From the IMG/VR virus record IMGVR_UViG_3300043294_000079, positions 1 to 54,399 of that record: DNA of 54,399 nt; one strand, written 5' to 3'. The DNA comes from a virus. The notes under the pieces are model-generated. The model was not told the origin of the DNA. It ran no database searches and saw only the letters and a program-made list of their open reading frames with translations. Below, one piece after another: positions 1-54,399 of the stretch. Positions within the stretch are counted from its first letter, which is position 1; every line of letters begins with the position of its first letter. The translations under genes and the position numbers were made by a program.

Positions 1-764
1 TGTACGGAGGACGCGGCATAGGCGTTGTAGTGGTTCGTAACCTGCGTGCTCGTCAGGCTGGTCGGATAGATTGCCGCGGCCTGGATCTGGCCCGTGAACT
101 GACGACCAACCTGGTGAAAACTGCCGCTGTTGTACCAATAGCCGGCATCATTGCCGACAGAAGCTCCCCACGTGGAGCCGCTCGGGGTGCTTGGAGTGCC
201 GACTCCGGTCTGGGTCGCGATGTTGTTGCCGTTGACGTACCAGGCGAGCGTGCCACCTGCGTCGCTCGTATAGACAACCACAACGTGATATTTGGTGGTC
301 GAGGACAGGGCGTAGGCATTCCCGCACCAGGCTGTGTTGTTAAAAAGACAGACTAGAGACGAGCCTGCGACATCACCAGAACCGCCGATGCCAAAGGCGT
401 ATCCGTGTTTGACACCGGCCCAGCTTTCGTCGGTGCCGTTCATCAACACACAGGTCCACTGACTGGTCGGCAAGGTTGGTGTCTTTATGCAGGCTTCCAA
501 CGACCAGGCTGACGTGGCTGTTGTTGGAGGCGTACTGCCGTTCAAGATAAGCCCGTTGTACCCCGTACCAGAATCTGAAGAACAGTCCATACAAGTATCG
601 GTTGCATCGCTTGGGATGATGCTCGCTCCGCCGAGGGTGATCGTTCCGGAGTAGTTGCCTGTGAACCCGTCGCCAGTAGCGTCGGCCGCGGACGGGCCAG
701 AAGCCTCATTCAACATCCACAGGACGGAGGGTGAGTCGCCGAGGACGACGGATTCATAGCTCAT
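1..764 (-). CDS. LamG/concanavalin-like adsorption protein, runs off left edge
   Basis: A 254-codon frame starting at ATG 764 and open to base 1. The translation is rich in Gly, Ser, Thr, Asn and Trp. It carries the pattern of a laminin-G/concanavalin-type lectin domain, with a strand-loop segment YVNGNNIATQTGVGTP and the usual closing helix AAIYPTSLTSTQVTNHYNAY. Such domains decorate phage tail fibres and bind cell-surface glycans. Its start overlaps the stop of the upstream beta-helix gene by ATGA. If the molecule is circular, the frame continues CAC then GTG into the gene at 53910-54398, so this is probably the front part of a 417-residue protein. The fold is assigned from pattern only. 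Confidence 0.75.
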   Translation of the reverse strand, partial: MSYESVVLGDSPSVLWMLNEASGPSAADATGDGFTGNYSGTITLGGASIIPSDATDTCMDCSSDSGTGYNGLILNGSTPPTTATSAWSLEACIKTPTLPTSQWTCVLMNGTDESWAGVKHGYAFGIGGSGDVAGSSLVCLFNNTAWCGNAYALSSTTKYHVVVVYTSDAGGTLAWYVNGNNIATQTGVGTPSTPSGSTWGASVGNDAGYWYNSGSFHQVGRQFTGQIQAAAIYPTSLTSTQVTNHYNAYAASSV

Positions 765-1978
765 GAGGCTGTGTTCCCCGATTGGGTGATGTTGTAGCAA
801 GTGCTGTCGACGTACACAGCACCATCGGGCCAGTCGGCGCCGGAGCCAAACCCGTTGTTGGTAGCGGTACCTTTGACACCGCTGTTGTTCGTGACCGTGA
901 TGTTGCTGTCATAAGCGGCCAGGTTGACGGGGTAGGGCGCTCCTCCCTGGTAGGTGCCGAGGGCCACCGTATTATTGGAGATCGTGCCATTGCTCGCGTT
1001 ATGGACCTCTACACCGTTACCTCCAGTGGTAAGGAGGGTGTTGTTGGTGATCGTGAAACCGGTGGTTACGATGCCGGTGATCGAGTTAAGGGTGATCGCG
1101 GCTTCCGTGGTGTTCGGGTAATAGGTCATGGTGTTTCCGGTGACGGTGACATCTCCACTATTGGCGGGTGCAGCGTTGCCGCCCATCGAGAGTAGGCCAA
1201 AGCTATTCCAGCCAATAGTGTTATTGATGATCGACACGTCCTGACTGTATTCGCCGGACGTATCAGTTTCCATATCCACCACTTCACCGCAGGCGCTGAT
1301 GGTGTTGTTCTCGATCGTGATGTTCCGGCCATCGGTGATCCCGATTGCCATACGTCCGTCGTTTTCAAGGGTCGAGTTCTCGATCACAATGCCGGTTGTC
1401 GGCCCCAAGGCGACATTGTTATCGTTGTCCTGGGTCTCCACCGAGTCACCGAAGGTCTGGTTGATGGTGACGTTGTTGACCATCCCGCCTTGTGTGTCAT
1501 TGAAGGCGATGCCGTACTGCCACTCGTAGTTCCCGTTGATGTTGCAGTAGTCGGTATTGTTGGGTCCAAGAACCGTCATGTTCTCGAAAGTGATATTACT
1601 GCCCCCCTCGGCTTCCCAGATGGTGTTGTTTGTACCGGTGGTCGTCCCGTTCCCGTAGAGGGTGTTCTCAAACGTCGAACCATTCCCGTTGACGATGACG
1701 TTGTTGAGGTAAGGGACGACGAGGGTCTCGTTGGCCTCGTAACACGCACCGCTCGGGAAGTTCACCTGCGCGCCATTGGACAGCGTCGCGAGCCACGCAT
1801 TGAGCGGAGTCGATACATCCGATGAACACGTGGCGTTGATGCTGGAGGGCGGCGAGACGTTCGGGTTGCCGCCGACGTAGACGGCGATCCCACCGCCACA
1901 GATCAGCGCACCGGTCACCCCGAGGGCGATGACCTTGTGGCGTTTCGAGGAGAACCAGGACTTCAGGCGCGCGAGCAT
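761..1978 (-). CDS. Membrane-anchored right-handed beta-helix (pectate-lyase-like) protein
   Basis: 405 residues. A basic N-terminus is followed by a hydrophobic segment (about 15-38, VIALGVTGALICGGGIAVYV), which is either a signal anchor or a membrane segment. The rest is a long run of short imperfect repeats rich in N-N-T, I-E-N-N-T and V-T-N-N-S, the signature of parallel beta-helix proteins such as pectate lyases and phage tailspikes. It lies in a cluster of adsorption proteins (LamG, fibre, second beta-helix), suggesting polysaccharide binding or cleavage. A membrane segment is odd for a virion protein, so a host-surface modifying role is also possible. The stop overlaps the next ATG by four bases. 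Confidence 0.75.
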   Translation of the reverse strand: MLARLKSWFSSKRHKVIALGVTGALICGGGIAVYVGGNPNVSPPSSINATCSSDVSTPLNAWLATLSNGAQVNFPSGACYEANETLVVPYLNNVIVNGNGSTFENTLYGNGTTTGTNNTIWEAEGGSNITFENMTVLGPNNTDYCNINGNYEWQYGIAFNDTQGGMVNNVTINQTFGDSVETQDNDNNVALGPTTGIVIENSTLENDGRMAIGITDGRNITIENNTISACGEVVDMETDTSGEYSQDVSIINNTIGWNSFGLLSMGGNAAPANSGDVTVTGNTMTYYPNTTEAAITLNSITGIVTTGFTITNNTLLTTGGNGVEVHNASNGTISNNTVALGTYQGGAPYPVNLAAYDSNITVTNNSGVKGTATNNGFGSGADWPDGAVYVDSTCYNITQSGNTAS

Positions 1979-1980
1979 GA

Positions 1981-2604
1981 CTACGCCGGCGTGGTAGCGA
2001 AGAAGCCGCAGTTCGCGTCAGGCGCCACCGAGACAACATCGGCCACTGTGGTCCCGAAGGTCACCAAACAGATCAGCGGTTCGGTCGACCCGGTCCCTGA
2101 CTGCGCGTCATAGATCACGCCGAAGGCGGCCGAGCTGGTCGAGCCGGGCCACGAAGCCGCGGCCGAGGTGTAGACCGTCACGGACTCGCCGGCGCATTGC
2201 CAGGTCACCCCTGAGTCGGTCACAACAGCGCCAACGACCGTGGGCCAGGTGGGCGCCGTGCCCGCTGTCGTACCTGCCACCACGCAGCGGTAGACGTACC
2301 CGTTGCCCGTGGGAGGACGAACGAGCTGGCCCACCGTCTCGGCAGTCGAGGCCGCCCACTGGACGGTCCACGAGTTGGCGACCACGACCGTCGCCGAGCA
2401 CGAGGCGAGCGTGGCACCGCCCGTCGTGTACCCGCTGCCCGAGGCGACCTCGTTGGTCAGGTCCGAGTAGTGGACCCAGGTGCCCAGGTTAGGCGACGCA
2501 GACGACGTGAGCAGCGCCATCTTGATCGTGTCGGTCGTCCACTTGACGTTGCCCAGGAACGCCTGGTCGATCGCATTGGCGAACAGATTCGAGCTGAGAG
2601 TCAT
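1981..2604 (-). CDS. Tail-tip/virion-associated protein
   Basis: 207 residues from ATG 2604. This start has a strong ribosome site (AGGAGG, seven bases upstream) and is preferred over an in-frame upstream start at 2664. The N-terminus (SNLFANAIDQAFLGNVKW, then DTIKMALLTSS) matches a small phage structural family usually encoded among tail-fibre genes. The rest is beta-rich with a hydrophobic C-terminus. Role inferred as a minor tail or fibre-attachment protein. It sits between the two beta-helix proteins in the late operon. Confidence 0.65.
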   Translation of the reverse strand: MTLSSNLFANAIDQAFLGNVKWTTDTIKMALLTSSASPNLGTWVHYSDLTNEVASGSGYTTGGATLASCSATVVVANSWTVQWAASTAETVGQLVRPPTGNGYVYRCVVAGTTAGTAPTWPTVVGAVVTDSGVTWQCAGESVTVYTSAAASWPGSTSSAAFGVIYDAQSGTGSTEPLICLVTFGTTVADVVSVAPDANCGFFATTPA

Positions 2605-2710
2605 GGGTGTTCCTCCTGAGGACGTGCTGGTAGCGGTGCCGGTAAGCGAGACGGTCGGCGCCAACTTCCGGTAGAGGCGTCGGGCTGTAGATACCGGTTG
2701 GGAATGTCAT
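2489..2710 (-). CDS. Possible small overlapping gene or decayed leader
   Basis: A 73-codon frame from ATG 2710 with a good ribosome site (TAGGAG). It begins MTFPTGIYSPTPLPEVGAD and reads naturally for about 20 residues. It then becomes Arg/His/Gln-rich and overlaps the 5' end of the next gene in another frame. Where quality drops, the neighbouring frame takes over with PTVSLTGTATSTSSGG, so the region could be a longer gene with an old frameshift, or a short leader peptide. No family recognised. Confidence 0.3.
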   Translation of the reverse strand: MTFPTGIYSPTPLPEVGADRLAYRHRYQHVLRRNTHDSQLESVRQCDRPGVPGQRQVDDRHDQDGAAHVVCVA

Positions 2711-2760
2711 GGGGCTCGCTCCTAGGCGGGTGCGGTCCAATGAAGGGCACGGGTCACTCC

Positions 2761-4377
2761 TCAGTAGTACGGGATGACACGCTGAGTCCCGTTGATGTTG
2801 ATGGTCAGATAACCCGCGGGAGTGGCCGGGAGTGCGCCCGCTCCGCCCGCTGATGGACTGCCCGATGATGTGGAGTAGGGACCGCTCAGTTCCAAGATGC
2901 CCGCACCAGCCCGCGAGAGTGTCGTGTCAACAGCAGCGCTTCCTGACCCCCAGACCAGTGCGCCACTAAGCCCAATGCCAAAGCGTGGGTATGTGCCCCA
3001 AGCGGTTTGAATGAAGTCCAGTTGGTCGCTTGAGTTGGCACTCGCGATGAACTGAGCACCGCCTTCGTGGGGGAGAAAGAATGTGTTATTGCAGTCCGTC
3101 CTGAGGAAACTCCAGCCGTGCGATACAACGGCGGGGAGAGCAGAGCCAGCGGGGATGGCTCCAGTTATCACTCCGGTTAGTCCATCGTGGGCCAGGTTGA
3201 TGACCGTAAGACTCTCAGCTTGAGTGGCGTAGCCGGTCCCCGCGATGCGGTTGACCAACGCACCACCGCCGTAGAGCGCCATGGCTACATTCTCTAGTGC
3301 CCACATGGTGCCGTTGCCCGCGCCCCCAAGATCGGTGAACACGGCCCAAGTAGCGGCGCCCCCGTTTGGAGAGTCGAACTCAACTCGCAGGCTTCGGATC
3401 GCAACGATATTGTTCCCAGGTAGGGACAGTGCCTGTTCATCTAGCTGGAAGATCCCAAGCGCACCCGCGCACCCGCCGTAGTCCAGATTGTCAATGACAA
3501 AGGAACTATCAAACTGAGTAGAAGCTAACTTCGCGTTGATACCGAACCCGCTTACTGCGTTGAAATACAGACCGTCCCAATGGACCTTCGTGTACGGGTA
3601 GGAGTTGCCAATCAGGATTGCGTCCGACGAACAGGACGTGAACATCACGTTATGGAGCTTGTTCCCCATGTCGCATCCGACAGCAGTCAGATCAAGGAGG
3701 TGTGCTGGTTGATGCGTACCGAACCCGCCGAGGGTCATATCGCAGATCGCCCAGTCGGATCCGTTGGCGGGGATGAGACTGGCGACAATGAGCGTCCCGC
3801 CCGCGGCCCCCGTCCATAACAGCGTGGTCGCGACGGCAGGGGGGGTACCGATCATCCCTTGACCAATAAGAATGCTGTTGCTGTACCACGTCAGTGGCGT
3901 TGAACTCTGATAGGTGCCCGGAGCAAAGATGATGCGGTAGAGGGTCGGAGCGTTCGCGTTAGCGACGTTGAGCACAGCCTGAATAGCGGCATGGTCGTCG
4001 CCCCCCGATGGCGGTGGTACATAGAGTGTGCCCCCGGGGACACCAAGTACGGTCGGAAAGCTGACGACGTAGGGACGGCCAACGCCGTTGCCGATGAAGA
4101 TGACGATGACGGGCGCCCCAACAGGGGGGACACCGCCCGAGAAGCCGGCGGCGGCTGCCGGTTGGTAGGGAGCGGGCCCGAAACCCGGTCCTGGGCCATA
4201 GGTCTCGGGAAGGGCGAACCACACGCACGGCAGCGTCACGGCTGTCTGCCCGGCGATCGAGATAGGCGCCGTGCCTACCTTGGTGACGACAGCTTCCTGC
4301 GGTCCCTGGATCGCCGGCGTCGGTGACCGAATGCCGGTGAGGTCCCGGAGCAGCTTCTGTGACCAGACGTCAGACAT
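2761..4377 (-). CDS. Baseplate-attached tailspike: OB-fold domain plus beta-helix
   Basis: 538 residues. Residues about 25-112 look like the small beta-barrel found at the base of gp5/Gp37-like baseplate spikes, including the pattern VGAPVIVIFIGNG followed by RPYVVSF. Residues about 120-480 read like a pectate-lyase superfamily beta-helix, opening with DDHAAIQAVLNVAN and FAPGTY, the classic first turn of phage tailspikes. It follows the XkdQ-like hub gene with an 8-base overlap, so it is probably attached to the tail tip and acts on surface polysaccharide. No catalytic residues could be assigned. Confidence 0.75.
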   Translation of the reverse strand: MSDVWSQKLLRDLTGIRSPTPAIQGPQEAVVTKVGTAPISIAGQTAVTLPCVWFALPETYGPGPGFGPAPYQPAAAAGFSGGVPPVGAPVIVIFIGNGVGRPYVVSFPTVLGVPGGTLYVPPPSGGDDHAAIQAVLNVANANAPTLYRIIFAPGTYQSSTPLTWYSNSILIGQGMIGTPPAVATTLLWTGAAGGTLIVASLIPANGSDWAICDMTLGGFGTHQPAHLLDLTAVGCDMGNKLHNVMFTSCSSDAILIGNSYPYTKVHWDGLYFNAVSGFGINAKLASTQFDSSFVIDNLDYGGCAGALGIFQLDEQALSLPGNNIVAIRSLRVEFDSPNGGAATWAVFTDLGGAGNGTMWALENVAMALYGGGALVNRIAGTGYATQAESLTVINLAHDGLTGVITGAIPAGSALPAVVSHGWSFLRTDCNNTFFLPHEGGAQFIASANSSDQLDFIQTAWGTYPRFGIGLSGALVWGSGSAAVDTTLSRAGAGILELSGPYSTSSGSPSAGGAGALPATPAGYLTININGTQRVIPYY

Positions 4378-5350
4378 ATTGCAGCGTCGGCACGCCGAGC
4401 CGTACTTGCTCCGCTGTCATGGGCGTTTCGAGGGTCATGGTTCCCTCCGGGTTGAACAGGCTGCGTTGCATGCTGTAGATGAGCCACACACCCGAGAGCG
4501 GACCGAGGCGAGCGATGGTGACGCCCTGGCCCGGGTGATAAGGCCAGTACTGCGTGATCGCCGTGACCGAGATCTGGCCCCGCGGCATCCCGATGTCGTA
4601 GGTCCCGTCCATGTTCATGATCGCCGGGGTGAACTCGACGAGCGTGCCGGCAGAGGGGAACTCGGTGAGGAACCAGTCGTCGCCCCCGAGGTAGATCGTG
4701 TGCTCGCACTCGTAGACCCGGTAGCCGCACGAGTTGGCGAGCCGGTTGATGCAGGTCCACGAGTCCTCGTTCGGCGTCGAAGTCGTGCCACGGGCGATCG
4801 GCACGCTCGTCGAGACGGTCGAAGAGGCGGTGACGCCCGAACCGGTGTCGAAGCTGACCGCTCCCGGTTGGGCCACGAGCTTCGCGCCCGGCACAACCGA
4901 GAGAAGGTGCTCGACAAAGCCCGGCAAGTCCGTGGTCGAAGCCCAGGTCATGGCGCCCGTCTGCTTGCGCAGGTCGTAAGCGAGGGCCGCTTCGAAGGTG
5001 AGCTGGAGCTGGTCGCCCTGCTTGGCGAACTGCACGAGGGCGAAGTTGAGGCCGTCCCAGGCCAGCACGTCACCGAACTTGAAGATGCCCGAGTTGATGA
5101 TCGAGCGGAACGGGTCCTGCAGCTGCACGACGATGGACGAGGCGCCGTCGATTGTCCTGTTGAGCTGCATGTCGGTCACCCCGGAGGTGACGTTGGCAAC
5201 CTGCGCGGCGGCGCTCGGATTCGACTTGTGGCCCTGCACGAGGATGGGCACGATCTGGTTGAGCGGGACGGTGTTGATCAGCACGTCGGCGGCGGACAGT
5301 TGGCCCATGCCACGAGCGGGAGGTGTGCCTGAGGCGACGAGAAGGGTCAT
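4370..5350 (-). CDS. XkdQ/YqbQ-like baseplate hub protein
   Basis: 326 residues. The pattern VTDMQLNRTIDGASSIVVQL near residue 58, the following KFGDVLAWDGLNFALVQF, and a mid-protein NEDSWTCINRLAN stretch resemble the late-control gpD/XkdQ group that forms the tail hub of contractile tails. It lies directly after the LysM protein (ATGA overlap at 5347-5350), the same order as xkdP-xkdQ in PBSX-like phages. A structural role in joining tube to spike is inferred. Confidence 0.75.
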   Translation of the reverse strand: MTLLVASGTPPARGMGQLSAADVLINTVPLNQIVPILVQGHKSNPSAAAQVANVTSGVTDMQLNRTIDGASSIVVQLQDPFRSIINSGIFKFGDVLAWDGLNFALVQFAKQGDQLQLTFEAALAYDLRKQTGAMTWASTTDLPGFVEHLLSVVPGAKLVAQPGAVSFDTGSGVTASSTVSTSVPIARGTTSTPNEDSWTCINRLANSCGYRVYECEHTIYLGGDDWFLTEFPSAGTLVEFTPAIMNMDGTYDIGMPRGQISVTAITQYWPYHPGQGVTIARLGPLSGVWLIYSMQRSLFNPEGTMTLETPMTAEQVRLGVPTLQYV

Positions 5351-6027
5351 GACGGGAGGATGATCCTTTGGCCCGGAGTCAGATTGGCGGGGTCACGGAT
5401 CGAGTTCACGGCCGCCAGCTCGGTCCACAGCGCCTGGTTGCCGAGGACCCGGGCAGCGATCTTGGCGAGGGTGTCACCCGCCTTGCACACATACGTCCGG
5501 CGGCTCGTCGATTTCCCCTGCGCGTTGAGGGCGAACTGGGCAGCCTGTGCGGGCGTCAGTTGCGTGAGGACCGAGGACGATGACGGCACGTACTCGTAGA
5601 GGGTGAGGTCGATCTTCTGCTGGATACGGTTGCCGCCGCCGTCACGGATCAGCTCGTCCTCGTTGAACTTGACGACGTACAGGACCCAGTAGAGGGCCTT
5701 GGCCTGGGCATCGATTGGGCCTGAAAGCTGGTGCACGGGCGGCTGCATCGCCCCGGGCGTCGGGTACTGCCAACCGAAGAGCGTGGCGCACTGCGGTTCG
5801 ATCGACTGGCCGGCGCCGTCGAGGATCAGCTCCAGCACGAGCGACATGGGCGACGCGTCGTACCATTGCGTGATGGCCTTTTGACGCGGGCGGTCCACGA
5901 TCTGCCAGCCCCCCGAAGAGCCCGAGCTCACCGGCTCGAACGAGCCGTTGCCGATCATCCCGAAGGTGACGGGAGTGCCGCGCGGGAGCACCGGGGTGAC
6001 CGTCAGAGTGTGGGGGAACTGGGCCAC
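5347..6027 (-). CDS. LysM-domain tail protein, XkdP-like
   Basis: 226 residues from GTG 6027. The C-terminal 50 residues form a LysM domain (YVCKAGDTLAKIAARVLG, then LTPGQRIILPS), which binds peptidoglycan or serves as a structural domain in phage tail hubs. The N-terminal part has RPRQKAITQWYDASPMSLVLEL, typical of the tail protein placed between tape measure and XkdQ in contractile phages. Its gene is separated from the tape measure by a plus-strand insertion. Confidence 0.8.
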   Translation of the reverse strand: MAQFPHTLTVTPVLPRGTPVTFGMIGNGSFEPVSSGSSGGWQIVDRPRQKAITQWYDASPMSLVLELILDGAGQSIEPQCATLFGWQYPTPGAMQPPVHQLSGPIDAQAKALYWVLYVVKFNEDELIRDGGGNRIQQKIDLTLYEYVPSSSSVLTQLTPAQAAQFALNAQGKSTSRRTYVCKAGDTLAKIAARVLGNQALWTELAAVNSIRDPANLTPGQRIILPS

Positions 6028-6050
6028 CAGGCATCACCCCCGGATGGGCG

Positions 6051-6056
6051 TAGAAT
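6051..6056 (+). promoter_or_regulatory. Weak -10-like box ahead of the cargo gene
   Basis: TAGAAT lies about 27 bases before the ATG of the cargo gene, but no convincing -35 hexamer is visible 16-18 bases upstream. It is recorded because an inverted gene needs its own promoter; support is limited to this hexamer. Confidence 0.25.
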
Positions 6057-6082
6057 TTGCGGGACGGAGACAGGAGCACGAA

Positions 6083-6553
6083 ATGGCAACTAAAGAAGAT
6101 GAGGCCTACGCCGAGATGATGGGCGGTACCCACCTGACCGAAGAGGAGCGGATTGCACGCAGTCGGCAGCTGACCGGCAGCTACAAGGGCCCGAGATCTG
6201 GCAGCCGCCGCGTGAACTGGATCGTCCGCATCATCGTGGTGTTGATACTGCTCACGATCGGTGGCGTGTGGCTGTTCCACAAAGCACACCCGGGGGGCCT
6301 GCCCAACGGATACTCGCAGACCGCTTTCGACAGTTACATCAAGAGCGACCTGGTTGCCTCTCCGTTCCGGATCAGCGGCATCGCGTCGGTCAGTTGTGTC
6401 ATGCCGAACTCCTGGGTGCCCGGCAAGACGTTCACCTGCTACGTGTACGGCAGTTCTTCGAACATCGAACTCGGCACAGTGACCGTGACGGTTACGCCGA
6501 CGCCTTCGGGCCGTGCATTCGCTGCAAACCTGGTGTGGCGGCCGGGGGCCTAG
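6083..6553 (+). CDS. Plus-strand cargo gene (moron): single-pass membrane protein
   Basis: 156 residues from ATG 6083 with site AGGAG eight bases upstream; an earlier in-frame start would run into the neighbouring gene. A charged cytoplasmic N-terminus (about 1-47) is followed by a membrane segment, VNWIVRIIVVLILLTIGGVW. The external domain has two cysteines, spaced SVSC and FTC, and a beta-rich end, resembling the DUF4333 type of actinobacterial lipoprotein/membrane domains. It is the only plus-strand gene in the late region and its stop abuts the tape-measure stop (TAGCTA). It looks like an independently expressed lysogenic-conversion gene; a superinfection-exclusion or envelope role is a guess. 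Confidence 0.8.
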   Translation: MATKEDEAYAEMMGGTHLTEEERIARSRQLTGSYKGPRSGSRRVNWIVRIIVVLILLTIGGVWLFHKAHPGGLPNGYSQTAFDSYIKSDLVASPFRISGIASVSCVMPNSWVPGKTFTCYVYGSSSNIELGTVTVTVTPTPSGRAFAANLVWRPGA

Positions 6554-9268
6554 CTACTTCCGCGCCACGGATGTCTTTGTACCGGCCACGGCCAGAGCGT
6601 GGATATTGGCCGGGCTGAAGGCCGCAGCGGCGTTGCTCGTTAGCGCGGCGATATGTGCCCCCGCCAGCTCAAGACTGGCCGCCGCGCTGTTCAGGTTCGT
6701 GGCGGCGGTGTTGGACTGCTGGGCCGCCGTCTTCTGGTCGTCCGATGCCGTCTTCAGGCTGTCGGCCGTGACGGAGTACTTCTTGGCCGCCGCAGAGAGA
6801 TCGAACTGCGCGTGCTGCGCCCCGAGGAAGCCGCCTGGACTGGTCCCTGTGGCGATCCCGAAGGTGGGGGACTCGCTGGGGGACGCCCCAAGGGCCTTCG
6901 CCCGCTGAGCGAAGTTGGCGGCCGTGACGCCGAGCCCTGCCTCGCTGGTGAATCGAGCATTGGCACCGGGAGTGGATACGTAGGACTGGATCGCCTTCGA
7001 GTAGGCGTTCTGGTTGCCCATCGAATAGAGGCCACCGATGGCGGCGCCGGCGCCGGCGCCGATGGCAGTCCCTACGACGGGGGCGACGTAACTTCCGATC
7101 GTGCCACCGACGATCGCGCCACGCAGAGCATCGTTGATTGAACGGGACTCCTGCGGGTTCTTGATGTGCTTGCTGATGGCGGGCGCGCCCCACTTGTTCA
7201 AGCCATAGAACGCAAGAGCGCCAACTGCCGTCCGTCCGGCCGCTCCGCGGAGGGCCGCGCCGAGTGAGCGACTACCCGCGTACCCGACACCGAGCATTCC
7301 CGCGTCCTCTTCAGCAATGGACGCCTCGCCGTTGGCCGCCACGCCGCCAACTCCGCCAACTCCACCGCGGCCCATCAGCATGTCCGCTGCCGTCTGCAAG
7401 CTCGCGGCGGACGCGTCCAGCGCCGACGCTGCCCCGGTGAGCGCGGCTCCCCCACTTGTGGCCACGCTACCTGTCAGCAGGTACTTCCCGATGTTGATGA
7501 CGCCGGTTCCGAGCTTCTCGACCACCGAGACGGTCTTCACGATCGCCGCACCTGCGACGATGGTGCCGGCAGCCGCGCCCAGGGCGTCGAGGGCCCACTT
7601 GTTCTTCCCGAACCACGACCCGATCTTGAGCAACACGCCCATGAACTCGTCGAGGGCCGGCGTCACGTCCTTGCCGACTCGGATGGTGAGGTTCTCCAAC
7701 TGCTGCTCGAACTTATGGAACGTGACGATGGGTTCGGCGAAGGCGAGCGCGAGCGCCTGACCGTAGGACTTGGGAGTCTCAGCACCCGAGATCGCCGCCT
7801 GTTTGCTGGCGAGGACGCCTCGTTCGTTCAACATCTGCATGATGGCCGCGCCAGTACGACCGCCACCGAACATCTGGCCGATGAGGTCGGCCATGACGGT
7901 CGCACCCGCCGTTTTGCCGGTCGTGCCGGCGTTGAAGCCCAAGCCCTGAAGCTGAGCGGGGGTCAGCGACTTGAGACCGCTGATGCCCTGGGTCTGAAGG
8001 AGCGAGACGAGGCCAGCGTTCGTGAAGCCGATCGACTTCAAGAAGTCCGCCGCGCCGGACACGCCAGAGTACTTCCCTGACGCGGCGCCGAAGATGCCGC
8101 CACCGATGAAGGACTTCCCGGACATCGCCTTTGTCTCCAGGCTGGCGAGGTAGTTCATCAAAGCAGTAGGGCCACCGGTACGGAGCAGGCCGCCCATGGT
8201 CGTCGCGTTGCCCCCGACGAGCTCGGTCGCCTGCACGGCCTTCTGCGAAGGGGCACCGAGCAGCCCGATCGCCGTCTTCAGGCGCGTCGAGGCTTGCTGA
8301 GCACCCATGGCGGGCGTGAGCACGTCCAGCATGGCGCCGATGTCGTTGAGCGACAGGCCAAAGGTCTTCGCCACGGGCAGGAGTCCGGTTCCCATGGCGG
8401 CCACCAGTTGAGCCGGAGTTATGTCGCCGTGGCCGGCCGCGGCGAGCACCCATTCGTTGATGGCCTTGCCGCCGGCCGCCGAATAGGTGAGCGCCGGTCC
8501 CCCCCGTGTGAGCGACATAGCGTTGGAGACGATGGCACCGTAGAGGCGCGCGACCGTGTCCGCGACCGCGTTCGGGCTGCCTGTGCTGGTGAGGACGGCG
8601 AGGTTCCCGGCCTGGGTGACCATGTCCTTCATGGACTGGGTGGTGATCTTGATCTTCGGGTTGGCCGAGGCGATCCGGTACATCATGTCGCCGACGCTGA
8701 CGGCAGCCATGCCCGTGGCGTCGCTGACGGCGATGGCCATCTTCGTGAAGGCCGGGAGCTGGGACTTGGACACACCGGCGGAGATGGCCAGCTGGGTCAT
8801 CTGCTGCTGGAAGGACATGTACTTCTTGACGCCCTCGTAGACCACGGCGGCGCCGATGACAGTGGCGTACTTGAGGATCTTGGTCGACGTGGCTACGGCG
8901 GAGGTCCATGCCGTCTTCGTCTCAGCGGCTGCTGCTGTCGATGAGGCGGCGATCTTGGTGTTGGCCGCGCTCACGCCCACGGCGGCGTCATCGGCGGCGC
9001 CTACGATGACGTCAGAGGCCTCTACGGTGGCGGCGGCCTGGGCCTTGACGGCATCGGCGGCTACGGCGCTCGAATCCACGACGGTGGCCGAGGATTCCTT
9101 GGAGGCGGCAGCGATGGACTCCTGGCTCGAATCGGCCAGCTCGGCGGCGCGCTCCTGCTCGTCGTTGAAGGCCTGCAGGGCGTCGGTGGCTGCTGCGAGC
9201 CCCGCACGGAAGGCAGGGCCGTTCAGGAGGGTGAGTCTGGCGCCTACGGGCTCGATCAGGTCGGACAT
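6554..9268 (-). CDS. Tail tape measure protein
   Basis: 904 residues. The first 130 residues are an Ala-rich helical region (DALQAFNDEQERAAELAD onward). The TP901-type core follows (FQQQMTQLAISAGVS, then MAIAVSDATGMAAVSVGDMM), with hydrophobic segments around residues 560-770 and an Ala-rich helical tail. Tape measures set tail length and are ejected with DNA. At 904 residues the expected tail is on the order of 130 nm. The gene follows the frameshifted chaperone, as is nearly universal. Confidence 0.9.
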   Translation of the reverse strand: MSDLIEPVGARLTLLNGPAFRAGLAAATDALQAFNDEQERAAELADSSQESIAAASKESSATVVDSSAVAADAVKAQAAATVEASDVIVGAADDAAVGVSAANTKIAASSTAAAAETKTAWTSAVATSTKILKYATVIGAAVVYEGVKKYMSFQQQMTQLAISAGVSKSQLPAFTKMAIAVSDATGMAAVSVGDMMYRIASANPKIKITTQSMKDMVTQAGNLAVLTSTGSPNAVADTVARLYGAIVSNAMSLTRGGPALTYSAAGGKAINEWVLAAAGHGDITPAQLVAAMGTGLLPVAKTFGLSLNDIGAMLDVLTPAMGAQQASTRLKTAIGLLGAPSQKAVQATELVGGNATTMGGLLRTGGPTALMNYLASLETKAMSGKSFIGGGIFGAASGKYSGVSGAADFLKSIGFTNAGLVSLLQTQGISGLKSLTPAQLQGLGFNAGTTGKTAGATVMADLIGQMFGGGRTGAAIMQMLNERGVLASKQAAISGAETPKSYGQALALAFAEPIVTFHKFEQQLENLTIRVGKDVTPALDEFMGVLLKIGSWFGKNKWALDALGAAAGTIVAGAAIVKTVSVVEKLGTGVINIGKYLLTGSVATSGGAALTGAASALDASAASLQTAADMLMGRGGVGGVGGVAANGEASIAEEDAGMLGVGYAGSRSLGAALRGAAGRTAVGALAFYGLNKWGAPAISKHIKNPQESRSINDALRGAIVGGTIGSYVAPVVGTAIGAGAGAAIGGLYSMGNQNAYSKAIQSYVSTPGANARFTSEAGLGVTAANFAQRAKALGASPSESPTFGIATGTSPGGFLGAQHAQFDLSAAAKKYSVTADSLKTASDDQKTAAQQSNTAATNLNSAAASLELAGAHIAALTSNAAAAFSPANIHALAVAGTKTSVARK

Positions 9269-9269
9269 C

Positions 9270-10102
9270 TCACCTCCAAGCGCAGCGTGATTTCACGATC
9301 GCCTCTACGAGCACCTTCAGCACGGCAGAGATCTCGCCCTGGCGTCGCTTGCCGTCGATCTCCAGGGCCTTGGAATAAATGGCCGAGCGGATCGACAACT
9401 CGACGCCCTCGGAGGACAGCCATGCCATGGGGTCACCGCCCGCGAGGGTGACCCAGGCGGCGTTCTCGATGAGGTAGTGGCCCCTTAGGGCCTTGGAAAA
9501 TCCGCCTCGGCGTCCTTGCTCGCCTGCCCGGACCAGTCGCCGAGCTGCAAGGCGGCAATCGTCACGTCCCCGTCCGTGCAGTAGGTGGCGCGTACGACAT
9601 CGACGGCCGTGGCTCCCTTGACGAGTGTAGGTCCGAGCATGGCGGCCAGGTCCGGGTCAAAGCGCGTCCAGCGCCCGTAAGGATCGCCTTCGCGAAGCGA
9701 GTACTTCGTCTCGTCGCCCGGAATCTGGGCGTAGATGCCTATGCAGGCGTCGGCGAGCACCTGGGCGTTGGTCTGGATCTCCCAGTCGTCGATCTTGCGC
9801 TTCTGGAACATCTCCTGCACTCGTTGGGCGTGAGACGGCGACACAGGGCTGTAGCGGACGAAGAGCCGCATCCCCATGCCGCGGCCGCGCGGGGGCGGGA
9901 CATCCCAACGGGGCACTTCGAGGTCGATCCAGAGTTCGTCGACGATCGAGGCGAGCTTGGCGTGCAGGTCGGCGAGCGGGCTCGCTGCTGGCGCCGGCTG
10001 GGCATGAAAAAGCCCGGCCCCGGACGTGCCGGAGCCGGGGTCGGTACTGACAGTCTCGTCGGGCACGAGGGACTCGACGGGTTGGACTGTGAGGTTGCTC
10101 AT
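9270..10102 (-). CDS. Tail assembly chaperone, -1 frameshift fusion (GT-like)
   Basis: Near the end of the short form the message reads GCG GAT TTT CCA. Slipping back one base on the T run at 9500-9497 gives TTT TCC AAG, which stays open for 77 codons to TGA 9270-9272. The extension reads FSKALRGHYLIENAAWVTL and ends KSRCAWR, with an ordinary protein-like helix (AVLKVLVEAIVKS). It fills the whole gap to the tape-measure ATG at 9268. No start codon with a ribosome site lies at the head of the extension, so a programmed -1 shift is the simplest reading. It would yield about 277 residues. Confidence 0.75.
9485..10102 (-). CDS. Tail assembly chaperone, short form (G-like)
   Basis: 205 residues encoded between the tube and tape-measure genes, the standard place for the lambda G-type chaperone. 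It contains a helical region with KYSLREGDPYGRWTRFDPD and ends ADFPRP at TAA 9485. The frame immediately downstream is open and coding-like in -1 (see the fusion form). It probably coats the tape measure during tail assembly. The family assignment rests on position and the frameshift architecture rather than on a sequence motif. Confidence 0.8.
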   Translation of the reverse strand: MSNLTVQPVESLVPDETVSTDPGSGTSGAGLFHAQPAPAASPLADLHAKLASIVDELWIDLEVPRWDVPPPRGRGMGMRLFVRYSPVSPSHAQRVQEMFQKRKIDDWEIQTNAQVLADACIGIYAQIPGDETKYSLREGDPYGRWTRFDPDLAAMLGPTLVKGATAVDVVRATYCTDGDVTIAALQLGDWSGQASKDAEADFPRP

Positions 10103-10139
10103 GAGGGCGTGCTCCCTTTCTGATGCTGTTGTTGGCTGC

Positions 10140-10580
10140 TTAGTGAGCAGAGGTCGTTACGTCGATGTCCACCTGCCAGAGACGAGCGGTCTCGCTGTTG
10201 GAGTCCACGCCACCGTCTTTGACCGAGGTGAGCAGGCCGTGGAAGGTCCTCGGCGTGCCGAAGGCCGACATATTCGCGTCGAGCGGCTGCTCTGTCACGG
10301 TGGCCTGCGCCATACCGGCCAAGCTGCGGAGCTTGCCGATCATGTTCTGGTCGTCGCGGAACTCGTTGTCGTAGACGCGTTCGAGCGTGATCGTCCCGAA
10401 CATGGGCAGGCTCGGGTAGATGACCTCGGTCTTGGAGCCGCCCGGACGGTGCTTCACGGGCGTCGCCGTGGCGTCGCCTCCGTCGAGCTTGTCCCAGATG
10501 CCGCAGTCGATTGCCGCCGCTCCCTTCGGGGAGACCGGCGTGACGTGGAGATGTACTAAGAACTGCTGTGATGAGCTCAT
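10140..10580 (-). CDS. Tail tube protein
   Basis: 146 residues immediately downstream of the sheath gene. The sequence has the beta-barrel feel of XkdM-like tubes: FLVHLHVTPVSPKG at the start, TITLERVYDNEFRDDQN in the middle and a C-terminal strand. About 140-150 residues is typical for Myovirus-type tubes. It polymerises inside the sheath as the DNA conduit. Confidence 0.8.
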   Translation of the reverse strand: MSSSQQFLVHLHVTPVSPKGAAAIDCGIWDKLDGGDATATPVKHRPGGSKTEVIYPSLPMFGTITLERVYDNEFRDDQNMIGKLRSLAGMAQATVTEQPLDANMSAFGTPRTFHGLLTSVKDGGVDSNSETARLWQVDIDVTTSAH

Positions 10581-10596
10581 GGATGCCTCCGGTGAG

Positions 10597-12135
10597 TTAG
10601 ACGGGGATGTTCTGGGCGACCGAGTACTGCACGACGTTGATGAGCGTGAACTCGGCGTATGGCGAGAAGCGCACGCTGACCGTCGCCAGGAGCTGGCAGG
10701 CGGCGAGTGTCGTCGGGGTGTTGACCTGCGGCCCCGTGTTCACGCTGAAGGCCTGCTCGGCCGTGGTGCCGTACAGGGCTCCCTGCTGCCAGAGGTCCTG
10801 GCAGACACCGGCAAGCGCCCCGTTGAAGGCACTGATCAGGTGCCCCTGCCCGTCGATCTGCTGGAAGGCGAACGGCGCGGCGGCTACCTTGAGCTGGTTG
10901 GTGATCGCCATCCGCATGCGACCGAAGCTGGCCGGCAGCCACCGTGGATCCGTCGAGATGCTGACGTAGCCGTAGAGCTTGATGAGCCCGTTCATGCTGC
11001 GGATGACGCTGACGCCAGCCGAGTTCAACAGGCCGCGGTCGGACTCGACGTAGTTCTGGGTGACGCCGATGGCGTAGCTCGAGATGCCGTTGTCGCCCGC
11101 AGCCGGCACGCCGGCGTTGTTGTTCTGGTCGCTGGAGGCGATGAGGGCCGCTACGAGGGCCGACGGGGGCACGGTTCGGGTAGCTGCCACCGGCGAAGCT
11201 GTCGTCGACGTGGCGGCCGTGCCGGGGATGATGACCCACGGGGCGAGGAACATGCCGTAGGAGCCGTCGACGCTCGCGATGGTGCCAACAGCGGTCACGA
11301 CGGTGGCCGCCGTGGAAGTGTCGACGTCGTCGCAAAGCGCGAAGCGGTTGTTCAACAGTGCCCCCGAGGCCGAATCCAGAGCGCCGGCGTGGGCGATGAG
11401 GGCGTCCCAGCCCGCAGCCGTGGTGTGCCCGGGTGCGGAGACCTGGCCAGGCCCGAGCGTGTCGAGGAAAGCCGTCAGGCCAGCCGTCCATTGCGCCTCG
11501 ACTATGTCGGCGAGGTCGTCCGCGCCGGTGGCGAGGACTGTGGCCGAGAGGGTAGCCGGGTTGTTGTTCGGGGCCACGGTCACAGACCCGTCGTTGACGA
11601 TCGTGAAGGGGAACGCCCACGGCGTATTGCCGGCCATGTTCGTCGCCCACGTCACCGCATCGGCCGGGGAGAACAGGGCCGGGCTGACCCAGCTCTGGCT
11701 CGTCGCGGGGTTGGCGATCGTGATGACGTAGCTGTTGGCCGGTGTGCCGGCGGCAACCGCCACGGTGCAGGCATTGCCCCACACGCCGCCGCCGTTGGCG
11801 GTGACGGTCAGGGTGTTGAGGGGCGTGCCAGCCTTGTCCTTCAGCACGAGCGTGGCGCTGACGGGGGTGGGGCCGACGATCCTGGAGACGTAGGCGAGCA
11901 CGCCACCGTCGTGGAAGTACTCATCCAGGCTGTCGTAGAGCGTCGTGTAACCGGAGCGCGTCCCGAGGAAGTTGGCGTAGTCGGTCATCGATGTGATCGG
12001 GATGGCGACGCCGACGGGACCCTGCGCAGCCTCACCGGTGACGAACCACGTCCCGGTCGACGGTGCGGCGGAGGCTGACGGTGCGGCGGCAGCTATGTCG
12101 ACATAGACACCGGGGGCAGTGGGGACTGGGCTCAT
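10597..12135 (-). CDS. Contractile tail sheath protein
   Basis: 512 residues. The N-terminus PTAPGVYVDI, then TWFVTGEAAQGPVGVAIPI and DSLDEYFHDGG, is the classic start of phage sheath subunits. The C-terminal third has IRSMNGLIKLYGYVSIS, DPRWLPASFGRMRM and the closing FTLINVVQYSVA, matching the sheath C-terminal domain. This gene fixes the contractile (myovirus) morphology. Its ATG overlaps the stop of the small gene upstream (ATGA). Confidence 0.93.
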   Translation of the reverse strand: MSPVPTAPGVYVDIAAAAPSASAAPSTGTWFVTGEAAQGPVGVAIPITSMTDYANFLGTRSGYTTLYDSLDEYFHDGGVLAYVSRIVGPTPVSATLVLKDKAGTPLNTLTVTANGGGVWGNACTVAVAAGTPANSYVITIANPATSQSWVSPALFSPADAVTWATNMAGNTPWAFPFTIVNDGSVTVAPNNNPATLSATVLATGADDLADIVEAQWTAGLTAFLDTLGPGQVSAPGHTTAAGWDALIAHAGALDSASGALLNNRFALCDDVDTSTAATVVTAVGTIASVDGSYGMFLAPWVIIPGTAATSTTASPVAATRTVPPSALVAALIASSDQNNNAGVPAAGDNGISSYAIGVTQNYVESDRGLLNSAGVSVIRSMNGLIKLYGYVSISTDPRWLPASFGRMRMAITNQLKVAAAPFAFQQIDGQGHLISAFNGALAGVCQDLWQQGALYGTTAEQAFSVNTGPQVNTPTTLAACQLLATVSVRFSPYAEFTLINVVQYSVAQNIPV

Positions 12136-12356
12136 TTCTCTTCCTCCTGGCTTTGGGCCGCGGGACGGGGGGTCGTGGGCGGGGGCTTTACGAATGCGGC
12201 GGGTTCACTGGTCGCGACGAGCCGGAGCTGGCCCTCCGCGATCTGGCCGCGGTGGCGCTCCGAGTCGGCGATCTCGGCGACTTCGCCCGGATGAAGATGC
12301 CGCCCGTCCTCAAGACAGACGGCATAGGTGACGGTGTTGACGACGCGGACGGTCAC
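12132..12356 (-). CDS. Small protein between tail terminator and sheath
   Basis: 74 residues from GTG 12356 with site AGGAGAT. A compact N-terminal domain (TYAVCLEDGRHLHPGEVAEI) is followed by a Pro/Ala/Glu-rich tail. Position suggests a sheath-initiation or capping accessory, but I do not recognise the family. The stop overlaps the sheath start, so the two are translationally coupled. Confidence 0.7.
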   Translation of the reverse strand: MTVRVVNTVTYAVCLEDGRHLHPGEVAEIADSERHRGQIAEGQLRLVATSEPAAFVKPPPTTPRPAAQSQEEEK

Positions 12357-12400
12357 GAAGATCTCCTGTTCGGCTTTGAAAAGTGGGAGTGAGCAGGTAC

Positions 12401-13039
12401 TCAGGAGGCCTCTTGCTCCACGGCGATGCCGATGTACTCAACCTCGCCCTCTGCAGCGGGTGCCAGCACCGAAGGCGTCGGGATGCCGCCGAAGGGACTC
12501 ATGACATTGGCGACCGTGACACCGAAGCGGACGATGGTGAACATGCGCCAGTAGGTCGAGGACCGCCCTTCGCTCGCGACGTTGTAGCCGTGCCACTTGG
12601 TGATCTCGGCGAAACCCCCCAGCGAAGGATTCTGGGCGATGGCCCCCGTGACGGCGGCGGCGTAGGCGTTGCCGACGGCCCTGGACTCGTTGAAATCCTG
12701 CGTGCCCCCGAAGAACACGCTCACGCGGGCATCGAAGGTGGCCCGGGTCGCGCCCTGGCCCGTGGCGCCGACGCTGGCCTTGCGCTCCGGGACGCCGATG
12801 GTGCCGGGCACGATGACCATGCACTGAGAGGTCTTGGCGGCTATCGGTCGTTCCGTGGGCTGGTAGAGGTAGGACTGGGGAACGACCAGGACCGGCGCAC
12901 CAAGCTGGCGGTTGATCTCGGCGACGTAGCTCGGCAGCCAGCTCTCGAGCGTGCGGATCATGGCCACTTCGACCGAGCCGCCCATGTAGAGCGGCCCGAA
13001 GGCGTCCGGCAGGTAGGAGAGGTTCCAGTCGACCGTCAT
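12401..13039 (-). CDS. Tail terminator/completion protein (by position)
   Basis: 212 residues, starting at ATG 13039, which overlaps the upstream stop (ATGA); a longer reading upstream would run over the previous gene. It contains AMIRTLESWLPSYVAEINRQ near the N-terminus and an alternating strand pattern afterwards. Size and order (virion morphogenesis protein, this gene, sheath) fit a tail terminator that caps the tube. No diagnostic motif is visible. Confidence 0.7.
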   Translation of the reverse strand: MTVDWNLSYLPDAFGPLYMGGSVEVAMIRTLESWLPSYVAEINRQLGAPVLVVPQSYLYQPTERPIAAKTSQCMVIVPGTIGVPERKASVGATGQGATRATFDARVSVFFGGTQDFNESRAVGNAYAAAVTGAIAQNPSLGGFAEITKWHGYNVASEGRSSTYWRMFTIVRFGVTVANVMSPFGGIPTPSVLAPAAEGEVEYIGIAVEQEAS

Positions 13040-13542
13040 GCCGACACCAGCTCCGCCGCCGCGGCGCCTTCGAGCAGCCAGCCCTCGAGGATGGCGGCCC
13101 ACTCGAGCGCAGCCCCGTCTGCGGCCATGTCGACGATGCGGCGCTGCGGGGGCCAGCCCGCGCCCGAGGCGTGCAGGCGGAAGCCGCCCGTCTGGTGCCG
13201 GTGGGCATAAGGGACGGTGGTCATCATGGCGACCGAGAACGGGGTCCATTCCGTGTCGAAGCCTTCGCCGCCGGCGAGAGAGGCCTGCAGGACGCCCGTG
13301 TCGACAAGGATCTGGTCGTAGTTGGTGTTCTGGCGCGCCCAGGATCCCGTCATGGAGATGGTGGACTCAGCCAGCGGCGCCCAACCCGGGCCGTTGTCGG
13401 CGAAGCGGCGCGCCTCGATCGAATGGAAGGACTCGACGATGGCGTCGAAGGCGAGCACCCAGTTGGAGGCCCTGTCCGCCATGCCACTGAGAAGGTCCTG
13501 GAGGGCCGCGCCGCCATCAAGGGGTTCGTAGCCGACGCTCAT
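13036..13542 (-). CDS. Virion morphogenesis protein, Mu gpG-like
   Basis: 168 residues. It has the hallmarks of the Phage_tail_S / Mu gpG group: SIEARRFADNGPGWAPLA, then LVDTGVLQASLAGG, and late VPYAHRHQTG. These proteins act in head completion and tail joining. It starts directly after the connector stop at 13543 and is coupled to the next gene by ATGA. Confidence 0.85.
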   Translation of the reverse strand: MSVGYEPLDGGAALQDLLSGMADRASNWVLAFDAIVESFHSIEARRFADNGPGWAPLAESTISMTGSWARQNTNYDQILVDTGVLQASLAGGEGFDTEWTPFSVAMMTTVPYAHRHQTGGFRLHASGAGWPPQRRIVDMAADGAALEWAAILEGWLLEGAAAAELVSA

Positions 13543-14232
13543 CTAACTTTTCGCCCAGTTCGAGAGCATCGCCGTTATCTGCAGCTCGATCTCGTCGAGG
13601 TTCATTTCCTTGCGAGACTGGGGCTCCATATCGAGGATGATCATCTTGGCGGCCACGTAGCGGCAGAGCCGTTGCAGGTCAGCGGGGATGGCGATGGTGT
13701 AACCGCCCGAGTAGTTGATGACGGCGTTCGTGCCTTCTGGGCAAAAGGTACCGAGGCGCATACGGCATTCGCCGGTGTCCGGGTGCGGTGCCCCGCCTTC
13801 GACGGAACTCGGGTCGACCTGGATCTTCGACCCGAACGTGAGCTCCAAGGTGATCGAGTTCACCGAGTAGGTCCACAAGTCGGCGTAGTGCGGGGCCGTC
13901 TGGTCCACCCAGAACTTCCGCACGAGGTTGTCGGTCTGGTAGGCCGCCGCCTGAGACAAGCCCAACGATCCATAGATGTCGAGCGGGCTGTCGGATGATG
14001 CCCCGTACTCGTTGGGGTCGATCCCGAAAAGCCTGTGCGATTCCGTCAAGTTGCTGAAGGGTGCCAGGCGGCGGCCTACGGATGACTCAATGAAGGCTGT
14101 CGCCTCCACGAGGACTTGTGAGAGTGCCATCGGGTCCGACGCGGGCGCGTCCTCGCACAGCGACGGAAAGAACAGCTGGAACTGATCGGCCGTCGCTAGT
14201 GCGGGCGGAATCGTGCTGACGAGATCGGACAC
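13543..14232 (-). CDS. Head-tail connector/adaptor protein
   Basis: 229 residues. The N-terminal helical part (ATAFIESSVGRRLAPF) and the C-terminal helices (IPADLQRLCRYVAAKMIILD) bracket a beta-rich middle with NYSGGYTIAIPADL, the pattern of gp6/gp15-like head completion proteins. The protein lies between capsid-associated small proteins and the gpG-like protein, as expected for the adaptor ring under the portal. Confidence 0.8.
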   Translation of the reverse strand: MSDLVSTIPPALATADQFQLFFPSLCEDAPASDPMALSQVLVEATAFIESSVGRRLAPFSNLTESHRLFGIDPNEYGASSDSPLDIYGSLGLSQAAAYQTDNLVRKFWVDQTAPHYADLWTYSVNSITLELTFGSKIQVDPSSVEGGAPHPDTGECRMRLGTFCPEGTNAVINYSGGYTIAIPADLQRLCRYVAAKMIILDMEPQSRKEMNLDEIELQITAMLSNWAKS

Positions 14233-14244
14233 GACGGGCGCGCT

Positions 14245-14526
14245 CTAACCGAGCCCGACTGCGGGGAACTCGGCGGGGACCGGCTCTGCCTCGGGCTCGG
14301 CCTCGACCGGCACGTCATCTTGGTGCGTGGTGGGCACGGGCTCGGGCACACCCTCGGCGACGGGGACCACCTCGGGCTCTGCCTCTGGCTCGGGGACCAC
14401 CTCGTCTACCTCAGAGAAGGGAGAGGGCTGTGTGGTGCTCGGAACCGGCGGGAGCGGCTGGACCTCGGCGAACGGGCCGTTGGTCACGGCTCCCTGGGGC
14501 GCGTTGGGGGCGGGGATGTCGGTCAT
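14245..14526 (-). CDS. Pro/Glu-rich disordered head-region protein with SPF-like motifs
   Basis: 93 residues, more than half Pro, Glu, Val and Ala, so almost certainly disordered. Two short motifs stand out, NGPFAEV and PSPFSEVDE, which recur in other head-module proteins of this phage. The start overlaps the preceding stop (ATGA). Could be a capsid decoration or spacer protein; function unknown. Confidence 0.7.
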   Translation of the reverse strand: MTDIPAPNAPQGAVTNGPFAEVQPLPPVPSTTQPSPFSEVDEVVPEPEAEPEVVPVAEGVPEPVPTTHQDDVPVEAEPEAEPVPAEFPAVGLG

Positions 14527-14795
14527 CTGCGTGGTCCTCTCTTGGGTGCGGGCGTCTCGGGCTTAGTCAACGCGTCGAGCTCCTCCTCGCTGAGCGACGC
14601 CAAGTCGTCCCCCATGCCGTTGGGCAGGTCCTCCGGGTCGTCAGCGTGGACCGACGGGATGAACTCGGTCGGCGCGGGCGTGCAGTCGCTGAACGGGCTG
14701 CGCTTGACACGCCCGAGGGCGATGGCTGAAGCGGCCACCTGGGGTGAGACGGTGCCCGACGATTGTGCGAACGGGCTGGGTTTGGTTCCTGACAT
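14523..14795 (-). CDS. Small acidic/low-complexity head-region protein
   Basis: 90 residues from ATG 14795 with a clear ribosome site (AAGGAGC). It carries KPSPFAQ at residues 5-11 and KRSPFSD in the middle, then an acidic helix (MGDDLASLSEEELDALT) and a basic tail ending PKRGPRR. It sits just after the capsid terminator-like hairpin and is coupled to the next gene by ATGA. Not recognised; a capsid accessory is inferred from place. Confidence 0.7.
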   Translation of the reverse strand: MSGTKPSPFAQSSGTVSPQVAASAIALGRVKRSPFSDCTPAPTEFIPSVHADDPEDLPNGMGDDLASLSEEELDALTKPETPAPKRGPRR

Positions 14796-14815
14796 GCGTG
14801 CTCCTTCTGTCGGAG

Positions 14816-14873
14816 AGCAACAAGGGGGATGCCGAGGGAGAAGGAGGGCAGACCCCAGCATCCCCCCGTTGCT
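14816..14873 (-). terminator. Stem-loop after the major capsid gene
   Basis: AGCAAC plus GGGGGATGC (14816-14832) pair with GCATCCCCC plus GTTGCT (14858-14873), a 15-bp stem with a small bulge and a 25-base loop. It lies ten bases beyond the capsid stop and before the next ribosome site. There is no U tract, so it may be an attenuator or an mRNA 3' end stabiliser that lifts capsid expression over downstream genes. Confidence 0.65.
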
Positions 14874-14883
14874 CGTGGCTGGA

Positions 14884-16353
14884 CTAGACGGCCAGCGTCG
14901 CGACGGCGTTGGTCGCCCGGGCCATGAACTGCGGGGCACGTGTCGCGAGGCACGTGTCGCAGACGAAGGCGAAGGGCAAGCTGTCCGGGCTGGACGTGGT
15001 CGGGTAGACGTCCACCGTCTGCATCTCACGCACGTAAGGCCGGATGATGAAGTCCGGGTCACGCGGCAAGAGGTAGATGTTCTGCGCACCCGTGGTGGGT
15101 GGCACCATACCGGCGTTCGTGCCGACATAGGCGGCCGGGGTGGTCGCAGGAATAGTTGAACCGTTCTGCGGGACCAGGGCTGTGCCGGTGTCGACGATCG
15201 ACGTGGTCGGAAGCGGCGTGATGCCGTCCGACTGCAGTCCCACGTTGGCGTCCACGTAGCCGAGCAGCGTCTCGGTCTTGGTGCTGCCGTTGGCCGCGGT
15301 CCGCCACACCTTGTAGAGGATGGGGGAGAGCGTCTGGCCGAGCTGGGTGACGGAGGGCGGTGTCGCCCATGCCAAGGTGATGATGTTGGCACCCGAGCCG
15401 GTTAGCTGGCTGACCTCATTGCTGGCCAGGATCTCGCCGAAGCGAGCGATGACCGCGGAGACGACGTACTTGTACGTGGTCGTGTTCGGCAGCGTGCCGG
15501 CCGAGAGCGCCGGCGTGTCGGAACTGGTCGTCGCAGTCGTGATCGTGACCGTGGTCATCGCGTTGCTGCGCGGGTTCAGGAACGACGACTTGATGAAGGG
15601 GATGTTGCGGTAGGTCGGCACGATGAGACCGGCCGCCACCTCGGTGTTCGTGATCGCACCGCTGTCAGCTGCGTTGAACCGCTGCTGGTTGGTGAGCAGC
15701 TGGGCGACCCGGCTGTTCACGCCCGAGCTGACGAGGAAGAAGTAGTCGGTGCCGCCATCAGGGTAGGTAGCCGCGTTCGATTCCACCATCTCGATCAGGT
15801 TGTCGAAGATGGTCAGGTCGAGGATGCCCGTGTTCCCGGATGGTCCGAGCGAACCGCTCCAGTTGATGGTGTTCGGTGCCGAGCTCGTCGCGTCGGACAC
15901 GAGCGTGTCCAGGCCGTCGTACTGGGGGTAGGGGCCGTTCAGCGTGGAGGCGGCATTGCCCCAGTCCAGGCCGGTCTCGACATCCCATTCGAGGCCGCGT
16001 GCGGCGCCCTCGATTTCCTTCGCGCGCAAGGACCCGATGAGGTCGGCCGTGACCGCCTCGGCGTAGCCGGTGACCCCACCGACTGCCTGCAGGTTCTTGA
16101 TCGTGAACGGGTACTGGGTGTAGGTCGACGTGCTGATGGGGCGAGCGCCGCCGTCTGTCACGAAGCCACCAGCCGCCACTTGTGAGCGCTGGTTGAAGTT
16201 GTAAATGGTCGAGCCCCAGCGGATGGACGGGAGCACGCGCACCAGTGGTGCATAGCGACGCTGCAGCTCTTGGACTACAGGGTCGATCTGCTTCTGGATG
16301 AGTGCCGCCGCGCCCGAGGCGCTGAGGACGGCCTCGGTGAGTTCAGTGGCCAT
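14884..16353 (-). CDS. Major capsid protein (HK97 fold) with internal Ig/FN3-like insert
   Basis: 489 residues. N- and C-terminal parts fit an HK97-type capsid: the early IDPVVQELQRRYAPLVRVLP, SQVAAGGFVTDGGARPIS and IPFIKSSFLN, and the closing IYLLPRDPDFIIRPYVREMQ. Between about 265 and 400 lies a Thr/Ser-rich beta segment, TTYKYVVSAVIARFG, LASNEVSQL, IITLAWATPP and YKVWRTAANGS, that reads like a fibronectin-III/Ig domain. Such inserts project from capsids as decorations. The start has site AAAGGACC. Confidence 0.88.
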   Translation of the reverse strand: MATELTEAVLSASGAAALIQKQIDPVVQELQRRYAPLVRVLPSIRWGSTIYNFNQRSQVAAGGFVTDGGARPISTSTYTQYPFTIKNLQAVGGVTGYAEAVTADLIGSLRAKEIEGAARGLEWDVETGLDWGNAASTLNGPYPQYDGLDTLVSDATSSAPNTINWSGSLGPSGNTGILDLTIFDNLIEMVESNAATYPDGGTDYFFLVSSGVNSRVAQLLTNQQRFNAADSGAITNTEVAAGLIVPTYRNIPFIKSSFLNPRSNAMTTVTITTATTSSDTPALSAGTLPNTTTYKYVVSAVIARFGEILASNEVSQLTGSGANIITLAWATPPSVTQLGQTLSPILYKVWRTAANGSTKTETLLGYVDANVGLQSDGITPLPTTSIVDTGTALVPQNGSTIPATTPAAYVGTNAGMVPPTTGAQNIYLLPRDPDFIIRPYVREMQTVDVYPTTSSPDSLPFAFVCDTCLATRAPQFMARATNAVATLAV

Positions 16354-16415
16354 GGTTCATGGTCCTTTCTTCTGAGAAGGTGTTTGCGAGTGGTTGGTCG
16401 GGCCAGCCGGGCGGG

Positions 16416-16925
16416 CTAGACCGAGGCGCCTTGCGGCAACATCGGGTCGAGGGCGTGGAACAGCGTCTCCTTGAACTCCTCGGTGGTCTGACCTGCGAGC
16501 TTGCGGGCGTCGGTCTCGACGGTGATGCCCTTCATGACCTCGGCCTTGCCGACGATGCCGCGACGGACGATGGTGCCCGAACGCCGCGCCTCTTCGATGA
16601 CTTCGGCCTTGGCCGCGGTCTTCATTTCCTCGGCAAACTTCGCGAGGTCGGCGAGAGTGACAGGAGCGCCCAAGGCTGCAGCGTCCGCCTCGGCGACGAG
16701 ACGCCGGGCCTTGTCGAGCTCGGACTCGACGGGTGCAGCTGCCGGGACGCCGACAAGGGCCTCCAGGACGGCTTCACGAGTGAGCGCGGGCTTGGTCTCG
16801 GTGACCGGAGGCCGGAGCAGCGCTTGCAGTTCCTCGGTCGTGTACGTGGTCTTGGCGGGGTCTAGAGAGGCCGCCTGCTCGGGAGTGAGCAGTGCCTTGA
16901 CTTGCTCCGCGCTGTGATTGGCCAT
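16416..16925 (-). CDS. Internal-start scaffold protein nested in the protease gene
   Basis: An in-frame ATG at 16925 (residue 404 of the fusion) is preceded by AAGGAAGG at ideal spacing. It would give a 169-residue, mostly helical, charged protein (MANHSAEQVKALLTPEQ to the shared stop). Phages such as lambda make scaffold (Nu3) from an internal start within the protease gene (C). The same strategy is inferred here from the strong ribosome site plus the domain boundary just after the zinc ribbon. Confidence 0.55.
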   Translation of the reverse strand: MANHSAEQVKALLTPEQAASLDPAKTTYTTEELQALLRPPVTETKPALTREAVLEALVGVPAAAPVESELDKARRLVAEADAAALGAPVTLADLAKFAEEMKTAAKAEVIEEARRSGTIVRRGIVGKAEVMKGITVETDARKLAGQTTEEFKETLFHALDPMLPQGASV

Positions 16926-18134
16926 CTGGCCCTTCCTTTCTTCAGCCGGGGCTTCCTCAGCGCCGGGAACGGGTTGCCCGCACTGCGGGCAGAACAGAGA
17001 ACCTTGGGGGACGGACTCGCCACACGAGGCGCACTCCATATCGTCGTCGTCCTCGGCCGGCTCCAGAGCGTCGATGTCTCCGTCGTTGTCAGGGTCGAGC
17101 GACAAAAGCCCTGCGAGAGCGGCTCGCGCCATGGCTGCGCCGGCCTTCGGAAGATCGGACGGGTCGTTGATCCAGCCCGACACGTTGATCGAAGCGGCGC
17201 CGTTGTCGAGCGACGTGGAGGCGTAGGCCTCGATGACGTCGACGAACTCGGCACCCATGCGGGTGAGCGTCTCCTCGAGTTCGAGGGACTCCTTGGCGAT
17301 GTCGATACCGAAGCGCTTGCAGGCTGCCTTGATCTTGCCCTTGATGCGGGCGAGCTGGTTGGCCGTGTACTTGGCCGCGTTCTTGGCCTTGTTTATGTAC
17401 CCCCAGGCACTTCTGCAGTGAGATTTGCTATCCGTGGGGTAACGAGGCTTCTTGTCTTTTTGGTAGCCGGGGTCCGCATAGCCGCCGCCGGGCGTGAGCG
17501 GCTTGGCACCATCGGCCTCGGTGGTGCACACCGTGCACAAGCCGTCCACCATCGGGTGGGCGATCTCGGCTTCGAGCAGGGCCAGCACCGAGGGCGTCTC
17601 GTCGAGTTCGAGCACTACGGAGTCCAGCGACTCGCAGATCGTGGCCCCCGTAAGGGCCGCCATCTCGCCGAGCTTGGCGCTGTCGATCTGTGCGTTAGCG
17701 AGCCCAGGCCGGTGGGTGAAGTCGAGGGCCGTCACGTCGAGGTCGGGAGCGGTCTCGTTGCCGGCTTCATCGGTCTCGACGTCGCCCACCCAGGAGCCAA
17801 AGATCGACACGGTCTTCAGTGCGGCCTTCCCCGACTTGTCAGGCACGGCCATGGCGGCGACGTCGCGACCCGCATCGGTCGGGATGATGTCAGCCTCGAA
17901 ATGACCGGCACCGGCGTCGTCCTGGTACACCTTGGTCACGGTCGCGGCCGTGGCACGGGTGTCGCCCTCGGCGTTCGCTTTGTGGCTGGTGTGCATCGGG
18001 ATGACCTGGCCGCCGGACAGTCGCCCGTTCATGCGCTCGACAGCGCGCCCGATGTTCTCCCGGGTGTACTTGCGCTTGTTCTTGCTGACCCCTGGAGCCA
18101 AGAAGACGCCTTTGAGCGTACCGATTCGAGCCAT
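16416..18134 (-). CDS. Prohead protease fused to scaffold, with DUF6582-like and zinc-ribbon segments
   Basis: 572 residues. Residues 1-165 resemble prohead core proteases: KRKYTRENIGRAVERMN, HTSHKANAEGDTRATAA, and DVTALDFTHRPGLANAQ; H48, H51 and S50 are candidate active-site residues, but I cannot assign the site. Residues 219-277 match the DUF6582-type segment (RYPTDSKSHCRSAWGYINKA). Residues 368-388 are a zinc ribbon with two CxxC pairs. From about 404 the sequence is helical and charged, like a scaffold. The start codon lies inside a hairpin (GAGCC-TCGAT-GGCTC), suggesting controlled initiation. Confidence 0.82.
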   Translation of the reverse strand: MARIGTLKGVFLAPGVSKNKRKYTRENIGRAVERMNGRLSGGQVIPMHTSHKANAEGDTRATAATVTKVYQDDAGAGHFEADIIPTDAGRDVAAMAVPDKSGKAALKTVSIFGSWVGDVETDEAGNETAPDLDVTALDFTHRPGLANAQIDSAKLGEMAALTGATICESLDSVVLELDETPSVLALLEAEIAHPMVDGLCTVCTTEADGAKPLTPGGGYADPGYQKDKKPRYPTDSKSHCRSAWGYINKAKNAAKYTANQLARIKGKIKAACKRFGIDIAKESLELEETLTRMGAEFVDVIEAYASTSLDNGAASINVSGWINDPSDLPKAGAAMARAALAGLLSLDPDNDGDIDALEPAEDDDDMECASCGESVPQGSLFCPQCGQPVPGAEEAPAEERKGQMANHSAEQVKALLTPEQAASLDPAKTTYTTEELQALLRPPVTETKPALTREAVLEALVGVPAAAPVESELDKARRLVAEADAAALGAPVTLADLAKFAEEMKTAAKAEVIEEARRSGTIVRRGIVGKAEVMKGITVETDARKLAGQTTEEFKETLFHALDPMLPQGASV

Positions 18135-18154
18135 CGAGGCTCCTTTCGCGAAAG
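18128..18154 (-). promoter_or_regulatory. Hairpins enclosing the protease ribosome site and start codon
   Basis: Two overlapping perfect palindromes: CTTTCGCGAAAG (18143-18154) reaches into the AAAGGAG ribosome site, and GAGCC-TCGAT-GGCTC (18128-18142) places AUG 18134-18132 in its loop and 3' arm. Together they should limit initiation until unfolded, for example by ribosomes arriving from upstream or by the neighbouring RNA element. Confidence 0.5.
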
Positions 18155-18158
18155 AGGA

Positions 18159-18330
18159 CTAGGCGTCCTACACGCACCGCCGGGAATGGGCGGCGCTCCC
18201 TTCGGGCTTGTCAGGCCCTCTGTGCCCTGCGCGGGCTGGACCCTGTCCGTAGCCCCTGTTGTCCCTGGCCGCGGGTTGACGCCCGACCGACACCAGGCAG
18301 TTTCTACGGCACTTCCCCTCGGACGCCTAG
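18159..18330 (-). ncRNA. Candidate structured RNA between head-fibre and protease genes
   Basis: A 172-base non-coding stretch closed by a perfect 10-bp helix (CTAGGCGTCC 18330-18321 with GGACGCCTAG 18168-18159). Inside are nested helices: CCGTAG/CTACGG (18304-18309 with 18247-18252), CCTGG/CCAGG (18293-18297 with 18264-18268), and hairpins at 18272-18285, 18224-18236, 18204-18218 and 18177-18193. This is a multibranched layout. It lies just after a stop codon and just before the sequestered start of the protease/scaffold gene. No known RNA class recognised. Confidence 0.5.
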
Positions 18331-18342
18331 AAGACGGACCGC

Positions 18343-19023
18343 TTAGCTCTCGGCCAGGGCGCTGCACATGCCGTACCAGTTGGTCCCATCAGAGACGAGA
18401 GTGAACACGGAGACGGCACCAGCCGCGCCCACGGCCGCAAACCCCGAGGTGACCTTTGCACCCGAGAAGGCGAGACTGGTGGCAGATGTACCCGCAGCAT
18501 TGGTGAAGATGCAGGTCACCATCGCTCCATACGCGGCGGCCGGCATCGTCAGCACCAGGGCGGCCGAAGATGTACCGGTGACGGTGTTCACGCCATAGAC
18601 CAACGTGCCGGTGGTCGTCTTGACACCGAGAGCGTTGACGGCAACCGTTCCCTGACAGGGGGTCTGTCCTGCAGCGGCGGCATCGGTCGCAGCGGTCCCG
18701 TTGGCGAGGCCGGTGATCTTGTGCGCGCCCATGGCGATTGCACCCGTCATCGAGCCGCCAGTGAGGGGGAGATCAGCCGGAGCAGCGGGTAACCCGTGGT
18801 CGTGGTCGTTGCGGGCGTAGCTGGTCCCAACCCCGACGACAGCCGCGTCGCCGTAGGCGGCAGGCCCGGCGACGGTGGTCGCGGCAGAGGCGACGGGGCA
18901 CGTTCCGCCCAGGAGAGCGGTCTCGATGGCGACGATGGCGTCGTTGATGAGCGCGGCTGGCGGCAGGGTTTCGTCGCCGCCGGGGAAAGCGTCGATGGAG
19001 TTGGGGAATGTGCTGGTGGTCAT
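18343..19023 (-). CDS. Head-fibre or decoration protein with fibre-type repeat motif
   Basis: 226 residues. An N-terminal segment (PPAALINDAIVAIETALLGG), a turn-rich YARNDHDHGLPA motif and a central GAIAMGAHKITGLANGTAA block are all typical of trimeric tail or head fibres. The C-terminal domain is beta-rich. Because it lies between MuF and protease rather than among tail genes, a capsid fibre like phi29 gp8.5 is more likely than a tail fibre. Confidence 0.7.
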   Translation of the reverse strand: MTTSTFPNSIDAFPGGDETLPPAALINDAIVAIETALLGGTCPVASAATTVAGPAAYGDAAVVGVGTSYARNDHDHGLPAAPADLPLTGGSMTGAIAMGAHKITGLANGTAATDAAAAGQTPCQGTVAVNALGVKTTTGTLVYGVNTVTGTSSAALVLTMPAAAYGAMVTCIFTNAAGTSATSLAFSGAKVTSGFAAVGAAGAVSVFTLVSDGTNWYGMCSALAES

Positions 19024-19043
19024 GGGATTCCTCTCTCAGGGGA

Positions 19044-19949
19044 TTACAGCGAGACGGTGCCGGCTGGTGCCGTCGAACAACGGCAGTTGAAATGAAGTGG
19101 CGGCTGAGGGAGGTCGCCCAGGCTGTACGCACCTGCTATGGACGAATCGAGCGGGGCGCACTCCTCACAGGCGTCGGGCTGGCAGACGAAATCGAACATG
19201 TCGACCCCGGCGGCAACCATCTGGGCTATCTGTGCCTGTTGCATGGCCGAATGGATCGACTCGTCGATGTAAGCCTGGACGCCATCGCCTTTGTCGATGA
19301 TGGCGTTGACGGCGTCCGCCATCTCCTCCTGCCCGAAGTCACGGGCGAGAGCATCGGCGATGCACTTGCCGACGTCTCCCGCGAGGCCACCCAGTTCGTC
19401 GATGATCCAGATGCCGGACTCGGCACCGTAGCTGTCGAGCTCGCGCAGGTTGGCCAGCGTGTCGTCGAACAGCTTGTCCAGGTCGATCGTGATGTCGGCC
19501 GGGGTGACCCCTGCGTCTTGCAGCAACGCCGTGGCCTGGACCACGCCCTCTGCCGCGGCCTCGGCCTCAGCGAGCGAGACCAGCCCGGTCCACTCTTCGG
19601 CGACCTCGGGATTGTCCCGGAGCCACTGGGCGAGCGCTCCGAGCGCGACCGCCTTGGCCGCATCACGACGGACCGTTGCCGTCTTGTCGCCGGTCATGTC
19701 GTCGTCGTTCGGTTTTGTCACGTGGCGCTGGACCTTGGCCACGTAGGCCTTCGCGTCGAAGCCCTTGGCGATCGTCCTGGTCACTGGCTTGATCTTGCGC
19801 GCCCAACGCCTGGAGAGCTTGTCCCGACGCTCCTCTAGCTCGGCGAGCAGGGTTTCGTAGACGACGATGCGCTCGGCCAAGGACGGGTCGCCCAGCTCAG
19901 TTGCGATGTCTCGGGCCATCTCCCGAACCTGCTCGGCGGTCACGGTCAT
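19044..19949 (-). CDS. MuF-like head morphogenesis (minor capsid) protein
   Basis: 301 residues. The C-terminal MuF motif is clear: CEECAPLDSSIAG followed by PLHFNCRCS, cysteine and histidine residues thought to bind metal. The N-terminal part is helical and charged. MuF proteins link portal and capsid and are packaged in the head. ATG overlaps the stop of a 47-codon gene (ATGA), so it is the last of a coupled chain that starts at the portal. Confidence 0.85.
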   Translation of the reverse strand: MTVTAEQVREMARDIATELGDPSLAERIVVYETLLAELEERRDKLSRRWARKIKPVTRTIAKGFDAKAYVAKVQRHVTKPNDDDMTGDKTATVRRDAAKAVALGALAQWLRDNPEVAEEWTGLVSLAEAEAAAEGVVQATALLQDAGVTPADITIDLDKLFDDTLANLRELDSYGAESGIWIIDELGGLAGDVGKCIADALARDFGQEEMADAVNAIIDKGDGVQAYIDESIHSAMQQAQIAQMVAAGVDMFDFVCQPDACEECAPLDSSIAGAYSLGDLPQPPLHFNCRCSTAPAGTVSL

Positions 19950-20089
19950 CGCTTAGCGCCCCCGGGGCAGGAATCGAACCTGCCAGCCCATTGAGACAGC
20001 CAGCTCACGTCACCGACGCGTACGTCGTCGGGAGGGATGAGCAGCCTATGCCCTGTCTCGGTACACACCCACCACAGCCGGGGATTCAT
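19946..20089 (-). CDS. Small 47-residue protein between portal-linked genes and MuF
   Basis: Starts MNPRLWWVCTETGHRLLIPP and ends FDSCPGGAKR. Both boundaries are ATGA overlaps, with the 65-residue gene before and MuF after. Two cysteines and three tryptophans suggest a compact fold, but the family is unknown. Part of its DNA resembles a tRNA T-arm by chance. Confidence 0.6.
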   Translation of the reverse strand: MNPRLWWVCTETGHRLLIPPDDVRVGDVSWLSQWAGRFDSCPGGAKR

Positions 20090-20283
20090 GTGTGCATGAT
20101 CTTTCGGTGATCATGCAGGCGATCCTTCACTACCTTGCGGCTTCCGCCCTGAACGCGAACGTTGCAGTCAGGGCAAGTACCTATCCATGGACGCCAGCCG
20201 CCGAACACCCCGAGAAACAGTCCGAGGTCTTTCGCGCCCTCGATCTTCGGCATGTGACGCTTGCGGATCGGATTCACAGTCAT
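20086..20283 (-). CDS. Small zinc-finger-like protein
   Basis: 65 residues from ATG 20283, coupled to the previous gene by ATGA. A CPDC pair is followed by two histidines in RLHDHRKIMHT, a C2H2-type arrangement preceded by a basic region (NPIRKRHMPK). Could bind nucleic acid or act as an assembly factor; no family recognised. Confidence 0.65.
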   Translation of the reverse strand: MTVNPIRKRHMPKIEGAKDLGLFLGVFGGWRPWIGTCPDCNVRVQGGSRKVVKDRLHDHRKIMHT

Positions 20284-20615
20284 CGTGGCCGGGCCCCCCG
20301 CTTGTTCCGCATCCAGTGTCCGAACGCCCGGCGTCTGGTCTTGGCGAGCCTGAGCCGGCGCTTGAAGTGGAACCCGTGCGCCCGCTTCCACCCGGACGGT
20401 CCCCCGCTGCCCTGCGCGGTGGGAGACAGGCGCTTGACGAACTTCTTCGGCTCACCTCGAAGGGGGAGCTTCTTGAGCGGGTAGGTCGTGTGCGCAGCGA
20501 TCTTGTGGGTGCCAAGGACCTGACGGCTGGTGCCCTTCAGGGACTTAGTCGCGGGGATGCCCGAGACCGGGGCACGGAGCGTGCGGCGATGAACCTTCGT
20601 GCGGTGAACCGTCAC
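20280..20615 (-). CDS. Very basic small protein
   Basis: 111 residues from GTG 20615 (GTGA overlap). Arg and Lys are frequent (KRRLRLAKTRRRAFGHW near the end) and there are almost no acidic residues, so it should bind nucleic acid strongly. A packaged DNA-binding protein or portal-vertex accessory is plausible from its place between portal and MuF, but this is inference. Confidence 0.65.
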   Translation of the reverse strand: MTVHRTKVHRRTLRAPVSGIPATKSLKGTSRQVLGTHKIAAHTTYPLKKLPLRGEPKKFVKRLSPTAQGSGGPSGWKRAHGFHFKRRLRLAKTRRRAFGHWMRNKRGARPR

Positions 20616-20902
20616 GACACGGGCTTCAACCGCCGCACTCCGCAGTTACAACACTCCTGATGTGCTCTGTCGGTGAACCAGGCACACGGCTCAGCGTCGC
20701 GGCAGAAGCAGTGCTCACAGGCGCTCGGGACAAAGCGGAAGCCGAAGGCCGGCTGAGGCGAGAAAGCAGACTGCACAAACGAGTAGGGCAACATAGGCTG
20801 CCCGGGAGTGACCGAGCTTTCAGGCTGGCAGGTGAAGCACCGATAACCGAACGCCACGCCGTGGGGACAGTGAGGCCCACTGGTCGTCTCTCTCATCGTC
20901 AT
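20612..20902 (-). CDS. Cysteine-rich zinc-binding small protein
   Basis: 96 residues from ATG 20902. It has HCPHGVAFGYRCFTC near the N-terminus and CEHCFCRDAEPCAWF then CCNCG at the C-terminus, enough ligands for two zinc sites. Coupled on both sides by four-base overlaps. Function unknown. Confidence 0.7.
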   Translation of the reverse strand: MTMRETTSGPHCPHGVAFGYRCFTCQPESSVTPGQPMLPYSFVQSAFSPQPAFGFRFVPSACEHCFCRDAEPCAWFTDRAHQECCNCGVRRLKPVS

Positions 20903-21060
20903 GGCGGCGGTTCCACCGCGAAGGCACCCTTGGCCATGTAGTGGTCCCATACCTCAGGCGGATCGACCTTGTTGTCCAGTTCGAGCGATTCGGTCTCTTG
21001 CGCCACAAGGATCCCCTGGTCGTCGAGCATGTCGCGCGTGACGGAGATGACGTGCTTCAT
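20899..21060 (-). CDS. Small acidic 53-residue protein
   Basis: From ATG 21060 with ribosome site GGGAG. Reads MKHVISVTRDMLDDQGILVA then ends AKGAFAVEPPP; mixed strand/helix composition. Its stop overlaps the next ATG. This is where translation must restart inside the chain, since the preceding gene ends 17 bases upstream. No family recognised. Confidence 0.6.
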   Translation of the reverse strand: MKHVISVTRDMLDDQGILVAQETESLELDNKVDPPEVWDHYMAKGAFAVEPPP

Positions 21061-21077
21061 CTGCGTGCTCCCTTCGG

Positions 21078-21152
21078 TTACCTGCGATGTCCCCCGTAGG
21101 TGCCGCCTGCGATCTCTTTCGGCACGAGCGCCGCAGCCTTGGCCGCGGTCAT
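21078..21152 (-). CDS. Possible 24-residue microprotein
   Basis: MTAAKAAALVPKEIAGG then TYGGHRR. Supported only by the ATGA overlap with the preceding gene, the rule at the neighbouring junctions, and by filling the gap. A longer start at 21221 would overlap the previous gene by 73 bases. An Ala-rich helix is likely. Confidence 0.35.
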   Translation of the reverse strand: MTAAKAAALVPKEIAGGTYGGHRR

Positions 21153-21484
21153 GATCCCGTCGGTACCGGGCGCCTCGTCTGGGTCATCGGTTGCATCGGT
21201 TCGAGGGGCTTCATCTGGCATGGACGCACCGTCCCTAACGTGTCGGCGTCCTGGGTCGCGAGGACGCGCGCCGCTTTCAGCAGCTCGGTGTTCCGGGTGA
21301 ACGAGCACTCGGCATGAGCGTCGTGCCCATCGTCGAAGCACACGCGCTGCCCCGGCTCGATCGTCCCTCCGCAGCGGTAGCACCTGCCGGGTCTGAGACG
21401 GAGGCGATTGCGCTGCTGGCGCGTTGATCGTGTGATGCGCCCCCGCTTGGGCAGACGGTTGGCGCTGGTGAAGGGCTCGGTCAC
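21149..21484 (-). CDS. Zinc-ribbon protein near portal
   Basis: 111 residues from GTG 21484 (GTGA overlap with the 32-residue gene). A basic N-terminus (RLPKRGRITRSTRQQRNRLR) precedes CYRCGGTIEPGQRVC then HAEC, an HNH-like or zinc-ribbon metal knot, and a flexible C-terminus. Might bind DNA; role unknown. Confidence 0.65.
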   Translation of the reverse strand: MTEPFTSANRLPKRGRITRSTRQQRNRLRLRPGRCYRCGGTIEPGQRVCFDDGHDAHAECSFTRNTELLKAARVLATQDADTLGTVRPCQMKPLEPMQPMTQTRRPVPTGS

Positions 21485-21579
21485 GAATAGACCCCGCAAC
21501 GACGGCACGGTCGCCCGTAGCGGCAGGTAGAACCCTTCCGGCGGCGATGCCCGATAATGCGGCAAAGCAGGCGTCTCAC
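21481..21579 (-). CDS. 32-residue CRRCG microprotein after portal
   Basis: From GTG 21579, overlapping the portal stop (GTGA). Reads RRLLCRIIGHRRR then CRYGRPCRRCGVYS. Short proteins of the form LLCRIxGH...CxRCG are common in phages and resemble a minimal zinc ribbon. Coupled to its neighbours on both sides. Confidence 0.6.
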   Translation of the reverse strand: MRRLLCRIIGHRRRKGSTCRYGRPCRRCGVYS

Positions 21580-23357
21580 GAGCGCACCCTCACGCGCCTG
21601 CGCTGCTCGTAGACGGCGCGCCAGTTGGACTTGCGGGCGATGTACTCGGCCAGGTGCTCGCCGGGCAGACGCGCCTCTGGATCGTCCTCTGCTTCGGGCG
21701 GTGGCTCGGGCGGCGGTTGTAGGACTTGGGGCTGGGTCGGCAGTTGCTGCGGTGTCGGGTCGAGCGATGTCCCCTTGCCTTTGGCTGCGACCGAGGCCTT
21801 CGACAGGGCGCTCAGGTCGGCCCACAGCGTGATGTTCTGGCGCTCGATCAGGACCGGGTCATCGCCCCCCTCGATGGGTGGCTCGCTGATGTCGTCGCGG
21901 TAGCGGTTCGCGGTCCAGCTCCCGTTGCGGAGCCGCATGTCGCGGATCTCCTCGATGACCAGGTCGTCGCGCCAGTCCACCTCGCTGAAGCTGATGCGCC
22001 AGTCCTTGACGCCGTAGGCCTGGTAACACAGGGCGAACGTGAACTTCTCCAAGACAAGTTCGCTGGTCGGGCCGCAGGTGGTGACACGAAAAGTCTTGTC
22101 CTGTCCACTCTCGGCCCCTTGCCCGCCCAGGGACCCCGGCTCCATGACGCCGGCCTTGCGGGGCGGCACGCCGTAGGTGGACAGGATGTCGTTGCGGGCA
22201 CCGTCGAGCACGGCCATCCAGTAGTCGAGCTTGTTCTGTGACAGCTCGGTGACGCTGGTCTTGATGCCGCTCGAAGCGCCGCCCTCGGTCGTGAACAGAT
22301 TGCCGATGTTCCTGGTCCCGAGGTTGCGGGCCGCGTACTGGCTGAGCTTCTTCTCGATCTCCGGCGGCGGCGTGGCGAAGGGGAAGTCGACGTGCAGCCG
22401 TGGCGGGTCGCCACGCTTCATGGTCTCTTTGATGAGGCCCGCAGCGAAGAGCCAGGTCTTGATCGGGACGCTGGCCTTCGTCGTGGGCGAGACGCCATAG
22501 AGCGAGGCACCGGGAGAGTCGAGCTTCACGTGGATGACCTCGTGCGGCTCGAAGTTCACCCGCTTGCCGGTGTCGGTCATCTGCACGAAGGCGACGAGCT
22601 TGCCGTCGACTTCCTTGCCGATGTTGCCGTGCTCATCGGCGATGACCGACATGGACTGGCAGTCGAGTGGCCAGAGAGCGACCGGCTCGTTGCCGATCCA
22701 GGTCACCTCCACGAACGCATCGCCGAAGATCAGAGCATCGGTGACCGCCCGGCGCATGAGCTGGCGGATGTCGTCGGTCGGGTTGCAGTAGTCGAGCAGC
22801 TCCTGGATGCGGGCGATCCCCGGCGGGGGGGCGGGCTTGGCCCTGACCTGCTCGGGATCGAGGTTGAGGGGTTCGAGCGTGAGACCCCCGGCGGTGATGG
22901 TGCGGGCGATGCCGTCCACGCACACCGCCACCCATGGGCAGGTGAGGTACGCCTGCAGGAGCTCGGTCATCGCCGTCTGGCGATCAGGTGCACCGGGGGT
23001 GGACGACATGCCGGAGTTGGTCGGCGTCGTGCCACCGATGGGCAGGCCGTTCACGTAGCCGAGACGCGCTACCTGGCGTTTCGGGGGCTGTGGGAGTGCC
23101 GGTGCGGCTTCAAGGGCGTGTGACTGGCCACGGCGCCACGGCAGGACCGAGCGCGACGGGGCTGTGGCTTCGACGAAGGGCGAAGGGGCCGTGCGGCCGC
23201 CGTTGGCTGGCGGCATGAGCGGACCGGCCTCGGAGACCGGCATCTCCATCATGGACAGCTCGCGCTCGATGGTGGCCAGCGCCAGCTCGGCGTGCGCGTG
23301 CTCCAGGCGGCCGAAAATAGGATCAGGCGCACTCTTCTGCCGGTTCCAGAAAGCCAA
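21576..23357 (-). CDS. Portal protein
   Basis: 593 residues. An N-terminal disordered region (to about 120, with PSPFVEA near residue 58) precedes the portal core: VCVDGIARTI, AVTDALIFGDAFVEV, LYGVSPTTKASVPI, FTTEGG and LSTYGVPPRKAGVM. These fit the SPP1/HK97-type portal fold with wing, stem and clip. The C-terminus is Pro/Glu-rich and ends RRRVRVRS. It forms the dodecameric DNA gate at the head vertex, and precedes MuF through a chain of tiny genes. Confidence 0.9.
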   Translation of the reverse strand: MAFWNRQKSAPDPIFGRLEHAHAELALATIERELSMMEMPVSEAGPLMPPANGGRTAPSPFVEATAPSRSVLPWRRGQSHALEAAPALPQPPKRQVARLGYVNGLPIGGTTPTNSGMSSTPGAPDRQTAMTELLQAYLTCPWVAVCVDGIARTITAGGLTLEPLNLDPEQVRAKPAPPPGIARIQELLDYCNPTDDIRQLMRRAVTDALIFGDAFVEVTWIGNEPVALWPLDCQSMSVIADEHGNIGKEVDGKLVAFVQMTDTGKRVNFEPHEVIHVKLDSPGASLYGVSPTTKASVPIKTWLFAAGLIKETMKRGDPPRLHVDFPFATPPPEIEKKLSQYAARNLGTRNIGNLFTTEGGASSGIKTSVTELSQNKLDYWMAVLDGARNDILSTYGVPPRKAGVMEPGSLGGQGAESGQDKTFRVTTCGPTSELVLEKFTFALCYQAYGVKDWRISFSEVDWRDDLVIEEIRDMRLRNGSWTANRYRDDISEPPIEGGDDPVLIERQNITLWADLSALSKASVAAKGKGTSLDPTPQQLPTQPQVLQPPPEPPPEAEDDPEARLPGEHLAEYIARKSNWRAVYEQRRRVRVRS

Positions 23358-23371
23358 TTCAACCTCCTGGG

Positions 23372-23599
23372 TCAGACAAACGGCGAAGGTGCGACCGTCC
23401 CGGCAGGGAAGTCGCGGGCCGGCTCTTTGGAACGGTCGACGTCGGGGGGCATGGCGAAGTCCTTGGAGGCGAACACGCCGCCGAACAGGGGCAGGCGCTC
23501 CTTGCCGTCGAGGTCGAAGCCCGGATAGTGCGCCACGGGCTCCGGCGTTGGCTCGGCGAGCAGGTCGTCGGGGATGAGGTCGGGCTCTTTGTCAGGCAT
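23372..23599 (-). CDS. Small acidic protein between terminase and portal
   Basis: 75 residues from ATG 23599; GGGA lies nine bases upstream, better spacing than for the alternative ATG at 23608. Acidic and Pro-rich (DKEPDLIPDDLLAEP) and ends VAPSPFV, the same SPF-type motif seen in portal and terminase tails. It overlaps the terminase stop by eight bases. Function unknown; possibly a packaging or head accessory. Confidence 0.65.
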   Translation of the reverse strand: MPDKEPDLIPDDLLAEPTPEPVAHYPGFDLDGKERLPLFGGVFASKDFAMPPDVDRSKEPARDFPAGTVAPSPFV

Positions 23600-25130
23600 G
23601 GCTCCCATTCCCGTTGAAAGGCGACACCGCCGTGCCCTGGCCGGGCGCGAGCACGAGCGGCTTGGTCACGATCTTCGGGCGCTCAGGCTCGCGGGCGTAG
23701 GGCGAACCGACACCGCCCATCGCTTGTATGGCGTAGCGGGCCGCGTCGCAACTGTGATCGGAGACGTGGGTATCGACGTCTTCCACCCTGGTCTTGTCGT
23801 AGGGCAAGTCGGGCAGCTCCCGCACGAAGTTCGGGCACGTATCGGCCAGCACATGCAGCATCGGGCAAGTGTCCTGGTGCCATTTCCCCTGCTCGCGCAG
23901 GTATTCGTGCACCCGGCACAGCGGGCCGTCAGCCAGGGCCTCATGCACCTTCGCCCAGCCGGCAAGCCGGTCGTTGTCGGCCAAGATGCAACCCAGGCCT
24001 TCCTGCGCGTACTCCTCGTAAATGGACAAGCCGTCGGTGGGGTGGTTGCCGGTCGACGGGTCGATGGCATGGCGCACGTAACCGGGCTGCTCGCCAGCCT
24101 CGCGTTCGAGGGCCAGGATGCGTCGCGCCTGGTCACGCACGTCCACACCTGTCTCGTAACACTCGCGGTAGAACCAGAGGCGGCGATCGCTGTCGACGGC
24201 GAACCAAATCACGGCCCATGGGGAGCGCCGGCCGTAGTCGATACCGCACCAGCGCTGCCACTGTGGGGGAAGCGTCGTGCGGGGGACGACGTGGCGGTCG
24301 TGGTCCCATTCCTCGAAGACCTGGCCGATGAAAACGTCCCAGTTACCGTCGCGCATGGCGGCACGACGGGCTGGGTCCCTGATGGCGTTCAACTGGCCGA
24401 GGTAGTCCGCGTCCAGGTAGGCGTTGTCGAGGTACCTCGCCGGGATGAACTCGGTCAGTCGGTGCTGCTCATCCTCGGCCAGGTGCTCGCCGTAGTCGGT
24501 TGGCTCGAGGAAACGCTTCTTCAGGGAGGAGTGACCGAGCCCGCCGGGGTTCGATGCGAGACGCAGCCCGAGAACCGGGATTAGCGGATCCGCTGTGCGT
24601 TGGCGTTCCTCGAGGTACTCGATCACGTCACTGGGCACCAGTCCCGCCTCGTCAAAGAGAACGAGCTGGTATTCCGAACCCTGTTGGCGCGAGACGTCCT
24701 GCACGGTTTCGGCGTACCGGAAGCGAATGAACGAGCGGTTCGGGAAGCGCAGGATGTGCTTGCCCTCGTACCAGGTAGCGCCTAGCGCCTTGGCGAAGTC
24801 GACTTTGAGCAAGGCGTCGAAGAAGGACACTTCCAGCTCGGGGTAGCTACGCCGAAAGGCTCCGATATGGATGCCCGGGTAGCGCACCGCGGCTCGCAAT
24901 CCCTCCATGAGCAGGGCTTTCGTCTTCCCGCCACCCATCGCGCCGCCGTACAGGATCGCGTGCGCGGTGGAGTCGTGAAACTGTCTCTGCTTGGGCGTCG
25001 GGACGTAGCCGAGCGCTTTGAAAACGTCCAGCTTGCGGGCTACTCGCGCCGCCAGCTCATTGCGTTTGCCAAGCAGCTCCTGGTACTGGCGAACTGTCTC
25101 CGGCGTCGCTGTGATCACTGGTGTCGTCAC
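23592..25130 (-). CDS. terL: Terminase large subunit
   Basis: 512 residues. ATPase: Walker A GGAMGGGKT at 62-70, Walker B LVLFDEA at 156-162, coupling motif LASNPGG at 191-197. Nuclease (RNase H fold): CGIDYG at 295-300 with D298 as a likely catalytic residue, and DHSCDAARYA near 468. It pumps DNA into the prohead and cuts concatemers. The last residues (AVSPFNGNGSHA) carry the SPF motif and look disordered, perhaps contacting the portal. Overlaps the small-subunit gene by 74 bases. Confidence 0.93.
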   Translation of the reverse strand: MTTPVITATPETVRQYQELLGKRNELAARVARKLDVFKALGYVPTPKQRQFHDSTAHAILYGGAMGGGKTKALLMEGLRAAVRYPGIHIGAFRRSYPELEVSFFDALLKVDFAKALGATWYEGKHILRFPNRSFIRFRYAETVQDVSRQQGSEYQLVLFDEAGLVPSDVIEYLEERQRTADPLIPVLGLRLASNPGGLGHSSLKKRFLEPTDYGEHLAEDEQHRLTEFIPARYLDNAYLDADYLGQLNAIRDPARRAAMRDGNWDVFIGQVFEEWDHDRHVVPRTTLPPQWQRWCGIDYGRRSPWAVIWFAVDSDRRLWFYRECYETGVDVRDQARRILALEREAGEQPGYVRHAIDPSTGNHPTDGLSIYEEYAQEGLGCILADNDRLAGWAKVHEALADGPLCRVHEYLREQGKWHQDTCPMLHVLADTCPNFVRELPDLPYDKTRVEDVDTHVSDHSCDAARYAIQAMGGVGSPYAREPERPKIVTKPLVLAPGQGTAVSPFNGNGSHA

Positions 25131-25593
25131 GGTCTTGGACCTCCAGCGCGGCCATCTCCTGGTTGAGGCTCTTGATCGCCTCGGCGAAGGCGTCCTCGGT
25201 CATGACCTCGATGCGGCTGCGAGTTGGCTCGTCAAGTCCTAGCAGGTCAGCGCGCCTTTTCGCTATGCGGTCAAACGCCGAGTTGAGCGTCGCCATCTGT
25301 TCGGGTGTCAGCTCCTTGCCATACTCCGTCCAGAGACGACGTTCACGCCGATCGAGTTTGAGCAGCTCATTGGCCTTGGCTGCTGCCACGTCCTCGGTGC
25401 CCTGTACCGCCTTGAATCCTCTGTCCGCCGAGCGATGGGCCGTCGATGCCTCGATGCCAAGCACTTCACCGATCTGCGAATAGGTCAGGCTGGCCGACCT
25501 CAGCTCCGCTGCCTTCTGGTCTTGCTCGATCGTTTCGAGGGCACGGATGGCCCTGCCTCTGCCGTCCCTGGCCTTGATCCGTGCGTTGGTCAT
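25057..25593 (-). CDS. terS: Terminase small subunit
   Basis: 178 residues. An N-terminal helix-turn-helix (SASLTYSQIGEVLGIEASTAHRS) is followed by a helical oligomerisation region (LKLDRRERRLWTEYGKELTPEQ, then AKRRADLLGLDEPTRSRIEV) and an acidic tail. Gene order before the large subunit and the HTH fit the DNA-recognition subunit of terminase. The ribosome site is weak; a long leader with a hairpin precedes it. Confidence 0.85.
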   Translation of the reverse strand: MTNARIKARDGRGRAIRALETIEQDQKAAELRSASLTYSQIGEVLGIEASTAHRSADRGFKAVQGTEDVAAAKANELLKLDRRERRLWTEYGKELTPEQMATLNSAFDRIAKRRADLLGLDEPTRSRIEVMTEDAFAEAIKSLNQEMAALEVQDRDDTSDHSDAGDSSPVPGAAWQTQ

Positions 25594-25642
25594 GGTCTTG
25601 TAATGGCAGCCATGGGTTGCACCGCCTTCCGGACGCTGGCCA

Positions 25643-25673
25643 GGTCCCGGGGTGTTCTTGCACCGCCGGGACC
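25643..25673 (-). promoter_or_regulatory. Leader hairpin of the late operon
   Basis: GGTCCCGG (25643-25650) pairs with CCGGGACC (25666-25673), and inside them GGTG pairs with CACC around a six-base loop. It lies in the untranslated leader between the putative late promoter and terS. It could be an attenuator or antitermination target, or a terminator protecting terS from early read-through. Confidence 0.5.
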
Positions 25674-25719
25674 GCTGCTTGCACGGTCCTCTAGGGACTC
25701 ACGTGGTCAAGCTTACGCG

Positions 25720-25748
25720 TTTATACACTTTCGTGGCGACAAATGCAA
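25720..25748 (-). promoter_or_regulatory. Putative late promoter
   Basis: On the minus strand TTGCAT (25748-25743) and TATAAA (25725-25720) are separated by exactly 17 bases, a good sigma70-type match. It sits in the gap between the ParB-like gene and terS, the only long gap between early and late genes, and would give a leader of about 120 bases. Confidence 0.6.
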
Positions 25749-25865
25749 GTCATCGCAGGTCAGGGGGTGGCGACAGACGGGAGCTAGGCAACAGGAGTCC
25801 CTGCCACCCAGCCCCCGCCTGTCTAACCTCGCCGTGCCTCGCCACGCCAAGCCCCGCCTTGCCAC

Positions 25866-26034
25866 GCCTCGCCGCGCCTTGCCGCGTCACTTCACGTTCA
25901 CCCATGCCTGCCTCGCCAGGCCCGGCCTCGCCATGCCTCGCCGCGCCTTGCCGCGTCACTTCACGTTCACCCATGCCTGCCTCGCCTAGCCCAGCCAGGC
26001 CCGGCCCTGCCCAGCCGCGTCACTTCACATTCAC
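25866..26034. repeat. Tandem repeats and iteron-like CCGCGTCACTTCAC boxes
   Basis: A 52-base unit at 25866-25917 recurs at 25935-25986 (period 69). Its core CCGCGTCACTTCACGTTCAC occurs at 25882, 25951 and, with one change, 26015 beside the ParB-like stop. From about 25800 the DNA is also dense in CCTCGCC/CCACGCC motifs. The stretch 25760-26030 has no gene. Candidates are a pac site, a ParB-type binding array or an origin. Confidence 0.7.
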
Positions 26035-26759
26035 GCCGTATCTTCCAGATTCAGCTGCTCCGCCGCGTTGAGCAGGTCCCTCAGCCGACGCAGCGCCGAC
26101 ACCAGCGGGCCGCTCTCCCAGTCGAGCAGATGAAACTCGAGTGCATCGGACAACTGGCGCACGAGCAACCCGTAGTTGGTCCCTGGCGCCGACCTTTGTG
26201 CCCGCGCCTGCTCCATGGTCATCGTGCGACCACGGAAATGGGCGGTGGATGCCTTGAGTGGGATGCTCTCACCCGTCTCGACAGAAACCCCAGTCGTGGA
26301 TCCACGGACCGTGTGCGCTATGAGCACCTCCAGCCTCTGCACGCTGCTCGGGGTCACATACAGCACTTTTGCTATCTGACCTTCGCTCATGCCGCCTTCC
26401 GCCAGCATAAGCACTACGCGTCGCTTGTCGATCTCGTTCAACGGACGCCCGTGTAGCGCGTTGAGGGTAACAGCCTCAGCCAGGGCCGCAGTGTTGGATG
26501 CATATGTTCGCAAGACGGCATCGATCTCGACATCGGGGCCACATGCCTTGAGCCACGCCGGGACGCGATGCCACCCGTCAGTGAGGCGATAGGTACGCTT
26601 CTCTGCAACCACGGGCGGAATCAACATTCCGTAGCCAGCCTTGATCGACTCAACCAAGGATGCGACGTGCTGGCTGTTGACTCCCGTTTCGCGCCTCGGG
26701 TAGATATCCCAGTCCATTACGAACCGAGACGCGGGAACCTTGACAGTTTTAGCGTCCAC
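26031..26759 (-). CDS. ParB-like protein
   Basis: 242 residues from GTG 26759 with site AGGAGAT. An N-terminal ParB/Srx-type domain (SRFVMDWDIYPRR, VASLVESIKAGYGMLIPPVV, LTDGWHRVPAWL) is followed by a helix-turn-helix (LAEGGMSEGQIAKVLYVTPSSVQR) and a helical C-terminus. In phages such proteins act in replication, partition or regulation, some with nuclease or CTPase activity. The adjacent repeated boxes are obvious candidate binding sites. Confidence 0.8.
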   Translation of the reverse strand: MDAKTVKVPASRFVMDWDIYPRRETGVNSQHVASLVESIKAGYGMLIPPVVAEKRTYRLTDGWHRVPAWLKACGPDVEIDAVLRTYASNTAALAEAVTLNALHGRPLNEIDKRRVVLMLAEGGMSEGQIAKVLYVTPSSVQRLEVLIAHTVRGSTTGVSVETGESIPLKASTAHFRGRTMTMEQARAQRSAPGTNYGLLVRQLSDALEFHLLDWESGPLVSALRRLRDLLNAAEQLNLEDTA

Positions 26760-27507
26760 GGCGCTTTATCTCCTCTCCTGCCCACTCCAACAACTCGGCA
26801 GTCTCTGTGTCGTAGGGCTCAGCAACCTCCATCGCCTTCACCTGGGCCTTTCGTGCTCCATCCTTCGTAACCTTGAGAAAGTCCGGATCATCCAGTTCAC
26901 AGAGGCGAAACTGCCCGAACGTCCCACTGCCCTTTTCCGGTCGCCAGTCCCCCACGCCAATCGTGAACCCTGCGGTGGAAAGGAGATTGACGATCGCCTT
27001 CTCCGTGAGATTCGGCATCAGGAACCGAATCGACAGTCGACACCCCCAAGCGGGAAGAAGAGCCCTGGTCCTCACGTCTGGGGCTCCCTGAATGCCGGCT
27101 TGGCGCACAATCGCCATAAACAACTTAGGAATCCCGAACATCGGTAGGCGGTACCCCTGGACCCATACCAGACGACCGATCTGTGCCTTCGATGCATCAG
27201 GGAGATCGACCGCAGCCGACATCATCGCCTTCTTGAACGCTGCCGCCGGGACCGCAAGTCGTGTCGGACCCTCCTCAAGGACATAGGGTGCCGAGTTGAA
27301 CTCAACCAGCGGTTCATGTTTGAGCGTCGCTTTTCTCTCGGCGTTGTTCCTCGGACCACGAGGCACCAACAGCTCGTGCTTCGCTTTCTCGCTAAGACGG
27401 TTGGCAATGTACGGCGTGAGTCCTAGAACGCCGACTTCTACTTCGCCGACCTCGGGTGGTGAGACCTCGATGACGGTAGTTTCCTTGGGTTTGCCAGCTA
27501 TTGCCAT
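26749..27507 (-). CDS. Conserved phage protein with glycine-rich RAMP-like loop
   Basis: 252 residues. The striking part is FTIGVGDWRPEKGSGTFGQF near residue 187, a glycine-rich loop of the kind seen after the last strand of RRM/ferredoxin-fold RAMP proteins (Cas5/6/7). Upstream, GVLGLTPYIANRLSEKAK and VPAAAFKKAMMSAA are also conserved-looking. It overlaps the ParB-like gene by 11 bases, so they probably act together. Likely a nucleic-acid binding protein; the RAMP comparison is inference. Confidence 0.65.
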   Translation of the reverse strand: MAIAGKPKETTVIEVSPPEVGEVEVGVLGLTPYIANRLSEKAKHELLVPRGPRNNAERKATLKHEPLVEFNSAPYVLEEGPTRLAVPAAAFKKAMMSAAVDLPDASKAQIGRLVWVQGYRLPMFGIPKLFMAIVRQAGIQGAPDVRTRALLPAWGCRLSIRFLMPNLTEKAIVNLLSTAGFTIGVGDWRPEKGSGTFGQFRLCELDDPDFLKVTKDGARKAQVKAMEVAEPYDTETAELLEWAGEEIKRRGR

Positions 27508-27543
27508 GAACGGATCTCCTTCTGTTTGATGACTGGCCTTGCC

Positions 27544-28236
27544 TCACTTCGGTCTCGACTTCTCGAACTTCGGTCGGTCAGGTCGACCGGCTCGCAGCCA
27601 CGCGGTGTAGCAAGCGCCGCAGTAGCCCGACCGCATCCGGTCCTTGGGCGTGCCAGCGATGTCCGTGCCACAACGAGCACACACGCCAGCCAGACTCGAC
27701 TGCCTGCCTCGGTAAGCGTCCGCGGCCTTGAGCACGACCGTCGCCTGCTTGTGAGCCAGCTTCGCCAGGCCGTGAATCTCACTCACCATCCCCTGGAACT
27801 CACTCACGAAGTCGCCGAGCGGATCCGGGTACGGCTGCCAGGTGTCAGGCGTCGTCTCCTCGGTCCCGTTGTCACGCTTGATGATGCGACCGCGCGCCTT
27901 GCGCTCGACCTGCTCCTCTGTCGGATCGCTCAGGCGCCCCCCGTGGATGTCGCTCTGTCCCATGCCTGCCGGGTAGCCGTCGACGGCCGCTGTCTCCTCG
28001 GCGCGGGCATACAGGTCTGCCAGCACACCGGCGTCTGCGTACTGGGACAGGATCTCGATGGTGTCGGTCAGTTTCTGGGCGTCGCGCTCGGCTCGCGACA
28101 GCGTCTTGGCCTTCGGTTTACGGCGGTCCACCCAGCACACTCCTCGGTTCGGTAAGATCTGAGCGGATACGGAACCCCTGTTCTGGATGCACGACGGCTG
28201 GGTCACGAGCTCGGCCGCCGTTGTGTGTTCAGTCAA
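27544..28236 (-). CDS. Early protein with C-terminal zinc ribbon
   Basis: 230 residues from TTG 28236, chosen because TTGA overlaps the previous stop and AGAGG lies upstream. A helical middle (SRAERDAQKLTDTIEILSQY, EFQGMVSEIHGLAKLAHKQA) precedes CARCGTDIAG and CGACYTAWL, a four-cysteine zinc ribbon, and a basic tail. The C-terminus resembles small zinc proteins of actinophage replication regions. Function unknown. Confidence 0.7.
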   Translation of the reverse strand: MTEHTTAAELVTQPSCIQNRGSVSAQILPNRGVCWVDRRKPKAKTLSRAERDAQKLTDTIEILSQYADAGVLADLYARAEETAAVDGYPAGMGQSDIHGGRLSDPTEEQVERKARGRIIKRDNGTEETTPDTWQPYPDPLGDFVSEFQGMVSEIHGLAKLAHKQATVVLKAADAYRGRQSSLAGVCARCGTDIAGTPKDRMRSGYCGACYTAWLRAGRPDRPKFEKSRPK

Positions 28237-28526
28237 GGTCGCCTCTTTCGGGGCACGACCTTCGACGCGTCCACGAACCACTGAAGCTCAGCAATGATCT
28301 TGCGTGCTTGCGGAACAGTCAGCAGGACCGTCGCAAACTTGTCGGCGTCAAGACTCAGCCGCAGGTAGGGAAGGATCCTCCCGTCAAGCACGCTGTCTCG
28401 GTAGACGTAGCCAGGGATCACGGCGAAATCGACGTGCGCTAGCCCAGCAGACCAGTCCCACGGTCGGATGTGGGAACCGTCGTAGGCGAGAACCTTGATT
28501 ACGTCGGTTGACGCGTAGATGCTCAC
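28233..28526 (-). CDS. Conserved small early protein
   Basis: 97 residues from GTG 28526 (GTGA overlap). Reads SIYASTDVIKVLAYDGSHI then RPWDWSAGLAHVDFAVIPGY and ends with a helix plus basic tail (PRKRRP). No cysteines or known motif. Coupled both sides. Confidence 0.65.
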   Translation of the reverse strand: MSIYASTDVIKVLAYDGSHIRPWDWSAGLAHVDFAVIPGYVYRDSVLDGRILPYLRLSLDADKFATVLLTVPQARKIIAELQWFVDASKVVPRKRRP

Positions 28527-28756
28527 TTCGTCCCCCTCACCAGCATCATCCCCGGGAACTCCTTGACGCACCGCTCGTGACCCTCGGCGAGCAACGTCCG
28601 ATGGGGTCCGATGAGCCGCGTCGCCAGCCATCGGCACCAGGCCGCGTGCTCGGGTGTTATCGGAGCGTGACGGTGGATCGCGTGGCCGCAGGGGCAGAGT
28701 GCGCGGTGCGGGCGAGTTTCCATCGTGATGTCGGGATCGAGGCGGGTCATCGTCAC
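28523..28756 (-). CDS. Small zinc-binding protein
   Basis: 77 residues from GTG 28756, which overlaps the previous stop. It contains CPCGHAIHRHAPITPEH then WC, a Cys/His cluster that could hold zinc, and ends MMLVRGTK. Function unknown. Confidence 0.6.
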   Translation of the reverse strand: MTMTRLDPDITMETRPHRALCPCGHAIHRHAPITPEHAAWCRWLATRLIGPHRTLLAEGHERCVKEFPGMMLVRGTK

Positions 28757-29016
28757 CATTTCACCCAGCTCCACACCGACCATCCGATCGCCAGAACGAC
28801 CAACATCACCGTCACAGCCCGGATCAGGCCGGCCACGGCATCTGCTCGTCTGGCTCTCGCGCTCCAGTGCAAGGCAGCCGCGTGCTGGACCTCGGCCATC
28901 GCGTTGTTCACGGCCACCACGGCCCGGGCGTTCTCCAGTCCCGCGTGCTTGGCGAGCGAGTCGATGTTGTGATCGAAGTCCAGGTCGATCATCGCCGGGA
29001 TTTCTGACGTGCTCAT
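28753..29016 (-). CDS. Small protein with C-terminal membrane segment
   Basis: 87 residues from ATG 29016 (ATGA overlap). A helical soluble part (SLAKHAGLENARAVVAVNNA) is followed by a C-terminal hydrophobic helix (VTVMLVVLAIGWSVWSW). A tail-anchored membrane protein. Its position among replication genes suggests membrane tethering or host takeover rather than lysis. Confidence 0.65.
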   Translation of the reverse strand: MSTSEIPAMIDLDFDHNIDSLAKHAGLENARAVVAVNNAMAEVQHAAALHWSARARRADAVAGLIRAVTVMLVVLAIGWSVWSWVKW

Positions 29017-29774
29017 GACGCACCTCTCAGTAGTTCCAGCAACCGATCTGACTGCCACTCGCGTTCCTTCTTATGCGCGGCGGCAGAGGCGGCGGAGGCG
29101 GCGTTGGCGTCGGCGCAGCCGGCGGCGTAGTAGGCGGCGGCGTAGTAGGCGGCGGCGGCGTCGGCGGCGCAGCCGGCGGCGTCGGCGGCGTAGTAGGCGG
29201 CGGCGGCGTCGGCGGCGTAGTAGGCGGCGGAGGCGGCGTAGTAGGCGGCGGAGGCGGCGTAGTAGGCGGCGTTGGCGTCGGCGCAGCCGGCGGCGAAGGC
29301 GGCGGCGTAGGCGGCGGCGGCGTCGTAGGCGGCGGAGGCGGCGTAGTAGGCGGCGTAGCGATTTGCCTCAGTCGGGTTCTTCGCCCATCTCAACGCTGCA
29401 TCAATCGCCTCGCGCGGCCGCTTGTCACCGGGGTAGCGATCCTCGTAGTGTCTGAGCACTCGTTTGGCACACTCCGCTGCCCACTGGACGGCGATGATCT
29501 GTGTCAACGTCCCGACCTGGCTCACGAGCCGCGCAGAACTGAACGCCACCTTGTCATCGGCAGCGACGGACGCGCCGCGACCCTCGGCGATCCACAGCAC
29601 GGCACCGTTGCGAGCGTGCTCTGCGATGCCCTGGTGTGTGGCAAGGTGCCAGCCGGATACACACATCACTGGTCTCGTGTCAGCAGTCCACGCGCCCACC
29701 CTGACAGGCCATTTCACCCTCTGGTAGGTGGTAGTGCGATCCGGGTTGAGCCATTTGTAACAGGTCTCTCTCAT
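29013..29774 (-). CDS. DUF7666-like domain plus Ala/Tyr repeat protein
   Basis: 253 residues. The N-terminal 90 residues (PVMCVSGWHLATHQGIAEHA, AVLWIAEGRG) resemble DUF7666, a domain common in actinophages. Then REAIDAALRWAKNPTEANRY leads into about 85 residues of Ala/Tyr repeats (YYAASAAYYAAS and relatives), and the end KEREWQSDRLLELLRG recurs in related proteins. The same helical repeat style is seen in Imm5-type putative immunity proteins. Membrane or protein binding by the Ala/Tyr helices is a guess. Confidence 0.7.
   Translation of the reverse strand: MRETCYKWLNPDRTTTYQRVKWPVRVGAWTADTRPVMCVSGWHLATHQGIAEHARNGAVLWIAEGRGASVAADDKVAFSSARLVSQVGTLTQIIAVQWAAECAKRVLRHYEDRYPGDKRPREAIDAALRWAKNPTEANRYAAYYAASAAYDAAAAYAAAFAAGCADANAAYYAASAAYYAASAAYYAADAAAAYYAADAAGCAADAAAAYYAAAYYAAGCADANAASAASAAAHKKEREWQSDRLLELLRGAS
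29075..29360 (-). repeat. Microrepeat tract of GCGGCG and GTAGTAGGCGGC units
   Basis: This coding stretch consists of almost pure repeats of GCGGC, GTAGTA and GCGTCGGC, encoding Ala-Ala-Tyr-Tyr periods. Such tracts vary in length by slippage and give long meaningless open frames on the other strand. Confidence 0.85.
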
Positions 29775-30658
29775 GCTTTCCCTTCCTGTGTGTCGAACGC
29801 GGCCACGATCGGGTAACCGTTCGCGTCGTAGATGGGAGGCGCCGCAGTCTTCATTTCGCCCACACGTTCCTTGATCGCGGCGACGGCCGCCCTACCTTCT
29901 TGTGTCGGCTCGCCTCCCATCTCAGGCATCGGTGTCTCTGGGATGCGAGCACCATCGGAGCGGGGCGGCACGGGGCCATTCACGGACGGGGCGCGTGCCT
30001 TGACGGGGTCGTAGGCGCGCATCCATCCTTGCCACCCTTTGACGTTCGGCTGCGTCCCGTGCTCGGCGCAGTAGGCCACGAAGGCGGCTGTCTCGGCTTC
30101 GATATCAACGTCGGCGAGGTTCGGCCGCTTGGCCGTCTGTGCGCGCAGTTCGCCGGGGACTACGAATCCAGGTGAGGCAGGCGCGGGTTCCTTCCTACCT
30201 CCTAGATCCAAGTTCCTAGATCCTAGATCCCGCGCGCGCACGCGAGGACTAACACCCTCCGGGAGACTTACGGGAGGATTACCGGAAGCCTCAGGGAGAT
30301 CATCTAGGAAACTTCCCTGAATATTCCGGGGTGGCTCCGGGAATCTCGACGCCGATGGATGATTGATTTTCTGATGCTCCCAGTGCTTGACCTGGATGTA
30401 TGTCTCACCATCGACCTGGTAGCGGATGATGCGACCTGCCTTCGCCAGTTCGGCGATGACGCGTTGCATGCGTGCCGGGGTCATCCATTTGTCGTTCGGC
30501 CAGAGTGCTCCGGCCAATTGTTTTGGCAAGTCGCGCGCCCTTCCAGTGTCATCGGCCTCTGTCCAGAGACCGATGTAGGTCAAACGCGCCTCCAGTGAGA
30601 GGGCCGTAACATGAACGTCACTAAAAAAATCGGGTTTGATACTCCGTATTCTCGACAA
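29771..30658 (-). CDS. Replication initiator-like winged-helix protein
   Basis: 295 residues from TTG 30658 (one base after the methyltransferase stop). The N-terminus SRIRSIKPDFFSDVHVTALS, then ARLTYIGLWTEADDTGR, belongs to a large phage replication-protein group (replisome organiser/DnaD-like winged helix). A Pro-rich linker (about 110-165) joins a C-terminal domain with AYCAEHGTQPNVKGWQGWM. The linker DNA holds short repeats and may be the origin. Probably loads host helicase. Confidence 0.75.
   Translation of the reverse strand: MSRIRSIKPDFFSDVHVTALSLEARLTYIGLWTEADDTGRARDLPKQLAGALWPNDKWMTPARMQRVIAELAKAGRIIRYQVDGETYIQVKHWEHQKINHPSASRFPEPPRNIQGSFLDDLPEASGNPPVSLPEGVSPRVRARDLGSRNLDLGGRKEPAPASPGFVVPGELRAQTAKRPNLADVDIEAETAAFVAYCAEHGTQPNVKGWQGWMRAYDPVKARAPSVNGPVPPRSDGARIPETPMPEMGGEPTQEGRAAVAAIKERVGEMKTAAPPIYDANGYPIVAAFDTQEGKA
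30201..30345. other. Candidate replication origin inside the initiator gene
   Basis: CCTAGATCC occurs at 30201, 30215 and 30222. It is followed by an alternating CGCGCGCGCACGCG tract, then spaced GGGAG boxes (CCGGGAGACTTACGGGAGG) and an A/T-richer stretch with AATATT. All lie in the region encoding the initiator's linker, the same arrangement as iterons inside lambda O. No experimental mark can be seen. Confidence 0.4.
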
Positions 30659-30659
30659 C

Positions 30660-31340
30660 TCAGACCACAGCCTTTCGCGTCACGAAAACCCACTCGCAAT
30701 CGACCCGCACCGTGTAGTTCTCCCCGAACCCCATGCGCGGCGTCCTGACCGGGATCGCCCTCTTGAACCTCAACCCGGCGAGCAGCATGCGGGCCAGCCA
30801 CCATTCGGCCACGAACTGCTCGGTGCCCTTGCGGATGTGGTTCGACACGTTCACGATGACCAGGCCGCCGGGCTTCGTGACCCGCACCATCTCGCCTAGG
30901 ATTCGCCGGTGGAGTTCGCGGTAGGCGTCGCCCCACTGCAGGCCCGCACCGCTGTTCGGACTCAGGTCGCGGCCAAGGACGTGCTTGTAGGTGATCCTGC
31001 GCGAGTCGTCCTTGGCGTTGTGGTGATCCGCCATGCGGTTGCCGTAGCAGGGCGACGTGACCACCGCGTCGAAGGTGCTGTCACGGAACAGGAGCGCCGT
31101 CGCGTCGCCCTGCAGGGTCCAGGGATGCGCCCGGGCCCACTCCTGCTCAAGCTCGATGCCGATCGTCTTGTAGACGGCGCTGCGGTCCAGTTCGTGGATC
31201 CGTCCGACGCCGGCCATCGGATCGAGAACGAACAGGCGCGCCTCTCGCCTCTCGGCTTCGTCAGCCATCACTTCATTGAGCACGGCGAGAACGGAATCGC
31301 TGAACTTGGCCGGGTGCTTGACCGCGGTGGCTGTCGTCAC
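30660..31340 (-). CDS. DNA methyltransferase (amino-methylating, N4/N6 type)
   Basis: 226 residues. Motif I VLDPMAGVGRI (SAM binding, near residue 43) and motif IV TSPCYGNR (near 95), a variant of the TSPPY signature, identify an amino-methyltransferase. It also shows VRVTKPGGLVIVNVSNH and a C-terminal MGFGENYTVRV. It is third in a run of methylase genes and would protect phage DNA from host restriction. Cys replacing the second Pro in SPP(Y) is seen in some cytosine-N4 enzymes. Confidence 0.85.
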   Translation of the reverse strand: MTTATAVKHPAKFSDSVLAVLNEVMADEAERREARLFVLDPMAGVGRIHELDRSAVYKTIGIELEQEWARAHPWTLQGDATALLFRDSTFDAVVTSPCYGNRMADHHNAKDDSRRITYKHVLGRDLSPNSGAGLQWGDAYRELHRRILGEMVRVTKPGGLVIVNVSNHIRKGTEQFVAEWWLARMLLAGLRFKRAIPVRTPRMGFGENYTVRVDCEWVFVTRKAVV

Positions 31341-31564
31341 AAGACAACCCGCAAATGCGTAGCCCGAGCCTTGTGCCCGGCGACAACCCGAATCGGGTGC
31401 TGCTCACGCCGGCGCTCGAGCTCGTCATCCCGGTACGCGCAGGCCAGCACCTCGAGCAGCTCGTGGATCAGCTCTTCCTGGCGAGCCGTGAGCTGGCCCC
31501 CGTCAACGTCGGGTGTCAGGGCCTCCGCGGCCAGGGCGTCGACGCGGTCGGTGTAGGTGGTCAT
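31337..31564 (-). CDS. Small helical protein between methyltransferases
   Basis: 75 residues from ATG 31564, with ATGA overlaps on both sides. Reads TARQEELIHELLEVLACAYR then DDELERRREQHP, an amphipathic helical protein. Possibly a partner of one of the flanking methyltransferases; no family recognised. Confidence 0.65.
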   Translation of the reverse strand: MTTYTDRVDALAAEALTPDVDGGQLTARQEELIHELLEVLACAYRDDELERRREQHPIRVVAGHKARATHLRVVL

Positions 31565-32586
31565 CTCAGTCGCCCCCACAGGATCCTGAGTGCAGTTTCG
31601 GCCTGCTGAGGGACGACCCCGTTGCCGAGCAGCCGCAGTTGATCGTCCCGAGAGGCGTAGGAAGTGCCCAGCCAATCGGCAGCCCCATCAGCCACTCGAC
31701 AAAGCGAGGGTTCAAGACCCGGCTCGCATTCGAGGATGGCGTTCCACCAGTCGCGTTCGTCTGGTCCTGGTGGGAACGTAGGAACTCGGGAAGCGACATG
31801 CCCCCGGTCCGACCGGGGACATCCTGGCCCTTGCCGTCCCGCGAAGTCGCCGTCGGCCACTGTCGCGCCGCCGCGTCCGTCAGCGTCACGCCCGCGTGAT
31901 GCGAGTCCGTCGGCTCGTAGGTAGCCCCGCTCGCTCGGGAGTCCTGAGCCGTCGCGCTCGGCCACATCTTCGCCACCACCGTTAGGGATGTCGGCTCCGT
32001 CCGCGGACCGCCCTTCATGCGGGCCTTCATCGCCAAGTGCGCCTCGGGCGACTTCTGATCGTCGTGAGCTACGGGCGTCGGCCAGGATGAAGACTCGTTC
32101 CCGTTGCTGGGAGGCACCGACCTCTCCCGCAGATAGCACCGCCCACTCCGCATCGAACCCGAGGTCGGCCAAGTCAGCGAGGACGAGTCCCAATCCTCCC
32201 CTAGAAATGAGGGCGCGGACGTTCTCCAGGAACACGAGGCGGGGTCGAACTCCGCGAAGAAGTGAGGCGATGGCCGGCCAGATCCACCGTTCATCATCGG
32301 TGCCCCTTCGCTTTCCCGCTGCGGACCAGGGCTGGCATGGGAATCCTGCGGTGACGAGATCCACTCCGAAAAATGGCGCGGGGTCCAGGTCTTCGAGGTT
32401 GCCGCACCAAACAGGAGCAGGCTCCAGGGACGCGTCCTCCATCCTTGCCAGGAGGACGGACGCCGCGTAGGCGTCCCGCTCGACGTAACCCACCACTCGG
32501 CTGTCGGGGAACACGGTGGAGACAGCCAACTCGAGTCCTCCGTAGCCGCTGCAAAGGCTGAGGACGGTTGGGAAGGGAGTAACCAC
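31561..32586 (-). CDS. C5-cytosine DNA methyltransferase
   Basis: 341 residues from GTG 32586; a GTG at 32607 is also possible but overlaps the previous stop. Motif I LSLCSGYGGLELA (9-21), motif IV GFPCQPWSA with catalytic C84, motif VI VFLENVRAL (118-126), motif VIII QRERVFILA (161-169), and motif X LGNGVVPQQAET near the end. The target-recognition part contains EPSLCRVADGAADWL, the usual phage-type EPxxxRVADG motif. From motif VI on, the same DNA reads as another recognisable family one base over. Confidence 0.88.
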   Translation of the reverse strand: MVTPFPTVLSLCSGYGGLELAVSTVFPDSRVVGYVERDAYAASVLLARMEDASLEPAPVWCGNLEDLDPAPFFGVDLVTAGFPCQPWSAAGKRRGTDDERWIWPAIASLLRGVRPRLVFLENVRALISRGGLGLVLADLADLGFDAEWAVLSAGEVGASQQRERVFILADARSSRRSEVARGALGDEGPHEGRSADGADIPNGGGEDVAERDGSGLPSERGYLRADGLASRGRDADGRGGATVADGDFAGRQGPGCPRSDRGHVASRVPTFPPGPDERDWWNAILECEPGLEPSLCRVADGAADWLGTSYASRDDQLRLLGNGVVPQQAETALRILWGRLR

Positions 32587-32588
32587 AC
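31566..32588 (-). CDS. Overlapping frame matching the WPTP / LNPxFVEWLMG family
   Basis: The +1 frame relative to the C5-methyltransferase is open for 340 codons from GTG 32588, directly after the upstream TAG. Its first 105 residues look like a shadow. From FDPASCSWRTSAPS onward it reads like a known phage methylase-associated family: SLTWPTSGSMRSG, SSWPTPVAHDDQ, GVTLTDAAARQWPTATSRD and LNPRFVEWLMGLPIGW. Whether it is translated here is unknown. The codon choice is poorer than in the main frame. Confidence 0.3.
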   Translation of the reverse strand: MWLLPSQPSSAFAAATEDSSWLSPPCSPTAEWWVTSSGTPTRRPSSWQGWRTRPWSLLLFGAATSKTWTPRHFSEWISSPQDSHASPGPQRESEGAPMMNGGSGRPSPHFFAEFDPASCSWRTSAPSFLGEDWDSSSLTWPTSGSMRSGRCYLRERSVPPSNGNESSSWPTPVAHDDQKSPEAHLAMKARMKGGPRTEPTSLTVVAKMWPSATAQDSRASGATYEPTDSHHAGVTLTDAAARQWPTATSRDGKGQDVPGRTGGMSLPEFLRSHQDQTNATGGTPSSNASRVLNPRFVEWLMGLPIGWALPTPLGTINCGCSATGSSLSRPKLHSGSCGGD

Positions 32589-32855
32589 CTAGTTGCCCGC
32601 TTTCCACGCCGCGTAGCCAGCCACCCTCGCTTCAAGAACGGCGTCGGAGTTGAAAGTCCGTATTCGGTGACAGTTCGCGCAGACCACGTCGCACTTAGCA
32701 ATCTCAGCCTGAACCGTGACCAGGCTGAAGTAACGCATCTGACTGAGGTGGTAACGCTTTTGTGACGGGTCGCGATGGCGCGTCAGGGTGTACTCAGGCT
32801 CGGCGCCATTCGCCTCGGCGTTGCCTTCGAGCGTCTGCGTCATTGTGAGAGTCAC
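32589..32855 (-). CDS. HNH-family small protein, possibly truncated
   Basis: 88 residues; ATG overlaps the Dam-like stop (ATGA). It contains HRDPSQKRYHLSQMRYF and EIAKCDVVCANCHRIRTF, the C-terminal half of a common phage HNH nuclease motif. The usual N-terminal CxxC zinc pair and DH dyad are absent, so it may be inactive, minimal, or dependent on a partner. Confidence 0.7.
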   Translation of the reverse strand: MTLTMTQTLEGNAEANGAEPEYTLTRHRDPSQKRYHLSQMRYFSLVTVQAEIAKCDVVCANCHRIRTFNSDAVLEARVAGYAAWKAGN

Positions 32856-34021
32856 GACGCCTCGTCAAATAGCGACGCCTGCGTGACCAGGCAATGCGGC
32901 GAGCACCACAACACCTCGCAGTGGCGGTTGTCCTTGTTGCCGCCCGTGCTCGTGCTCGTCTGATAGGCGGCCGATGCCGACCAGCGGATGCGGCGCCAAG
33001 ACTTCGGGATCGCATCGTCGTGCTCGGTGGAGTAGCCAGCCAGCACGATCCGATAGCGCGGGTTGTCGCCATTAGCTACCGCCCAGTCCCGGCAAGCGAT
33101 AGCGACGTCGACCGTCTCGCTCGCGTACAGACCCGCGGTTCGCACGTCCTCCGCATAGGGTGGATCGAGGAACACACCGACCGACGCTCCGAAGCTCAGC
33201 GCGCCCTTCGTGACAACCCGTGACCAGTCGCCCGTGCAGACCCTGACATCGCGCAGCCGTTCGGCAAGCTCGCGCATATAGGCCGCGATGCCTTCGGTGC
33301 GGTAGCTCAGGTTGTTATAACCAGCCCGGCCCGCGTCGCCGAGGTGAGGGAGCTGGCGGTTGACGCCCTGGCCCGCGTCGCCGAGGTGAGGGAGCTGGCG
33401 GTTGACGCCCTGGCCCGCGTCGCCGAGGTGAGGGAGCTTGCGGTTGACGCCCTGGCCCGCGTCGCCGAGGTGAGGGCGCTTGCGGTTGACGCCCTGGCCC
33501 GCGTCGCCGAGGTGAGGGAGCTGGCTCTCATCATCCGTCGCCGAGGTGAGGGAGCTTGCGGTTGACGCCCTGGCCCGCGTCGCTTCGTAGTCCCACGGGC
33601 CGGTTCCTGAGCACCAGCCGCCACCGATCCAGGCATTGACGCCCCAGACCCACCAGCCCGCGATCTTGGCGTCGTAGAACATCGGGTCACACTCAAGTCC
33701 CGCCGCCAAAGTCTCGCGGCCCTCATTCACGAGCCATAAGTGACGGGCGAACAAGTCGTCCTCGTTCACCGGCCAGTCTGCGAACGCCGCCACAGTCTCA
33801 GGATCGGAGGCTAGTGCTCGCCAGAAGTTCGCCAAGTAGTGATCCGCGTCATTTACCGTCTCGGCGCGTCGCGTGCCATCTGCGAGGTTGTGAGGCCGTT
33901 CTAGAAGAACAGCGAGAGAGCCAGCGAACGGTTCAACGTAGTTGTCCACGTCACCGAGCGCCGCCCATACGTTGGGAGCAACCCTGCGCTTGCCACCGAA
34001 CCAGACGAAGGGGGCCTTCAT
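32852..34021 (-). CDS. Dam-like adenine methyltransferase with tandem-repeat insert
   Basis: 389 residues. Motif WFGGKRRVAP at 7-16 (FGGK of the Dam family), VEPFAGSLAVLLER at 29-42, and catalytic DPPY at 286-289. Between them, residues about 148-232 are repeats LPHLGDAGQGVNR(K/Q), in the target-recognition/linker region. It methylates adenine in DNA. The repeat number can change by slippage and could alter specificity or phase the gene. Confidence 0.85.
   Translation of the reverse strand: MKAPFVWFGGKRRVAPNVWAALGDVDNYVEPFAGSLAVLLERPHNLADGTRRAETVNDADHYLANFWRALASDPETVAAFADWPVNEDDLFARHLWLVNEGRETLAAGLECDPMFYDAKIAGWWVWGVNAWIGGGWCSGTGPWDYEATRARASTASSLTSATDDESQLPHLGDAGQGVNRKRPHLGDAGQGVNRKLPHLGDAGQGVNRQLPHLGDAGQGVNRQLPHLGDAGRAGYNNLSYRTEGIAAYMRELAERLRDVRVCTGDWSRVVTKGALSFGASVGVFLDPPYAEDVRTAGLYASETVDVAIACRDWAVANGDNPRYRIVLAGYSTEHDDAIPKSWRRIRWSASAAYQTSTSTGGNKDNRHCEVLWCSPHCLVTQASLFDEAS
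33331..33585 (-). repeat. 42-bp tandem repeats inside the Dam-like gene
   Basis: Near-identical 42-base units begin at about 33337, 33379, 33421, 33463 and 33505 (box CGCCGAGGTGAGGG), plus a further copy at 33538 after a 33-base step. The shared box GCGGTTGACGCCCTGG lies at 33356, 33398, 33440, 33482 and 33558. The last interval (76) is not a multiple of 42; it shifts the coding phase, so that the first repeat in the protein reads ATRARASTASSLTSAT and the others LPHLGDAGQGVNR. Confidence 0.9.
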
Positions 34022-34188
34022 GCCCCCACCTCAAGCGAGGTCACGAAGTCCTCGGGCCATATCCAGTGATCGGACGCACCAAGGCAGGCGTGGCCCCACT
34101 GGACCCACCGCCAGGCTTCGTCGAAGGACTTGAAGGGTTCCTCGTGGCGCTGTTCGCCGTCAGGACAGACCACGTAGACGTTAGGCAT
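34018..34188 (-). CDS. Small early protein, 56 residues
   Basis: From ATG 34188, coupled to the Dam-like gene by ATGA. Reads MPNVYVVCPDGEQRHEEPF, then SFDEAWRWVQWGHACLG and ends VTSLEVGA. Trp-rich, one short domain. Not recognised. Confidence 0.65.
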   Translation of the reverse strand: MPNVYVVCPDGEQRHEEPFKSFDEAWRWVQWGHACLGASDHWIWPEDFVTSLEVGA

Positions 34189-34378
34189 TAGTCGGTTCCT
34201 TTAGCCGGATCTTTCCGCACCAGCAGACGCCATCACACTCGGCGGCGTCTTTACGGCACATGTCGTCGATGCGAGGATCCCGACGCGTCTTCCATATCAG
34301 GACGGAGTGAGCATTGGCGGGACAGATGTTCGGCAACTTGCAGAGGTGCCACCAGAGCCACCAACGGAGCCGGCTCAT
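34181..34378 (-). CDS. Small cysteine-rich early protein
   Basis: 65 residues. A Trp-rich start (SRLRWWLWWHLCKLPNIC) is followed by DDMCRKDAAECDGVCWCG, with several possible zinc ligands. Overlaps the next gene by eight bases and the previous by four. Function unknown. Confidence 0.6.
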   Translation of the reverse strand: MSRLRWWLWWHLCKLPNICPANAHSVLIWKTRRDPRIDDMCRKDAAECDGVCWCGKIRLKEPTNA

Positions 34379-34533
34379 CGCGGCACCCGCGCCTGGCGCG
34401 CCAAGTCCCAGATCCCATCCTTGAGCGCATCAAGTTGGCTTTCGAGGTCGTCAACCTGACGTTCCAGCTCCTGTTTGTCGGCCATCAGTTCTGCTATTTC
34501 CTGCAGGGCATCCGCCATCAGGTCATCGCTCAT
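34375..34533 (-). CDS. Small coiled-coil protein, 52 residues
   Basis: From ATG 34533 (ATGA overlaps at both ends). The sequence MADALQEIAELMADKQELE then RQVDDLESQLDALKD has clear heptads, so it should form a coiled coil. Possibly a dimerisation or inhibitor peptide; no family recognised. Confidence 0.65.
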   Translation of the reverse strand: MSDDLMADALQEIAELMADKQELERQVDDLESQLDALKDGIWDLARQARVPR

Positions 34534-34766
34534 GACGCCTCGAAAATGGGCTTAAGCGGAAGCCCCATCATCGTGGCCTTGAGAACAGCGAAACACTCGG
34601 GGCATAGGTCGCCAGAGTGTGAACCGGTGGACTCTGACGAGCTGCCTATTGGCCGGTATCCGACGGCTTGCCAGCCCGCTTTCTGTGCCGCGTCCAACCT
34701 CTCAAACTGGGCCGTCGCGTAACATTGGCTGCACTTCGTCTCGATGATGGTCTTGTAGGGCATCAC
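34530..34766 (-). CDS. Small zinc-ribbon-like protein
   Basis: 78 residues from GTG 34766 (GTGA overlap), or 77 from the adjacent ATG 34763. CSQCYATAQFERLDAAQKAG and later LCPECFAVL give two CxxC pairs about 45 residues apart, typical of phage zinc-ribbon proteins. Role unknown. Confidence 0.65.
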   Translation of the reverse strand: MMPYKTIIETKCSQCYATAQFERLDAAQKAGWQAVGYRPIGSSSESTGSHSGDLCPECFAVLKATMMGLPLKPIFEAS

Positions 34767-35017
34767 ACCTCCAACCCTGGTAACTGCGCCGGCGCCTCGG
34801 GTTCCTCTGTTTTGTGCTCCGTCAGCGCGATGACGCGCGAGGCAAGGAACCGGGACGTGTGGATCTCGTTGCCGTTCTTGTCCAGTTCGGAAACCTCGAT
34901 CATTGCGCGCGCCTGCTTCACCTCCACGGTGCGGCCATTACGGGTCGCCGTGACCTCAAATGTCTTCGCCTCCTGCGCGCCGGTGTCGACGTAGATAACC
35001 ACCTTGTCGCCTTTCAT
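34763..35017 (-). CDS. Small beta-rich early protein
   Basis: 84 residues. MKGDKVVIYVDTGAQEAKTF then ATRNGRTVEVKQARAMIEV look like strands of a small barrel, with an acidic/Pro tail. Coupled to the next gene by GTGA. Not recognised. Confidence 0.65.
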   Translation of the reverse strand: MKGDKVVIYVDTGAQEAKTFEVTATRNGRTVEVKQARAMIEVSELDKNGNEIHTSRFLASRVIALTEHKTEEPEAPAQLPGLEV

Positions 35018-35023
35018 GATCGT

Positions 35024-35221
35024 TTAGCCGTAGCTGATCGTGTTGTCTGGATTAATCGTCTCAACTACGCGGCCAAGAACGGTGACGTGGTGCTTGAACA
35101 CGCGTCCGAGCCACATCCACCAAGTAGCGAACTCGGCCGTGGCTGGCTCATGTGCTGGGTGGTGAATGTAGCCTGTTGCGAACTTCGTCGGGGCTAGTTG
35201 CCGTATCCGCTTGATGTTCAT
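35024..35221 (-). CDS. Small early protein, 65 residues
   Basis: MNIKRIRQLAPTKFATGYIH then FKHHVTVLGRVVETINPDN. ATG overlaps the previous stop. Six bases separate it from the next gene. No motif recognised. Confidence 0.6.
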   Translation of the reverse strand: MNIKRIRQLAPTKFATGYIHHPAHEPATAEFATWWMWLGRVFKHHVTVLGRVVETINPDNTISYG

Positions 35222-35445
35222 GGTGTTTCCCTTTCGCTTTCCAATAGAAGATCCAACCTATGCCGCCCATGACACCCAGCAGCAATATGACGCTGAGCCG
35301 GCGCCCATTGCTCGAACACCTTGCCGCAACCTTTGCAGCGCCACGGGTAGTGCTCGGCGCGGGGTTCCCTGTCCCCTTTGGCCGCGGGTTGCGCGTCGAT
35401 CCGGGCTCTGACGGCCGCCGGTAAGTCGGAATATCGAATCGGCAT
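35218..35445 (-). CDS. C2H2/zinc-finger-like early protein
   Basis: 75 residues from ATG 35445 with GAGG five bases upstream; a TTG start at 35469 is possible. MPIRYSDLPAAVRARIDAQ is a recurrent start in actinophage zinc proteins, followed by RCKGCGKVFEQWAPAQRHIA and AGCHGRHRLDLLL. Likely a nucleic-acid binding zinc knuckle. Confidence 0.7.
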   Translation of the reverse strand: MPIRYSDLPAAVRARIDAQPAAKGDREPRAEHYPWRCKGCGKVFEQWAPAQRHIAAGCHGRHRLDLLLESERETP

Positions 35446-35476
35446 CGGGGCCTCGGATCGGTTAGGCAACGGGGCA

Positions 35477-35956
35477 TCATGCGCTGATCCGCTTCTTATT
35501 TCGCCACTTAGCCGTATGGATCACAGCGCAGGCTCGACAACCTCGCCCGGTCTTCCTCGGGGTGGTGTTCGCCTCGTCGTAGGGATGACCCCGTGGACAG
35601 TGCTGGACGGCTGCGTGGCGGGCCGAGAAGGACGTACCGCGCAAGATGTTTTCACGGACCGAGACCGGTTCTAAATGACTTGGGTTGACACCAGAGCGAA
35701 TGCGACACAGGTGATCCAACGTCAGACCATCAGGAATCCGTCCGATCCTGTATTCGTAGGCGATTCTATGGGCGCGGCGGGTGGTGTAGAGGGAGCCGAT
35801 CGTCAGAGTAAAACAGCCATAACCGTTTGAATACAGGGCAGCCGTCCACATCCAACAGGGCCCCAAATCGGGACGGTAATCGGGTACGGGGCCGTTCTTA
35901 TCGACCTTTGCCCAGAAGCGCACGCCGCGCTGCTCAGCCGTTTCTGGTCGCTTCAC
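35477..35956 (-). CDS. HNH homing-type endonuclease
   Basis: 159 residues from GTG 35956 (GTGA overlap). CWMWTAALYSNGYGCFTL and RRAHRIAYEYRIGRIPDGL lead to the nuclease core TLDHLCRIRSGVNPSHLEPV with the DH...N...H ligands. A zinc site HCPRGHPYDEAN and CRACAVIHTAKWR close the protein. This is the standard phage HNH_3 layout. It may be a free-standing homing nuclease. A 31-base gap follows. Confidence 0.85.
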   Translation of the reverse strand: MKRPETAEQRGVRFWAKVDKNGPVPDYRPDLGPCWMWTAALYSNGYGCFTLTIGSLYTTRRAHRIAYEYRIGRIPDGLTLDHLCRIRSGVNPSHLEPVSVRENILRGTSFSARHAAVQHCPRGHPYDEANTTPRKTGRGCRACAVIHTAKWRNKKRISA

Positions 35957-36111
35957 GATTTCGCCGCCAGTTCGGCCCGTAGCGCCTCGATCTCGCGTCT
36001 CAGGTTCGTCACCTGCTCAGCAAGCGCCGAGTTGGCCTCGGTCGCCTCACGTAGCGCCTGCTCCACGACGGCGAGGCGGTCGCCCCTGTTCTCTTTCGGG
36101 TCGGGGGTCAT
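35953..36111 (-). CDS. Small coiled-coil protein, 52 residues
   Basis: From ATG 36111. Heptads in RLAVVEQALREATEANSAL and AEQVTNLRREIEALRAEL make a coiled coil. Coupled to the HNH gene by GTGA. Similar in style to the 52-residue gene at 34375. Confidence 0.65.
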   Translation of the reverse strand: MTPDPKENRGDRLAVVEQALREATEANSALAEQVTNLRREIEALRAELAAKS

Positions 36112-36114
36112 AAC

Positions 36115-36558
36115 TCAGCCTCGCTTTCGGTCGCTGCCGTCAGGTCCGAGCGCGTCGAACAAGGCCCGAACGGCAGACGAGAGGGAGTCCTCGAAGTAGC
36201 CGCACTTTTCACGGTCGTACTTACGAAAGAACGGATACTGAGGTCGCATCTTGCGCTTGCGGCAACAGAACAACTCGAACACGTAGCAGGTGCCATAGTC
36301 CTTGTCGGCAGCGACGAGGTCGTCTACGCACTGGTTGAGCAGGTCCACGTCATCAGGGGTGAACTCCTCAGAATCCGCGCAGGCCCAGTAGAACAGGTCA
36401 TTGCAGTTGACGCAGATCCTGAGTGAACCATCCAGTGCGACGCGCGGCCAGATACTTTCGCCCGAGTCGTCAATCTTGGCGAGCACCAGCATGAGTTGGT
36501 GGATGTAGTCTGGGCCGACCTTGGCGCGGACTTCTTCTTCGGTGAGTCCGGGGGTCAC
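36115..36558 (-). CDS. Early hypothetical protein with Cys clusters
   Basis: 147 residues from GTG 36558, chosen because it gives the GTGA overlap; an ATG at 36582 would overlap by 28. Contains SLRICVNCNDLFYWACADS, YGTCYVFELFCCRKRKMRPQ and an acidic middle. CVNC and FCCRKR could bind zinc. Not recognised. Confidence 0.65.
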   Translation of the reverse strand: MTPGLTEEEVRAKVGPDYIHQLMLVLAKIDDSGESIWPRVALDGSLRICVNCNDLFYWACADSEEFTPDDVDLLNQCVDDLVAADKDYGTCYVFELFCCRKRKMRPQYPFFRKYDREKCGYFEDSLSSAVRALFDALGPDGSDRKRG

Positions 36559-36761
36559 AAGCACCGCCCGCAGAATGGACACGCCCTGCCCGGATGAAAC
36601 GCACCGACGACGCGATACGGCATCGTGCTTTCACGGTCACCCGTTGGAAACCCCCATTCCTGATCGGGTGCGTAATGCGCCCGGCAGGCTTCGCAGTAGA
36701 GCAGCCCGGCATAAACAGGCGACGGCACCACGCGGTACTCGCGAACGTTCCCCCACGTCAT
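36555..36761 (-). CDS. Small zinc-ribbon protein
   Basis: 68 residues from ATG 36761 (ATGA overlap). YCEACRAHYAPDQEWGF and ACPFCGRCL provide two CxxC knuckles. Function unknown. Confidence 0.65.
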   Translation of the reverse strand: MTWGNVREYRVVPSPVYAGLLYCEACRAHYAPDQEWGFPTGDRESTMPYRVVGAFHPGRACPFCGRCL

Positions 36762-36931
36762 GAGCACCGCCCACAGTCGTCCTCGCGCCCCTCACCGATG
36801 AACAGGACCCCACAGCGGGAGCATTCACGCCAGGTGAAGGGATGGGGGTTTCCAACCCACGCCGGCATGTCTTGGTCGCGATAGGTCACGCGGTCGTCCA
36901 CCGTCACGGTGGTCTCGATGTGGGGGGTCAT
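36758..36931 (-). CDS. Small zinc-ribbon protein, 57 residues
   Basis: From ATG 36931. A beta-rich start (HIETTVTVDDRVTYRDQDM) and C-terminal CSRCGVLFIGEGREDDCGRC make a classic zinc ribbon. Coupled on both sides by ATGA. Confidence 0.65.
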   Translation of the reverse strand: MTPHIETTVTVDDRVTYRDQDMPAWVGNPHPFTWRECSRCGVLFIGEGREDDCGRCS

Positions 36932-37215
36932 GGCGCTGCCTCGAACATCCACGCGGGCTTGTGATCCTCGTGTTCGTGGTCGAACGGTGGCTGACACCGC
37001 GTGTGATTGCGGATGTCGGCAGGCGGGTCGCACATGAAGAACCCGACATCGCCGAAACAGGGCGGCACGAAATGGGGCTGTAGGCCGTAGGTGCAACCTG
37101 GATGGTCGCGTAGGTGAGCTTCAAGCACGACCTTTCTCGCTCCGATGAACTTGGGTATCGGGATACTTTGGGTGCGGCTCAGGCTCCGACGCTGCGGACC
37201 GTGTTTGCGGCTCAT
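36928..37215 (-). CDS. Cys/His-rich early protein
   Basis: 95 residues. A basic N-terminus (SRKHGPQRRSLSRTQSIPIP) is followed by a His/Cys-rich C-terminus (HLRDHPGCTYGLQPHF, CDPPADIRNHTRC, FDHEHEDH). Metal binding is likely. Coupled on both sides. Confidence 0.6.
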   Translation of the reverse strand: MSRKHGPQRRSLSRTQSIPIPKFIGARKVVLEAHLRDHPGCTYGLQPHFVPPCFGDVGFFMCDPPADIRNHTRCQPPFDHEHEDHKPAWMFEAAP

Positions 37216-37502
37216 TGGAGCGCCCGGACTGTCTCGCAGGGCTCCACGATCTTCTTGAGCAGCGCCGTCAACTCTGGTTCATCATCCATCTCAAGTGGCC
37301 CGATCCAACCACCACCGCCAGGGTGAAGAACCTTCTTCAGCTCAACCCGCATGGTTTCATCAAGGATGCGAATCAACTTTTCAAGTTGCGCTTTCTCGGC
37401 TTCCAGTTCGTCTATGGCGGCGAGCAGGTCGGTACAGCTTCCAGCCGGTGCTCCGTTGTGAAGATGGACGCACGGCGTGGCTCGTATCTGCTCAGCGTCC
37501 AT
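37212..37502 (-). CDS. Early coiled-coil protein
   Basis: 96 residues from ATG 37502 (or GTG 37505). CVHLHNGAPAGSC, then a helical DLLAAIDELEAEKAQLEKLI region and a C-terminal LTALLKKIVEPCETVRAL. Probably oligomeric. No family recognised. Confidence 0.65.
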   Translation of the reverse strand: MDAEQIRATPCVHLHNGAPAGSCTDLLAAIDELEAEKAQLEKLIRILDETMRVELKKVLHPGGGGWIGPLEMDDEPELTALLKKIVEPCETVRALQ

Positions 37503-37702
37503 CACGCCCCCCTCACAGGCCGCACGGCCGCGCGGCATCTCTTGCAGACTCGCTGTCCGAGGGGAAGGTTGCAGGTCGTGTCGAAGGCTTGATGCGACCC
37601 GCAGAGAGCGACCATTGTCGGCTCACCTGTCCACTGGTCATAGCCACACAGGTGCATGATCCGACGCTTCGCTCCACGCCCACGTCGGTAGAGGAATCTC
37701 AT
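37502..37702 (-). CDS. Small zinc-binding protein
   Basis: 66 residues. A basic start (MRFLYRRGRGAKRR) and the order MHLCGYDQ, ALCGSHQAF, TCNLPLGQRVCKRC form a zinc-finger-like layout widespread in actinophages. Its ATG overlaps the stop of the 201-residue frame at 37699, which is one reason to believe that frame. Confidence 0.65.
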   Translation of the reverse strand: MRFLYRRGRGAKRRIMHLCGYDQWTGEPTMVALCGSHQAFDTTCNLPLGQRVCKRCRAAVRPVRGA

Positions 37703-38304
37703 GGCTTCACAACCCGCACATGGGAGCGGTCTGCCACGCGCTGAACCCGTTCCCCGTGTACTTCAGGTCCCACGCGTAGAGCTTCAGTGCAAACTGGTCC
37801 TGCTCCCACGGTGGGGCCGCGTTCGGCACCCCACTGAAGCCGAGCCCCTGCCAAGTACTCACCGCTGCTTGGTACGCGCCACCAAATGGCTCGTCCCCAC
37901 CACGCGCGTAATCGTCCCCGCTTTCCTTTTGTCGGACGCACGCCCAGTCCGCCGTATCCGTCGAGTTGGCGTCGGTAACGGGCGGTAAGGAGGTCGCGGT
38001 CGTGCTCCCGCTGGGTGAGGGAGGCGATGAAGTCGGCGGTTTCGGCGTTGACGGCCTCTGCTGCTTCATCGACGAGGCGTTGGATGGCGAGCCGGGTGCC
38101 AGCATCATCCGGCGCAGTAAGGGTGTCGCCGCCCCGCCGACGGTCGGCGCCGATTCTCTCGTCGGCTGCGCGAAAGTAGATCGTGTAGAAGTCGCGGTCA
38201 GACCTGCGTCGCTCCTCCCCTGACCGGGTGTTAACACCGAGCCAGCCACCAGGAACAAAGCCAGGACCGCCAGTGTCCGCGCCAAGCGGGGGCGCATTAT
38301 TCAT
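37699..38304 (-). CDS. Overlapping gene sharing DNA with the Rpf-like gene
   Basis: 201 residues from ATG 38304 with site AGGGAAGGGAAC. The central part (RSDRDFYTIYFRAADERIGA, AIQRLVDEAAEAVNAETA, REHDRDLLTARYRRQL) reads like a charged helical protein. Its third codon positions are strongly GC-rich from about 38230 to 37985. The last 70 residues look like a shadow of the Rpf domain, but the stop forms ATGA with the next gene. Either a real overlapping gene, or the front of a frameshifted product. Confidence 0.5.
   Translation of the reverse strand: MNNAPPLGADTGGPGFVPGGWLGVNTRSGEERRRSDRDFYTIYFRAADERIGADRRRGGDTLTAPDDAGTRLAIQRLVDEAAEAVNAETADFIASLTQREHDRDLLTARYRRQLDGYGGLGVRPTKGKRGRLRAWWGRAIWWRVPSSGEYLAGARLQWGAERGPTVGAGPVCTEALRVGPEVHGERVQRVADRSHVRVVKP
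37707..38297 (-). CDS. Secreted Rpf-like transglycosylase domain protein
   Basis: 196 residues from ATG 38297, coupled to the preceding 30-codon gene by TAATG. A signal peptide (LARTLAVLALFLVAGSVL) and a Ser/Thr/Pro linker lead to the domain WACVRQKESGDDYARGGDE, then FGGAYQAAVSTWQGLGFSG and WEQDQFALKLYAW. This is the resuscitation-promoting-factor/lysozyme-like fold, with the Glu of QKESG as the expected catalytic acid. It would cleave peptidoglycan outside the membrane. Odd to find it in the early operon, away from the lysis genes. Confidence 0.8.
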   Translation of the reverse strand: MRPRLARTLAVLALFLVAGSVLTPGQGRSDAGLTATSTRSTFAQPTRESAPTVGGAATPLLRRMMLAPGSPSNASSMKQQRPSTPKPPTSSPPSPSGSTTATSLPPVTDANSTDTADWACVRQKESGDDYARGGDEPFGGAYQAAVSTWQGLGFSGVPNAAPPWEQDQFALKLYAWDLKYTGNGFSAWQTAPMCGL

Positions 38305-38389
38305 GTTCCCTTCCCTCACTGCGGCAGTAGTCGAAGCCGGACAGGGCCTCCTGGGTCGGTGCGCTGGTCTGTGTCGCTTGAATAGTCAT
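38297..38389 (-). CDS. 30-residue microprotein
   Basis: MTIQATQTSAPTQEALSGFD then YCRSEGREHE, from ATG 38389 one base after the previous stop. Its TAA overlaps the Rpf-like ATG (TAATG). It might mainly serve to couple translation to the genes downstream. Confidence 0.45.
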   Translation of the reverse strand: MTIQATQTSAPTQEALSGFDYCRSEGREHE

Positions 38390-38390
38390 G

Positions 38391-38768
38391 TCACGCTCCT
38401 TCTTGATCTAAGGCATGGAGACTTCGGCAGCCGATGGCGAACCATTCGTCGGCCGCTTCTGACCCGCAAGGGTGGCCGTCCTCGATGATCTTCCTGAAGG
38501 TTTCGGCTACCCTCGCCAGCGCCTCGATCCGGTTCTCGTAAGACGTGGTAACCCGGCAGAGTTTCTCGGCGAGCTTTGAGTTGCCCTCACGCCATATCTC
38601 CGCTTGCTTGGCTGTCATTTCCAGCACATCGACGTGCTTCACTAGACGCAACAGGTCCAACACATCGAAGTCAGCACAGCCGCCATGCTCGATGTGGACG
38701 AGGCGCACAGCGACGCACGGCTCGGCCAGGGCAGCCTTCAGGCGTTCTAGTAGCTCACCGTCGGTCAT
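38391..38768 (-). CDS. Early helical protein
   Basis: 125 residues from ATG 38768 (ATGA overlap). DGELLERLKAALAEPCVAVR, a central EMTAKQAEIWREGNSKLAEK and ALARVAETFRKIIEDGHPC. Helical, one Cys/His cluster near the end. Not recognised. Confidence 0.65.
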   Translation of the reverse strand: MTDGELLERLKAALAEPCVAVRLVHIEHGGCADFDVLDLLRLVKHVDVLEMTAKQAEIWREGNSKLAEKLCRVTTSYENRIEALARVAETFRKIIEDGHPCGSEAADEWFAIGCRSLHALDQEGA

Positions 38769-38995
38769 GTCGCCTCCAGTACATCGAGTGCAGCGAACAG
38801 GTTCCCTAGTGCGCTGGCGATGTCCCATCGCAGCCCTATAGCATCGGGGTCGTCGTGGACAGCACGCAGGGCTAGCGCAGCCTCAGCAACCCCGCACAGA
38901 GCCTCGAACCGGTCCCGCGGCACCTGGACGATGTTGGCCGTATTGCCCATGAAGCCGGGTGCGGCCTCGGCGCGGATATCGGCGATCGTGGTCAT
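38765..38995 (-). CDS. Small early protein, 76 residues
   Basis: From ATG 38995. TTIADIRAEAAPGFMGNTAN then an Ala-rich helix RFEALCGVAEAALALRAV and ALGNLFAALDVLEAT. Coupled on both sides. Function unknown. Confidence 0.65.
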   Translation of the reverse strand: MTTIADIRAEAAPGFMGNTANIVQVPRDRFEALCGVAEAALALRAVHDDPDAIGLRWDIASALGNLFAALDVLEAT

Positions 38996-39144
38996 GATCT
39001 GTCCCATATCTGCCCGTGGCGGTGTCGCGAATCGGCGGGCTGTTCTCCGCGTTGCAAAGCGCGCTTGACTTGGCTGCGAGCGGCGTGCCACCAGCGCTTG
39101 CGTTCGGCTTGCCAACGGCGACGCCGGTGCTTCGTTGGCTTCAT
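38992..39144 (-). CDS. Small very basic protein, 50 residues
   Basis: From ATG 39144 with ATGA overlaps at both ends. MKPTKHRRRRWQAERKRWW then ARSQVKRALQRGEQPADS. Arg/Lys/Trp-rich; likely binds nucleic acid or membrane. No family recognised. Confidence 0.6.
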   Translation of the reverse strand: MKPTKHRRRRWQAERKRWWHAARSQVKRALQRGEQPADSRHRHGQIWDRS

Positions 39145-39356
39145 GCCGCCCTCCTCGCCTTCCTCGCCAGCGCGTCCTCGGGATGCCGCCGCTGCTTGCG
39201 CCAGTCCTCAACCTGCGCCCAAGCGAACGCGGCAACGAGCAACAGGCCCGCGGCGCACACGATCACGAGGGTCACCTTGCCGGCGACGACGCAGAGGAAC
39301 ACGACGACCGCGGTGACGATCAGGATTCCTGCCGCCGTGCGGACTGGGTTTGTCAT
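39141..39356 (-). CDS. Two-helix membrane protein, holin-like
   Basis: 71 residues from ATG 39356. Two hydrophobic segments (ILIVTAVVVFLCVVAG and VTLVIVCAAGLLLVAAFAW) are followed by a charged tail RKQRRHPEDALARKARR. The topology resembles small holins, but the gene is early, 0.8 kb from the Rpf-like protein. Its first residues (MTNPVRTAAG) recur in the mini-gene at 39676. Confidence 0.65.
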   Translation of the reverse strand: MTNPVRTAAGILIVTAVVVFLCVVAGKVTLVIVCAAGLLLVAAFAWAQVEDWRKQRRHPEDALARKARRAA

Positions 39357-39679
39357 GGTGCGTCCTCTATCGAAAGTTGCCCAGGGCACTCGGGTGGCCG
39401 CTCTCCTGGTTGAATCTCAGCGAGGATTTCAAGTGCCCGCTGCTGTGTGACCTCATCGCCAGCCGGTCCACCCGCCCAGATGTAGGCGCCCTTCGGGAGC
39501 TTCGACGTGTCGGTTATCTCGCTGACTGTGACTGTGACGCCCCACACGTCCTCCCAGATATCACGCTCTGAGGGGTCGGCCAGTTCCTTGGCGTCGATTT
39601 CGGCGGCGTCCTTGTCCGGAGCGATGATGTAACCCTCCGTCTCCAATGTGCGCTCGGCGTCAAAGCGGTAGAGCTTCAT
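39353..39679 (-). CDS. Early acidic protein
   Basis: 108 residues, MKLYRFDAERTLETEGYII then DVWGVTVTVSEITD and LEILAEIQPGERPPECP. A mixed alpha/beta fold is likely. Coupled on both sides by ATGA. Not recognised. Confidence 0.65.
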   Translation of the reverse strand: MKLYRFDAERTLETEGYIIAPDKDAAEIDAKELADPSERDIWEDVWGVTVTVSEITDTSKLPKGAYIWAGGPAGDEVTQQRALEILAEIQPGERPPECPGQLSIEDAP

Positions 39680-39744
39680 TCGTCGCCCCGATCGTGGTAG
39701 TCGCGCAGCAGAGTCCCTGCCGCGGTGCGGACTGGGTTGGTCAT
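39676..39744 (-). CDS. 22-residue chimeric mini-gene
   Basis: MTNPVRTAAGTLLRDYHD then RGDE. The first ten residues and their DNA copy the start of the holin-like gene (39356); the last twelve copy the end of the gene at 40366 (AAGTLLRDYHDRGMAE). Flanked by ATGA overlaps on both sides, so it can be translated, but it may simply be a recombination scar that preserves coupling. Confidence 0.45.
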   Translation of the reverse strand: MTNPVRTAAGTLLRDYHDRGDE

Positions 39745-40025
39745 TGCTCGGCTCGCAGGATTCGCGCTATTGACTCAAGAAGGTCGGCATAGCTCGGCTC
39801 CGTGGTCGTCTCGGTAGCGGCGATGTGACCGCCCCCGATGGCCTTTCTCCAGCGCGTGCGCTCAGACTCCCAGTCGCTCAGCCAGACACGGGCAATGTTC
39901 CCTTCGTGGGTCTTCCCTGTCTTCATGTCGATCTTGAGAGCCGACTCAAGCTCAATGCGAATCCGAGGAGCCTTGCGGATCTCAGCCGCGTAGTCGCCGT
40001 AATCGCCGCTCAGGGGATTAGTCAT
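39741..40025 (-). CDS. Early hypothetical protein
   Basis: 94 residues: MTNPLSGDYGDYAAEIRKAP, IRIELESALKIDMKTG, WLSDWESERTRWRKAIGGGH and a helical end. It also begins MTNP, like two neighbouring genes. ATGA downstream, TGATG upstream. Function unknown. Confidence 0.65.
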   Translation of the reverse strand: MTNPLSGDYGDYAAEIRKAPRIRIELESALKIDMKTGKTHEGNIARVWLSDWESERTRWRKAIGGGHIAATETTTEPSYADLLESIARILRAEQ

Positions 40026-40369
40026 CAGTAATAGAACTCCATGTAGTGGTGGTCCTTGCCGTCCTTGACGGTGGCGATCGCGGCCATGAGGTCACCCCAC
40101 GCTCGGAACGTGAATGAGCCGATCGTGTCGTCCTCGAACAGAGGCACGCCGCGGGGACCGTTTTGGTGCTGGCCACCGTTGATGAATCGGCCAGACGCTA
40201 GAACGTCGTCCTTGATGGCTTCCAGGTAGGGGTGCGTCTCGGGCTTGAAATGGGCCAGGTAGTCGGCCCAGCGGTCACCATCTCCGTTGCCGAACCATCC
40301 GCCCATCCAGCCGACGCTCTCTGTCTTGCCATCGGCCTCACCGTAGGAGATCCAGTCGGTGACCTTCAT
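40025..40369 (-). CDS. Early hypothetical protein
   Basis: 114 residues from ATG 40369 (ATGA overlap). MKVTDWISYGEADGKTESVG, GWMGGWFGNGDGDRWADY and FTFRAWGDLMAAIATVKDG. Aromatic-rich single domain. Not recognised. Confidence 0.65.
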   Translation of the reverse strand: MKVTDWISYGEADGKTESVGWMGGWFGNGDGDRWADYLAHFKPETHPYLEAIKDDVLASGRFINGGQHQNGPRGVPLFEDDTIGSFTFRAWGDLMAAIATVKDGKDHHYMEFYY

Positions 40370-40572
40370 TCGGCCATCCCCCGATCGTGATAGTCGCGCA
40401 GCAGAGTCCCTGCCGCATAGGTCGCGCCATTCCTCGCGCACGCCCATGCGAGCACCCGGAAACGGGCCGACGTGTCGAGGCGTTCGAGGATCGCGGCAAC
40501 CTGGCCGAGGGCCTCTAGCTCGCGCTCGACGCTGACGTAGACGACGGTGATCTCGTGGCCTGGGGTTGTCAT
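40366..40572 (-). CDS. Small early protein, 68 residues
   Basis: MTTPGHEITVVYVSVERELE, LGQVAAILERLDTSARFRVL and a tail AAGTLLRDYHDRGMAE whose DNA is repeated in the mini-gene 0.7 kb away. Helical, coupled both sides. Confidence 0.65.
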   Translation of the reverse strand: MTTPGHEITVVYVSVERELEALGQVAAILERLDTSARFRVLAWACARNGATYAAGTLLRDYHDRGMAE

Positions 40573-40916
40573 GGGATGTCCAAGTCATTGTCGTCGTGGT
40601 ACTGGTCGACCTCGACCTCGTAGGGCAATATCTCGACCTCTGGCAGCTCAGGCAGCTCCCACCGCGTCACCGGCTCGGGCTGGTGGTGCTCGGCGAACCT
40701 GCGTGCTAGGTCTTCGGTCGTCGGGGTGATGGCATAGACGGCATTCGGCGCGTAGTACTGCGTCGCCTCTGTGATGTCCTTGCCCGGTACGTCGATGCGT
40801 AGGAAACCGTGGCCCGCGATTTCCTCTTCGGTCACGTGGCCGGCGAGGCGGCGGTGACCCATCAGTTCGAGGATCGCCCAGCAGTCAAAGGTCTTGGTGT
40901 CGTAGTCGGTGGTCAT
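40569..40916 (-). CDS. Conserved phage protein of unknown function
   Basis: 115 residues. FDCWAILELMGHRRLAGHVT, then GFLRIDVPGKDITEATQYYA, NAVYAITPTTEDLARRFAEH and an acidic tail. The ELMGHxRLAGxV...ITQYY...VYxITP pattern is one I know from many phages and prophages, always near replication or recombination genes, without an assigned function. Confidence 0.75.
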   Translation of the reverse strand: MTTDYDTKTFDCWAILELMGHRRLAGHVTEEEIAGHGFLRIDVPGKDITEATQYYAPNAVYAITPTTEDLARRFAEHHQPEPVTRWELPELPEVEILPYEVEVDQYHDDNDLDIP

Positions 40917-42037
40917 TGCGCCGATGCCTTTGCCTTCAGCCCCTCAGCCACGAGGTCAAGGTCAAACAGCGACAAGTCGGACATCGACGCGATATCAGCC
41001 CCGAGAATCCGTGAGGCCTCACCGCGGATAGCGTCGTGGTCAAGTCCGAGCGGCTTCGCAATGGCGTGGACCTTCCGCATCTTGGCTGCCAGCGCGTCGG
41101 CCTCGGCCGTGGTGGACGACGCGGGAGGTACTGCGCCCGCGTCGTCCGTGTCCCCTGGGTGAGGTTCGTCGGCCTGGTCAGCCTCCTTTCCGTTTGCACC
41201 GCTGCGAACTTGTGCGGCCGTCCGAGCCTTGCGCCCCGTGGCCGGTAGTGGCTGGGCTGCGTTCGCCCTCGGGCGTGCCTGCGTTGGTTTGGCGGCTTCC
41301 TCCATCTGCTCACGAAGCGAGGCTGGCGGTAGGGCCGCGACGGGTGTGACGTAGGTGGCTGATGCCGGCGGGAGTGCGGCGGTCGCCGCGCCACGGCCAA
41401 GCGCCTGTAGGTTGATCTTGAAGTCGAGCACGGGAACCGTGAAGTTCCTGGTCGGCTCGCCTGGTCGCTTCACCTCGCGGTGGTCGATGCGGAGCGTCGC
41501 AGGAAGGATGGCCTGACCTGTGGCCTCAGCGATGCGCTCCATGAGTTCGAAGCTCCCGCTCAGTTCGGACGCGGCATAGAACCCATGGGACTCAAGGCGG
41601 AACTGGCCCGTGCCCGGTACGTCATCGAGCAGGACGGACAGGCGCGTCGTCGGCTTGCACTCGCGCGCCTCGGGATCGCACACGCACAGTTCCTCACTCG
41701 GGACCTGGCACTCGCCGTCGCAGCGTCGGATGCAGCCGCCGCCTGACCATGCTTCGAAAAACTGGCTGAACGCCATCGCGGCGGGCAGCACGTGGCAGGC
41801 GATCTCAGACGAGTCGGTGTAGACCTCCCATTGCTTGCCGGTCGGAGCGTCGGCCCACGGTTGAGGCTTGCCGCCGTAGAGGCCAGCGATGGCCTTGATC
41901 GCGCCTTCATTCTGGCTGGTGAAGCGAAAAGCATCGAGCTTGCCGGGTCGGGACTTGCCCGCGCCCATCGCGACCTTCTCACCGAGGCGGATACGACCGC
42001 TCTCGTGAAGGCGACGTTGCAGGGTCAGAATGGTCAT
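40913..42037 (-). CDS. phiC31 gp3-like recombination directionality factor family protein
   Basis: 374 residues from ATG 42037. MTILTLQRRLHESGRIRLGE, KSRPGKLDAFRFTSQN, WSGGGCIRRCDGECQ with a cysteine cluster (CVCDPEARECKPTTRL) and GTGQFRLESHGFYAASEL are typical of the large actinophage family that includes the phiC31 directionality factor gp3. The last 130 residues are Pro/Ala-rich and helical. In phiC31-type phages it turns a serine integrase toward excision; here the only integrase seen is a tyrosine recombinase. Confidence 0.75.
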   Translation of the reverse strand: MTILTLQRRLHESGRIRLGEKVAMGAGKSRPGKLDAFRFTSQNEGAIKAIAGLYGGKPQPWADAPTGKQWEVYTDSSEIACHVLPAAMAFSQFFEAWSGGGCIRRCDGECQVPSEELCVCDPEARECKPTTRLSVLLDDVPGTGQFRLESHGFYAASELSGSFELMERIAEATGQAILPATLRIDHREVKRPGEPTRNFTVPVLDFKINLQALGRGAATAALPPASATYVTPVAALPPASLREQMEEAAKPTQARPRANAAQPLPATGRKARTAAQVRSGANGKEADQADEPHPGDTDDAGAVPPASSTTAEADALAAKMRKVHAIAKPLGLDHDAIRGEASRILGADIASMSDLSLFDLDLVAEGLKAKASAQ

Positions 42038-42933
42038 GCTTGCCCTCTTTCCATCGGTGCTCCGATGACGTGCTTGGAACCCTCGGTCATCCAACGGGCG
42101 ATCTCTATGGCGAACTGGAAGTACTCGAACACCGGCTCATCGCAGACGATCGGGTGAAGTGCCGCGTGCTCGGGCGTCAGGTGGAGAACCACCCCACCGT
42201 CGAGCGGTGGCATTGGCGAGGCAATGCCGCGCTCGGCATCATTGAGCAGGTAGTAACGGCGGCGGAACTGCTCGTATCGGCGCGCCCGCCACGTCGCAAT
42301 CAGATCCGCATAGCGATAGGCGGCTAGCTGCAATGCGACCTCGGGATAAGGCCCGCTCTGCTTGCCCTGGCTGTCGATGCTCTTGCGGCTGGACTTGTAA
42401 TCGAGCAGGAGCGTCATGCCGTCGAGTTCGACAATGGCGTCGAGCGTCCCGGCGTAGCCCCACGTGGGTGAGTAGACCGCCGCCTCTGCCGCGAGGTACT
42501 TCGGCTGCCACTTCTGCGCCCACGCGTCGAACTGCTCAAGGAAGGGGCGAACTTCGTCATCGACCTCGGGACGCTCACCGGTCAGCGCATAGCTCGCGCA
42601 CGGGTCGTGCACGGCCGTCCCTAGCTCGGTCGCACTGCGTATCCCCTTCGGCTTCTTGAACCGGGCGTCGCGCAGATCCTTGACGACTGCCTCGCGCCCC
42701 TCGGCTTCTATGCGGTCGGCGAGGTATCCCGCCTGGTCGCACGCTGCCTCGGCTGCCATTTCGGCCGACCAGTAAAGCAATGCCGGCTTGCCCAACTGGC
42801 CGATAATCGTCGTGACGGACCAGAAGCGTTCGTCCTCCGCACCAGGCTTAGGGACGTCGACCTCGCCGAGGCGGATGTGGGCGTAGGACTGGCCGGCGGG
42901 GGCGATGACTTCGAAAGGGAGTGTGATGGTCAT
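42034..42933 (-). CDS. RecB/Cas4-like PD-(D/E)XK nuclease
   Basis: 299 residues from ATG 42933. Nuclease core: GTAVHDPCASYALTG, AAVYSPTWGYAGTLDAIVE (first Asp), LLLDYKSSRKSID (D-x-K) and PEVALQLAAYRYADL (Q-x-x-x-Y motif IV). This is the RecB/Cas4-type exonuclease set used in phage recombination and replication. It is coupled to the directionality factor gene by ATGA. Confidence 0.85.
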   Translation of the reverse strand: MTITLPFEVIAPAGQSYAHIRLGEVDVPKPGAEDERFWSVTTIIGQLGKPALLYWSAEMAAEAACDQAGYLADRIEAEGREAVVKDLRDARFKKPKGIRSATELGTAVHDPCASYALTGERPEVDDEVRPFLEQFDAWAQKWQPKYLAAEAAVYSPTWGYAGTLDAIVELDGMTLLLDYKSSRKSIDSQGKQSGPYPEVALQLAAYRYADLIATWRARRYEQFRRRYYLLNDAERGIASPMPPLDGGVVLHLTPEHAALHPIVCDEPVFEYFQFAIEIARWMTEGSKHVIGAPMERGQA

Positions 42934-43178
42934 TCCGGCACCGCCACGAGCGCGCCGTCCTCGTCCACGATGCTCGCCCAGCACTCGGGGCAGTAAGTCG
43001 CGAGCGTGTACGGGTCGAAGATGACCCAACCTTCGGGCGCGAGGTCGTTGGTGACGACGGGATACCGCGTCCGGCAAAACAGCGAGTTGGTGAACAGGCG
43101 GACGTACTCGGCCCTGATCGGCTTCGTGTCGGCCTCGGCCTCGCAGCCGCCGCATTTCAGATGGACGACGACGCTCAC
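42930..43178 (-). CDS. Small zinc-binding early protein
   Basis: 82 residues from GTG 43178. HLKCGGCEAEADTKPIRAE, a middle beta part and YCPECWASIVDED: two CxxC pairs. Coupled to the nuclease gene, so a partner role is possible. Confidence 0.65.
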   Translation of the reverse strand: MSVVVHLKCGGCEAEADTKPIRAEYVRLFTNSLFCRTRYPVVTNDLAPEGWVIFDPYTLATYCPECWASIVDEDGALVAVPE

Positions 43179-43477
43179 AGCGCCATCGCCAAGTCACTCG
43201 GCAACCACCCGATTGGCAGTTTGCACATCCTCTCGAACATCACCTGGAAGCACCAGATGGTTTCGAGCAGCGGGCGCTCGGCGTCAGAGACGCGCCCCAC
43301 CTCGTGGTCCTTGTTCCAGTCGGCCGCACGTTGCCAGGCCTTGGCAAACCGCGCCTCATCGAGGGTGGCGAGCGAACGGGGAAGAGTCTGGCCGCGGTGC
43401 TCGCACTCCTCGCACCCGTCGTGCCAGATCTGACGGGCGTCGAAGCCTGGGAGGGCGTCGTGGTAAGCGTGCATCAT
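43175..43477 (-). CDS. Early protein with CEEC motif
   Basis: 100 residues. YHDALPGFDARQIWHDGCEE then CEHRGQTLP, helical ARFAKAWQRAADWN and ERPLLETIWCFQVMFERMC. The Cys/His set could bind zinc. It resembles small proteins of actinophage replication clusters. Coupled both sides. Confidence 0.65.
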   Translation of the reverse strand: MMHAYHDALPGFDARQIWHDGCEECEHRGQTLPRSLATLDEARFAKAWQRAADWNKDHEVGRVSDAERPLLETIWCFQVMFERMCKLPIGWLPSDLAMAL

Positions 43478-44256
43478 GAGGTCTCCTTCTCTCTCGTTGT
43501 CTTCGCCACTTCGGCCTCGATCTGTGCCCTGCTCGCGCGCCAGTCGTAAATGTGCTGCTGGCTCACCCCGAACTGGTTGGCCGTCTCCTGGACAGTGTGC
43601 GTGAGCGCGTAATCGAGAATCTTGATCCTCAGTGCAGGCGTGAGCGAGGTGCCGACCTTCGGCTTGGCGACGTGGGGCGCTGCGCGGAACCGTTCGTTCG
43701 GATCCGGGCGTTCATCGTCGTCAGCCAAACCCGCGCTGGCTATCGCCGCGTCACGGGCACGGTCGGTCGTGTCGATGGGTTGCTCCAAGGGCGCACCGGC
43801 CTCCACCCTCTGCTTGCGAGGGGTCGTGGGTGACACAACCCCTACCGGCGCACCACTGGAACTTTTCTTGCGCCCGCTTACGCGATGCTCACCAGCCAGG
43901 CGACGCCACCGGTCGATCGAGGACTGCCCGTAGCCGTACTTCTTGACGGCGGCCGCGGTGCCGTGCTCGCGGGCGTAGGCGACAACCTTCGCCTTGACAT
44001 CTGGCGGGATGGCATTCGCCGCGCCACCGTGGCGTGGCCGCGGGCCAGGAACGGCTCGGGCAGGGAGGGAGGACGCCGCGGAAGTTTCAGGCGCTGTGTC
44101 CTTGGCCTGGGAGATGTTGACAGGCTGCTGATGAGGCCCCTCCGTGCCCGAACGGCTCATTCGCAGCTCACGTAGGGCCGCGTCGATGGCGTCGATCTCG
44201 TCCTGTCGCTGGGCGCGGGCTTGTTCGAGGTCGGCGATGACGGAGGCGATGGTCAT
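43474..44256 (-). CDS. Early regulator with two transposase-like HTH domains
   Basis: 260 residues from ATG 44256. Helical N-terminus (IADLEQARAQRQDEIDAID); first HTH at about 110-145 (DVKAKVVAYAREHGTAAAVK then GQSSIDRWRRL); basic linker; second HTH near 220-255 (ALRIKILDYALTHTVQETAN, then QQHIYDWRASRAQ). Both look like the IS3-OrfA/homeodomain-like type. A DNA-binding regulator of early or late genes is likely. Confidence 0.75.
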   Translation of the reverse strand: MTIASVIADLEQARAQRQDEIDAIDAALRELRMSRSGTEGPHQQPVNISQAKDTAPETSAASSLPARAVPGPRPRHGGAANAIPPDVKAKVVAYAREHGTAAAVKKYGYGQSSIDRWRRLAGEHRVSGRKKSSSGAPVGVVSPTTPRKQRVEAGAPLEQPIDTTDRARDAAIASAGLADDDERPDPNERFRAAPHVAKPKVGTSLTPALRIKILDYALTHTVQETANQFGVSQQHIYDWRASRAQIEAEVAKTTREKETS

Positions 44257-44543
44257 GACTGGCGCCTCTCTGCGCCTTCGCGGCGCATGATGATCGCTTG
44301 GGCATCGGTATAAGCGTTGCGTTGCCGCCTCTCGACCCCATTCCGCCGCTCGATCCACTCCTGCTGAGTGGCCGCGGTCACGCGGTAAGCGGCGAGCAGG
44401 TCACGCGTCTCGCGAAGTTCTGCTTCGTGCGCGACCTTTATCGCCGCGAGCTCAAGCTCCAGCGCAGCGCAGCGCACGGTAAGGGTGGTGACGGCGAACT
44501 CAAGGTCCGCCAGGTGGTCGCGGTCTACGTGGGTGATGGTCAC
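44253..44543 (-). CDS. Early coiled-coil protein
   Basis: 96 residues. LADLEFAVTTLTVRCAALEL, AIKVAHEAELRETRDLLAAY and an Arg/Glu-rich end EWIERRNGVERRQRNAYT. Long amphipathic helices. Coupled to the HTH regulator by ATGA. Confidence 0.65.
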   Translation of the reverse strand: MTITHVDRDHLADLEFAVTTLTVRCAALELELAAIKVAHEAELRETRDLLAAYRVTAATQQEWIERRNGVERRQRNAYTDAQAIIMRREGAERRQS

Positions 44544-44848
44544 CGTGCAACCTCACGCGGCAAGCCGTACTGCTCGCGCAGCGCTCGCATACGAGGGTCC
44601 GCCAGCTTCCTAGCCAGATCTCCGCGGCACGCGTCGATGTGACGCCGTGCCCGCTCTAGGGCTTCCTCGCGGGTCGCATAGGCGACGCCGAGGATCTGGG
44701 CGGTCGAAACCTTGCCGACGTTGTTCGTCGTGATGACGATCGGCACGTAGGGCCACTTGGCGTTGCGCCCACGCTTGGCCGCAGATGCCACCCCGAAGTT
44801 GGCCGCGGCGACTGCCTCTGTTATCTGCCCGGTCTCGGTGATGGTCAT
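44540..44848 (-). CDS. Early hypothetical protein
   Basis: 102 residues. VAAANFGVASAAKRGRNAKW then YVPIVITTNNVGKVSTAQIL and a helix ATREEALERARRHIDACRG. The strand-helix pattern could bind DNA. Not recognised. ATGA on both sides. Confidence 0.65.
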   Translation of the reverse strand: MTITETGQITEAVAAANFGVASAAKRGRNAKWPYVPIVITTNNVGKVSTAQILGVAYATREEALERARRHIDACRGDLARKLADPRMRALREQYGLPREVAR

Positions 44849-45042
44849 GACGCGGCCTGCTCACGGGCGTCTCGCTCTTGTTGCTCACGTTCAGCGACGG
44901 CGTTGGCCATTGCCACGAGACGACCTGTCTCCATCTCGCGCTGGAACTTGCGTGTCGCTCGGTCCTTCCGGTACTCCTCGCGCTGACGGTCACGCGACTC
45001 GCGCCATTGTGCCTTGCGCTCCGGAGTGTCGCCCTTAGTCAT
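44845..45042 (-). CDS. Small highly charged helical protein
   Basis: 65 residues. TPERKAQWRESRDRQREEYR then KDRATRKFQREMETGRLVAM. More than a third charged, one long helix. Function unknown. Confidence 0.6.
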   Translation of the reverse strand: MTKGDTPERKAQWRESRDRQREEYRKDRATRKFQREMETGRLVAMANAVAEREQQERDAREQAAS

Positions 45043-45143
45043 GAGATCCCCACCGCGCCGAGGCAGGCGATGACGAAGAGGGCCAGGACCATGAGAGCGA
45101 TCACGTAGAGGAAGAGGTCGAAGGTGAAGGTGAGGGCGTTCAC
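45039..45143 (-). CDS. 34-residue membrane microprotein
   Basis: From GTG 45143 (GTGA overlap; ATGA at its end). Reads NALTFTFDLFLYVIAL then VLALFVIACLGAVG, one membrane helix and nothing else. A membrane peptide made very early in infection; exclusion or host-membrane roles are possible. Confidence 0.55.
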   Translation of the reverse strand: MNALTFTFDLFLYVIALMVLALFVIACLGAVGIS

Positions 45144-45334
45144 GAGGTCGCCTCGCAACAGCACTCGGTCACGATGTACTCGGCCGGGTAAGTCCAGGTC
45201 TGGCGGACTGTTCGTTGCGTCCTGACAGGGCGTTCGCACTCAGCGTGGTCGCCATCGAGGCAGAAGCCGCAAGGCCGCGCCGGGTCAGACTCAAGGGCTA
45301 GGGCGCCCGGTTCGACGGGCAGAAGGTCGGTCAC
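45140..45334 (-). CDS. Small zinc-binding early protein
   Basis: 64 residues. PARPCGFCLDGDHAECERPV with CxxC...H...C ligands, and a C-terminal TECCCEATS. Second gene of the early operon. This type of CGxCxxxxHxxC peptide is common in actinophages; function unknown. Confidence 0.65.
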   Translation of the reverse strand: MTDLLPVEPGALALESDPARPCGFCLDGDHAECERPVRTQRTVRQTWTYPAEYIVTECCCEATS

Positions 45335-45543
45335 GACGCCACCGCCTTCTTGCCGTTGCTGTTCTCCTTGAGGCCGTCCAGCCAGTTGGCGACGGTGCGG
45401 CCCGAGACGGTTATCCCGTGTTCGGTCTCAAGTTTGCGGGCGATGCGCTCGTGCGAGAGACCTTCCAGGCGCCACTTCGTCAGCAGGAAGGAGAGCTTGC
45501 CCCCCATCGCCCGGTCCGACAGTTCAAAGACCTTACTAGACAT
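45331..45543 (-). CDS. First early gene: HTH regulator (Cro-like by position)
   Basis: 70 residues from ATG 45543. SFLLTKWRLEGLSHERIARK then LETEHGITVSGRTVANWLD is a helix-turn-helix. An upstream start at 45624 would include the promoter region, so it is rejected. The -10 box ends eight bases before the ATG, implying a leaderless transcript. Position opposite the repressor makes it the likely lytic regulator of the switch. Confidence 0.75.
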   Translation of the reverse strand: MSSKVFELSDRAMGGKLSFLLTKWRLEGLSHERIARKLETEHGITVSGRTVANWLDGLKENSNGKKAVAS

Positions 45544-45622
45544 ACTTTGAAAGTTATTCCGAACGTTCCTATCTGTCAAGTACCCTCTTGACGCCGGAAG
45601 GAAGTTCGGTAATACTTTCGAC
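45544..45622. promoter_or_regulatory. Divergent lysis/lysogeny control region with two promoters and mirrored operators
   Basis: Minus promoter: TTGACA (45579-45574), 17 bases, TAACTT (45556-45551). Plus promoter: TTGACG (45588-45593), 16-17 bases, TAATAC/AATACT (45610-45616). Both -10 boxes end about seven bases before their ATG and neither gene has a ribosome site, so both mRNAs look leaderless. A near-inverted repeat, GAAAGTTATTCCGAAC (from 45548) and its mirror GTTCGGTAATACTTTC (45604-45619), overlaps both -10 boxes, as operators would. Confidence 0.75.
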
Positions 45623-45955
45623 ATGGCAGAGCTATCGCCACAAGTCCGGGGGGACGTCCTCCGCGAACGACGCGAAGCTGCTGGCCTATCGCAGGAAGAC
45701 CTTGCCTACCAGGTCAGAGCCCTCTTGAACGGAGGGTTCAAGGTCACGGCCGCCGGGATAGGCCAGTACGAGCGCGGTGCGTCAGGGACTATCCGCCCCA
45801 ATCTCATGCTCTTAGTAGCTATTTCCGAAGTGCTCGATTGCGCCCTTGATGACATCACGACGGGCATGTCTGCCGAAAGAGACCAGGTAGCGGCCCTGTT
45901 CTTCAAAAGCGGAAGTTTTCGAAGTCACTGCCAGGCCAGCACCGCTGTAGCATGA
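45623..45955 (+). CDS. XRE-family repressor (cI-like)
   Basis: 110 residues. VLRERREAAGLSQEDLAYQV then VTAAGIGQYERGAS is a classic lambda-repressor-type HTH. The C-terminal part is short (RDQVAALFFKSG), with no LexA-like protease domain, so induction must work differently from lambda. It probably binds the mirrored sites between the divergent promoters. Its stop overlaps the integrase ATG (ATGA), so repressor and integrase are co-translated. Confidence 0.85.
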   Translation: MAELSPQVRGDVLRERREAAGLSQEDLAYQVRALLNGGFKVTAAGIGQYERGASGTIRPNLMLLVAISEVLDCALDDITTGMSAERDQVAALFFKSGSFRSHCQASTAVA

Positions 45956-46857
45956 AAGTGCAGGTGGACCTAAAGATGACACCCAAACTGACCGATAATC
46001 TTCCAGTGCAGTCTGACGCTGAGCTGATCCGGCTCTTCGAGCGGGACCAGCGTCGGCGAGGACTAACGATCAGCACCATCGACGTTAGACGCCGCTTTCT
46101 CGGGCAGTTCCTCACGGAGCACAAGGGTACGTTCAAGCAGGCCACGACGGAGAGCATCCAGGTTTGGCTTGATCGATCCAAGATCGCCACCAAGTCCCGG
46201 GTCTGGCGCGTCTCGACGCTTCACAGTTTCTACGCCTGGGCGCTTGACGTCGGCTATCTGCGAACGGATCCGACAGCCAAGATCGTTCGTCCGAGGGTGC
46301 GCCGCACTCTCCCCCGCCCGATCCATGACGACCATCTCGTCCTGGCCCTCGAACAGGCCGACCCCTTAATGCTCTGTTGGCTGCTGCTCGCTGCGCTTCA
46401 GGGCCTGCGATGCCGCGAGATAGCGGGGCTTGAGCGCGACGACGTGCAGGAGGAGCTAAACCTCCTTCGAATCGTCGACTCCAAGGGCGGCAACGAACGA
46501 GCGATGGAGCTCCACCCTGACGTCCTAGCCGCGCTCCAGGCGTTGCCGATGCCTCAGGCCGGCGCCGTGTTCCGTCGACCTCGGATGTTGGACCGATACC
46601 CGCCCTATTACGTCTCACAGCTGATCGGCGCGCACCTTCGGCGGGTGACCGGGTTGGAGCACATCGGCGCCCACCAGCTGCGGCACTGGTTCGGAACGAA
46701 GTACTACGCCGAGTCCCACGATCTTCGCAGCACGCAGGAGATGCTCGGACACCAGTCACCGAACACGACCGCGATCTACAGTGCATGGGACAGGGGCGCC
46801 GCTGGAGCGCACATCCGAGCACTGAAAATCGACTGGCACCACACAGACGCAGCGTAG
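45952..46857 (+). CDS. int: Tyrosine recombinase integrase
   Basis: 301 residues. SAM-like N-terminal domain (SDAELIRLFERDQRRRGLTI to about 108), then the catalytic domain with R153 (QGLRCREIAG), K178 (DSKGG), H241xxR244 (HQLRHWFGTK), H267 (LGHQSP) and nucleophile Y276 (AIYSAW). The motif set is complete. Mediates integration at an attP, probably in the non-coding stretch downstream. Expression with the repressor means integration accompanies establishment of lysogeny. Confidence 0.93.
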   Translation: MKVQVDLKMTPKLTDNLPVQSDAELIRLFERDQRRRGLTISTIDVRRRFLGQFLTEHKGTFKQATTESIQVWLDRSKIATKSRVWRVSTLHSFYAWALDVGYLRTDPTAKIVRPRVRRTLPRPIHDDHLVLALEQADPLMLCWLLLAALQGLRCREIAGLERDDVQEELNLLRIVDSKGGNERAMELHPDVLAALQALPMPQAGAVFRRPRMLDRYPPYYVSQLIGAHLRRVTGLEHIGAHQLRHWFGTKYYAESHDLRSTQEMLGHQSPNTTAIYSAWDRGAAGAHIRALKIDWHHTDAA

Positions 46858-47040
46858 GTGACCTACTTCACCGCCGAGACCCTGAACGGTCCGTGGCAAC
46901 CGCTTGAGTCCCACTCCCACGGTGACGCGCCCCAGGGCGGCATCGTGCTCTGGCTCTACTACTGCAAGGTGTGCCGGGTGTGGATACTCGGCAAGGGCGA
47001 AGATGTCCCGATGAACGACCCGAGCGAGAGAAACAGCTAG
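46858..47040 (+). CDS. Small lysogeny-block protein, 60 residues
   Basis: From GTG 46858, directly after the integrase TAG. TYFTAETLNGPWQPLESHSH then IVLWLYYCKVCRVWILGKG. CKVC may hold metal. No motif recognised; the lack of a ribosome site implies coupling to integrase. Confidence 0.55.
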   Translation: MTYFTAETLNGPWQPLESHSHGDAPQGGIVLWLYYCKVCRVWILGKGEDVPMNDPSERNS

Positions 47041-47053
47041 TAAGGAGGAGAGC

Positions 47054-47260
47054 ATGAGAGTCTGGATTGGGGAGGAAGAGTGGTGGCCCGTCTATGAAAT
47101 CGAACTTGACGGAGAGAACTCGATCTTTTACTCGACGGAGGTCCCCGACGCAGATGTTGAGCGATGGCAGCGCGTCTTCGCTGAGTTCGCTGGGGTGCAA
47201 AAGGAACTAAAGAGCGCTGCTGAGCGGGCCGATGCCGAGGCTAGGGAAGTGAAAACATGA
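47054..47260 (+). CDS. Small lysogeny-block protein, 68 residues
   Basis: Strong ribosome site AAGGAGGAG. MRVWIGEEEWWPVYEIEL then a helix DVERWQRVFAEFAGVQKELK. Acidic. Perhaps a lysogenic-conversion or excisionase-like partner; not recognised. Confidence 0.7.
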   Translation: MRVWIGEEEWWPVYEIELDGENSIFYSTEVPDADVERWQRVFAEFAGVQKELKSAAERADAEAREVKT

Positions 47261-47430
47261 GCAAGTGCATGATCAAGGACTGCCCGAACGAAGCGGGCGA
47301 CGCTTACATAGTCGTGAACGTCCACGGGCATCGGCTGGTTGTCTCGATCTGTGACGATCATCATCGGTTGGTCAGTGGGGACGCCCTTCGTGAGTTCTCG
47401 TTCGCAAAACCCTTACGGAATAAGGGCTAA
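47257..47430 (+). CDS. Small zinc-binding protein at end of lysogeny block
   Basis: 57 residues from ATG 47257 (ATGA overlap). CMIKDCPNEAGDAYIVVNVH then SICDDHHRLVSG, with four or five Cys/His ligands. Last plus-strand gene before the convergent hairpin. Function unknown. Confidence 0.7.
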   Translation: MSKCMIKDCPNEAGDAYIVVNVHGHRLVVSICDDHHRLVSGDALREFSFAKPLRNKG

Positions 47431-47530
47431 CTAGCCAGCCCCCCTACGATTAGCCAGGAGCGCACGAAATCGCGAGCGAGGGGTACAGGTGCCGCGAAAG
47501 TGCCCTCCACCAGCCCTTAAACGCGAAACA
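47431..47530. other. Non-coding stretch downstream of integrase, candidate attP region
   Basis: No gene on either strand. It contains scattered CGCGAAA and GCGAG motifs that could be arm sites, but no clear core repeat can be identified from the phage alone. Proposed only because attP normally lies near int and this is the only free DNA there. Confidence 0.3.
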
Positions 47531-47568
47531 ATCGCCCGCCCTCATCCCTGCGGATGAAAGCGGGCGAT
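47531..47568. terminator. Bidirectional terminator-like hairpin between convergent operons
   Basis: ATCGCCCGC (47531-47539) pairs with GCGGGCGAT (47560-47568), and inside TCATCC pairs with GGATGA around a CTGC loop, giving about 15 bp with two small internal mismatches. It lies between the end of the plus-strand lysogeny block and the end of the minus-strand lysis genes. No long U tract on either side. Confidence 0.75.
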
Positions 47569-47605
47569 CGGCGCCTCGGCGGGGGGTGCTGAGGCAGCTC
47601 TTGTG

Positions 47606-47848
47606 CTAGAGGCTCGCGTCCTTTCGCAGTTGCGCGTCCTTACGGACGTTCGCGAGCTTCGCAGCGTGCAAGGCGACGGTCGTTGCCGCCCCGCCACTGA
47701 CGATGACGAGGATGCCCGAGATGGCCATGAGGACCGCTTGCACCTCACCGGCCAGCGCCGAGCCGTAGATCGGTGTGATGACCGCGCCAGCCACGCCTGC
47801 GAGACCGGACACGACGGCCATGATCTTGGCCCAGGGTAACTTGTTCAC
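47606..47848 (-). CDS. Holin-like two-helix membrane protein
   Basis: 80 residues. Two hydrophobic segments (IMAVVSGLAGVAGAVITPI and VQAVLMAISGILVIVSGGAA) and a charged C-terminus NVRKDAQLRKDASL. Typical size and topology of a class II holin. Last gene of the late operon if the map is circular. Follows the papain-like protein by one base. Confidence 0.75.
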   Translation of the reverse strand: MNKLPWAKIMAVVSGLAGVAGAVITPIYGSALAGEVQAVLMAISGILVIVSGGAATTVALHAAKLANVRKDAQLRKDASL

Positions 47849-47849
47849 T

Positions 47850-48674
47850 TCACCCTCCTAGTTGTTGAAGATCGGCCGAGAGCTGGGCGATGTTCAGCCC
47901 GCTCGGCCCCTTGCCAGCTTCGATCGTCTGCGCCGAGATGAGCGCGAAGCACTCATCCATCGCGTTCACGAGGAAGTCGTCGTTCATCGCGATCAACGCT
48001 CCCCAGGTGACGCCCCACCAAAGCTTCTGTGCTGTGGTGTAGCCCGTGAGAGTGATGCAGTGGCCTCCGAGCACCTCAGAGCCGGGCACCCAGCGCCACT
48101 CGTGGGGGAACTGGGCCTCCTGCGCGGCCTGGACCTGGATGCCGATGACGAGGCCACCCGAGAGGTAGAGGCCGTTGCGCACGTCATCGAGGTTCGTGTA
48201 GTCCACCGGCGCGAACAATCCCGGCTTGGCCCCAAACAAGCCGCCCTGCTGCCAGGTCTGAAGCGTCGTCGCGATGTCGAGGCCGTTGTCGTAATCGTTC
48301 GGGTCGGTGAACAACTGCTCTGTAGTGCAGCCCCCGAGCTGGCAGTAAGTCTCAACGCACTGGTCGGCGCTCGGGATCGGGAACTTGTTGCCGTAGCCCT
48401 CCCAGTCGGCGATCGTGAGCGAGTGCGCCATCCCGCAGACCACACAATCCCCACAGCCGCCCCAGCCCGCAGGTACGCCGGAGAGGGTCACTGAAGGATC
48501 AGGTCCGTTGGCGTCCATCTGCCAAGGCACGGAAACACGACCGCCGTAATGCGCTTGTGGTGGTGGCGGGGCGAGGGCCTCAGTGAAGTACGTCTTGAAG
48601 TCGCCCATCGCCAATCGGCGCGGCTCTTTCTTTCCGAGCTTGAACCCTAAGCGTGGAGTGGTGGGAACCGTCAT
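47850..48674 (-). CDS. Papain/C39-like cysteine-peptidase-fold protein
   Basis: 274 residues from ATG 48674. GWGGCGDCVVCGMAHSL at about 70-86 supplies a candidate catalytic Cys, LGGHCITLTGYT near 208 the His, and GALIAMNDDFL the Asn/Asp, in the order of papain-like and C39 peptidases. This domain occurs in phage lysis or tail regions of actinophages. Could cut peptidoglycan cross-links or a host protein. No signal peptide. Confidence 0.65.
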   Translation of the reverse strand: MTVPTTPRLGFKLGKKEPRRLAMGDFKTYFTEALAPPPPQAHYGGRVSVPWQMDANGPDPSVTLSGVPAGWGGCGDCVVCGMAHSLTIADWEGYGNKFPIPSADQCVETYCQLGGCTTEQLFTDPNDYDNGLDIATTLQTWQQGGLFGAKPGLFAPVDYTNLDDVRNGLYLSGGLVIGIQVQAAQEAQFPHEWRWVPGSEVLGGHCITLTGYTTAQKLWWGVTWGALIAMNDDFLVNAMDECFALISAQTIEAGKGPSGLNIAQLSADLQQLGG

Positions 48675-48979
48675 GACTTCTCCTTTTTCTTCGGCGCTGC
48701 CCTGGCCGACTCGATGTGGGCGTGCAGCTCGCGCATGTGGCTCTCGAACAGATCGGCCATCTTCTGATGGTGGCCTTCGAGGTGCCCGACGATCTTGCGG
48801 TCGAACCATCCCTCGAACGCATGGCGCATCCGCGGCCAGAGCAGGGACATCACGGCAGCGACGACAATGCCGGCTGAGATGTTCCCGATCCACGTCCACA
48901 CCGACCAGGTGAAGGCCATGAAGTGCCGAAAGTCGTCCGCCCAATGCACGAGGTCGTGGATGAACCAGAGCCAGCTCAC
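48671..48979 (-). CDS. Membrane protein in lysis cassette
   Basis: 102 residues from GTG 48979 (GTGA overlap). An aromatic start (SWLWFIHDLVHWADDFRHFM), a membrane helix (WIGNISAGIVVAAVMSLLW) and a long charged helical tail ending APKKKEKS. Could be a holin partner or spanin-like protein. ATGA to the next gene. Confidence 0.65.
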   Translation of the reverse strand: MSWLWFIHDLVHWADDFRHFMAFTWSVWTWIGNISAGIVVAAVMSLLWPRMRHAFEGWFDRKIVGHLEGHHQKMADLFESHMRELHAHIESARAAPKKKEKS

Positions 48980-49293
48980 GCGTGCTGCCTGAACCTGGTC
49001 CTGTTGGCGAGCCATTCCTCTGCCATGTCCCCGAGGATGGTCCCGAGCACGGCAGCTGCTCCGAGAGCGAGGAGGATCATCGCCGACATGAAGCCCACGC
49101 CGTAGTGGTAGATGCTGGCCCCGCCAACGCCCACGGCAAAGGCGCTCCCCTCGTCGTGGCCCACCTCGGACACGCTGGCGACCATCCGGCGCCGCCACTT
49201 GCCCCAGCCTTCGTTAGACAGGGCGTCTATCTTGATGGCCTCGCAGATGTCCATGAACAGCATGGAGACAAAGACGATCAGAGGGATTAGCAC
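48976..49293 (-). CDS. Membrane protein in lysis cassette, two or three helices
   Basis: 105 residues from GTG 49293. Hydrophobic start (LIPLIVFVSMLFMDICEAI) and a later segment FMSAMILLALGAAAVLGTIL. Coupled to the next membrane protein by GTGA. Function unknown; possible holin or antiholin. Confidence 0.6.
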   Translation of the reverse strand: MLIPLIVFVSMLFMDICEAIKIDALSNEGWGKWRRRMVASVSEVGHDEGSAFAVGVGGASIYHYGVGFMSAMILLALGAAAVLGTILGDMAEEWLANRTRFRQHA

Positions 49294-49463
49294 TGGTCCG
49301 TCCCCGTCACGACGGCATGAGTAGCCCTGGTGAGCGCCGTGTTCTCCGCCACGTCGACCTTGACCGCCCGCGTCGCTTTGAGGGACTTGAGGGACACGAC
49401 CGCCGTGAGGATGGTCCCGATGCCGATCAGCATCGTGCCGATACCCACGAGATAGTCGTTCAC
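49287..49463 (-). CDS. Small membrane protein, 58 residues
   Basis: From GTG 49463 with site GAGGTAGAG. NDYLVGIGTMLIGIGTILTA is a membrane helix, followed by a basic/charged tail (SLKSLKATRAVKVDVAEN). Overlaps the next start by seven bases. Confidence 0.6.
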   Translation of the reverse strand: MNDYLVGIGTMLIGIGTILTAVVSLKSLKATRAVKVDVAENTALTRATHAVVTGTDQC

Positions 49464-49470
49464 CTCTACC

Positions 49471-49548
49471 TCAGATCACCCCGAGGATGAGCAGAATTAC
49501 GACCACGACGAGGGCGACAAGCGCCCAATAGAGCAGGTCGCGGTTCAT
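49471..49548 (-). CDS. 25-residue membrane microprotein
   Basis: MNRDLLYWALVALVVVVILL then ILGVI, essentially one membrane helix. ATGA overlap with the preceding gene. Similar single-helix peptides occur in phage lysis cassettes; function unknown. Confidence 0.5.
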   Translation of the reverse strand: MNRDLLYWALVALVVVVILLILGVI

Positions 49549-49781
49549 GCCGGCGGTGCGACTGTCGTGGTGACCGTCCTAACGACCGCCGGTCTCTGCT
49601 GCTTGGCGATGAAAACGTCGATTGCGGGAGCGAAGAACAGGGCGAAGAAGCCCGCGAGCAGCCCACTGGCGAGCCAGACGGTGACGCCCTCGCCGAGGCA
49701 CTGGCCCGTTGCTTCCAGTGAGGCGATGAGCATTAGGACGAACGTGACGGCGGTTGCAATTCTGAATAGCCAGTTGAACAT
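49545..49781 (-). CDS. Two-helix membrane protein in lysis cassette
   Basis: 78 residues. MFNWLFRIATAVTFVLMLIA and VWLASGLLAGFFALFFAPAI are membrane segments; the C-terminus is Thr/Val/Pro-rich. Candidate holin or antiholin together with the gene at 47606. Confidence 0.6.
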   Translation of the reverse strand: MFNWLFRIATAVTFVLMLIASLEATGQCLGEGVTVWLASGLLAGFFALFFAPAIDVFIAKQQRPAVVRTVTTTVAPPA

Positions 49782-49792
49782 GGTGCTTCCTT

Positions 49793-50278
49793 TCAGTGGT
49801 GGACCACGATCGCGATGATGACGGTAGCTACATTTGCGAGAACCAGACAGACCCCGAACGCAACCCCCGCCGCCATGCTGACGCCCGCACTACGGCCCTT
49901 ACCCGTGGCCGTGACGTCTTCGATCTTGTTGACCCGCTGGTCAAGAGCGGACACCATGAGGGCGACTTCCTCTTTCCCCATGAACCTCGCTTCACGGTCG
50001 TTCATCGAGCCCCGCCACTCGTTTGCAGCCTGCTGCCACTCTCGGGTGTTCTTCTCGGCCTTGTCCACGGCCAGCCCAGAAGATGCAAGGGCCGAGGCAA
50101 CTGCCTTGTCCTGAGCCTCGGCCCGCTCCTCGTAGCGTCTGTCCCGCTCGAAGAACAGCAGAGTCATCTCCCGTCGGACACCTTCAATAGCATCAAACAC
50201 GTGAGCGCGTACTTCAGCGGTCCAGCCGTTGCGCTGGGGCGATGGCAGTTCGTTATATCCAGTTGCAGGGGATGCCAT
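49793..50278 (-). CDS. Coiled-coil protein with C-terminal membrane helix
   Basis: 161 residues. An N-terminal part with EVRAHVFDAIEGVRREMTLL, a coiled-coil middle (KAEKNTREWQQAANEWRGSM, LMVSALDQRVNKIED) and a C-terminal helix FGVCLVLANVATVIIAIVV. This layout is common next to endolysins in actinophages and could act as a spanin or holin-associated protein. Confidence 0.7.
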   Translation of the reverse strand: MASPATGYNELPSPQRNGWTAEVRAHVFDAIEGVRREMTLLFFERDRRYEERAEAQDKAVASALASSGLAVDKAEKNTREWQQAANEWRGSMNDREARFMGKEEVALMVSALDQRVNKIEDVTATGKGRSAGVSMAAGVAFGVCLVLANVATVIIAIVVHH

Positions 50279-50319
50279 TTGGGTCCTCGCTCCCTAGTCA
50301 GACGTTGAACAGCTTGGCG

Positions 50320-51102
50320 TCATGATGCAAACAGCGCTTTCACGAGCGCCGCCGAGCAGGGAATCTCCGGGACGCCCTTTGCCAGGAACGCCGAGTAGTC
50401 CGCCTGCGGCAGGTAGACCGGTGTGGACTTGGCGCCGATGAGGTAGTGGCACTTGTCGGCGGGATTGAGCAAGAGGAACATGGTTGGTGCCGTCCTTGGT
50501 TTCGGTGGTGCGGGTGGATCGAGGGTGAACAGACCAGCGGCGTTCCACCCGCCGAAGTCGGCGGTCTGGATCGAATCGACATCGACGCTCACCGAACCGA
50601 CGTTCGTGCCCGGCGAGACGCTCTGGACGATGTTGGCCTCTGGGTACGGCGGGGGGGTCCCGTCTGGCGCATGGCAGAAGTAGCGATAGCCGTAGCCCTT
50701 GACCAGGTGCCACACCGAGGTCTGACCGTAGAAGCCGGCGACGCGGCCACGGGCTGTGAGTGTCTCCGCTGCAGCTCGGAAGTAAGCCTCCGTCGTCGCC
50801 CAGTCGGGGACCATCTCGTCGTTCGGTAGGTAGATCGGCGCGCCGAGCGGTTGCCCAACGTCGTCCGCGTCAAGCGCCGCGGCGGTAGCGTCAGCCACAC
50901 CTTGAGCAGCGCCGCCCATCGGATCGTTGGCCCATCGCTCCCAGAACGAGAACAGTCCGAGGTCCAGCGTGGCGGCTTCTTGTGCCAACGCCCTGGTGAT
51001 GATGCTGCCGAGGTATGAACCGACCGCCCGAGCACCAGCCTTCTTTGCGAGGTTGAGGTCGATAAAGCCCGCTGTATCGAATGCTTTAGCTGGTAGCGTC
51101 AT
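50320..51102 (-). CDS. DUF1906 glycoside-hydrolase-like endolysin
   Basis: 260 residues. FDTAGFIDLNLAKKAGARAV then FSFWERWANDPMGGAAQGVA, IYLPNDEMVPDWATTEAYFR and VWHLVKGYGYRYFCHAPD follow the Rv2525c/DUF1906 TIM-barrel pattern (GH25-like). A C-terminal 50-residue segment (LLLNPADKCHYLIGAKSTPV) may be the binding part. Likely the main peptidoglycan hydrolase. Start overlaps the previous stop by ATGA. Confidence 0.75.
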   Translation of the reverse strand: MTLPAKAFDTAGFIDLNLAKKAGARAVGSYLGSIITRALAQEAATLDLGLFSFWERWANDPMGGAAQGVADATAAALDADDVGQPLGAPIYLPNDEMVPDWATTEAYFRAAAETLTARGRVAGFYGQTSVWHLVKGYGYRYFCHAPDGTPPPYPEANIVQSVSPGTNVGSVSVDVDSIQTADFGGWNAAGLFTLDPPAPPKPRTAPTMFLLLNPADKCHYLIGAKSTPVYLPQADYSAFLAKGVPEIPCSAALVKALFAS

Positions 51103-51254
51103 TCGTGCTCCCTTCGTCTCTCGAACACAACCAACAGCCGATCGTCCGATCCTGCGGACCAGCTATGAAGGTGCCACTCGCTGCCGAACATCTCTTTCAG
51201 CAGGGCGGCCAGTTCCTTGGTGCCGTTGACCTCGACGACCTTTGTCCACTCCAC
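51099..51254 (-). CDS. Small protein upstream of endolysin, 51 residues
   Basis: From GTG 51254. EWTKVVEVNGTKELAALLKE then MFGSEWHLHSWSAGSDDRL. The ATGA junction with the endolysin supports it; the ribosome site is weak. The preceding 120 bases hold a stem-loop and no gene. Confidence 0.5.
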   Translation of the reverse strand: MEWTKVVEVNGTKELAALLKEMFGSEWHLHSWSAGSDDRLLVVFERRREHE

Positions 51255-51291
51255 GGTTTGTTCACTGATCTCCCATCGTGCCCATCGAGGT

Positions 51292-51335
51292 CCTCGCCGC
51301 AGGGAACCCGGAGACGAAGGTCCCCGACGGCGAGG
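51292..51335. other. Inverted-repeat stem-loop in the gap before the endolysin genes
   Basis: CCTCGCCG (51292-51299) pairs perfectly with CGGCGAGG (51328-51335), and inside GGAGAC pairs with GTCCCC allowing a wobble. It is in the 120-base gap between the 107-residue gene and the endolysin pair, on the minus transcript. May be an attenuator or processing site. Confidence 0.45.
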
Positions 51336-51377
51336 ATTCTCGCTTCGCGCGGGAGCACGCCGGCGCGGCCACGAGAT

Positions 51378-51697
51378 TTAGTAGATGGTCACCGGCCCGA
51401 TGGGCAGGATGATCGTCTCCGGCGAGGCCGCGATCTTGACGAAGGCGTCATAATCGCCAGCGCTGAGGGTCACCTGGCCGTTGAGGCTCCCGGGCCCGAC
51501 GAGGATGCGCGCGGTGAAGCCCGCCCCGGTCTCGTCCCATGACCCGAGAGTCCACGTCGTCTCGGCTGTCGGCACGGCGTCATGTGCCAGGAAGGCGAAG
51601 GACACAGGGAAGGCCGACGGGTTCACAACGGTGCCATCCGGCAGCGTGCAGGTGACATCCGTCCTGGTGTAGGGGCACGAAGCCGCCGAGATCCTGG

Positions 51698-51701
<4 letters not shown>
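51378..51701 (-). CDS. Small virion or fibre-associated protein
   Basis: 107 residues. TRISAASCPYTRTDVTCTLP, then beta-rich TTWTLGSWDETGAGFTARIL and AGDYDAFVKIAASPETIILP. Reads like a single Ig/BppU-type beta-sandwich module. Overlaps the fibre gene stop by ATGA, so likely an accessory of the fibre. Confidence 0.65.
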
Positions 51702-53905
<2,204 letters not shown>

Positions 53906-53909
53906 AGCA

Positions 53910-54398
53910 CTACCACCGGAGCGTCCCCGACGTGCCGTTCATCGCCATCGCTGCCGCGGGCACGCCGCCGACGTTCGGGTTGACCGTGATGTGGGGATCG
54001 ACCCCGCTCGCCGCCATACCCTGCGTGATGATTCGAAGGGCTGCACCGGTCATCACCTGGAGCAGGAAGTCACTGATGACGTTGCTGGTCTGCACAGCCC
54101 AGTAGGTAGCGTTCGGCGGGGACTCACCGACGCAGATCGGAACCGGAGGGGTATTCGTATCATCACTGTTGGTGCCCACGCAGACATACTGGACATAGTT
54201 CACGATGCAGGTCTGCCCGACGTAATAGTCCGTGGAAGCGGACCAGGCTTGCGAGGCGAAGTTGGCGAGCAGGTCGGGAAACACGAAGTCGTTGACGACC
54301 CCGTTGGCGAACGTTACGACGAAGTACAGGCTGCCAGTGGGGTAAGAACCCGCCAACGTCCGGCCGACCTTCGTGATCGTGTAGCCGAGGGAACTCAC
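53910..54398 (-). CDS. Fibre-region protein; probably the C-terminal part of the LamG-like protein
   Basis: 162 residues as written from GTG 54398. SSLGYTITKVGRTLAGSYPT, then FASQAWSASTDYYVGQTCIV (carbohydrate-binding-like W-x-Y segment) and a C-terminal beta-rich tail with VDPHITVNPNVGGVPAA. If the ends of the window join, the codons GTA CAC GTG fuse it in frame with the LamG-like frame starting at 764. The absence of a ribosome site before GTG supports fusion. The stop lies five bases before the fibre ATG. Confidence 0.7.
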   Translation of the reverse strand: MSSLGYTITKVGRTLAGSYPTGSLYFVVTFANGVVNDFVFPDLLANFASQAWSASTDYYVGQTCIVNYVQYVCVGTNSDDTNTPPVPICVGESPPNATYWAVQTSNVISDFLLQVMTGAALRIITQGMAASGVDPHITVNPNVGGVPAAAMAMNGTSGTLRW

Positions 54399-54399
54399 G

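Follow-up and report, generated by a model that had tools for sequence, protein, structure and literature searches.

Does this stretch of viral DNA encode two unrelated protein families in two frames, or two parts of a single enzyme? In the window (the whole 54,399-nucleotide stretch analysed here), ORF reading placed both open frames of an overlapping pair on the minus strand. Frame 0 (P0001, here alpha) is open at 31561-32607 and encodes 348 amino acids; judged from the sequence, its real start is probably the GTG at 32586, leaving 341 amino acids. The +1 frame (P0002, beta) is open for 340 codons at 31566-32588, as the initial annotation had stated. Its proposal of two recognisable families that share DNA at a fixed +1 offset was borne out, both frames match profiles, and the exact positional match it described was recovered: EPSLCRVADGAADWL in frame 0 and LNPRFVEWLMGLPIGW in the +1 frame are the same bases, offset by one letter. 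The locus comprises the following parts.

31561..32586, minus strand: alpha ORF (frame 0) from its putative start, with motifs I-VIII, an open linker, WPPGP/EP..RVADG and motif X.
31566..32588, minus strand: beta ORF (+1 frame), 340 amino acids, with an N-terminal extension, the WPTP recognition region and motif IX.
32584..32588, minus strand: GTGTG double start (beta 32588-32586, alpha 32586-32584), with a TAG immediately before it.
32589..32855, minus strand: upstream 88-amino-acid ORF, whose TAG stop (32591-32589) adjoins the double start.
32071..32568, minus strand: alpha motifs I-VIII, with PCQ at 32337-32329; the constrained frame is 0.
32151..32174, minus strand: beta TWPTSGSM, overlapping alpha LADLGFDAEW; the beta Met requires the alpha Asp codon to be GAT.
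31716..32084, minus strand: beta WPTP recognition region; the constrained frame is +1, and frame 0 is held open.
31714..31776, minus strand: alpha FPPGPDERDWWNAILECEPGL element, directly before motif IX; frame 0 is constrained again here in relatives.
31668..31715, minus strand: beta motif IX, LNPRFVEWLMGLPIGW, read in alpha as EPSLCRVADGAADWL.
31609..31638, minus strand: alpha motif X, LRLLGNGVVP.

Profile matches divide one enzyme between the two frames. Only residues 14-179 of P0001 matched the Pfam family DNA_methylase (PF00145; 4e-30), and this catalytic half has motifs I-VIII, including PCQ and ENV. The initial annotation had taken the main frame for a complete C5-methyltransferase; however, at the expected position of motif IX frame 0 reads EPSLCRVADGAADWL, and the canonical motif IX is located in the +1 frame, so that alpha is not complete. 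The succession of motif IX and motif X in one chain, typical of PF00145, is accordingly broken up (X in frame 0, IX in +1), and a complete C5-methyltransferase motif set is reached only by combining both frames. P0002, which contains WPTP repeats and LNPRFVEWLMGLPIGW (LNPRFVEWLMG being motif IX), matched PHROG 1008 'DNA methyltransferase' at 73-307 (8.8e-31), as well as PHROG 27243 and 26627, both of unknown function. The last positions of phrog_1008 matched motif X of P0001 and not P0002, which identifies this family as the C-terminal half of a methyltransferase whose middle and end lie in different frames of the window. P0001 itself matched phrog_363 'DNA methyltransferase', and other beta proteins matched phrog_1008; the library lists the two frames as two families, and its output is silent on the shared DNA.

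We collected relatives from two viral-contig scans and one bacterial-genome scan, together with phage and plasmid records, and found four layouts. Class B, the layout of the window (> 130 relatives, among them phage record ctjLE16 and Microbacterium phage MoxS-R1), has motifs I-VIII and X in frame 0 and WPTP and motif IX in +1. In the split class A (mycobacteriophages Peaches and Dylan; L062, L076, L082), WPTP, IX and X are all in +1. Class 0, mostly from actinobacteria and their phages, has all parts in a single frame. The fourth layout is that of L134, in which alpha is followed by a non-overlapping beta within one ORF (tandem); its WPTPVARDDGKTPEAHMAMKDRMG closely resembles WPTPVAHDDQKSPEAHLAMKARMKG of the window. 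A viral scan queried with the L134 beta matched nothing except L134 itself, and tblastn of the L113 beta against phages gave no match. Independent, non-overlapping members of the second family thus exist (L134 and the fused relatives). One fused case, L011, shares the window's own branch of the tree (support 100/91) and reads motifs I-VIII, WPTP, IX, WPPGP and X in one frame; the WPPGP-type element of the window (FPPGPDERDWWNAILECEPGL) stands after motif IX there. Four loci (L035, L093, L094, L156) carry one frame-joining indel each; we regarded them as damaged or mis-assembled class B and excluded them from interpretation.

The fused relatives bear directly on the nature of the WPTP/LNP part, which had been described as a second family. 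They carry it in frame with motifs I-VIII and X, and LNPxFVExLMGxPxGW corresponds to their in-frame motif IX; WPTP/LNP therefore appears to be that enzyme's own C-terminal half, comprising the recognition region and motif IX. When the fused forms were searched by sequence against the PDB and with Pfam, matches covered the catalytic half alone. An AlphaFold model of the fused relative L232 has a C5-methyltransferase fold matching M.HhaI, with confident motif IX and X helices and a WPTP region of low confidence; beta modelled alone reached a pTM of 0.22, a poor model that weighs neither for nor against a two-subunit enzyme.

To what extent both frames are kept open was assessed against shuffled sequences. 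For the +1 frame, synonymous codons were shuffled within each gene, and stops were counted between motif IX and a point 150 codons ahead of motif VIII. The 133 class-B loci contained 73 stops in +1 against 451 expected, and 105 of them were stop-free from motif I to motif IX against 10.3 expected, so that stops in this frame fall well short of the neutral rate; class B is defined by its +1 pattern, and loci found by the alpha protein alone, free of selection on +1, serve as a check (24/28 stop-free against 5.5 expected). The same shuffle revealed no such preservation in the +2 frame of class-B loci or in the +1 frame of class 0. The window taken alone is mildly unusual (no +1 stop against 2.5 expected, P = 0.02). 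For the reverse case, +1-synonymous shuffling was applied over the recognition region of 104 loci chosen by +1 protein similarity: frame 0 had 16 stops against 310 expected and was stop-free across the region in 99 loci against 11 expected. Class A provides a natural control, since X belongs to the beta frame there and leaves frame 0 nothing to reach; its frame-0 stops occurred at the neutral rate (18 seen and 16.6 expected in L062; 10 and 7.3 in L076). Selection keeps both frames open in class B. In five class-B loci (L090, L209, L219, L223, L224), frame-0 stops between motifs VIII and X cut a still conserved motif X off from alpha; it may form a separate third part or be read after a frameshift out of beta, or the gene may be decaying.

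Which frame is constrained changes along the gene. We counted codon-position changes in 26 independent pairs sharing no sequence and expressed them as percentages at frame-0 positions 1/2/3. Motifs I-VIII (25/15/60%) are constrained in frame 0, the recognition region (58/22/20%) in +1, the WPPGP segment of 20 codons before motif IX (30/24/46%) in frame 0, motif IX (67/18/16%) in +1, and the motif X tail that follows it (22/10/68%) in frame 0. The conservation of each frame across homologues, which the initial annotation had proposed to compare, thus favours neither throughout: constraint alternates 0, +1, 0, +1, 0. The same rotation was seen between the window and its close relative L006, with 31/15/26 changes in the recognition region against 19/13/32 in the catalytic part. 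Proteins translated from the recognition region agree, being more alike in +1, with 255 pairs at E < 1e-10, than in frame 0, with 62 (55 versus 26 in alpha-selected loci). Within motif IX, amino acid replacements in the frame-0 RVADG (A to V, D to H or N) nearly always leave LMG intact in +1. Upstream, the beta N-terminal sequences SWRTS and TWPTSGSM overlie a region where frame 0 is constrained, and are mostly shadows of methyltransferase motifs; the Asp codon of DAEW is GAT in 29/30 cases versus 41% overall (P = 1e-10).

In the window the TAG of the upstream 88-amino-acid ORF is followed at once by GTGTGG, in which beta starts at 32588 and alpha at 32586. Start codons of alpha and +1 lay ≤ 6 nt apart in 102 of the 133 class-B loci, compared with 24/133 for the +2 frame and 6/26 for the fused class 0 (P < 1e-6); about a quarter of class-B loci are without a paired start. 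The offsets were -2 (ATGTGG, GTGTGG), -5 (such as ATGGCTTGGCT and ATGACATGGCT) and +4 (GTGAATG). AUGUG and GUGUG initiate in both frames in E. coli (Kohl et al., 2022; PMC9841429), a paper whose text does not mention methyltransferases. The window has the same kind of ambiguous start, namely GTGTG with two start codons overlapping by one base and both frames open, and many relatives have ATGTG at the start of both frames. By this analogy we infer that both start codons are used for initiation in the window; translational coupling of the double start to the upstream stop is possible. Internal starts were considered as well. Internal +1 starts with a Shine-Dalgarno sequence were not in excess (31 versus 31.9 expected), although the window (at 32297) and L006 have an ATG in common that follows AAGGGG. 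No one internal +1 start in the vicinity of PCQ was found to be conserved. GTG is over-represented 11 codons before PCQ (50 versus 10.9); as the beta start it was rejected, the open +1 frame being better explained by a shared start at the beginning of the gene.

We consider it very likely that the two members of this fully overlapping gene pair each encode a subunit of a single cytosine-C5 DNA methyltransferase, heterodimeric like M.EcoHK31I. Ribosomes would initiate at GTGTG in either frame. Alpha would supply catalytic motifs I-VIII and motif X, the linker between them mostly needing only to stay open, and beta would supply the WPTP target-recognition region and motif IX, preceded by an N-terminal extension that again mostly needs only openness. 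By analogy with the published M.EcoHK31I, alpha and beta would associate into a working enzyme; translation of both frames and dimer formation are thus predictions from the sequence.

The same parts could instead be joined in a single polypeptide by programmed frameshifting, entering +1 once motif VIII has been read and returning to frame 0 ahead of motif X. This would yield the canonical motif order, and the split actinophage genes (Peaches gp77/76, Dylan gp7/6) do place ORF2 in +1 immediately after motif VIII. We regard such frameshifting as unlikely, since it needs neither an open +1 frame before motif VIII nor an open frame 0 across the recognition region, although selection strongly maintains the two; moreover, the alternation 0/+1/0/+1/0 would demand four shifts, and the paired starts would be left unaccounted for. 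Another reading has both frames translated but beta acting as a separate protein, a regulator or counter-defence factor. Although the poor AlphaFold model of beta alone and the indirect case for subunit association speak in its favour, it is quite unlikely: motif IX is on beta and absent from alpha, the beta parts share a chain with the alpha parts in L011, L134 and the actinobacterial class, and M.EcoHK31I offers a precedent.

Could the +1 frame be a mere accident of GC-rich codon use and a conserved protein, with the methyltransferase frame alone coding? Long +1 openings are frequent in such DNA and the effect in the window by itself is modest, but at the family level this is refuted by the synonymous-shuffle nulls, the rotation of codon positions and the greater +1 protein similarity, and non-overlapping and fused in-frame homologues exist; we hold it to be extremely improbable. 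The initial annotation had favoured overprinting, with WPTP born from methyltransferase genes and the window a dual-readable intermediate. Part of this stands, because the beta N-terminal part (SWRTS, TWPTSGSM) overlies conserved methyltransferase sequence in which frame 0 is constrained. From motif VIII to IX, however, the +1 frame is under protein-level selection, which makes the methyltransferase frame the overprinted one there, and in the fused relatives WPTP-LNP is the enzyme's own C-terminal half. A transitional state also fits poorly with an overlap that is apparently old and stable, is found on either side of the tree and across many phyla, and has fused forms nested inside it. Overprinting as the origin of the WPTP family is, in our view, very unlikely.

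The history of the overlapping arrangement was followed in a tree built on the catalytic part, with a midpoint root only. Class B occurred on both sides of this tree, and the actinobacterial fused and split forms were nested within one part of it, which suggests that the overlap is probably old and has been undone at least twice. Hosts and contigs include Pseudomonadota, Myxococcota, Chloroflexi, Acidobacteriota, Bacteroidota, Bacillota and Hydrogenedentota, and beta-like frames were present in 16/369 sampled gammaproteobacterial genomes. It is likely that we are dealing with an old, widespread class of phage and bacterial methyltransferases, built as a fully overlapping pair with a single start region, starts 2-5 nt apart, two interlocking subunits and four constraint switches, of which annotation shows just one of the two frames, sometimes alpha and sometimes beta. 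In L163 (2300-4150), a fused class-0 gene retains a relic in +1 (SETWPSSGM..LPTPRARDWKRGGKDG), which breaks off a little further on, as though the fusion had come from an overlapping ancestor.

M.EcoHK31I is a two-polypeptide C5-methyltransferase (YGGCCR). Lee, Kam and Shaw (1995) are reported to have found its beta polypeptide encoded within the alpha gene in a different frame, both polypeptides being needed. In C5-methyltransferases generally, the large catalytic domain includes motif X, and the small domain is made up of the recognition domain together with motif IX; M.EcoHK31I has motifs I-VIII and X in alpha and IX in beta, and M.AquI has motif X in its smaller subunit (PMC3404938). By motif layout the window shows the same division as M.EcoHK31I. 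In contrast, the published prediction puts the recognition domain of M.EcoHK31I in alpha, whereas selection in the window puts the recognition region in beta; beta of the window type begins within 2-5 nt of the alpha start and shares almost the entire gene with it; and the window family is one of phages and prophages, with WPTP repeats. M.AquI, whose two polypeptides jointly give motifs I-X, resembles the split actinophage relatives of class A; the window differs from it in having motif X in alpha, so that IX and X are not together in the smaller subunit, and in its whole-gene overlap. Separately, a different C5-methyltransferase of canonical type, L264 in gammaproteobacterial genome G123, has motif IX (VRRMLPSEYEILQGFPEGWTE) only in +1, whereas frame 0 holds its recognition region together with motif X, an arrangement identical to the one published for M.EcoHK31I. 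A literature search, with most subscription journals out of reach, found no paper on the window's layout in phages.

Long same-strand overlapping genes with strong evolutionary backing are rare in bacteria and tailed phages; this family has > 130 members and comes with matched nulls, with natural controls and with homologues in which the overlap has been undone. If the two-subunit reading is correct, the annotated frame expressed alone should give no active enzyme, and the locus would be a natural example of a subunit ratio set by ambiguous start codons. It would also explain why one or the other frame is called 'methyltransferase' or 'hypothetical' in public records. The beta frame is annotated, as methyltransferase or hypothetical protein, and alpha is omitted in Acidovorax phage Alfacinha1 (gp46, L275), Synechococcus phage Ssp-JY39 (L276) and Roseicitreum plasmid pRA03 (L273).

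Close to the overlapping pair, on its upstream side, the window has a second methyltransferase-like ORF (32852-34021, minus strand; phrog_56, 3e-21). Elsewhere in the window, matches on the minus strand to a portal protein (21576-23357), a replication initiation protein (29771-30658) and an exonuclease (42034-43197) confirm a tailed-phage context.
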